Below the pieces are notes generated by a model. The model searched no databases, was not told the DNA's origin, and worked only from the letters and a program-made list of their open reading frames with translations. The translations under genes and the position numbers were made by a program. 64,000 nucleotides of DNA from Siphlonurus alternatus (lineage: Eukaryota > Arthropoda > Insecta > Ephemeroptera > Siphlonuridae). Positions 1-64,000 of this stretch are shown one piece after another; the first letter of the stretch is position 1, and each line of letters begins with the position of its first letter. The stretch covers positions 39,023,950 through 39,087,949 of the forward strand of contig OX463781.1 of the NCBI GenBank assembly GCA_949825025.1, in the 5' to 3' direction.

Positions 1-285
1 AATTTGATGTCGATACTCCATTATAAATTGTGCAATATTCCAGAAATGTATACCAAGTGTAAAATTGCTGGAAATTTCTGGCTTTTTTGGGTTGAAAATA
101 TCCACAAAGCTATTAATATTCGATGCATCATTTTCTAATAACGTTTTTGAAACTTCAACATTTTTAATTCATGAATTATTATACGGGACTAATTCGATTC
201 TGATTAAACTGTATGTAATCATATAAATAATTATAATTAATTTAGTAAAAACATTTTTAATTTTTATTATAAATTTTATCATAAT

Positions 286-305
286 AGAGTACCGACCTCT
301 TTTTT

Positions 306-337
<32 letters not shown>

Positions 338-592
338 CAAAAATGGATACAGGGTACAAAGTTATGCCACTCTGATTTTTTTTTTCAGATTTATTAGACC
401 CTGTAAGTATTGCTAAAAAGTTTTACCGAGGTCGGCTTTTAACCCACGCCTCTTTTAGATCCTATATCCTTGCATTAGGAGAGGCGTCAAGAGACTTAAA
501 AAAAAAAAAAAAGTTCCCGGACTCTAAAAGTCTGAAAAAAAAATCAGGGTGGTATAACTTTGGGCCCTTTATATATTTATGCAATAAATTTT
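286..592. mobile_element. Hairpin MITE, TTAATGGAGTATCGACC family (diverged)
   Basis: Shares GAGTACCGACCTC, the AAATGGATACAGGGT(A)CAAAGTTATG arm and AAAATCAGGGTGG with the other family copies. The ends have decayed. Confidence 0.65.
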
Positions 593-1445
593 TTACCTTG
601 TTTTATAAAGTAACTATGTGAAAACATAAACATTATTATACATAATATTAATTCAGGTTTTGCGTGATTTTTTTTCTTATGATACCGAATAAGAAGTCTA
701 TTTTATTGATAGCATTTTGAGGTGAACAAAACATATAAAATAATAAATAAATGTATTTTAAAATGAATCAAGTTATCAACTAATTCACGTTTTTCGGTCT
801 TAAATCTCATTCATTGTATTATAATATGCGACTACAATGATCATAATAAAAATTTATAGATGTTATTAAATATTTGAAACATGTGGTTGCATATATATGT
901 ACCTCTTATGTGATTCCTTTTAGAGACAACCTATCAAAACTTTGAGTGTAATAGTCCATTCCTCTTATATAATATGATAACAGAAATTGTACAATTTCCG
1001 TGAATTTTCACTAAATAATAATAAACAAAAATAAATAAAAAAAATTATAAATGACAGCAATGCAATAAATTTATCGGTACAACAATTTTTTTTGTGACAA
1101 ATTGATCGAAAAGTAATAAAACAATGTTACAATGAAACTTTTTTATTTCTTTTCTTTTTTCAAAACAAAATATAACAGACACACACACAAAAGTATAACT
1201 TTAACTTTTTATAGTATTTCCCAGAGTTGATGGTTAAGTCATGTAGTAAACTGTATAAAGAGATTATAAAGAATAGTACACCACTGCAATGCCAAGCACA
1301 GATTTTTTTAACAAAAAAGTAGATTCTTTTTATAGAATTATATATTATATTGAAGGACGCTAGCTGAAAATAGAAAAATATGTAATTTATTTTTATAATA
1401 TATATTTTTTTAATACCTATGATGAATGAATGAATGAATTTAATG

Positions 1446-1512
1446 AATGTAGGCTTTTTGCCTACATTCACGTGACGTCATATTTTTGTGACGTATGGTG
1501 AAAGACCCGTAT
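1446..1512. mobile_element. Solo end of the long-TIR element family
   Basis: GAATGTAGGC, then GCCTACATTCACGTGACGTC, ATATTTTTGTGACGTATGGT and GAAAGACC, match the right end of 37502-40442. Confidence 0.75.
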
Positions 1513-1614
1513 AGCGACACAAATGAGCATCGCGAGGCGCACTCACTTGAGGTCTCTATATACAGTATATAATGGGTAGGGATAAGAGAGGGAATTTAAA
1601 CGATCGCGATAGGA

Positions 1615-1735
1615 TTTTAGTCACGGCCTAGCTGTTACGCGTCCCAGCATTCGCCGCTGAAGTTAGAGTGAGGGAACCGTGGCAAACTCAGTCAGGACAG
1701 AGACACTTGTGCTTTTTATCAATGGATATGATTTA
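1615..1735 (-). mobile_element. SINE tail fragment
   Basis: The minus strand carries CTGTCCTGACTGAGTTTGCC, ACGGTTCCCTCACTC, GCGAATGCTGGGACGCGTAA and GGCCGTG, matching the tail of the 5S-headed SINE at 23595-23690. Confidence 0.72.
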
Positions 1736-2450
1736 GTAATAATGGACATCAGCTGCATGGGATGAAAATATTTTATAATAATTGCAAAAATTTTCCATGG
1801 AGACGTTTAGGCAATTTTGTGGCTTGGCTGACATAATTAAGATATATTCAATAGTTTGTAATTTGTTTTAATATTGTTCCCGTGCTCGCCGTGCTCAAAC
1901 AAATAATTTAATATGAAAAAAAAAATATATATAATAATAATTTTTTTTTTTTTTTTTTTTTTTTTGCTTTTGCAATAAAGAAGTTAATGGTTAATGCTAA
2001 TTGTTCATTTCATTGTCCTTTTCAATTTTGTTGTTCCAAAATACCGTCACAGCAGGCTATTTACTGAGTATATACTGTATATTGTTAGGTTCTCAATAGG
2101 TTTAATAGCTCACTATATATATAGGTTAATTAAGTGAAAATTAATCGGTACGAGAAAAAAACAGTTTAATTAAAATTATTGTAAATTTTGCGCCATGCAA
2201 CATGCAACACTAAAAATTACAGCTCCTGACCTCTATTGACTACATTACGTACTACGAGAATAAGGAAAAAACTGCGCAGGCGCGTTGACGTCAAACCGGT
2301 AAAGCAACAGCTGATAATTTTTTTAGCGTCTTCGTGGGCTGTCAGATTTCTAATTATAAGTTTCTTGTTTCTATCATAAAGTAATTCATACCTTTATTAA
2401 TTTTTCACTTCAATCGATTCCTAGTTACATAAAAAAGTCGATTTGAAGAA

Positions 2451-5400
2451 ATGTTGTGCTCGTTTTGCCTCAAGGCAGCGGTGATTGGAGTTGTTTTGGG
2501 TGTGATAGGCCTGCTTGTCAAATTTTTACGTAAAACTAAACTTCCTTCATTGATCAGCAAGCACGTTGTGGTGAGTTACTGAACATTCAGGTTTTTATCT
2601 CGAGATGTCTAATTCATTGCTGCAGTAATATTCATATAATTATACCGTATATTTATGAAATTTTATGCATACGTAAGTGCCACACCCATTCATTAGGTAT
2701 GCATATCATACCGGTATCATCCGGTTTGTATGCATATACAGTAATTATGCATACTGTACAGTACATTAGCATAGTGACATTCCATATTCGATATTTGCCA
2801 CAGTATGGGATCATATGATATAACGCATACGCCCATACGGCATTATGTATGCATACTGACGAAGGCATATCATAAACTGCATGTGCAGACTGCTTTTTGA
2901 AATGAAATGAAATAATCTTTATTTAGCTTTCGCTATTCAGTACAAATATAGTTTATATATTGTTTTAATTAAACAATATAAAACAAATGGTTCATAAAAT
3001 TTATGATAGTTCATAGAATTTTATGCCTACTGTACAGTACAATATTTATTAGGATACAAAAACCATCTTAATAATTATACATTTTATAATGTATAATGTA
3101 ATTATGTATAGTGTATTATATATAATAATGTATATTATACATTTGAAACTTCGTTAAAAACCGTTTCAATGTGTGTCTGTTCGCCGGCTCTTATCTCTCT
3201 CTCCATATCACAACAACTAGGTTTTACTTTTCTGCTGCTTATGTACTGACCTTCAGAGTTACAGACTAAAAAAATTATCTATAGACAATTTTTCTAGACG
3301 AAGGACAAGATATGAAAGCAGTATACAGGAATTTGATGTTGAAAAATAGTTGGCTTATTTTAACTTTTTAACTGAGTTACACTTTTCGACTTGAAAATGT
3401 TCTCACTTTCAACCTTGTTAATCATCATATCCTGTGTTATTCTTACAGGGCGTGGTGACAAGGTCACAAAAGGAAACTTTCCAAGATGACGACTGTACAA
3501 TACAAGGTATAATATTATAAATAACTGACATGTTTGTGCCGTTTTCAGGTAACTGGAGGTTCCAGTGGGATTGGCAAATGTTTTGCGATCGACGCTGCCA
3601 GGAGGGGTGCCCACGTCACGATCATTGCGAGGAATGTGGACAACTTGGAGCAAGCCCTGACGGAGATCAAGGAGCAAGCGAGTGACATAGCCAACCAGAA
3701 AATACAGTACCTCTCCAGTAAGTTGACTTCAAACCACATTATTCTGACTAATATTATGCACGGTGTTTCTCCCCTCCACTCCGCCATAACGTTGTCCGCT
3801 GTTCGAAGTTTTCACTAATGGTGGATAGGGGCAGGCAGCATAGTAACTAATAAAACATTTAGGAATTATTTAAAAAATGGCTATCATCTTAAATTTTGCA
3901 CAGTACTGTACATATAACGGTTAAATGATTTTTTTGAAAATAATTTTAAAATTATTTACTTGTACATTTGGTCAAATTTAAGTGTGTACATTATTTTAAT
4001 GTCATCTTTGCCCATTTGAAATATTTATTAGAGCTGCGCATCTTTCACTTTTGCTGTCGGCACGCATGGAGGCAGCGTGAAAATCGTCTATAGTAAAATA
4101 TATTGTCCCTTGTCCGGAATAATGAGCTATTTGCCTACCACAATTTCATTGCAATAATGAGTTATCTGCTTTATCAAGTTAGTGCAATTATAAGTTCTTA
4201 AGGTATAATATAAAGTTCATTGTTGCGCTCACCTGAAATAGCAGATAGCTCATTATTGCATGCAAGTTCATGGTAGGCAGGTGACTCATTATTCAAGGAC
4301 GAAAGACGATAGTCACAAGTACTGTACACACATGTACAGACGGGACCACAAAAAATGTCTATACACAGGCCTTATGGGTGACGTCATTAAAGACATTTGG
4401 TATCACGATAACAGTGATAAAGACAGCTACATCGTCTGACCTTCACTCCACAAATTCAATACACATTGTTGCCGATACCTTGTAAACAAATATTTGATAC
4501 GGTCTCTTCAGTACATCACATTATCGTCTCGTTTCAGTGGACCTGAGCGGCAACTACGAGGCGGTGGAGAAGGCGTTTGCGAGCCTTGAAGATGAGGTGG
4601 GGCCAGTGTACATGTTGGTGAACTGTGCAGGCACCTCACTGTGTAGCAAGCTGGAGGACTCTTCTCCCAAGGACATCCAGGTAAAGTGGAGGACACTCTG
4701 GGTGGAGCGTTAGTTATCGTCATGTCATCATGCACTCTAGGCAGAAATCTTGTCTAACTTGTAAGTGAGAGGAAGAATATTATACACCGTTTGTCATATA
4801 TAGTGTGCATTTTTTTATTCCTCGGCCAAATATCAGGAACTTTCCCGCGTTACCCTCCCTCCTTTTGCGCCGCTATGCCCTTGCTCAGTCTCCCCCTTTA
4901 GATCGTCCACATTGCACCCACAATTCGGTCTTTATGCTCCAACATTGGCCTGAGATCTCTGAGGTCTGGGAGTGGTGGGGAGAGCAAAACGGCTTCCGTA
5001 ATAGAAAAACTTGATCTTATTTAGGTTATGGTCAGAGATGCTCATTTCTGCTCATGTTGGGTCAGTTAGATTCTTTGTTGCAAACTTTTAACCAATAAGC
5101 AAGGATATTATTTTATTGATGATTTATTGCTTTTTACATGTAAATTTGCTATATTATTGACTAATGTCTCAAATCTGATAGTATGATTTTGATTATTTGG
5201 TTACGTTTTTTATTCCGATTTCAGATATCTGATATTTCCAAATATCATTTTTTATTCATTCCGCGTTCCAGTTCCATTTCAGATATTCACCCCCTCCCCT
5301 CAATGTGACGTCACAATATCAGAAAAAATATCTTGGAGAAACCAGAAAAAATTCTCTGGTTTTAGTCAAATATCTGAATAGCTGATCAAAATATTGTTTT

Positions 5401-8400
5401 TTTTTATTCAAATATTTTGTGATGTCACGTGTACCACGTGATCAATATCTGGGAGATATCTCAAATATTGAGAAATATTAAAAAAAAAAAAAAAAAAAAA
5501 ACGTAGCCTTGTATTTTGATAATCTGTCTTAATTTACTTTTGTTAATTGGTCAGTCCTGAATTAATATTGTGACAGGCATTTATGTTGTTAAATTTTTTA
5601 TTTTACTTGTTACGTTAATATAGCTTTACAAACACCATGAGGTTGCTAATAACATTGATTATGACGTGCTTATATTGTAATGTATAATCGAAAAGCAACA
5701 GAATAAATATATGAATAATGCAAACACTACAAAAACCTAATTAAATGTGCCACGCCCTGTTGAACATATAGGACTGATGTCATGTTCCTGTAAGCAGATA
5801 GTAGTATGGTGTGACTGGCTGCATAGACTAGCATACAAACATGTTATATTTTTCCTCTTTTTTATCATACAAACTATACCAGTATATAGTCCCTCATCCG
5901 GAGTAATGAGCTATCTGCCTACTATTATCATGTTGCAATAATGAGCTGTCTGCTAATTCAGGTGAGCGCAATTATGAGCTTTATTTTGTACCGATTTACA
6001 GTTCATAATTGTGCTCACCTGAAATTGCAACGAAATCGTGGTAAGCAGATATCTCATTATTCCGGACGAGAAACGAATTATAGGTAAAAAATTATAAGAA
6101 TAAGAATTAGCACTTGTTAAATTTCATAGAAAAAAAAAAAACTTGTAAAAGACAAACCCAAAGAATAATAATATTAAAACAATTTTTTTAATATTTTTCA
6201 TCATTGCTCATTACTTTTCTTGTATGGCCCCCAAAACTTAAAGAACTCTCAAAGAAACATAACTAGCAAAGTCCTCTGTATGAAAAACACAGTCCTAAAC
6301 ATTTTATTTTTACAAAATCATTGAACTTTAACTTTACTTTAAAAGCACCAAATTACATAAATTTTACAATCTTTTTCCTACACTTGTATCTGAACGTACA
6401 GTACCTTTGTTTTTCAGTACCTGCTGAACCTGAACGTTCTGGGTACCATTTACCCTTGCAAGGCGCTGGTGTCTCGCATGAAGGCGAGGAAGGAGGGGCG
6501 AGTGGTGATCACAGCATCCCAGGCCGCGCTCATTGGCATCTTCGGGTTCTCCGTCTACAGCTCCACCAAATTTGCACTACGAGGCCTGGCAGAGGCCCTG
6601 CAGATGGAGGTATTTGTTTGTTTTATTTTGTTTTGTTACAGTATTAATTTTATTCTTTTATTTATTCTTCATTCAAATTTCACTGCAGCATTCTATTAGT
6701 ATGAAACAAAAAGAATCATTTAATAATACGGTACTGTATTTTAATTTTACAAACCTATTTGATTATAATTACATTATAAAAAAAAAAATTTGGTAATACC
6801 CAAAGAGTTGGATTTTAGCCTTACTATTAATAAGGCATTCGGGAAAGTCCCCTTCCCCCCCCCCCCTCTCTCTCTCTCTCCTTCCCTCTGTCCTTTACCG
6901 TTGTAAGCTAGGCTACTGTATTAAAACAGAAATGGATATCAATAAAGACAGGTATCATTTACATCGGGTGGATTTTACCTGAGTGATTCTAAAAGTATTA
7001 TTGTAAAAATATTACTCAAAGGCACAGTTGTGCACATTTAGCTACCCAGTTCAGTATTCATGTCTTTCTCCAATGTTATTTGAACTTGGCAGCCTAGTTC
7101 ATAATCCCCTTAAGGCTGGTCTCAAATACGACATACAGTTGAACCAAGTTGAATTAAAATGTGAATTTTGAGAGTGAACTGTAAGTAAATGGGAGTCCCA
7201 TTTAGTCCAACTGTGAAGGGTAACTGTGCCCAACTGCACCCTACTGTGCCTTTTAGTCAGGATATTGAAGCCTTGCTACTGGTTCAAATGTTTATGTAGT
7301 GAGTCTAATGAGGAGATTTTCAATTCCGTACTTCACGCAGTCAATGCAAACAACTAATTTCTTCATACTGACTAGTGACAGAGATCTGACAGATTGTTGT
7401 GTTGTCAGGTGAAGCCGTACAACATGTCCGTGACGCTGGCACTGCCCCCGGACACAGACACCCCCGGCTTTGCTGAGGAGCAGAAGAGCAAGCCCCAGGA
7501 GACAAGACTCATCTCAGAGTCCGCCGGTCTCGTTGCACCTGAGGTAGTCTCCAGCCAGATGATGCAGGACGCCCTGGTGAGTAATGCTGCCACTTGGTAG
7601 TGAAAATCTGAACTGTTGGTAGTATTCAATTATGTATGTAAAATAATGGCTTAACTGTATGTAAATAAAAATTAGATACACAATTTCTTGTTTGCATACA
7701 GTAGCCTTAATGGGTATTTTAATGAAATTTTTAATATAGGGTATACTACAATAAAATATATTAAATTTGAATTTCCATAATATATGTAATCTTGGTCTAT
7801 GAAAATAATTTACAATTCAGATTATCTTTTAATTATTTCCTGAATTTATATTATGCTGTAATGCTTATTTCAGTTAGATTAATGTATAGAATATATACCG
7901 GTATATGTGACAAGATCTATGTTTGTATTGTGATTCTAATTAATCACTGTATACTGCCAAATGATCAAATAAATATTTATAATTTCTAATTGTGAGAAGA
8001 ACAAAGTCAGCCCTAATAGTGTGCCCCAAATTTAATTTTGTATGCAGCACTTACTATATTACATACATTGATAATTGCACAATTTGACAGTAGGTAGACT
8101 GCTCAAAATGCAGACAATATTATATTTTTTAACCACTTTATTTATTTATTTATTTATTTACATATATATTTATTTATTCATTCATTTTTGTTTCAGGAGG
8201 GTAATTTCTTCAGCACGGTCGGCTTTGAGAGTGCGATGGTTACGAGCATGTGTGCGGGCATGTCTCCCTTCTCCTCCTACCTGCAGCTCACTATGCAGGT
8301 GAGTGTCAGCCCGTCTCTCATTCTTTCAAACGTCGGCTAATATCCCATTTTTAGACAATAATACTGCTAATTAATTGCAAAAGAAAAGTATAGAAATATT

Positions 8401-9069
8401 CAAAAAGTACTTACAGTACTGACAGAAAATACAGTATAATCTTAAGGTTACAAATTCCCCTCTGCAGAGTGAAATTTTACACTTAATTTTACCAACTTTG
8501 GCTTTACTTTTAATTTATTCTTAAAAAAGCTTTTAAACTTGAAAATTGAAAAAAAAAAAAAAAAAAAAAAATTGAATTTTAAAGGTTAAAAAATTGCAAT
8601 GTTACAACTCTTGATTGAATCAGATGCCAGTACTTACTGCCTTTAAACTAAAATTTACATAATAAATTTAAATACGGTAAAAACTTGTTATCACGGTAAG
8701 GCAAGAGACCCAGTAAATTAGGTTTACCTTACGTCGAGTTTTTTCTATACCACTCAGTGTTACATAATTATTTTTTACGGGACCACAATCTTCTTTACTC
8801 AAAATTAAGTTTTACCTATCTATGATGTTACGTAATAACATAATAACGAGTTTTTACTGTATTTAAAATAAAATAATTAAAATTAACGAAAGAGTAGTAA
8901 ATTGAGGCCTTTTTATTTATGTATCAACATGCTAAGCAAGTGTTGACGATTTTCACAGGTGTTGAGTGCAGGAGTGCTGCGTCTAGTCGGCGTGCTTGTA
9001 CTCAACCAGTTCAACGGTATCGTCAACAAATGTATGACAACACGGGAACAGACCAAGAAGGCAGAGTAA
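2451..9069 (+). CDS. KDSR: 3-ketodihydrosphingosine reductase (KDSR/FVT1), complete, 7 exons
   Basis: Short-chain dehydrogenase that reduces 3-ketodihydrosphingosine to dihydrosphingosine with NADPH, the second step of de novo sphingolipid synthesis, at the ER membrane. Coding exons: 2451-2570, 3549-3717, 4538-4680, 6418-6609, 7409-7576, 8197-8298, 8959-9069. All introns are GT-AG and the phases join to 334 residues plus TAA; the human protein is 332. An N-terminal hydrophobic segment (about residues 10-24) precedes the Rossmann motif TGGSSGIG, which begins just after the exon 1/2 junction. NCAG is at 125-128, catalytic Ser178 in ITASQ, and the YxxxK pair is Tyr191/Lys195. The family signature [12 protein letters not shown] lies in exon 5, and the C-terminal part is hydrophobic as in the family. 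The start is the first ATG of exon 1 and gives the expected membrane anchor. A candidate AATAAA lies near 10060. The gene is convergent with the alkaline phosphatase. Family identity is clear; UTR limits are not determined. Confidence 0.95.
2645..2885. repeat. Imperfect palindromic TATGCATAC-rich tract
   Basis: Repeated TATGCATA, GCATACG and ATACCGGTAT motifs on both strands, at the start of KDSR intron 1. No coding content is evident. Confidence 0.55.
4101..4312. mobile_element. Hairpin MITE, CCCTCGTCCGGAATAATGAGC family
   Basis: GTCCCTTGTCCGGAATAATG at the left. The right arm carries GCAGATAGCTCATTATTGCA and the decayed end AAGGACGAAAGACGAT. It lies in KDSR intron 2. Confidence 0.78.
5199..5506. 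mobile_element. Possible MITE (GTTACGTTTTTTATT end)
   Basis: GGTTACGTTTTTTATT at the left and AAAAAAACGTAGCC at the right, with repeated AGATATCTGATATT and GATATCTCAAATATT motifs that pair loosely. It lies in KDSR intron 3. Confidence 0.5.
5885..6082. mobile_element. Hairpin MITE, CCCTCGTCCGGAATAATGAGC family
   Basis: ATAGTCCCTCATCCGGAGTA at the left and TCCGGACGAGAAACGAATTA at the right, with arms pairing through the GAGCTATCTGC motif. It lies in KDSR intron 3. Confidence 0.8.
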
Positions 9070-10136
9070 ACCACACGGTACGTCAACACAATTATGAATA
9101 CTGCATTTATTTTCACTCATTCCTTGTATGTATGCACAAAATATCAATAGCAAAGTTCTGACTTTGATAATTATTGTAGAATCTTCAGCTTAGCACAATT
9201 ACGAGCCTTGCTATTGATATAAAGATTTCTATACCAACTACAAATTGTTGTAAGGTTGTATTGTTCTAATGGTGCCCTTTTTGATATTCTTCTCCAGGCA
9301 AAGTTTGTGACTTTGTTTTTTGTATTTTATTTCTCTGAAATTTATTTGTATACAGTATTTGTGTTGCATTCTGATAGTATGTAGTGTACTGAAATATTGA
9401 TGGCCAGTATAGAAATGTTGTATCTTAAATTAATGAAGTGATTGCTCCTTTGTATCACACAGAGTTTATAATCAGGATTTGTCCTTGTCATATATATAAG
9501 GATTTTCTAGGTATTTTTTGTCATATTAATGTTGCTCAAATGTCCTCCACAGTATAGAGAAGATAGTAAGCAAACTTCTATGCTTGCTGTATGGGAGCAC
9601 TGAAGTAAATTTTGAAGCGTTTGTGAAAATTTTGCCATATTTTGTTTAGAGCTTATTTTTTTATTCCAAGGAATACTAATTTTTTTTCTCAGTATTTTGG
9701 TTTACTTTTTTCCGCACTAGATACAGTATTTTCTGAGTTATAGCAGATTTAGATAATTTTCCTCTACCTATAACATGGCAGGATGCCCCATTTGGTCCTT
9801 ATGCTTTTAACATGGTAGTGAACAAAAGTGCTGTTGACACGCTCAGATTTTAACTTCAATTCTAACTTTCTCTACCATCTTCTCTATACTGTGATGTCCT
9901 CTTTAAGAATTTCAATTATCACCCTTAGAATTAAAAACTTCAGTTCCGTTCAACCAACGTCAATGCGTCACAGATAACTTACATACCTTCTTTGTTCTCG
10001 AACTTGATTTTCAACTTTAACTTGCACATTCCTGGCCGTGAATATTCATTATGTCTTGTAAATAAATTTAATAACACATTTTTTTTAATTAAAACTTTTG
10101 CATTTGGTTGCAAGCTTAATGGAATTCTTACATGTT

Positions 10137-10418
10137 TTTTTCTTTTTTATCTCAGGAATGAATAGAGGGCACCAAATTTTGCTACTCTAATTTTGTTCAG
10201 CTTTTTTAGAGCTCGGAAAGTATTACTAAAAAGTTGGGCAAAATTTATATTTAAAACCTACAGATCCTATCCCTTTATTAAAAAGTGATGCCTATTGTCG
10301 CTTTTTTTGTACTTTCAATATTTTTTTAAGAACATTTTATAGGCTCTAAAAAAAATCTGAAGAAATAGAGTAACATAATTTGGTACCCTTAATTCATTTC
10401 TGCAATAAAAAAATCATG
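10137..10418. mobile_element. Hairpin MITE, TTAATGGAGTATCGACC family (diverged)
   Basis: Contains GAATGAATAGAGGGCACCAA near one end and TTCATTTCTGCAATAAAAAA at the other, with pairing interior arms. It lies between the KDSR stop and the alkaline phosphatase stop. Confidence 0.6.
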
Positions 10419-10803
10419 TAAGTTGTCATATTGTGTCAAAATCATAAAATATTCTGTGCTGTAATCTTGTAACTTCACTTTAAAAGTGTTAGAAATGGAG
10501 AATAATGGACATAAATCATAAAATTGTTTGTTTCCATTTATTTTATCTCAATCTTTATTGCATGTTCTTTGTTCAAGAAGAATTCAATACACATTTTATA
10601 TTTTTATTATATTATATAAGTATTATGAATGGATAGAATAAGTTATCTTGACCAAACAAAAAAATAAATAAATTTTTCTTTTCAAATACATATAAAATTT
10701 GTTTTTTTTAAAAAAATCTCCAAGAAATATATTTCTTTTTAATATTTTTTTATATCAGGTACATATTTAGTTAATATACAGATTTTACACAAAGAAAGAG
10801 AGA

Positions 10804-26649
<15,846 letters not shown>

Positions 26650-28944
26650 CCTGTCATAACATGGAGTTTGTATACTGAAATTTTTATGTAATGCGAAAGT
26701 TTTGTTCTGCAAAATAACCGTATATAGAAGTTACTTGTCTTCCTGTTTCTATAGTTCTTAATATTTTCAGGCAGATATGTATTAGAGCCCGCGGATCAAA
26801 CGAGATTTAAGACTAATGCACGTAAATACGGGTTAGTTTCCTATCTCGTTTCAATGATAACGACCTGTAGTGAAAATGGTCTAAGGACAGGATACGGACA
26901 GACCACATAAGGCATACATGACCAAAATCAAAATGTATTGATTGCCCCAAAATACTAACCAACCAATCAATCAGACAGACTACAGGATCTTGCTTGATCC
27001 GGCGCAAGCTATATACTGTATAATATATATTTATATACTGTATGGAATGAAATAATTATGCCATGTGTTTCACACAAGATGACGTTTTCATCAGTATGAA
27101 TCTTCACTTGACCTTCACTTAAGACACAATTAAATTAATTAATTTTATTTTCTTCAAGGGATGTTGTTTGTTTAACTACACCATTGTTATTATATTTAAA
27201 TATTATTATCATTACATTTAATAACTTCTTGTCCCGGATTTGACTTCATTGTCTTATATCCTTAGCTTATTTTCTATAACGCATACACATATACATTTAT
27301 ATATTATATAATAATTATAATATAGATTATTTTAAATTATTAGAGGTGACATTTTGTATAGTATAAATACGTACAAGAGAAATGTTGGGAGTAAAATGGA
27401 ATTTGAAATTATGCAGTTCACGTATAACGTATAGGACTTTCATTGGGGATTTCTTTTTTTTTATTTATTTTAATTTTATTTATTTTAATTTTATTTATTT
27501 TCACCTACGTCAATTTATGCAGAAGTACCGTACATCTATTAAATTATACAATAAAATTAAAAGAATAATAAAACAATTAAAGAAAATTAAAGACAAAATT
27601 GACAAATATATTATATAGCATGTTTGAATATTGTTAGGGTGAGACCAAATACTGTAGCACCAAAGTGGCACCATAACACAAAAGTGGCATTGATCCATAA
27701 TCCATAAAATATATACAATATTAATTAGCCCATATGCCTTGTCAAACAAAATATTATTACAAAGAGTTCAATAGATGTCTCTTTAAACCTAAAGAGAAAG
27801 AAGAAGGTGGTTGTGATTTGACATGATCGGCAGGTAAATTATTCCATTGAGTGGTGCAATGGTAGAGAAAGCCGTTTTGATAAAGTGACGTCCGTACTTT
27901 GGGGGGGGGGGGGGGATAATTAGTCTATCCACATATTGCACCAGACTGTCCACGAATTACTTTCCTTATGGATTGGGGATTTTTTTTCATTACTTTCCTT
28001 ATGTTGGGGATTTCATTTCATCAATTTCCTTATATTGTGTAAGTCATATATGGTACAGTGGTCACCTTGGGAATTGTCCTTTTACAAGAGAGTTGACCTT
28101 TTTTTGTTCTAACAATATATATAGTGACCATTGCCAACATTTAAAGTATTTAAACTTCACTAGATTCAGTCTTTTATGCATTAGTACTTCTCTTAAATAA
28201 ATAATATTTCAAATATACAGTGTATTAAATATAATATATACTTTAAAGGGCGCGCCTCTAAAATATTCAAAATAAAACACAAATGGACGATCACATTATG
28301 ATACATATTTTGTTTGTTCCATAGAATTTTCGCTTATAAAAATTACGTTATTATATATAACCCCATTTCCTGCAAAAATGGAATTCAAAACACCTAATAT
28401 ATAAGTTATAAAAAAAAAATTGTATATAAATACATATATTATTGTATATTTTGCAATAATAAATAGAGAAAGAAATACACAATGTAATTTGTGTATTTCT
28501 TATATATTTTTTTTATAATTTTTATAAAATTATTTTTTATAATAACAGTCTTTCAGGCGGGCTTTCAGGTATAAAAATAAAATATATTGCAAAGAGAGAG
28601 AATATACATGATATATTGTCTTAACCTCGCCATTTTAATTAACAAATAATATGCTTCTAATATAATAATTTAAAAACAACTTCCCAAGATATATTAAAAT
28701 ATACAAATAAATTAACTCAAATTATTATAATTTTGATGTCAAAGTGAATGAAGTTGGTCATTAATGTCACCAGGAAACTAAAATATTACATTTATTTTGT
28801 TCAATAATTACGTAATATTTGACTGAAAAAATATTCTTGTATATTGAAATTCCTAACGACCTAAACATAAATCAGTGTGAAAAGGACGAGAGACACGTGA
28901 CAAAATACGACCTTTGTATCGTCGTGACATTGACCTCGATCACG

Positions 28945-29765
28945 TTTTGTCTGCCTACCGTGGCATAAAAATTGAAACCATCACAAACAAAACAATCACA
29001 GTTTCTTCACGTGAGTTGTATGACGTAACAACATGTTATACATTGTTATCTAACCGCTGCATGCTTTCACGTTATTGTAATATTATACAAAAAGGTTTAA
29101 AGGTAACTTCACTGAAATAATTTCTCTAACAATAATATTTTTATCTAAATAAATATAATTAGATGTCATCATCACAAAGGGAAAGGGAACACCGATCAGT
29201 CGTTTTTTTATTTCTTATTTGATTAACATAATATATTAACCGATTAACCTTAGCAGACACATAAAAATTCTGATTTTTTTTTATCCATAGATTTTAAAGC
29301 CACAGAAAAAAATTCAAAACAATTATTTAAGCCGATTTTTTTTTTATTTATTTAAGCCAAATTAAAAAATTAATTTAAAAAAAAATGGCTCGAATAATAA
29401 TTGTTTTGAAATTTTTTCTGTGGCTTGTATGGTCTATTTCTAAAAAAAATCGGAATTTTTATGTGTCTGCTAAGGCTAGTATGTTAATCAAATATAGAAC
29501 TAAAAAAAAAAAACGACTGATCAGTGTTCTTTTTCCCTTAATAATAATGACATCAAATTATTATATTTATTTAGCTAAAAAAATTATTGCTAGAAAAAAT
29601 TGTTTCAGTGAAGTTATCGTTTTGTATAATAACATAATAACGTGAAAACATGCAGCTGTGAGATAAAAATGTGTAGCATGTTATTGTTACGTCATACAAC
29701 TCACGTGAAAAAACTGATTGTTTTGTTTGTGATAGTTTCATTTTTTATGCCACGGTAGACGCTGT
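28945..29765. repeat. Long inverted repeat with an older hairpin element at its centre
   Basis: TACCGTGGCATAAAAATTGA... on the left pairs with ...ATGCCACGGTAGAC on the right (near 29747-29763). The inner segment (about 29180-29545, with GATTAACATAATATATTAAC and AGCCGATTTTT) is a diverged relative of the GGTAGAGATAA hairpins. A further related piece is at 29790-29885. Confidence 0.72.
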
Positions 29766-30813
29766 CTCAAAAAATTTTGAAAATTTTGTGTGTCTGCTAA
29801 GGTTTACAAGTTTACATGTTAATCAAATGGAACTGAAAAATAATAATAATAAACAGCTGATCGGTGTTCTCTTTCCGTTAATAAATGGTGTAAAATGTGT
29901 ACATATATTTAATATTTTGCCTACCAATTATGTGAAACTGACGTTCAAAAACGTGTACGAGTTTTTCCAAACTTGGGGCTTACTGTACAATTTTATTTAA
30001 TATTAATTATGTCATGTATTATATTATTATATATATGTCTATTTTTTACTACACGAATAAACATATTTAATTAACATATGCTTAAATAATTCAAATTCTC
30101 TACAAATTCATCAATGCTATTTATATAATATTAGTTTTCTTTAAACCGATCTAAGCACGGCAAATTGTTATAAAATTATTTACATTAATATTCATTAAAA
30201 GGTGTGAAATAATTGTGTGTGTGTGCTTATGAGGAAATGTGTGTCTTTAACTAATCAATTTTTATCTATTAGGTCAATTTCAAATGTGTTATCTTTTATT
30301 TCAAAATATATAAGAAAATTTCAATAAAATTATTTACTTTTAATCTGAATATAAGAATTGCTAAATAATATACACAATTTTTCAAGCAGCAGTATGCTTC
30401 AATAAATAAATATTTTGATGAAAGTTGGAAAATTATAGGCATTCCTTTTTTTTTTTTTTTTTTTGTTTTATTATACAAATAAGAGAGCAGATAAATAGGA
30501 TTAATCTTTCATAAATGACACAGATACCATCGTTAAGCCAGTGGTTTAGAATTACCCGCTTCGCATCTCTGCTGTTTATTCGAGAAGCATTATATAGATG
30601 CAACTGCATAAAGCAGCTAGTGTATACTGGATTCAATAAAACCATGTTAATTATATGCACTGCACTCACTCTCACTTCAAGAAACTTAGGTCACTGATCT
30701 TAATAAAGACCAGTTACACCGAGAAAAAATAACAGTAAATTAATTACAAGTCGCTGAATAAATCATCGGTGATTATTTTACACGTGGTAGAGATTATATG
30801 GTAGAAATAAATA

Positions 30814-30854
<41 letters not shown>
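30814..30854. repeat. (TA)n microsatellite
   Basis: About 20 TA units in the intergenic tract between the alkaline phosphatase and AGGF1. Confidence 0.93.
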
Positions 30855-30857
<3 letters not shown>

Positions 30858-33040
30858 TGATACCAAAAAAAAAGTTGAAGGAGGGGGCGTTAAAATGACC
30901 CATATAATTCTTTTATGATTGAAGAAGGGTAGGAAATACGAAATACTGCTCCCAAAAAATCTGAAAAATTAATAGTAATATTTAGTTAGATACCAAAATC
31001 AAGAACGTATTATGGATTAAATTGCAAAGAGTGATTTTTTTCTCAATTTAATGTATTATCTTTGTTGTGTTAATTGTTTCAGAAATATTTCGCTATATAT
31101 ATGTGATTCATTGACGTACTTTATTCATTTATTCAATTTGTGATTACTCATTATTCTGACGTGCTTATATTGTTGTACAATGGAAAATCAATAAAATGAT
31201 AACAAATGAATAAAAAAAAATAATAAAAAGAGTTTATTTGATCTTGGTAAAGACAGAGTTAAGATAAATATATATCTGATAATTTTCTGATACTTCCTGG
31301 GGTACTGTTGATCACAAAAGTGGGTCACGAGCAATGCACTTGCTGCATCGGTGCACCTGAAAGTGCTCTTCAAATCGATAACATGCACTCATAAGGCTTT
31401 TTTTATTGTTGTGAAACTTTAAATGGGGAAGTATATAATGGATATTGTAATTATCAAATCATAATATCGTCCTTCACATGTATTGGATAAACTGCATGAC
31501 GTTTTTTATTTCCATATTTCATTACAGGACCTCAATTTATGTAAATTGCTATTTTTTTTATTTTTTTTTTTTATTATTTATTTATTTTTTAACACTATAC
31601 ACTTAAAATTTTGCTGCAAAATGCTGTGAATTCGTCAGAATCATTTCCTTTTGTCATATGCTTGAGTTTTAAATTTTCATATGACTGTGACAACCTTTTT
31701 GTAGAACGATTTGTAAGATCGTGATAGTCGAGTTCGGAAAAATCTTTAAACTTTAAAAGGTAATACTTTTATATTTTTATCATGGAATTCGATCAAATAA
31801 TTATTAATAAAAATATATATAATATAACAATGCGTACTAAATATTAACTTCATCCCAATATAGAACATACAATTAAAACAATTTCATGCAATTTGTCATT
31901 CTTTTAAGATTAAAAAAAAAATGCAATGTGTTTTGTGTCAATTAATTAAAGCATTATTAAATAATGCACAACAATTAACAAAATGTATTTACAAAAATGT
32001 AAAAGAAGACATAAAAAAGTAGAAAAAAAAGAAGAAAAAATGACTTATTTTTTAAACGTGATGATTTAAAAAATTTCTCACTATGATCTGCAGTTATAAG
32101 TTGTTATAACACTTAAAAAATTATACAAATTCATACTATACAATTCCAAGATTTTATTAGTTGAATTTTCAATGATTTCACCATAAAAAATTGAATAAAA
32201 ATTTACATAATTAAAATGAAAACGATTCCTGTTGCTATACGACATACCTGTACAACATTGTGGATCAGAGGTGCGACTGAGGGGACAGTGGCGAGGTTTC
32301 TCCGGCTAGCCTTGGCCTGCGCAGCCTCTATAGGTGCATGGTGCTCGTGTAGTAACCCCCCTCCCCCCTTTCCCCCACGTGGGGAATCACCTTTGCAGCA
32401 AGACAAAGGCACTAATAAATATGCATGCATGGTGTGGTCGCGTGGGTTGCTGCATGGGGGGATTAAGAGACAGAGGGAAAATAGATATATGTGACACTAT
32501 GTATTTTAATTAATACAGCTGTCATATATATGTGCATATATTATGAACTAGAGTGTATTAACGTACGTGCGTGGTGGTGCATTAAAATTTTACGACAAAT
32601 GCTTGAAATGTTAATTTTTACATTTAAATATATGACTTTCAGAATTGCATGGCCAAGAAGTATTTCTACATTGAGGTGCTATGTTTTATAATTCTATAAT
32701 ATTCTGCACCTATATGCATACCTAATATTGATATTATATATAATTAATAGCTATAAAATGAAATATAATTTAAAATACATCTATAATACATCATGTAGTT
32801 AATTTATTGCATACCTATGATTTAAATTAATTATAACAGCTAAAATTAAAATTGTGCATCAAAATAATTTTAAATATGCTTTACTGTTAAAATGCGCGAT
32901 TTTATTTTATACTTAATTAATAATATGAAATGTTTATTTATATTAATAACAGTAATAATCATGCAAATAATTTTTTTTTCTGTGTGAAAATTTAAAGTTG
33001 GTGTCTTATTAATTTGCCCACAATTTGTTATTGTACGTTC

Positions 33041-33050
33041 TATATATAAG
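33041..33050 (+). promoter_or_regulatory. TATA-box-like motif before a signal-peptide-like ORF
   Basis: TATATATAAG lies 34 bases before an ATG at 33084. The frame from that ATG begins MARDLIIILLFLRVAAL, which looks like a signal peptide, and runs into the element at 33188. In AT-rich DNA such a box can arise by chance. Confidence 0.25.
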
Positions 33051-33187
33051 AACTCAGAGACTCTACAGAGACCTCCGTGTCTTATGGCCAGGGATTTGAT
33101 CATAATTTTGCTGTTTCTGAGAGTGGCGGCGCTGGTAAATGTTCAGCATGACCCGGTTCTTGACTCTATGGTTTCTTCAAAGAATTA

Positions 33188-34599
33188 CCCCAGTAGCACA
33201 TTGGTGGAGACATGGTTGCAAATTAGTTGCCAACCGTTGCTTTAGAGACGCTCCACCAATTGGCAACGATTTGGCAACCAATATTTTTTCCCAAAATTGC
33301 TCTTAAAATGTAATTTGAATACCTAAATGGAATTTTTCACTACAATTTTTTACAATTTATTAAGAAGAAGGATTTTTTATGACAACGTTGCGTGGTGGTT
33401 ACATACGCAACGTTGTTGCAACCATTTCATGAAACCGTTGCATTATTGTTGCACGCTGCAACAAATTGGCAACGAATCGCCCAAAGACGTCTCCTTAGCC
33501 ACCATTGTGGCATAATATGGAGAATTAAGTTTAAAACATTTCTTTCGAAAAAAAAAGGGTCGACCCCTGAAAGGGTCACAATAAAATTTAAGTCAGAAAT
33601 GCATGTTAAAATTAATAATATATGAAAAAAATATTAAAAAATCGAAATTTCTATTAACTCTCAGAAATTAGGGGTCGACCCCTAAAGGGTCATTATAATG
33701 GTTACATCATCAAATACACACAGTGATCCATAGTCCTCGTAGTTTTTGCCAGAATTTATTTAAAAATTTATGTTAAATTGAAAAATATCAAGGGTCGACC
33801 CCTGAAAGGGTCATATTAAAAGAAATTAAAAATAATGTCAGCAAAGCATACTAATTTTTTGAAATGAAAAAAAAAGTTAAAAAATAATTAAATTTTACTA
33901 TCATATTTTAGGGGTTGACCCTTAAGGGGTCATTATGATTACTTCCTCAAAAATACTTAATGCTGAACCTGTAGTCATCATTATAGTTTTTGTCACATTT
34001 CATAAAATATATTTTTTTGTATTCTTTTAAAAATGACCCTTGCTAGACCCCAAGGGTTGACCCTTAAAATGTGTGAATTAAAGCTCTAAAAATTATTAAG
34101 GACATTACTAATTTCAATTTTGCATTTTTTCCGAAAAAAAAAATTTAGGGGTCTTTTGACCCTGAAGGGTCAAAGGGTCGCAATTTTAAGGGTCACCAAT
34201 TGAACCGCCATCAAATTTTACCTTAGGGTCGAAATTTGTATGACATTACATTGAAATGCACCCTGGTCATTTTCCCATAACTTTTATTGATTTTATATAC
34301 CTCAATAATCTTCAATTTATTAAGAAAGACGAAGCGGTGTAATGGTAAGTATATGATCAACAGTGATTACCGAAGTTCAGCAACGTAGGTTAAGGTAAGT
34401 AGTTAGATGGGTGACCGCTTCTATAGTTATTTTTTGAACATAAAACAAATTGGTTGCCAAACCGTTGCCCGCCTCCACGTTGCCTCAGGTTCTCCGAATG
34501 GGACATCCGCCACGTGGCAGCCACGTTACCTGGCAACCAATTGGCAACCATTGTGCAACGTGGCTACCACGTGGCAGCCACGTTGCTGTGCTACTGGGG
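33188..34599. mobile_element. 1.4 kb element with CCCCAGTAGCACA ends
   Basis: CCCCAGTAGCACA at the left and TGTGCTACTGGGG at the right. Next to the ends are diverged repeats rich in GTTGC/GCAAC (TTGGCAACCA, CCACGTGGCAGCCACG). The core has spaced GGGTCGACCC palindromes and a 5S-rRNA-like segment at 34331-34423. No transposase is seen. Confidence 0.75.
34331..34423 (+). pseudogene. 5S rRNA-derived fragment (SINE3-like head)
   Basis: CCGAAGTTCAGCAACGTAGG, then TAGTTAGATGGGTGACCGCT, follow the order of the 5S rRNA internal promoter region (A box to C box). It is too diverged to be a working 5S gene. Confidence 0.7.
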
Positions 34600-34719
34600 A
34601 AATATCTACGTAGATTTAATTCTTTGGTTTCTTGCTGGCTGAAATTGCCCGCGCAGCCAGCGAGAACCAGAACCGGGCCGTTGTGCCGCTGCGATTCAGT
34701 GCAGGCGCTGCCACTCTCA

Positions 34720-35217
34720 GGGTGTAGTCCGTATTATGTTCTGAACGTTCGGAACCTTCGATTTGGCGTCCCGTAATTATAATATGTTCTGAATGTTCAG
34801 AACCATTTCCGAGGTTACCCGAAGTGAGTCAGCTGACTTCAAAAAAGAGGTTCCGAGTGTTGCGAACTTTTCCTCCGAACCATCGGAACTAGAGTCAGCT
34901 GATCACAATTTTTTGGGGGAAATTTGAAGAGTACGTAACAAACCTGTGCAACTTACGTGATAACTGTTTGATTTGAGGTAAATCTTTGCTTAATTGGTGA
35001 TCAATAACTGTTACGTGAGTTTTATGTTAAAATTTCTGAAGCCAGTGAACAGTTCTCTCTTTTTCGCATTTTTTTTTAAACTGATGCGTATTACCGCGAA
35101 AAAGATGTTCTCAAAGTGGTCCGTTATCTGATGTTCTGAAGTCAATGTTTTTGTTCAGAGTCGGTCCGTAATCACTCATATGTTCTGAACGTTCGGAACC
35201 TAATACGGACTACACCC
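34720..35217. mobile_element. Inverted-repeat element with GGGTGTAGTCCGTATTA ends
   Basis: GGGTGTAGTCCGTATTATGT at the left and TAATACGGACTACACCC at the right, flanked by TCA on both sides (a possible 3-bp duplication). GTTCTGAACGTTCGGAACC occurs near both ends. It splits a GC-rich segment (34640-35346). Confidence 0.8.
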
Positions 35218-36009
35218 TCAGTTACAGTGAATCGCTCGGCCAAGCTGTTCAAATTTCTGCCCATAGCCCTCTGGTGGCATAGCCCTCTGGTGGAAGGCCA
35301 AGACCAGCAGGGGCGATCGTCAACTGTCAAGATATTAGCCGTCTGAAATTTAAAAAATAACACGCAAAGTAATGGGGAGGAAATATTTTTTTAAAAATAT
35401 TTACCTGATATTATTGAAGGTATCTTGTAGTGCGATACTATTTTAATGTAGTCTCCTGCGTGCTGATTATTTTATTTAGTTGATAAATATTATACTACCT
35501 GAGAAATATTATGATAAAGTCAGGGCGGGAACTTAGTTATATCTTCCAAGCTTTGGATATGTATCATGACGTCACGGAATATTGAAAATACAAAAAAGTA
35601 CTTGCATCAAATTTCATACATTATTTTCGATGTAATAAATAACTTTACTTGATACACAAAGTAAAGAAATTGCAATTAAGTAAAGTGAAAGTCACTCGCT
35701 ATGAAGAAAGGCTTTCAATGTTTATATGACGTCATCGCCAGTAAACTGACTTTTTCCTTCGCGGCTTCGTGCATGCGCAGATGTAACAGAAGTCGGGTTC
35801 ATAAAAGATTAATTAGTGTATTAATATTGGTTTTGCGTGAAAAAGAAGGTTGTTACGCAAGATTAGACTATATTAGAGTTAAACTAGTTTCATTTTTAAA
35901 ACTCTAACACACAGCGCAATTGTCGTAAACCGCGACCAAAGTTTAAACTAAACTTTTTTGGACTGTAAGAGGTCGTAACCTCAAAACAGCAAAAAAGCAG
36001 AAATTGACT

Positions 36010-36416
36010 ACATTAGAGCCTAGCGATGCAATTTAGCATCACTCTTACTTGACACGGCATATCACCCAAAATATTTATGTCAACCAACTTTTTGATTTTT
36101 TACTTCAAAGTGTAGTATGTAGGGAGCATTTTCATATAAGAATGAAAATTTTACTACAATTTTTAAAAAAGTTATTAAAATATTTGCAAAATAACTTTGA
36201 GCAGAAGGCGAACAAAATTTGTACCTCAACTTTGATTTAGCGTCTGATGGGCAGTTTTTTTAAAAAAATCAAAATTGATATATTAGCATATCTATAGTGT
36301 CAATGCAAATAGTTATTGACTGTTTTTAGCAATATAGCATCGTAACTTTATTTTTAAATATTTTTTTGCCAGGGAGTGTTTTGCGATGCTAAAATGCATC
36401 GCTAGGCTTTAATGGG
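36010..36416. mobile_element. Inverted-repeat element (CATTAGAGCCTAGCGATGC ends)
   Basis: CATTAGAGCCTAGCGATGCA at the left and TGCATCGCTAGGCTTTAATG at the right. Coding content is not recognisable. Confidence 0.75.
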
Positions 36417-36433
36417 TTTAAACACTTGAAAAC

Positions 36434-36985
36434 TTAATTTTTTTATTTTAGCACAATTTTTAAGGAAGATTGTTTTTCGGGGTAGTTCTCCACTCTCAGG
36501 GGTGTGTCGGGGAGAAAATCTAAAATTATTTCCGAGTTCAGTAGGGTCGATTGCCCCTTGAAAATTAATTTCATAATTTTAGCACAATTTTAAAGAAAGA
36601 TTGTTTTTCGGGGTAGTTCTCCACCCTCAGGGGTGTGTCGGGGAGAAAATCTAAAATTATTTCTGAGTTCAGGAAGGTCGATTACCCCTTGAAAATTAAT
36701 TTCATAATTTTAGCATAATTTTTAAGGAAGATTGTTTTTTGGGGTAGTTCTCCACCCTCAGGGGTGTGTCGGGGAGAAAATCTAAAATTATTTCCGAGTT
36801 CAGGAAGGTCGATTACCTCTTGAAAATTAATTTCAAAATTTTAGCACAATTTGTAAGGAAAATTGTTTTTCGGGGTAGTTCTCCACCCTAGCGCTCAGGG
36901 GTGCGTCGGGGAGAAAATCTAAAATTATTTCCAAGTTTTTAGCAGGGTCGATTACACCTTGAAAATTAATTTCATAATTTTATCC
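36434..36985. repeat. 131-bp tandem repeat, about 4 copies
   Basis: The phrase GGGGTAGTTCTCCACCCTCA GGGGTGTGTCGGGGAG recurs with steps of 131, 131 and 130 bases (anchors 36471, 36602, 36733, 36863). The last copy is slightly altered by a GCGCTC insertion. Confidence 0.85.
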
Positions 36986-37501
36986 CAATCAGTAAGAAAA
37001 ATTAACAATTACTTAATATCGTATGGATCGGCATATACATATTATGCATATATACCACGCGCCGCGCGCAAGACTCTATTTAAAGCAAATGACACGGTGT
37101 ATGGTCACATTTATCTGTTATTTTATTTATTAAGACTAATATTTAACTTTATTATGATAATTAAAAATTTGCAAGTGGATAATATTATATAATCACGTAA
37201 ATTAACTCAGGAATGGTATGTTGTTCCTATACTGTTATGAACAGCTAGCCACATTCTAGTAGTTCACACTTTTGGCCGCTAGAGGGCTGAATTTGGTTGC
37301 GTTCGCGAATACGGACTATAAAAAACTATTATTATAATTATATTATGTAGTAATCATTATTAAGTTATTTATGTTTTTGTAGACAACAATTTCAACTATA
37401 AAAAATGTTTAAAACATTCTCCGCATGCATGATGTTCAGCATAAAAGTAAAAATTATATATATAATAAATAATATTTTATTATTCTTTCGTTAATTATAT
37501 G

Positions 37502-40442
37502 GGTCTTTCACCATACGTCACAAAAATATGACGTCACGTGAATGTAGGCAAAAAGCACCTATTTAACATGGTAGTAGCATACCAAAAACTATTTATTTTC
37601 TGCGATACGACAATCGTGGTACATTTGACAATTATTTTATTTGATAGATTGAGATGTCAAGTAAATGGAAAAAAATACAATATTTGCCAATGATATCTGT
37701 GAAAAATACAATAAATCATTAAATAAAATGTAAATCGACTCCAAATTTCACGTCAATAATGACCATTTTACGACACTTATGCACTGATATTGACCCTAAT
37801 ATTCTTAAAAAAAATCAGCCAATCACCGGCCATTGCTTTCCCCGCGGACTTTTGAATACGAGGGGGAAACGGAACAACAAAAAGTAATGATAAAGAAACT
37901 AGGTAAAATAAAAAAAATGTATATGTTCAAGTTATGTATATTTATTTCTTACGTATATATTATTGTTAAAAAAAAATAAAATATGTTAAATTAGGAGGAA
38001 TAAATTAAGTGATTCCAGTTCCCTCTCTCAGTACCTACTGCTGAATGTAAACAACAACAAAGCCAAGCAAACGCTATATAGGTATATTACATCTTACAAT
38101 TAATGGGGAGTTTTATTGACTAATGTATTATACTGTACATATATCTTTAATTTTATTACTGAAGTTAAAAAAATCTGATTTTCTTAAATTAATTTTATTA
38201 ATTTTACAACAGTATACTTAATGTAATTAATTGATTTCCCTGTCTTGAAAATTTAAATATAAATATTTTTTCTTGCTCGTACATCAATCAGTATATACAT
38301 CGTCTTAAAATGTGGTCTACTTTTTTATAAAAAAAAAGTAGTGACATAAATATTGTAACTACATAATTTACGATTTACAAATATAAGAAATTTGCTGCAA
38401 CTTTTCATCGAAAAAAATTAAAGTCCACGTCCCTTTTTCAAAAAATTCGCGCATCATGAAACTAATAAAAATAATACAAAAATGTATTAGATGAATTGCT
38501 TGATTTAACTAAAATTATGTACTCAAAGCTTTATTTATTACTTATTACGTTAGTGCATCACGTACTGCACGTATCGAAAAGAAATTAAAAAAAATTGGGT
38601 GCAAAAAATATAAAATTTTAAAAAACTGCATCAGGCCATACATTCTCTATAATAGTATTTTTTCATAATTTTACCCTAAAAAAGGGGCGTGTCCTTAAAA
38701 AAATCGCGCCTGCGGCGGGCTATTGGGGGGCTACGCCCCCCAAACCCCCAAGTGGACTGTTCTCAATCTTGAAGAACCCCCCCTTGGACAAATCCTGGCT
38801 ACGCCACTGGGATGTGCAATGCCTATATGTCTGAACCTTGCCGCGGTGTGGGGGCTGCTTGTGCCATCGGATATGACTTAATTGTCATATGCGGCGGTCC
38901 GAGCTCCAACAGACGGGCTTTTCAGTCTGGGAGGGATTTTATGATCCTTCTCAGAGAGCCCATATCAGGCACTGCCTGGTATGAAGAGTGGACGCTTAAT
39001 TGTGCCTGTCCCGGTTTCCACTTAGTTAGACAGGCAAATCCTGGCAATGCTGGGGACTCTCAGGGGTTATTTCCATCTGCCCCTGGGAGGATAAACGTAA
39101 CGGTCCCTAGCTAGCGCAATTGTCGGAGGACAATTGTGAAGGAGTCCCCGGATGGCCGTTGTTGTCAGTTTGCCGGCTGCATCTAGTGGCGGGGAGGTCC
39201 GCGGGATCGGCCACCTTACCATCAGGGTGGTTTTGGAGGGAAGGAGGAGGCTGCACTCATTGGGGGGATATAAGTCATCGGTGCATCTGAACCCCGTTGG
39301 GTGGCGGCGGTGGGCCGACGGAACGGCGACTTAATTACTTGACGCAAGTCAGGATCGAGTCGCCGTGTCGGCGGGGGATGGGTAAATGTGGGTGGGGGGT
39401 GGGCGCGAGCGCGAGCGCTATGTGGCGTATTCACTGTGGGTGGGGGACTATTCAGTCTCCTCTGTCTGTCTCTCTAGAGAGCTTACCGAACGGGTGGGCC
39501 TGACCCCACAGTGAACGGCGCTCGCGGACGGGTCACATGAGGACGGGGGAGAGCTAGAGGGTGCAAAGCTCGGTCATGGGGGGACTGATGGTCACTGCGG
39601 TGACACACTTTCCATTTGTTTAAGCCCGGGGGTATTGGATCCGGGGTGAATGGATGTGATTCCGTGGAGGCTGGGTAACACCATGGTCGAAAGTCTGGCA
39701 CTCCAATTGGGGGAAAAAAAAAAATAATAAATAAATAATAATAATAAAAAAAATTGACATGTGGTCAAAAATAATTATCTATGTCATCTATGTGAAACTG
39801 ACGTTTTCTCCGTTTACGATTTTTCTAAACTCTCAGGGTATTGTACCGTACCCAAGGCTATTACTATTGTAGACAATATATAGCGTTTGCCTGGCTTTGT
39901 TGTTGTTTACATTCAGCAGTAGGTACTGAGAGGGAACTGGAATCACTTGATTTATTCCTCCTAATTTAACATATTTTTAATTTTTTTTAACAATAATATA
40001 TACGTAAGAATTTAATATACATAACTTGAACACATACATTTTTTTTATTTTACCTGGTTTCTTTATGATAATTTTTTGTTGTGCCGTTTCCCTCTCGCAT
40101 TCAAAAGTCCGCGGGGAAAGCAATGGTCGGTGATTGGCTGATTTTTTTTAAGAATCTCAGTGCATAAGTGTCGTAAAATGGTCATTATTGACGTGAAATT
40201 TGGAGCCGATTTACATTTTAATTAATGATTTATTGTATTTTCCACAGATATCATTGGCAAATATTGTATTTTTTTCCATTTACTTGACATTTCAATCTAT
40301 CAAATAAAATAATTGTCAAAGGTACCACAATTGTCATATCGCAGAAAATAAATAGTTTTTGGTATGCTACTACCATGTTAAATAGGTGCTTTTTGCCTAC
40401 ATTCACGTGACGTCATGTTTTTGTGACGTATGGTGAAAGACC
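37502..40442. mobile_element. Long-TIR element (GGTCTTTCACCATACGTCAC ends) with GC-rich cargo
   Basis: The arms pair for about 600 bp (37502-38100 with 39870-40442). They share ATGACGTCACGTGAATGTAGG at the ends and GTTTACATTCAGCAGTAGG further in. The middle contains a segment ending CTGGCTACGCCACTGG (38796-38811) and the GC-rich insert 38812-39714. No transposase is seen. A lone end is at 1446-1512. Confidence 0.78.
38812..39714 (+). mobile_element. GC-rich retroelement-like insert with A-rich tail, unidentified
   Basis: A 0.9 kb GC-rich block stands out sharply from its AT-rich surroundings and ends in CACTCCAATTGGGGG followed by a long A/TAA-rich tail (39713-39760). The abrupt ends and the tail suggest a retroposed, non-LTR-type sequence (5' UTR or truncated copy) inserted on the plus strand. 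The open frame 38812-39114 shows no recognisable domain. Confidence 0.55.
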
Positions 40443-40470
40443 TCTATAGAGTAATAGCACTGACCGTACC

Positions 40471-40884
40471 CAGGGCTAATCCTCTATTGTAGGAGGTATA
40501 GTCACTCCCTTCCGGCTTATGGAGACCCAATTCTGAATTCTGATTGGCTTAGGAATAACCCTTTTTGCTGAAACGCCTTCCTATTGGTTAAAAAGGGGTT
40601 ATTTTCATGTTGTTTACAAATGTCAACAATCCAATTTTTTTTGTAACGGTCGTGAGGGACTTTACCCGGTTCAATAGAGGATTAGCACCAGGCGCGGATC
40701 CAAGGGTGGGGGGGCGATGGGGGCGATCGCCCCCCCCCCCCAAAGGTCCCAAAATACATTGAAGGTATTACCACCCCCCACCCATCGCCCCCCCTCCCAC
40801 TCCAAAATTTAACATTGCGGGATAGGGCACCGCCCCCCTCCCCCCCCCAAAGCTGCGGGCTGGATCCGCCCCTGATTAGCCCTG
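40471..40884. mobile_element. hAT-type MITE with CAGGGCTAATCC ends and 8-bp TSD
   Basis: CAGGGCTAATCCTCTATTG at the left, GGATTAG...CCCTG at the right, with an exact ACCGTACC duplication (40463-40470, 40885-40892). It is interrupted by a second hAT-type MITE. It ends about 500 bp before the AGGF1 start. Confidence 0.85.
40689..40874. mobile_element. hAT-type MITE (CAGGCGCGGATCC family) nested in another hAT MITE
   Basis: CAGGCGCGGATCCAAGG at the left and GGATCCGCCCCTG at the right. The flanks ATTAGCAC and ATTAGCCC match at 7 of 8 positions. The core contains GGGGGCGATCGCCCCC. Confidence 0.82.
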
Positions 40885-41379
40885 ACCGTACCCTTTATCT
40901 CGCGTGAGCTTATTTTTTTCACGACCTTTGTCCGCTTTGTTGTAAATATTAATTTGAATTTGGTTCTCCCAACGTCACAAGAAAAAAAAACACTATCGAA
41001 AATAGCAGCTGATAGCTCTTGTTTACGTTTTTAGATAATTTTCAGTAATAAATGTCTTAATTTCATGTATTTGTAACTTTTAATTGTACAAATTGTGTTT
41101 TGTTCTCATCGGTAATAGGTATGAGTCTGTGCTCTAAAATATTCAAAGCCATAAATATAAAATATGACCTTAAAATTCAATATTTTAAGCCTATGCATAC
41201 TTCCTGCTTTATGCACAGTGGGTCACAAGGTTTACAGCATCAAATTGCGTTCGTTTGGTTTACCTGTTTACCACATCGTTGAGAATGAAGCTTTTGCGAC
41301 GTGTTATTTATGTAATTAATTATGGTCCAAGTACTAAAACTCGACTACAAACAGGTGCCATCATCGCCCCCACAACAAG

Positions 41380-44300
41380 ATGAGTTCGGGAAACAAGTCT
41401 GCAGATGAGGAGGCTGATACTGAGGAAGAGATGCCGGAGCCTTTAGAAGCCGTGGATGAAACTTCAAATCAATCTGCCAGTGACGTTTCATCCGATGAGT
41501 CACAGGAGAAGAAACCATCTCATCGAAAAAAAGATAAAAATACATTTAAAATTCCATCTGAAATTAAAAATCTAGTAAAATTATTACCTGATGTTAAAAA
41601 TTATATACAGCATTTGGGAAATATTACTGTGTCTCAAGAAAAAAATATTAAAAAACTTAAAAAGAAATTAATAAAGAAGAAATCCTGCAAGGTAACAGTA
41701 ATAAACATTATATACATACTGTATCATAATACTGTATGATACTGTATGCATACTGTACATACAGTATGATATATGTATAGTAATATATTATCTTGGTAGC
41801 TTCTATATTCCCGTTCTCAATTTTATACCTTACCAGATTGAGATCGGCAATGTATTTAAATTCAGCCAAGTTGAGATCAGCAATATAAATGCTTTCACAA
41901 TGATATTATACAGTCCATAGTGTCCATACACATTTTAACCACCTTAAAAAGTATAGTGTATATATAGTATATGCATATTATCACAGCCACCATCCTCACC
42001 CTACAAACATTCAAGATAGACCCCCCCCCCCCCCCTTCAACTCCCGCCCTTCTTCAAAAAATAAGAGGGTTATGTGTATATAAATTTTTATTATTATAAC
42101 CACCTTGTTTTGGAAACACTAAAATACAATGTTCATGTTGTCTGTTGCCAGTGTGCATTTCCCGAAATGTTTTAAAGTAAATAGTGTGCCTGTTCAAAAA
42201 AGTTTCTTTTCTACTTTTGATTACAGTATTAAGTGTTACCCTACTGAAAAAAATACATTGACTATTTTGTAGCATTGTAGGAAATGCACACTGGGGCTTT
42301 TGTCATGGACCATACTACAAGAAGGGTGTTAATGGAGTATCAACCTCAATTTGTTTTATTGCAGAAATGGATAGAGCGTGCAAAGTTATGCTACCCTGAT
42401 TTTTTTTTTTTCAGATTTTTTATTTAGAGCCCTGGAAGTATTTTTAAAAAATTATTGAAAGTCCTTTTTTTGACGTCACAAGGCGGCAAGACCTATCTTT
42501 TTCTTAAGAAGCGGCGCCACAATTATTTTAATTATTTTAAGGTAGTTCCCGGGCTCTAAAAGAAACTGAAGAAAATCAGGGTAGCATCACTTTGCACGCT
42601 CTATCCATTTCTGCAATAATAAAAAAAAAAAAAAATGAGATTGATACTCCATTAATATTATAGTACTGTAGTAAAAAAAATAAAGCTAAGAATGTTTTCT
42701 GCCCCAGGAGACAAGAAGAAACAAAAGACACAAAGAAAGGAGAAAAGAACCATCTGAAAGTGAAACAATCTGCGCTACAAGTGAAGCCAATGTCAGTTGC
42801 GTTGAAGTGAAGTTGGAGACAGTTGATGTGCAGCCTGTCGCATGTGAACAGCCTGAGGTGCAGCCCATCAAATCTGAACAGCCTGATGTCGAGTCTGTCA
42901 AATCTGAACAGCCTGAGGTCCAGTTCGTCAAATCTAAACAGCCTGAGGTCCAGTCCGTCAAATCTAAACAGCCTGAGGTCCAGTCCGTCAAGGCCACAGA
43001 GGGAGGAGAGGGAGGCTGGGGGCTCGAGGATGGCATGTCGCTGGCTGAGCAAGTGCGGGAGGCGGCCGAGAGTGTCCTGCAAGAGTCTGGCTTCGTGTAC
43101 CAAGAGAGTCTCGGACTATACTACGACCGCGCCACTGGCTACTACTACGACCAAGTGAGTTCAAAGTCACTGTAGTTTGGCATCAACAGTAGGTACCGAA
43201 AGGAACATATAAAGTGTATACACAGGCCTTATGGGTAATTTCATAAAAGACATTTGACATCAAGGTTCGAGTGTTAAGAGGAGGTACATCGATTGACTTT
43301 CACTTTCTAAATTCAATAGACATCATTATCAATAATTAAATCAAGACAATTTTTATGTTCCCTTTGGATACACTGTACAAATACTTTGTGCTATGTTAAT
43401 ACAGTACATTAATTTATTTTATACACATTTAAGCTTGAGATTTAATAAATTAAAAAAAGAGGGAGGTACATGTATGTAGCTATTTACAATACTGTACGTA
43501 TGTATATTATACTTGAGTTTCAACTATTTCAAGATTATCAAAGTAACTTTTAGTGCGTACAAAAGTGTACTTAAATATATAGTACAGTACAACTACATTA
43601 CTTGGCAAAATTTTAGTTGTAGTTATAACACAAAATATTCAAAAATAGTTTAGCCTACAGTCTTTAAAGCCTTAGATTACACCTGGAAATTGCTAGAAAT
43701 GACAAGTTTCTGCTTGCTTTCAATTGTAGGCTATAGTATAGCAACTGGAAACAGATTAGGCATTTTCCAGAGCTAATCTGGGGCTTTAAGAACTTTAAGT
43801 GCAAAAATATTGATTAAGATTGATTCAAACTTAATACTTTTTACAGAACACCGGTCTCTACTATGACGGTATCAACAAGACATACTACACTTATGACGAG
43901 GAGAATCATTTGTTTCACGTTTACCACCAAATTGACACTTCAGCCAAAGATGCAGAGGAAGAAGAGATTGCCAACTGGGAAAGAGAACTCAAGAAGGTGA
44001 GTGCTTGTACTTTGACGTTGCACACAGGTCCGGACTGGCCATAAGAGTTGGTGAGCGATCACTCAGTAGGCCCCCTCGGCTGGGAGACCCCTACAACGTT
44101 AAAAGTAGGCCCTTGATATAGGCCCGTACTCCTGTTTGCTCATTAGGCCCTTTGAGCCCAGTCCGACCCTGGTTGCACAGACAGTGAGTGCAGTTTGGTT
44201 GCAGCGCAAAAAAGAGCTGCTGAGAACGAAGCGGAAAGTCAAGAAACCTCGCAAGAAAGAGGACTCCGAGGAAGAGGAGGAGGGAGAGTGTTCAGCCTCG

Positions 44301-47300
44301 AGTGACTCTGGCTCGGATTCTCAATCCACATCCAAGCCCGGAGCATCAGATCTCGGTGAGCATTTATCTGTCCTATGGAGACTTCAAGTGTTCCCCGTCA
44401 GGAACATTTTCTCCATAAGCCACCATGTAAGAAAATTTAATATTTTTCTCTGTAACTATTATAGCAATTGATTTAAAAGCATCACCACTTCGAGGTCTTC
44501 TGAAATTGAATCAAGAACTTATTTTCCTCTAAAAAATTTCTATGTTGCCAAAAAAACATTTTTTTTTTTTTTTTTTTTTTTGTTTTTTTTACATAAGTTT
44601 ATATAAGACGGTGGGAACACCGCAAAATCAGCTGACTTGAAGCCTCCATTGGTTTACTGGTTTACAATGTTGGGTTCTCAGAAAATTTCTGCAAACCTTC
44701 CTGATGCCATGAAATAATTTTCCATGGAAAAAATTTTTTTTACCAAATTCGGTGAAATTTTTGAGATATTATGCATTTAAGATTAGCATTGTTTTAAATG
44801 GGGACTGCTGTGACTTTTAAGTCAAATTAGTATGTTTTGCACATGAAAAAATTAAATACTACACTGTATACTGAAAATCTACACCAAATTCGTTTTATTT
44901 TTAAGGTAGAGATAATATGGATCAGCTGGCCCAATGCTAAAAAAATCCCATTCATAAAAATTATGAAAAAAATTTATAATGTTCTCCTTAACATACCTTA
45001 TCAGTAGGTAAAATATCAGGTATACAAAAACGAGCTAGTTTTTGAGTTATTAATTTTTAAAGTTGACTAATTTAACATGGAAGTTCCGTTTCTCCATGTT
45101 AAATTAGTCAACTTTAAAAATTAATAACTCGAAAACTAGCTCGTTTTTGTATACCTGATATTTTACCTACTGATAGGGGATGTAGAGGAGAACATTTTAA
45201 ATTTTTCTCATAATTTTTATGAATGGGATTTCTTTAACATTGGGCCAGCTGATCCATATTATCTCTACCTTAACATCAGCAAACTAACAGATATATTGTA
45301 TTTTTTTTTATCTGTTCTTTTATTTTGAAGTACCATATTATCTTTATTTTAATACTTTGAGCATTTAATGTAATGGTTTATTAAGTTAAGGATTACAGTA
45401 CATATTAATTACCTAATGAGTATCAAAATCATTTACAGTATGTCATTGTTAACAAAAATTGGTAATAATCCATTATTGTTACATTATCGTAGGCTTACCC
45501 AATAAAGGGATATGGCATCGAGTTATGTATTGTAACATCAGCTTGCAAATTTTTTGGACAAATTTTTATGACATCAGGTCTGCAAGTTTTGAGTAAAACA
45601 CAATCAACAATACAGTATCTCATTTTTATCTCTAATTTTTTAAATGCACTAATTGAAATCAGTAAAGGTAGGAGTACAAGAAAACAAATAAAATAGTTGA
45701 TGGTGAATGTGACAAAATTGTGTAAAGTCAAGCACCCAAGAAACCTTGTACAGTATAGAGTGTTTCACAATACTAATTATTTTTTGCCAGACCACTATCT
45801 CCTTTACTCAAAATTGAGTTTAACCTAACAACAAGTTGTGTGATAACGAGTTTTATTATGAACTTCATTCTGAGACATAATAAGGCCACATTTAGGGCTC
45901 GATAATTTAAGACCAGAAATTTTGGGTCTAAAAAGCATGCCTAAAATCGGGCTTTAAATTATCGAGCCGTAAATGTGGCCTTAGGGCTTTGTGAATGCCC
46001 CTTAATATGACACCTTCCTACAATATTTGCACACATCTTACGTGCATCTTTGCAGGATGCGAAAGGCTGGTGCCGGCTGACGAGGAGGTTGCTCCGTGCA
46101 TGCGTCTGATGGTGCTGGAGACGGAACTCAAGGGTCTTCGAGTGGGCACCCTGTTCCTAGTGACGTGCACGGGGGGTACCCTGGGGAGAGAGGGGGACCA
46201 CGCGGTCTGCATACCTGATATCAACGTCAGCAAGGTACGACTCTATAATCAAAAGTATCATGGCCTAGTTTTATAATTCTAATCTTTGCAAATTATGTGA
46301 ATCTTCAGAAATTATTAAAAATTAACAGCAAAGAAGTCACAGTAGAGAAAATGTATTGGTTAAGGGCTCATACAAATGAGTTTATATACAGTACTGTATA
46401 AGACTCTAATTCTGACTTTGTCCTTTTTGCATATAAAGTTCTTATTATTATTTTCTTTTTTTTTTATATTATGGCTAGGGTCCGTTACTTGGTTGTGAAG
46501 GATGTGAATTTTTGAGGATACGGACCGACCGACAGCCAAAAAAATTGGATGGCAGCAAACAAAACAGCCAACATTGCTTTTAAAGTTTCCCTCCAAATGT
46601 AACTTGGCTGTGATGAGTTGGGAGAATTTTTCCCAACCACTCGCAACCGGAAATACTCCCCCTCTACTTTATTTTGGGAGCGCGCGAGTTTCAATTGGCC
46701 GTGGCTGACAACCATCACAAACAGGTTACGGACCCATCGACAGCCATTCACAACCAGGTAACGGACCTTAGCCTATATATGGTACTTTTTTTTTTAACAC
46801 TATCTATAGTACAGTAACATACTCTTCTTCTTTTTATGCCCATGTTCTGGCGTTTAAGTCATTTTATTCCTAATAACATACTGTATCTAATCTTTTCATT
46901 TACAGTACTTAATAATTGAATATTAACTACAGCACTGAAAAAAATTAAGCAACATTTTACCACTACTTTATACATTTCTTAAATTAATCTACAAAACTAC
47001 AGTATCTACTGATTCTTGTGTATACTGTACTTTGCCAACAAATTTTATTGTTTTAAAAAATTCAAAAGATTGAGAACAAAAGAAAAAAATGACCTTGACT
47101 ATCACATAATAGTGTTCAATACAGATCTGTTGATGCCACTTCATAAAAATAAAATTACCAGACTTCAACAAATTTGCATTATATCGTCATGCAAAAGAAA
47201 CCATTAGGATCAAATTAGCTTATATCCATGTCAAACTGGGATTGAATTTTTGAGCCTCAGCTGCATCAACAATAATTTATTCAGATCACTTTTGATCTTG

Positions 47301-50300
47301 GATTTTGAAAGTTAACTATATATCGTCCCTCGTCCGGAATAATGAGCTATCTGCTTACCATGATTTTTTTGGCAATAATGAGAAGCAGATAGCTCATTAT
47401 TCCGGACGAGGGACGATATAGAGTACTTGTCTTTCTGAATCCAGGTTTAGAAGTGATGTGAAAAAATAAAAAAAATTGTTAGTGTAGCTAAGGCTCCAAA
47501 ATTTAATCTCAGTTTGGCATGGATCCAAGTTTGATCCTATCAATAATTAAAAACATACAGTAGTAATTATTTCTTTAATAACGGCTCAGTATCTTGAGCA
47601 GACAAGTAACTTGTTATTTACCCGCAGCACCACGCGAGGTTCACCTTCGACAAGGGACAATACCTGGTGTGTGACCTTGGCAGTCGAAACGGCACATACC
47701 TGGACGGTACCCGACTGTCCGTGGCGCTGCAGGAGAGTGAGCCGCGGCCGGTGCTCCACGGCAGCGAGCTGAGGCTGGGTGGTACGAGGCTCACCTGCCA
47801 CGTCCACCCTGGCAACGAGACCTGTGGACACTGCGAACCGGGACTTGTGCAGCAAGGTGAGTTCATCTGTCATGCGGGAGAGGGGGGGGTAGGAGAAAGG
47901 AGGCTGATTTTGAAATATTCCCACCCTCCTATCCAAACCTATGCAGGAAAAAAAAAATGCTTTTTCGGTACTAAAGAATTTTTTAAAGGGAAATAAGCTA
48001 TTGATTCATTATCAGAAGAGCCCTAAATGGGGGAGGGGGAAGCAAATGATGGTAAGATATCATAGCTGGACAGGAAATAACTGGGGCGGAGCTAGGCAGA
48101 GTTTGTAATCTTGCAATCTGATAACTTGTCTTAGGAATAAAAGAAAAATGAAGCCAAAGGTCACTTTCAACTTGCTGTTAAAACAAAATGTTTTCTTTAA
48201 TGAAAAATCGTCTTAGCAATATTTATTTAATGAAAGAAAAGGACAGACAAGACCCATAAAAACACAAATTATCCAAAGGTGATAAATGCTATATTCAGAG
48301 AGTCCAGACAAAAAGACTGCCAAAATTACGCGTTTTTTTGTGGTCGGTCCACAGCGAGCTAAATTATTATTTTTGACTTGCAAGTAAAGAGAATGTTAAC
48401 AAATTTTGAAATGCTATGGCAATACATGAAACATACAATATTTCAAACCTGCGATAGAAAACTCCAGACAGCTAGCTGTTTTTGTCCTCATCATTGTAAG
48501 TTGTAACGATTACTTCTGTAAATGAGCAGGGAACCTTTGAATTTTGAAGATCAGCAGAAGATAAATGTATTTTTCTAGACAATAATTAAAGGTGAATCAA
48601 ATTGAATGCTTTTTTTTTTTTACATATTTGGGAAGCTGAGAATTATTTACGTATCCATGTGCCCAAATATTTTATATGATTCCTAATGAAGCTGCTGTAG
48701 GATAATGAATTTGAAAAAAGAAGGCAAGTTTAAGTAGATTAATGATCCTTGCCGTCACTTTTCAAATTAATGTAGGAATCATATGAAAATATTGTGGCAC
48801 ATGGATACCTAAATAATTTTCAATTTCCCGAATATGTAAAAAAAAGCATTCACTTTGGTTCACCTTTAAGTAATTAACTTAAAAAAACCTGCTCTGTGGT
48901 GTAGTGGTTAGTGCTCCTGGCTCTTGTTTGAGAGGTCCTCGGCAGACTTTTCGTGACTTGGGGTGGGTGTGACTGATGGAGTTGGTAGGAGGAAGGCAGC
49001 TTACGACTGTCTATATTTCACTGCCTTGCAGTCTTGCACTGTCACTACAATCTACACAGATCTGGTAGTAGGAGCCCAGAAGAGTGTACGAAAGGGTTCC
49101 TGGGTCTGGTAAACCCCAGCTTGGTCGCAAGATAACCCTTATTGGAAAAGTTTAAATACCTGGCAACAACCGAAAGGGTACAATTGACTTCAAGGATATT
49201 TAATTTAATTTTAACTTATGAAAGTCTCCTTGTTTCCCGTGTACAAGAAAGTCGTAGTTGACTTCTGTTTGTTTACAGAGGAGAGTCGAGAAGGCGTGGC
49301 GGGGGGCGTAGCCAAGGAGGCTCGTCACAAAGAGGAGCTGCTGCGACTGCGCCGCCGGTTTGCTCTGACGGGCCTGCCTGAGGTAGACGTGGTGGCTGAG
49401 GCAGAGAAGGCCGGCTACCAGGACCGTGCCGGAAAACGGAGACAGACCGTGGGCTCTCTTCACCACGGAGCAAAGACCGAGAGCGCCTCCCTCGAGCAGT
49501 GAGTAATGACTGAATTTGTTTATTGAACCACTACAACATGGATCACATCAATATAACGTCCCTCGTCTGAAATAATAAACTGTCTGCTTACCACGATCTC
49601 ATTAAAATAATGAGCTATCTTGTATTTCAGGTGGGCGCAATTATGAGTTGTAAATTGATATAAAATGAAGCTCCTAATTGCGCTCAACTGAAACAGCAAA
49701 TAGCTCATTATTGCAACGAAATCATGATAGACAGATAGCTCATTATTCCGGACGACGGACAATGTGTACATAATTGTAAAACACTGAAACATAAATTAAC
49801 AACAACAGCAATTGCAACAGCTTTTGCAATAATTAAACTAAGACACTGTATTAGACAGTAGATTAAAACCACAATCTTGAATGTACTTTATCCAAGAATT
49901 ACTAATATATAATCTGTCATATAATTATAAAGTACAGTAACTACAATTATCAAGTGGTAGTTGCAAAATATCAATACTCCATTTTGCTTATCAATGGAGT
50001 TGTGATTTTTTTTTTTTTTTTTTTCTGCTACTGGGAAGTTTATGTTGCCATGAAAATGTCTTCTCTAAAGGAGGGGAATTGCGTCAACTTTTATATTTTT
50101 ACCATTTTATTTTTTGTGATGTCAAAATCAATAAATTTAATTAAACTTCACCACCCTCCTTCTTGTAGGTGTTCCGAAATTCCAAAATTTTAAAAAATTG
50201 TGTAAATGATGTCACAACAAGAAAAAAAGTTGAGAGTCGCAGCACTTGTCAGCAGAACGAAGCGATGAACGCAGTGGTGACATTTTGGAGGATACAAAAT

Positions 50301-53300
50301 TACATATCTAACAAATATTCTAACAAATTAAATTATGAAAATAGTAAAGTTGAATTCATTCCCTTTCTTTAATAAAAAACTGGATATTACCTTTTATATG
50401 TACAGTAGTTTAAAATGTTCAAAAGTGTAATCAGAGTACCTCCTAGTGGTGAACACGGGCAACGCTAACCCAGCCTTTGAGCAGGAATACTGGCTCAAGG
50501 GAATGAGTGTATTGTCTCTGTGGGTCTGTAAGTTAATCCCAAAGTCTGGTCAGGTCAGCAGGGCAAGCCGTTAGCAACATGTCCTCAGTACCGGTACATG
50601 AAGTCTAGTAATTAAGCCTCAGTACATAAAATAATAGCAGAACAAAAAATTCCTTAAAGGTGAACTGAAGGGATTGCTTTTTTTTTTCCATTAGGGAACC
50701 TTATATTACCTATCCCATCCATCTGCACTAATTTTTTCATGGCAGATACTTATTGTGCTGCTGTAGGACAATTAGTGAAAAAGTGAAGTTGTGACGTATC
50801 AGCGACGGTTGAGCCGATCGCCACTCTCTCGGCAGTTTCCGCGATCGCTCGTGTGTTTCTTTGCCGCGGCGAGTTTTAAGTCAACCAACCGTCGCTGATA
50901 CGTCACAACTTAACTTTTTCACTAATTGTCCTACAGCAGCACAATAAGTATCTGCCATGAAAAAATTAGTGCAGATCAGGGCTCGGTTCCGAGAACGTTC
51001 ACGGATCCAGATCCGCGAAAGATCCGCGGAAAACAATCGAGGATCTGGATCCGGGATCCAGGTTCCGCGAAAAACGTTCAAGGATCTGGATCCCGGATCC
51101 AGGTTCCGAGAAAAACGTTCGAAGATCTGGATCCCGGATCCTGGTTCCGCGATATACTTCCCGCTCCATGGATCGCGGATCCAGGTTCCGCGAAAAACGT
51201 ACGAGGATCTGGATCCCGGATCCTGGTTCCGCGATAAACTTCCCGCTCCATGGATCGCGGATCCAGGTTCCGCGAAAAACGTTCGAGGATCTGGATCCCC
51301 GATCCCGGTTCCGCGAAAAACGTTTGCGCAACCGAGGACATTTTTCATGTTTATTATTATTCTCCAAACTTTCCTCTTTAGGATTGTTAAATTGATTGCT
51401 GATAAGGTGATGAGTAAGGAAATAATTATTAATATTACTATACTTAATATTCCATCATTAGTGTTTATGATTACTGTTTCTGTAAGTTATAAGTTTGTTA
51501 GATTATATATATAATACATAATAATCAAGGAGACCCGAGCAGCTCTCTTCTTTTCAATCTTTTTACTGCAGATATAACTGAGATTACAAAAGATATAAAC
51601 TGTGAAAATGAAAATGATCAAGTCGTACTAAATTTATATGCAGATGATCTTGCTATTATTTCAAAGAGCAAAGTCAAGCTACAAAAAGCGCTAAATAATC
51701 TATCCATCTGGGCCAAAACAAATGGTCTAGAAATTAACACAGAGAAAACCAAGGTTGTTAAGTTTAGAAGAGGCGGACCGTTATGCAAAAACGATGAAAT
51801 TTATTGTGACGGTCAAAAGATTGAATTTCTAAATTCATTTAAATATCTTGGCATAATACTTCAAATGACAGGGCTTTCTTTTTCTAAACATATAACAGAA
51901 AGATGTAAGAACGCTATCACTGTTATGTACACTATCTCAGGGCTGTCTGGTCTATCCGTCAAAACAGGGCTCAAACTGTTCAATTTAAAAGTCGCCCCTG
52001 TGGCTACTTATGGTATTGAAATTGTATGGCCTCATTTATCTGTATCCGATTTTGATAAATTAGAATCAGTAAAAGCCATGTTTGTTAAAAGATTACTGTG
52101 TCTGTCAAAATTTACCGAAACTAGACTGGCCTATAAACTGATAGATTCCAATTATTTTATTACAGAAATCAAAGAAATGTTTAAACTTCCAACGACAGAT
52201 CAATATTCCAATTTTATAGCTGTCAGGAATCAAAAAGCTCAGGATATTAATCCTGAGTTTTACAGCACTGATGCTATGACATGTAAATATTGGTGTCTGC
52301 CCCAATTGGATAGATCCAATGTTAGAAATGTTTTAACTCGCCAGGCTGTTCACGGCTTCCACTATCTAATTTGTAAATCTTCTGGTTATCATAAAGCTGA
52401 ACAATCTTGTGTATGTAAATTATGTAATGAATATTGTAGCCAATATCATTTAAATATCTGTAAATCTAGAATTAAGTCTATTAGCGATTATGCCAGGGGA
52501 GATTTCATATAGTCTATAGATTTTGAATAGCAATGAAGCAATAAGTTTTTTTATTCTATCTATTTTCTATGTCATATTTTGTCTTATATATATGTGATTA
52601 TATATATGATATATTATTATTATGATGTAACAGGCTGTTAGTATCATCTGTTATTTTATTTTATATTGTTTTATTATCATTTTCTATTGTTCTATTATTC
52701 TGTAACTATTATATATGTTTTGTATGTATGTTTTATGTGTTCTATTGTAATGTTTTTCTATAATGTATGTTTCTAGTGCTGTTAATATGTACACTTTCTG
52801 TGTTTAATAAAAGACTAATAATAATAATAGTTATATGCGTATATGGGCCGTATATGCTGATGCTAAATAAGAATGGTAGGAAAGAATAAATAAATAAATA
52901 ATTTTAAAAACAATATAAAGATTATAAAGAAGCAACATTCAGATAAAAACATAACTTTTTATATTTAATAATATAATTCATGAAATGGATCCCGGATCTA
53001 GGTTCCGCGAAAACCGTTCGCGGATCTGGATCCCGGATCCCGGTTCCGCGTAAAAGATCCGAGAGCTCGGATCCGGGATCCTGGTTCCGCGATAGACTCC
53101 CTGGCACATTGATCCGGGATCCAGGTTCCACGAAAAACGTTCGCGGATCTGCATCCCGGATCCCGGTTCCGCGTAAAAGATCTGAGAGCTCGGATCCGGG
53201 ATCCTGGTTCCGCGATAGACTCCCTGGCACATTGATCCGGGATCCAGGTTCCACGAAAAACGTTCGCGGATCTGGATCCCGGATCCCGGTTCCGCGTAAA

Positions 53301-53701
53301 AGATCCGAGAGCTTGGATCCGGGATCCTGGTTCCGCGAAAAACGTTCGCGGATCTGGATCCCGGATCCCGGATCCGCGAAAAACGTTCGCGGAACCGAGC
53401 CCTGGTGCAGATGGATGGGATAGGTAATATAAGGTTCCCTAAAGGGAAAAAAAAAGCAATCCCTTCAGTTCACCTTTAAACATTCACGACAGAGGTAATA
53501 TTGCTGCTGGCTTACCCTGCAAGGGATATGGCGTCATGTTATAATGTATAAAATGTATTTTTAAAAACATTTATTTGCTCATCCATCACTGTTACTTTCA
53601 GGTCTGTGCCGGAGAGCAACAAAGGCTTCAAACTTCTCTCCAAGATGGGTTGGAAGAGTGGGATAGGACTCGGCAAGGATGGCACTGGCACAACGGAACC
53701 T
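41380..53701 (+). CDS. AGGF1: AGGF1 (FHA, OCRE and G-patch protein), 8 exons seen, 3' end missing
   Basis: Angiogenic factor with G-patch and FHA domains 1; family members are secreted and nuclear, and are linked to splicing and endothelial signalling in vertebrates. Exons: 41380-41691, 42708-43154, 43847-43996, 44205-44355, 46056-46234, 47628-47856, 49279-49498, 53602-53701. All are GT-AG and in phase, giving 596 residues. Order: acidic N-terminus, basic coiled-coil-like stretch (about 65-104), a decapeptide repeat (145-200), OCRE aromatic repeats (about 232-285), a Lys/Glu-rich linker, an FHA domain (about 365-450, with LGR, SKHHARF and SRNGTYLDG), the family motif YQDRAGKRR, and a G-patch (about 564-596, KMGWKSGIGLGKDG). 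The last exon stops in the G-patch at a good donor (GTAAGT). The human protein is 714 residues, so one or more C-terminal exons are missing. I could not find them before 64000. The start has an acidic context typical of the family, but a 5' non-coding exon is possible (an AG acceptor precedes 41355). Confidence 0.93.
42329..42655. mobile_element. Hairpin MITE, TTAATGGAGTATCGACC family, intact ends
   Basis: Bounded by TTAATGGAGTATCAACCTCA and its complement ending in CTCCATTAA. TTAA at both ends suggests a piggyBac-type TTAA target. It lies in the first AGGF1 intron, about 50 bp before exon 2. Confidence 0.83.
42829..43000 (+). repeat. 30-bp in-frame coding repeat in AGGF1 exon 2
   Basis: Units of AAATCT(G/A)AACAGCCTGAGGT CCAGTCCGTC repeat six times with a 30-bp period. 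They encode the decapeptide (K/E)QPEVQ(S/P)VKS at residues 145-200. Confidence 0.9.
44025..44171. mobile_element. hAT-type MITE filling AGGF1 intron 3
   Basis: CAGGTCCGGACTGG at the left and CCAGTCCGACCCTG at the right, with an exact 8-bp duplication GTTGCACA (44017-44024, 44172-44179). The host intron is 43997-44204. Confidence 0.88.
44901..45273. mobile_element. Hairpin element, TTAAGGTAGAGATAA family
   Basis: TTAAGGTAGAGATAATATGG and its complement at 45254-45273, with a long, nearly perfect stem. It lies in AGGF1 intron 4. Confidence 0.87.
45891..45983. mobile_element. Short hairpin MITE (TAAGGCCACATTTAGGGC ends)
   Basis: TAAGGCCACATTTAGGGCTC, GATAATTTAA and their complements form a stem of about 40 bp. 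It lies about 70 bp before AGGF1 exon 5. Confidence 0.82.
46472..46775. mobile_element. Inverted-repeat MITE (GGGTCCGTTACTTGGTTGTG ends)
   Basis: GGCTAGGGTCCGTTACTTGG at the left and CCAGGTAACGGACCTTAGCC at the right. Internal repeats of CGGACCGACCGACAGCC and CGGACCCATCGACAGCC also pair. It lies in AGGF1 intron 5. Confidence 0.82.
47206..47537. mobile_element. Inverted-repeat element (second copy of 19746-19998 family)
   Basis: AGGATCAAATTAGCTTATAT... CTGGGATTGAATTTTTGAGC on the left pairs with CCAAAATTTAATCTCAGTTT...TTTGATCCT on the right. The short MITE 47318-47420 splits it. It lies in the AGGF1 intron before exon 6. Confidence 0.72.
47318..47420. mobile_element. Short hairpin MITE, CCCTCGTCCGG family
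   Basis: TATCGTCCCTCGTCCGGAAT and its perfect complement, with a very short loop. It is inserted inside another inverted-repeat element (47206-47537). Confidence 0.85.
48586..48868. mobile_element. Hairpin MITE (TTAAAGGTGAA family), diverged copy
   Basis: The ends are TTAAAGGTGAATC and GGTTCACCTTTAA. The arms pair over most of the element, including ATCCATGTGCC/GGCACATGGAT and GATTCCTA/TAGGAATC. It lies in the AGGF1 intron between exons 6 and 7. Confidence 0.75.
48894..49155 (+). mobile_element. tRNA-headed SINE
   Basis: GCTCTGTGGTGTAGTGGTTA GTGCTCCTGGCTC resembles a tRNA 5' half with A box. It is followed by a GAGAGGTCCTCGG B-box-like stretch and a body without coding potential, and it is too long and diverged for a tRNA gene. 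It lies about 120 bp before AGGF1 exon 7. Confidence 0.72.
49553..49766. mobile_element. Hairpin MITE, CCCTCGTCCGG family
   Basis: AACGTCCCTCGTCTGAAATA at the left and ATTCCGGACGACGGACAAT at the right, with pairing arms. It begins about 55 bp after AGGF1 exon 7. Confidence 0.8.
50977..53404. mobile_element. Non-autonomous hAT-like element with satellite-like terminal arrays
   Basis: The ends are CAGGGCTCGGTTCCG at 50977 and its inverse ending at 53404. An exact 8-bp target duplication GTGCAGAT flanks it (50969-50976 and 53405-53412), the hAT signature. Next to each end is an array of a BamHI-site-rich palindromic unit (50990-51325 and 52985-53400). The core contains a spacer, the LINE fragment 51526-52829 and another spacer. 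No transposase is visible. Open frames through the arrays are by-products of the repeat. Confidence 0.85.
51526..52829 (+). mobile_element. 5'-truncated copy of the macrodomain LINE
   Basis: The copy starts inside ORF2 at the codon for Gln632 (LQGDPSS) and runs through the stop at 52510-52512, the 3' UTR and the (TAA)n tail. The 215 codons from 51865 to 52512 translate identically to the full-length copy at 57310-61994. The few differences I noticed are homopolymer length changes in the 3' UTR. It lies in the sense direction in the seventh AGGF1 intron, inside the hAT-like element 50977-53404. Confidence 0.92.
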
Positions 53702-54967
53702 GTAAGTAAACCTACCTGTGGTCTTAACTTGTACCATGTATGTCAATGGTATGTAAATCTGGCTAGCAAGAGGACAGACTTGCATTTTCATCCTCAGTCT
53801 AAAATTACTATTTATTACTAATTTATGTTGATAAAATTCACTTTCGTCAGATTCCATGTCAAAAGTTTGATCTTACAGTTTGAATTATACTTTTTTCTGG
53901 TTAATTTTTTTCTGCTTAGCTCATTTAGAATGTACATGAATGTAAACCAGCACCTACCAATAAGGCTTCAGGCCTTGATAGGACTGCATTGTTATTTTTA
54001 TCAATAAAAATATTAAAAAAAAAAATATTGCTATAATTTCATGATGAAGAAGTTTTGTTTCATGTGAATTTTTATTATGTACAGTAAAATATTATTCTTC
54101 TAATGACGGCACTTGATGTGGGATGGATATTTCTATTACCTACCATATCTATTCAGTTTTATGGCCGTAAGTTGCGTCCAACCTATCCTAGGATAATCCT
54201 CGGATTTTTTGTGGCTAAACTTATCCGAGATAGTTTGATAAGTTGCGTCCACAAAATTTGCTACTATCCGAGAAAAATCCTAGAATAATCCGAGGAATAT
54301 CTTAGAAAATCTATCCAAGAAGTTTGGCGGATAATGTTCGGATAATTTCGCTATTTTTGGTGTGAAAAGTGGAATTAAAATTGCCAATTAAAATAAATTT
54401 AATTAATAATTTTAATGAAAATATTCACAATATTTTTATAAATAAGCAAATTAAAAATTATTAATATTTAATTATAATTAAATAAAATTAAATCAAACTA
54501 TTCTTCATGTCCTGTGTTACATAAATATTTTTTCTTTCAATTAAAAATTAAAATATGTAATACCAAAACAAATTTTTGCACACATATATTATGGCCAAAA
54601 TTTATTAAGAAATTTAGTAAAATTATAATTAATTATCTGATTTAATTTTCCACCCTTAAAATCGAGTTAATTAAAAAAATAAAGAGTGAAAAAATACATT
54701 CTTCTATATAGGACAACCGTTTTAAATATTAATTATTTTTAAATTGTAATTTTCTTAAGAAAATGAGCTTACTTAAAAAAAGCACTAATTAATTTCACCG
54801 GTGATAATTATAATTTAATTAAATTTAATTAGGTTAACCCTTAAGTTTCAAAGGTAACAAAAATATCATGACTGTTCAAATGCCGCACATAACTAATTCG
54901 GACCTGTAAATTAAAACGAATAAGAAAAAAAGTAGATTATAAATATACAAATCAACAATTTTATTGT

Positions 54968-57106
54968 GATCATGTTGAAAAACTTACTTGATCGTCCCCT
55001 GTGCTTTCAGGGATGGCCATATAGGATTTTTTTTAATATTAATAATTGCCATGCAATTAAGGTTGAAACATTGATTCCAGCATGATATTTATCCATCACA
55101 ACGGTGATGATGTTAAAAATTTTTAGAAGTCTGCTTGCCTCCTATGAACGAAAGCGGCAAATGGACGCTACGACCCACTACGTACAGTATGGCACCAAAC
55201 CCCCCTAGGGTTGGTACCCACGACTTTCCCCAAAAATACAAGAGTCCTTATGGGACTCAGGATTTTGGAAGGAGGACCCATCCCAGCCCAAATTTAATTG
55301 GCTATCCGACCGTGGTTGATTTGAAGCCTCAACCCTATTTGGACTCATGATAATGGGGTACCCAATAAAAGCTTTGTTGCTAGCTTCAATTTCAGGGACC
55401 CCCAGCATAATGGGGTCAAATTTTGGGCTAGGAACGAGTTTAAGACCTTTTTAGAACCGTATTTGCAAGGCCTAACTTTGACTTATTTCGAATTTGAAAT
55501 TTTCAAAAAACTCGGAAATCAGCAATGATATAAAATACAGTCGCATGCCAAAATTCGACTTTTTCTCTCCTTGAATAACTTTTTTAGAAAACCAGAATTT
55601 AAAAAAATACCCTGTTGGGAATTTGCCTACACATTTAAGCTTTCAGAAATTGTCTTCAATTTTTTTTTACCTTGAAGGGTTTGGCCACGCGAGCTAAAAA
55701 CGTAAGGGTACCTTCTCTCATAAGGATAACATGGGGAACTACACTCTTGCGTAATAACCTTTTTAGGAAACAAATTTTGACCGATTTGCACTGAAGCTTA
55801 TTTTAACAAGTTAGCAGACACACAAAATGTAATAGTGCTACTTAAAACATGGTAAAAACTACCCTTAACGAGATATTGACTCGTACTACGTACTACGTCA
55901 AAATAATGTTTAATCCGGATTTTAAGCTTACCATTGAAACCAGCTTTTTTTTATTTACTCTTTTTTTTTTTTTTTTTTCACCCAGAAACGATTGTTAACT
56001 TTTTCAAATCAGATGAAGCCAAGAATTTGAGGAAGGGAGCAAAAATAACATCCCCTAAAATCAAAGTCTTGGCTTCATATATCTGATTTAAAAAAAATTA
56101 AAATCATATCTGGGTAAAAAAAAAAAAAGATTGTTTCAATGGTAATTTTAAAATTCGGATTAAACAATATATTTTTACGTAGTATGAGTCAACATCTCGT
56201 TAAGGGTAGTTTTTACCATGTTTTAAGTAGCATTATTACATTTTGTGTGTCTGTGAACTTGTTAAAATAAGCTTCAGTGCAAATCGGTCAAAATTTGTTT
56301 CCAAAAAAGGTTATTACGCAAGAGTTCCTCATGTTATCCTTATGGGAGAAGGTACCCTTACGTTTTCGACTCGCGTGGCCAAACCCTTCAAGGTAAAAAA
56401 AAATTGAAGACAGTTTCTGAAAGCTGAAATGTGTAGGCAAATTCCAAACAGGGTATTTTTTTAAATTCTGGTTTTTGAAAAAAGTTATTCAAGGAGAAAA
56501 AAATTAGAATTTTAGCATGCGACTATATTTTATATCATTGCCGATTTCTGGGTTTTTCGAAAAACTCAAATTCAAAATAATTCAAAGTTAGGCCTTGCAA
56601 ATACGGTTCTAAAAAGGTCTTACACTCGTTCCTAGCCCAAAATTTGACCCCAATATGCTGGGGGTCCCTGAAATTGAAACTAGCAACAAAGCTTTTATTG
56701 GGTACCCCATTATAATGGGTCAAAATAGAGTTAAGGCTTCAAATCAACCACGGTCGGATAGCCAATTAAATTTGGGCTGGGATGGGTCCTCCTTCCAAAA
56801 TCCTGGGTCCCATAAGGACTCTTGTATTTTTGGGGAAAGTCGTGGGTACCAACCCTAGGGGGGTTTGGTGCCATACTGTACGTAGTGGGTCGTAGCGTCC
56901 ATTTGCCGTTTTTGTTCATAGGAGGCATGCAGGGTTCTAAAAATTTTTAACATCATCACCGTTGTGATGGATAAATATCATGCTGGAATCAATGTTTCAA
57001 CCTTAATTGCATGGCAATTATTAATATTAAAAAAAAATCCTATAGAGAAGAGGGAGAACCAACCCTGAAAGCACATGGGACGGTCAAATAAGTTTTTCAA
57101 CATGAT
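54968..57106. repeat. Large palindrome, about 2.1 kb
   Basis: GATCATGTTGAAAAACTTAC at the left and its near complement at the right. The arms of about 1 kb pair almost throughout, with a centre near 56037. The two arms give the same open-frame fragments in opposite orientation, so these are not genes. It lies between AGGF1 exon 8 and the LINE. Confidence 0.87.
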
Positions 57107-57627
57107 CAGTATAAATATACCACACTTGTTATAATTATTATTTTCTTATAATTTCCATTAATTATATAGTATTATAATTTTAAACATTAAAAATAAATTT
57201 CTGATAATACATCACGCAAAAAAGTGGAACACGAACACCCCTTAAAAAATTAAAATATAACATCAGGGAGAAAATTTTACATAATACAATAAAATTTTGT
57301 GTATCAATTTATTATTATTAGTCTTTTATTAAACACAGAAAGTGTACATATTAACAGCACTAGAAACATACATTATAAAAAAAAAACATTACAATAGAAC
57401 ACATAAAACATACATACAAAACATATATAATAGTTACAGAATAATAGAACAATAGAAAATGATAATAAAACAATATAAAATAAAATAACAGATGATACTA
57501 ACAGCCTGTTACATCATAATAATAATATATCATATATATAATCACATATATATAAGACAAAATATGACATAGAAAATAGATAGAATAAAAAAAACTTATT
57601 GCTTCATTGCTATTCAAAATCTATAGA

Positions 57628-60507
57628 CTATATGAAATCTCCCCTGGCATAATCGCTAATAGACTTAATTCTAGATTTACAGATATTTAAATGATATTGG
57701 CTACAATATTCATTACATAATTTACATACACAAGATTGTTCAGCTTTATGATAACCAGAAGATTTACAAATTAGATAGTGGAAGCCGTGAACAGCCTGGC
57801 GAGTTAAAACATTTCTAACATTGGATCTATCCAATTGGGGCAGACACCAATATTTACATGTCATAGCATCAGTGCTGTAAAACTCAGGATTAATATCCTG
57901 AGCTTTTTGATTCCTGACAGCTATAAAATTGGAATATTGATCTGTCGTTGGAAGTTTAAACATTTCTTTGATTTCTGTAATAAAATAATTGGAATCTATC
58001 AGTTTATAGGCCAGTCTAGTTTCGGTAAATTTTGACAGACACAGTAATCTTTTAACAAACATGGCTTTTACTGATTCTAATTTATCAAAATCGGATACAG
58101 ATAAATGAGGCCATACAATTTCAATACCATAAGTAGCCACAGGGGCGACTTTTAAATTGAACAGTTTGAGCCCTGTTTTGACGGATAGACCAGACAGCCC
58201 TGAGATAGTGTACATAACAGTGATAGCGTTCTTACATCTTTCTGTTATATGTTTAGAAAAAGAAAGCCCTGTCATTTGAAGTATTATGCCAAGATATTTA
58301 AATGAATTTAGAAATTCAATCTTTTGACCGTCACAATAAATTTCATCGTTTTTGCATAACGGTCCGCCTCTTCTAAACTTAACAACCTTGGTTTTCTCTG
58401 TGTTAATTTCTAGACCATTTGTTTTGGCCCAGATGGATAGATTATTTAGCGCTTTTTGTAGCTTGACTTTGCTCTTTGAAATAATAGCAAGATCATCTGC
58501 ATATAAATTTAGTACGACTTGATCATTTTCATTTTCACAGTTTATATCTTTTGTAATCTCAGTTATATCTGCAGTAAAAAGATTGAAAAGAAGAGAGCTG
58601 CTCGGGTCTCCTTGCAAAACTCCGTTAGATTGAATAATATTACTAGAACATGATAAGCGATCTTGAACACATACATAATTGATATTTAGAATAACAGCTA
58701 AGATATTCAAAATTTCAGAAGGAATTACTTTAAATGACTTCAGCTTTTCAATGAGCAAATTCCTATTGACCGAATCAAAAGCTTTTCTGAAGTCTACAAA
58801 AGCAATATATAAATGACCCTTTGGCTTCTCCAATGCTAGTTTAATTTGATTATATACTGTGGATACAGCTTGTATTGTGGAACGTCCTGGCATAAAGCCG
58901 TATTGCTCTTTTGGAATAAGATAGTGGGTGGAATCAAAAAGCCTGTTTGCAATTAATCTCGAGAAGAGTTTGTACATGGTATCACCATGGATAATACCTC
59001 TGTATGAGTCGGGTGACATAATGTTACCCTTCCCTTTGTATAATACCATTAGGTAGGCGATCCGCCACAATTCCGGAATTGTAGCCGTTTCAATACAGAG
59101 GTTAAACATATTGGTGATTGTTGGGGTTAACGACTTGCTTACTAGCTTCAAATGTTCATTCGTAATAAAATCTGGGCCCGAAGCTTTATTGTTTTTTAGG
59201 CTTTGCATACAATTATAGACTTCAAATTCATTAAGAGGAATATAATTTGAGTTACAATTATAGTCTCTTGTTAATGATAAAAGATTGAGAGTTTGGTCGG
59301 ATTGTAATTTATTTGTATTTAAGATATTTGTAAAATGGTTTTCCCATTTGTCTATGTTAATTGGGCATGACTTAGTTGGTGGTCTATCTTTCCTAAGATA
59401 TGTGTATGGTTCTAGCTCTGCGTCTTTAATCATTTTATCTTCCGATTTAATTTTAAATTCTAATTCTTTCTGCTTCAATAAAGCCTTATAACAGCTTCTT
59501 GCCTGAATAAATTGCTCATGCAAATTTGGGTTTTTGAATAAATATAATTTGCTGGCATGAAATTTTGATAGAAGATCTTGCCTTGATAGATAACATTCGC
59601 TATTAAACCAGGGTTTAGATACTCTTTTATTATTTTTCTTTGCAATAGTAGAATATAGAATGACATTAGTAATTAAAGTATTTAGACTATTTACATCTTT
59701 ATTATTGATATGAGTAATTATGGTATCACCATAAGTATAAATTTGGTCATTATAATTTCTAATATCAATTTTGTTTGAATAATTTGATCTGTAAAAAAGT
59801 TTTTTATTGGGAGGATTGCTAGGGGTAAATTTTAAAATAATTTCACCGGGTAGATGACTCTTTAACAGTGACGAGTTTGTCTCAGAAATAATGACATGTT
59901 TTATTAATATAAAATTTTTAGGTTTATAAAAAAGCAGGTCGATTGTACTTGAACCATTTGCGTTTACAAAAGTTTTTTCTAGGGGGCTATTAGAGAGTAA
60001 GTAGCCATTTGAATTTAAAATGTCTAATAGAATATCTGTCTTGTTTCGTAGATGTTTCGGGACATTTGAAAGGTCAATTCTACAGTTAAAATCGCCCGTG
60101 AAAATTACATTAGCATCATTTTCTGTGAGGCTTATTGCATATAGTACTACCTCCATTAGTTCGAGAACTGTAAAATATGGATTAAGGTACATGGCAATGA
60201 CTGTAAAAAATTTAGTTTTGATGATGATAAAATCTTTAAGTTTTAAGAAATTTAAAATTGGACCATGTTTTGGGTTTATGAAGCATGAGATGCCTCCAAA
60301 CGGTCTCCCTCTCTGCCATTTGAAAGCAAGGTTGTGGAAGGAGTAGTAGCCATTTATGTCAAGTGATTCAAGTAAGAAGGTCTCTGTGAATACAATAATA
60401 TCTCGGTTCTCAAGAATATTGTCTGAGATTAAAGGTATTAGCTTTTTCAGGCCTTCCACATTCCATAAGAGAATATTTAGCCTTAGTGGTGAGTTTGAGA
60501 CTACCAC
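57628..60507 (-). CDS. LINE ORF2: APE endonuclease plus reverse transcriptase (959 aa)
   Basis: Target-primed retrotransposition enzyme. The N-terminal APE-like endonuclease (about 8-225) shows LLWNVEG (Asn16), TET (Glu42), TGDFN (139-141), STIDLL (Asp190) and KSHLP (His218). The reverse transcriptase (about 440-745) shows NNKASGPD, FVDFRKAFD (Asp572), LQGDPSSSLLFN, YADD (669-672), the thumb region GLEINTEKTK and FKYLGI. A C-terminal Cys/His cluster (926-943, C-x-C-x2-C-x3-C-x3-H-x3-C) resembles the zinc knuckle common in LINE ORF2 proteins. No RNase H domain is seen. There are no stops or frameshifts. The upstream limit 60507 is a GTG. The open frame continues back to a TAA near 60600 without any ATG, and the first internal Met after it is inside the endonuclease domain (Met106), so how translation starts is unclear. 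Confidence 0.92.
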   Translation of the reverse strand: MVVSNSPLRLNILLWNVEGLKKLIPLISDNILENRDIIVFTETFLLESLDINGYYSFHNLAFKWQRGRPFGGISCFINPKHGPILNFLKLKDFIIIKTKFFTVIAMYLNPYFTVLELMEVVLYAISLTENDANVIFTGDFNCRIDLSNVPKHLRNKTDILLDILNSNGYLLSNSPLEKTFVNANGSSTIDLLFYKPKNFILIKHVIISETNSSLLKSHLPGEIILKFTPSNPPNKKLFYRSNYSNKIDIRNYNDQIYTYGDTIITHINNKDVNSLNTLITNVILYSTIAKKNNKRVSKPWFNSECYLSRQDLLSKFHASKLYLFKNPNLHEQFIQARSCYKALLKQKELEFKIKSEDKMIKDAELEPYTYLRKDRPPTKSCPINIDKWENHFTNILNTNKLQSDQTLNLLSLTRDYNCNSNYIPLNEFEVYNCMQSLKNNKASGPDFITNEHLKLVSKSLTPTITNMFNLCIETATIPELWRIAYLMVLYKGKGNIMSPDSYRGIIHGDTMYKLFSRLIANRLFDSTHYLIPKEQYGFMPGRSTIQAVSTVYNQIKLALEKPKGHLYIAFVDFRKAFDSVNRNLLIEKLKSFKVIPSEILNILAVILNINYVCVQDRLSCSSNIIQSNGVLQGDPSSSLLFNLFTADITEITKDINCENENDQVVLNLYADDLAIISKSKVKLQKALNNLSIWAKTNGLEINTEKTKVVKFRRGGPLCKNDEIYCDGQKIEFLNSFKYLGIILQMTGLSFSKHITERCKNAITVMYTISGLSGLSVKTGLKLFNLKVAPVATYGIEIVWPHLSVSDFDKLESVKAMFVKRLLCLSKFTETRLAYKLIDSNYFITEIKEMFKLPTTDQYSNFIAVRNQKAQDINPEFYSTDAMTCKYWCLPQLDRSNVRNVLTRQAVHGFHYLICKSSGYHKAEQSCVCKLCNEYCSQYHLNICKSRIKSISDYARGDFI

Positions 60508-61970
60508 CTCGTCAACTTTGGACGGGGTGGAGCAGAGAGGGTTGCGCGAAAATGCGGGCTCGGATTGGGCGAGCTGATTATATGTTGAGGCGGGTTGTTA
60601 ACTTTGGGGAGATGGGGGGTAGAGGGGTAGTGGAAATGCTGAAGAGAGCTGGAGGGGGACTTGGAACTTTCAGAGAGCATGTTGAGCCTGTAGTAGTAGG
60701 GAGCCTTGATGAGGCGGGGAGGGCCTGATGGCATTGGATGGGGACTATTTGTATTTGTGACACATGAGGGGCGAATGGGGGTGGTTGTCTGCGAAGTGCA
60801 GAGACGGGTGAGCACGGGAGGATGGGACTTAGGGGGAGATGAGGGTTGATGGACAATTTGGGGGGTGGGGTGGGCCATTGTGGGGGGGGATAAGGAGGGG
60901 GGTGGGGCAGAGGGATTGGGGAGAGTAGTGGGTGGAGTTTTGGGGGAAGGAGGAGGGGCAGAAGGTTTAGGGAATTGGGAATTTGGAGGGGAGATTTGAG
61001 GAGGGTGCATGAGACCATCGTTTGATGATAAGGAGGTGTGTTGATCAGATAGGAAAGTTTTGGGGTGGGTTTGGTTGTCACCTTGGGATGTTGTTGAAGA
61101 CGCCATATGGCGAGGACTTCTCCTCTGCTTCAGAGAGTAGACCTCAATAAGGATGTCCACGTTGATGAAGATAGCTTCGATTTTGCTCTTGACATAATTC
61201 CAATTGAGTCCATCTAGTCCTGAGCCGATACGAGGGATTGCGATTCTTTTAATTTGATTTTTGACGCAGTGATTTTTAAGGCCATTCAGGCCTTTAAGGA
61301 AATTCTTCAAAAATTGATTTTGGTTTTGGGAATACTTATGGTTGGACTTAAACTTGGTGATTATGTACAGAATGGTTTCACCATCTACTTGCAGTGTAGC
61401 GATATCACCAGGGAATCTTTGTTTGTTTCTGAGGTGTTCCAAGTTGCCGTATATATTTTTAAATTTCTTGGCTATGCCTGCATTCATCTTGATGTCAGCA
61501 GCGACTGCATGAGCTTTTACGACGGAACTGGGAACGTCGAAAATATTTCCTGTTTTTTCTATGATTTGGCAAGTGATGTCTGACTCGGGAATGTTGGGGG
61601 GAGGAATGATGCCAGCAAGGAATTCTAGGTATTCTTTGAGCTCTGGGTATCTCACGTGATCTGAGTTGGGCTGAAGATTCTGAGTCTGCATACGGTCTAA
61701 GGGACTTTTCGTACGCATACGAGATAGGATAGGTGTGGTTGATAATACTTGTTTTGTTGCTTGGGGAGGTGGGGGAGGGTTGGGGTGTGCTGGGTGGGGT
61801 GACTGATTCGGTGTCAGTGTGGCGAACTGACATCTAAGCAGATGAATTTGTTGCAGACAGGATGTTAGGGCAAAATAGAGGTAGTTCACGTCCAGAAGTG
61901 AACTTGGGTTTGGTTGAGCTGGTGGGTGAGAAATGTGGTAATAATATGGATTTAAGGTTGACAATGCCAT
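60501..61970 (-). CDS. LINE ORF1: TARG1/OARD1-like macrodomain protein with Pro-rich C-terminus
   Basis: 489 residues from the ATG at 61970 to TAG at 60503-60501. Residues 1-110 are low-complexity (Pro/Gln/Ser). About 133-282 is a macrodomain: the strand and loop GNIFDVPSS, then VAADIKMNAGIAKKFKNIYG, the GDIATLQVDGETILYIITK stretch, and IAIPRIGSGLDGLNW. It resembles human TARG1/OARD1, which removes ADP-ribose from glutamate and deacylates O-acyl-ADP-ribose through Lys84 and Asp125. The equivalent positions here are Lys206 (in IITK) and Asp253 (in GSGLD), so activity is plausible. Residues 285-489 are strongly Pro/Ser-rich and probably disordered and RNA-binding, as in many ORF1 proteins. I see no RRM or CCHC knuckle. 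The last codons overlap ORF2. The macrodomain call rests on motif order and spacing; its role in retrotransposition is unknown. Confidence 0.85.
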   Translation of the reverse strand: MALSTLNPYYYHISHPPAQPNPSSLLDVNYLYFALTSCLQQIHLLRCQFATLTPNQSPHPAHPNPPPPPQATKQVLSTTPILSRMRTKSPLDRMQTQNLQPNSDHVRYPELKEYLEFLAGIIPPPNIPESDITCQIIEKTGNIFDVPSSVVKAHAVAADIKMNAGIAKKFKNIYGNLEHLRNKQRFPGDIATLQVDGETILYIITKFKSNHKYSQNQNQFLKNFLKGLNGLKNHCVKNQIKRIAIPRIGSGLDGLNWNYVKSKIEAIFINVDILIEVYSLKQRRSPRHMASSTTSQGDNQTHPKTFLSDQHTSLSSNDGLMHPPQISPPNSQFPKPSAPPPSPKTPPTTLPNPSAPPPSLSPPTMAHPTPQIVHQPSSPPKSHPPVLTRLCTSQTTTPIRPSCVTNTNSPHPMPSGPPRLIKAPYYYRLNMLSESSKSPSSSLQHFHYPSTPHLPKVNNPPQHIISSPNPSPHFRATLSAPPRPKLTRW

Positions 61971-61994
61971 TTTTTTTTTTTTTTTTTTTTTTTT

Positions 61995-64000
61995 AATGAT
62001 CGATAATTTATGCTGGTATAATCAATTAAATTTTTAATTATATGAGAACAAGAAAAGTAGTGAGAGGGCTGACATAATCAGAATAGTTTTTACATTTACT
62101 GTAGCCACTTATACACAAATAATTGTTATGTAAGCTCAATCTTACTTGTTGCACGGCCGGATGAGATTTGTTGCTTTTTTGTAACTTAAAAGAGTAATTA
62201 GTAATATTTACTTAATAAGTTATCATCACTCCGATATGCTTCAAATTAATAATTCGTTTCTGTCTTGATTTTTTAGTATTATCTTGGTATTTACGAATAA
62301 ACGGAAGAGTGGCAAAATCGCGCCCGAAGATTAGAAGGCTGACGTCATGTATCAATTTATAACACCCCAATAATATACATCAATGGTTGGTTGGTTGGTA
62401 TTTTGGGGCAATTGACACATTTTGGTCATGGATGCCCCCCCCCCCCCCCCCCTATATATCAATGTTAGTCTCAATATACATAAAAAATATTTACAATTAC
62501 AATCCCCAACTTTTGCTAGCTTTTCGTTTCGCACCCGTTTTGAGGGTTGAAAGTATAACAACGAAAATTTCGGAGGTACTACTACATTTCCTGGCATGTT
62601 TTTTGTAAAGGTGGATTGACATGGCAAACTTTATCATGCGACGCAACGCGGATAATGCGCACTTGCTGTAACATCCATTGGCGGCCATATTTGGCAATTA
62701 AAAGAAAAAAAGCATCGTAATTCGCAATTAACGCGATTCTCGGCGAATTCGCCGCAGCATAGGATTTCACAGCTTTTAAGTCAAAATCACGTCGCATCGC
62801 CATTGTCACCATCTGAATCCGCCTTAAAGGGGGTGTGACTTTTCAAAATTAAAAATTCACCAAAAAATCTTCTTTCCAAAAATGTAAATTTCACTTTCCT
62901 CCGACTCCCCGTTCCTTCCATACCGCCCGGTCAAAAGTCTACTATGACGTCACATTACTTAAGGTCGCGCGCAAGAAAGCAAGCAAGCAAGTGGCGGCGA
63001 GCGCTAAAATCCACGTTTTCGCGTCTTTAAGCCCGCCTAGCAGCCGACAGCAAAGAGATAAAAATTATCCGCCACGGGATGATTTTATCTAAAGAACATT
63101 CTGCGTTTGTATCCGCTTTCGGCATTTCTTCATTTTAATTAGGAAATTAAATATCACGATGCAAACTCAAATTTTTTACAGATTTCTTTTGTCAACTGAC
63201 TTCAAACACATAAAATATTTTGTCAAGCATCTAATAACTTTATTGTAGACACACGTATTGGATTGACATATTATATATGTACAGTACATACGATTTATAT
63301 TATATAATGTATATGGTATTTCAACAGTATTTTAATTACCTATGATTTTAGCCGCAGCCTCACATTATATAATTATAAAATCACGGCAAACACGCAACTA
63401 AAACTGTTATCATTTTGTGCATTATCGCTATTTAATTACTTTCTTCGAAGTTTGAATTTAAGTTATATAAATATGCAGCATATATAGTGATTATTCGATA
63501 TTACCATTATTAATTATTAACACAATATGAATTATACTTTAAATTATTATATTTAGTCTAACATACATATAAGGCATTATATTATATATATCTTTTATTG
63601 CACTCATTATACGCTTGCTATTATGCATATACGGAAATTTATAAATAATTATGTGATTCAATTAACTAAAGGTGCAGTGATAACAATCTGAGAGATAACG
63701 TGGAGGAGGCGAAGTTATTGAATGCTGATGCAAAACAAATTTTTACAAAACTGAACTGAAGAAATCTCCCTACATTCTTGCTCCCTTATGTGTGCGGCCG
63801 GAACTGTCCGCTGACACTGAAAGCCAGAGTAAGCCCACGTGTCTATAAAGAAACAAAACTTTGCCATTATAAGTAATTATATATTTTTGCCTCAAAATCG
63901 AATTAAAAATTTGTTCATTATTTGTATTTATAATAATATGTAAAATCTATAATATCATTGAACCGATTGAACGTACAGTACTATACTATATATTATATAT
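61995..64000. other. AT-rich tract after the LINE
   Basis: Contains a C run at 62436-62452, the MITE copy at 62608-62826, a GCAAGCAAGCAAG repeat near 62971 and otherwise unique AT-rich DNA. I looked for the end of AGGF1 (a C-terminal exon following the G-patch) and found none. Confidence 0.55.
62608..62826. mobile_element. MITE with GGTGGAT...ATCCGCC ends, second copy
   Basis: AAAGGTGGATTGACATGGC at the left and CACCATCTGAATCCGCCTTA at the right, homologous to 22474-22675. Confidence 0.78.

Follow-up and report, generated by a model that had tools for sequence, protein, structure and literature searches.

A TARG1-like macrodomain in ORF1 of LINE retrotransposons of Siphlonurus alternatus

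Described ORF1 types and macrodomains

The first open reading frame (ORF1) is the least understood part of LINEs. The ORF1 types defined in PMC4120745, which covers 448 Jockey-superfamily elements and five ORF1 types, and those of PMC3905857 include, in the text available from both sources, one enzyme, an esterase; a macrodomain would be the second enzymatic ORF1 type. The esterase-type ORF1 of CR1/L2 LINEs (type IV; ZfL2-1; PMC3905857) resembles the ORF1 described here in that an enzyme domain stands beside poorly conserved stretches and there is no RRM, but its enzyme is an SGNH esterase that binds lipids and it has a coiled coil, whereas none is demonstrable in our ORF1. The TRAS LINEs of insects, which carry a captured viral helicase domain, are likewise a case of a foreign enzyme domain being taken up by a LINE, although there the captured domain lies in ORF2 (PMC5563155). 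Among the papers listed from the open-licence literature of PubMed Central, none appears, judged by title and opening of the abstract, to describe a macrodomain in a LINE ORF1, which fits the statement of a preliminary description, made from the sequence alone, that no well-described family of this kind was known; the available text of PMC4120745 has no word beginning "macro" and that of PMC3905857 has one. A published survey of proteins with the TARG1 pattern kept only those of 130-230 residues, reducing 326 proteins to 262 (PMC6397177), and as far as its procedure is given this length filter would have dropped ORF1s such as these.

The closest characterized macrodomain is that of TARG1/OARD1 (C6orf130; PDB 4j5q, 4j5r and 4j5s), in which Lys84 is the nucleophile and Asp125 resolves the lysyl-ADP-ribose intermediate (PMC6397177; PMC9967889). 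The domain described here shares with it ~40% identity, the same predicted fold and both of these residues, but TARG1 is a stand-alone host protein of ~150 residues, while the present domain is flanked by long tails within a LINE ORF1, contains an insertion of 6 residues and carries Asn (Asn142) in place of the adenine contact Asp20. It differs further from the macrodomain of the DarG antitoxin, scoring 46.7 bits with the NCBIfam DarG model (cut-off 250) in an element without a toxin partner gene. The macrodomains of alphavirus nsP3 and of rubella virus have a role against host PARPs, and are comparable in that a mobile or infectious genome carries a macrodomain of its own.

The LINE in the window

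The window, that is, the whole stretch of DNA analyzed, comprises 64,000 nucleotides of the S. alternatus assembly GCA_949825025.1. A LINE of ~5.0 kb occupies positions 57313-62347 on the minus strand and is bounded by an exact 13-bp target-site duplication (TGTATCAATTTAT) at 57300-57312 on its 3' side and 62348-62360 on its 5' side. The 3' tail consists of four TAA repeats (57309-57320, TAATAATAATAA on the minus strand), which are overlapped by the last 4 bases of the 57300-57312 duplication copy. The same tail ends a second copy of the element (51526-52827, plus strand; 99.6% identical), 5'-truncated inside the reverse transcriptase; a clear target-site duplication was looked for around this truncated copy and none was seen. 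The 5' untranslated region of 377 nt (61971-62347, minus strand) has an A-run directly before the ORF1 ATG and begins with TGACGTCA (~62340-62347), which we take to be a CRE-like palindrome and which could be part of an internal promoter. This 5' end, to ~372 nt before the ATG, is common to several copies elsewhere in the genome.

ORF1 was correctly located at 60501-61970 by the preliminary description, which gave no strand; it lies on the minus strand and encodes 489 aa from its ATG. ORF2 (57628-60507, minus strand) encodes 959 aa counted from a GTG; its frame stays open for 90 nt upstream of the GTG, and the overlap with ORF1 is 97 nt. ORF2 carries an APE-type endonuclease domain at approximately residues 14-203 (59899-60468, minus strand; Pfam Exo_endo_phos_2, residues 102-201, E-value: 3.3e-8; Exo_endo_phos, residues 14-203, E-value: 6e-4, below the cut-off) and a reverse transcriptase domain at residues 499-742 (58282-59013, minus strand; RVT_1, E-value: 9.1e-37), and its PDB matches include LINE-1 ORF2p and R2. 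With an endonuclease and a reverse transcriptase (RT) in ORF2, a target-site duplication, a simple tail and a truncated copy, the element is a LINE (non-LTR retrotransposon), and it is complete. Apart from its ORF1, which is new and probably enzymatic as judged from its sequence, it would be an ordinary LINE.

No AUG precedes the endonuclease domain in ORF2 of the window element or of three of the related families described below (L012, L016 and L022). In all four, the start of ORF2 adjoins the ORF1 stop and the frames differ; such a start without an AUG suggests start-codon-independent reinitiation. A fixed frameshift was rejected as a general mechanism because the frame of ORF2 relative to ORF1 differs between families.

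Two other features of the window lie close to these copies. An inverted repeat at 54960-57115 (arms 55027-55740 and 56323-57036, 714 nt, 95% complementary, with nested arms besides) ends ~200 nt from the 3' end of the LINE and is probably a foldback transposon. Just before the truncated copy, at 50881-51514, both strands are open over a short-unit repeat (like DPGSRFREK and its reverse).

Copies, families and origin of the macrodomain ORF1

A search of the genome (456 Mb, 102 contigs) gave 20 full-length ORF1 matches without stops at 98-100% identity, including that of the window, and an ORF2 is listed directly behind ORF1 at 17 of these 20 places. Among the best 48 of 4944 ORF2 candidates that were scored, 44 have no inner stops. 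In 13 pairs of ORF1 copies of equal length, drawn from eight copies, 0-2 codons differ synonymously and 0-4 nonsynonymously, and the family is young. Two copies, L003 and L004, are identical over all 1.5 kb of upstream sequence compared and may be a duplicated segment.

Twenty of the more distant ORF1 matches were analyzed further. A reverse transcriptase frame lies downstream in 18 of them, 17 identified by tblastn with the window ORF2 and one (L027) by its frame and Pfam, and RVT_1 was found by Pfam in ORF2 of eight representatives. Both ORFs are open and overlap by 50-112 nt in 14 of the 18, while L010, L011, L013 and L028 have a broken ORF; the ORF2 of L028 is split by ~2 kb of other sequence. 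The remaining two of the 20, L009 and L021, have no RT match downstream. L009 (G000:C3:10608244-10617744) is not a LINE but an open frame that encodes two TARG1-like macrodomains in tandem; both catalytic residues are replaced in the first (K to R, D to N) and kept in the second. L021 and a further locus, L067, are short TARG1-like open frames. All three look like host genes.

The pairing of a macrodomain ORF1 with an RT-encoding ORF2 was thus found in at least ten LINE families of this genome, that of the window and nine others, with families delimited by our own cut of at most 66% ORF2 identity between them. The window ORF2 is ~25-29% identical to those of the other families, and L066 has an ORF1 of 789 aa and an ORF2 of 1013 aa. 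Endonuclease domains were identified by Pfam in five of the ten (the window family, L012, L014, L022 and, below the cut-off, L027); L010, L016, L025, L028 and L066 gave no Pfam endonuclease match, and the N-terminal parts of ORF2 of the first four of these align with the endonuclease-bearing families, as does that of L066 via L016. A search with the domain only, in which the best 150 of 319 candidates were scored (all with E-values of 2e-21 or better), gave 36 matches that belong to the window family (28 spanning the full 170 residues at 99-100%), ~30 that fit the profile of L016 and ~60 that fit that of L066, all assigned by eye on the basis of identity and match range; at least four more come from L009 (two domains), L021 and L067, which are not LINEs. 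The preliminary description had named a domain missing from other copies, as in a single fusion, as the outcome that would speak against it, and instead the domain is kept in other copies and other families. Given the 20 intact ORF1 matches, the ORF2 directly behind 17 of them and the nine further families, the explanation that a chance fusion occurred, or that a host gene was copied beside a LINE, is refuted; nothing was seen in its favour, and its probability is virtually nil. In a set of 5.8 billion proteins, the whole ORF1 matched two weak macrodomain proteins and the domain region matched none, and a set of viral contigs contained nothing related to the domain or to ORF2.

The relationships of these families were assessed with RT trees built from RTs of the same genome only. 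Twenty other RT places were sampled from the genome, two of which (L045 and L046, labelled "other" in the first tree) belong to the window's own family; the second tree omits L045, L046, L036, L037, L043 and L054. The window RT groups with L042, then with L044, apart from the RTs of the remaining macrodomain families, which have a clade of their own (support 100/100; 100/99 in the second tree). L042, whose RT is 49% identical, was put in the macrodomain group following inspection of the first tree, because of the related element L065, which is decayed and consists of two broken pieces, 57% identical in the second; the stretch upstream of L042 itself (L064) has no readable ORF1. One clade of all macrodomain RTs, with L042 included, was rejected (log-likelihood 43.9 lower, p-AU 0.001), whereas in the macrodomain tree a single LINE clade was neither supported nor rejected (p-AU 0.31). 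There was therefore either one capture with exchange of ORF1, or two captures. For L025 and L028, the macrodomains are 92% identical and the ORF2s ~50% (dS 0.45 versus 1.5); as their ORF1s are far closer than their ORF2s, exchange is favoured at least there. Exchange of ORF1 among CR1/L2 LINEs has been proposed earlier, in the part of PMC4120745 available. A macrodomain ORF1 in two separate RT clades is a clear case of modular ORF1 evolution.

The stretches upstream of ten sampled RTs were also read. Five had no readable ORF1 (L064 and L059, L061, L062 and L063, the latter four without an open frame of at least 200 aa), and the other five could be read and encode no macrodomain in ORF1: L055 (upstream of L041), L056 (L044), L057 (L048), L058 (L049) and L060 (L040). 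The ORF1s of L055, L057 and L058 are FP-type over the Pfam cut-off, with PHD-like fingers below it, that of L060 has a zinc knuckle below the cut-off and that of L056 has no convincing Pfam match. These PHD/FP-type and CCHC-type ORF1s occupy the same place before the RT ORF in other LINEs of the genome as the macrodomain ORF1, but lack the macrodomain.

Catalytic residues, selection and proposed function

The macrodomain comprises residues 136-280 of ORF1 (61131-61565, minus strand). When compared with PDB sequences using phmmer, this region matches nearly the whole of human TARG1/C6orf130 (E-value: 1.4e-27), and a predicted model of the domain has TARG1 at the top ranks of both Foldseek and VIA-align. 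The claim that an intact LINE encodes a TARG1-type macrodomain in ORF1 is therefore upheld by both sequence match and predicted fold, and the absence of a macrodomain fold, named beforehand as a refutation, did not occur. Alignment also agrees with the earlier placement of Lys206 (codon 61353-61355, minus strand) and Asp253 (codon 61212-61214, minus strand) at the positions of TARG1 Lys84 and Asp125. Pfam Macro scores 20.2 bits (E-value: 6e-4) on the window ORF1, below its cut-off of 22. Among the ten families, it is over the cut-off in four (L014, L016, L025 and L028), below it in five (window, L010, L012, L027 and L066) and without a match in L022; where the score does not pass, the macrodomain is called because of the TARG1 match.

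The rest of ORF1 consists of an N-terminal part (residues 1-135, 61566-61970, minus strand) and a proline/serine-rich C-terminal tail (residues 281-489, 60504-61130, minus strand), both without a family match. Pfam at E-values up to 1 gave only Macro for the window ORF1, and the domains of LINE ORF1 types I-IV (RRM/CCHC, transposase 22, PHD and esterase; types as defined in the available text of PMC4120745) were not found there with Pfam. For eight other families and L066, at E-values up to 0.1, there were only Macro (except in L022) and unrelated matches below the cut-off. Amphipathic windows of the N-terminal part were rarely matched by shuffled sequences only in L012, L016 and L066 (3, 1 and 5 of 200 shuffles); in the other seven families 30-83 of 200 shuffles scored as high (83 for the window), and a coiled coil is not claimed. 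The C-terminal parts of L016, L022 and L066 contain coding minisatellites, such as GEESGLASVNDGTTP and RPAEEVPALVSVNNE.

Lys84 and Asp125 of TARG1 are invariant in the alignment of all ten LINE families. Of the 139 alignment columns 18 are invariant, and six of the 14 TARG1 contact residues fall in them (F22, H32, K84, P118, D125 and Y150; contacts as given in the text available of PMC6397177), an enrichment with a hypergeometric p of 0.003 in a test that ignores that buried positions are conserved anyway. The other eight contact residues vary, among them Asp20, whose equivalent is Asn in the window family, L010, L016, L022 and L066 (the last by eye) and Cys in L027. At the position of T83, L025 and L028 carry Ser, and changes in the GxG loop occur in five of nine families (L010, L014, L016, L025 and L028) and, as read by eye, also in L066. 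The pattern published for TARG1, TKx(30,35)Px[IL]GxGxD (PMC6397177, as far as available), is present in three of the ten families (L012, L022 and L027, and the same-family copies L013 and L023); L066, read by eye, has A in place of G, and the window domain departs from the pattern because its 6-residue insertion brings the gap between the loops to 39 residues, where 30-35 are allowed. Because of the varied contact residues, the altered GxG and the missed pattern, we call the domain TARG1-like rather than TARG1, and given these changes its affinity or substrate may be different from that of TARG1.

Selection was assessed with dN/dS values from Nei-Gojobori counts. Between L025 and L028, dN/dS is 0.09 for the macrodomain (dS 0.45), 0.68 for the N-terminal part of ORF1 and 0.42 for the C-terminal part. 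Between L066 and L016, the macrodomain has a dN of 0.20 and a dS of 1.89, ORF2 has a dN of 0.24 and a dS of 3.06, and the two ORF1 flanks have a dN of 0.44 on a dS of 1.04 and a dN of 0.33 on a dS of 0.54. By these counts, the macrodomain is under purifying selection in the two informative pairs, with a constraint that exceeds that on the other parts of ORF1 and roughly equals or exceeds that on ORF2. The near-identical pairs L022/L023 and L014/L011 have too few changes to carry weight (0.26 on a dS of 0.01), and in the remaining six pairs the synonymous sites of the macrodomain are saturated.

We propose that the macrodomain is an eraser, predicted to hydrolyse ADP-ribose links and likely to prevent ADP-ribose attached by host PARPs from persisting on the element's RNA-protein particle and on its integration intermediate, which would likely blunt a defence or repair signal of the host; we judge the chances of this proposal to be even. 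As in TARG1 and DarG, the lysine would attack C1'' of the distal ribose, giving a lysyl-ADP-ribose intermediate, and the aspartate would then resolve this intermediate and free the target, which would be the LINE's own proteins, RNA or nascent DNA. ORF1p, which would travel with the LINE RNA, would thereby carry the hydrolase to the particle and to the site of integration and undo the host PARP modification there. Its coating of LINE RNA is an analogy, since no structured RNA-binding domain was found with Pfam in ORF1 of the window element and the other families. A broader proposal, which we hold tentatively and at slightly short of even chances, is that LINE lineages more than once took up a TARG1-like eraser in place of the usual ORF1 as a means of countering the defence by host PARPs, similar in this respect to RNA-virus macrodomains. 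ZAP/PARP13 restricts human L1, with its zinc-finger domain being sufficient, but overexpressed PARP1 did not inhibit human L1, which argues against a PARP1 version of this counter-defence (both from the text available of PMC4441479).

The eraser might instead clear ADP-ribose made by PARP1/2 at the nick cut by the LINE endonuclease, letting target-primed reverse transcription proceed and finish. The same catalytic evidence, the APE-type endonuclease and the target-site duplication are consistent with such a role, but we consider it unlikely, as other LINEs nick their targets without a macrodomain, including four sampled here (the PHD-like/FP-type L055, L057 and L058 and the zinc-knuckle-like L060). 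It is distinctly unlikely that the domain is a reader that binds ADP-ribose and anchors LINE particles on PARylated chromatin or at stress granules. The ALC1 macrodomain does bind PAR without enzymatic activity (PMC9967889, in the text available), and the pocket residues F22, H32, P118 and Y150 are invariant here; yet binding needs no catalytic lysine, and this residue is invariant in all ten families at ORF2 identities down to ~25%, whereas the non-LINE L009 has lost both catalytic residues in one of its domains.

Very unlikely, in our estimate, is an eraser acting on nucleic acid in the manner of DarG, by removing ADP-ribose from LINE RNA or nascent cDNA, since the window domain is nearer to TARG1 than to DarG in both sequence and structure. 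Recruitment of the domain as a structural or RNA-binding part of the particle, with its pocket serving nucleic acid instead of ADP-ribose, could explain why no other RNA-binding domain was found in an ORF1 when ORF1p of other LINEs binds RNA, and the Chikungunya macrodomain has been solved with RNA (3gpq), but this is made extremely unlikely by the invariant catalytic pair and the four invariant pocket residues. As the catalytic pair of the proposed eraser can be mutated residue by residue, two questions become directly testable, namely whether transposons are affected by ADP-ribosylation and whether they counteract it. The PARP catalytic domain is present in the host genome, with 22 matches among 26 candidates, counted by exon. 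As a correlation only, six PARP catalytic-domain matches lie within ~50 kb (G000 C8:24922550-24972709).
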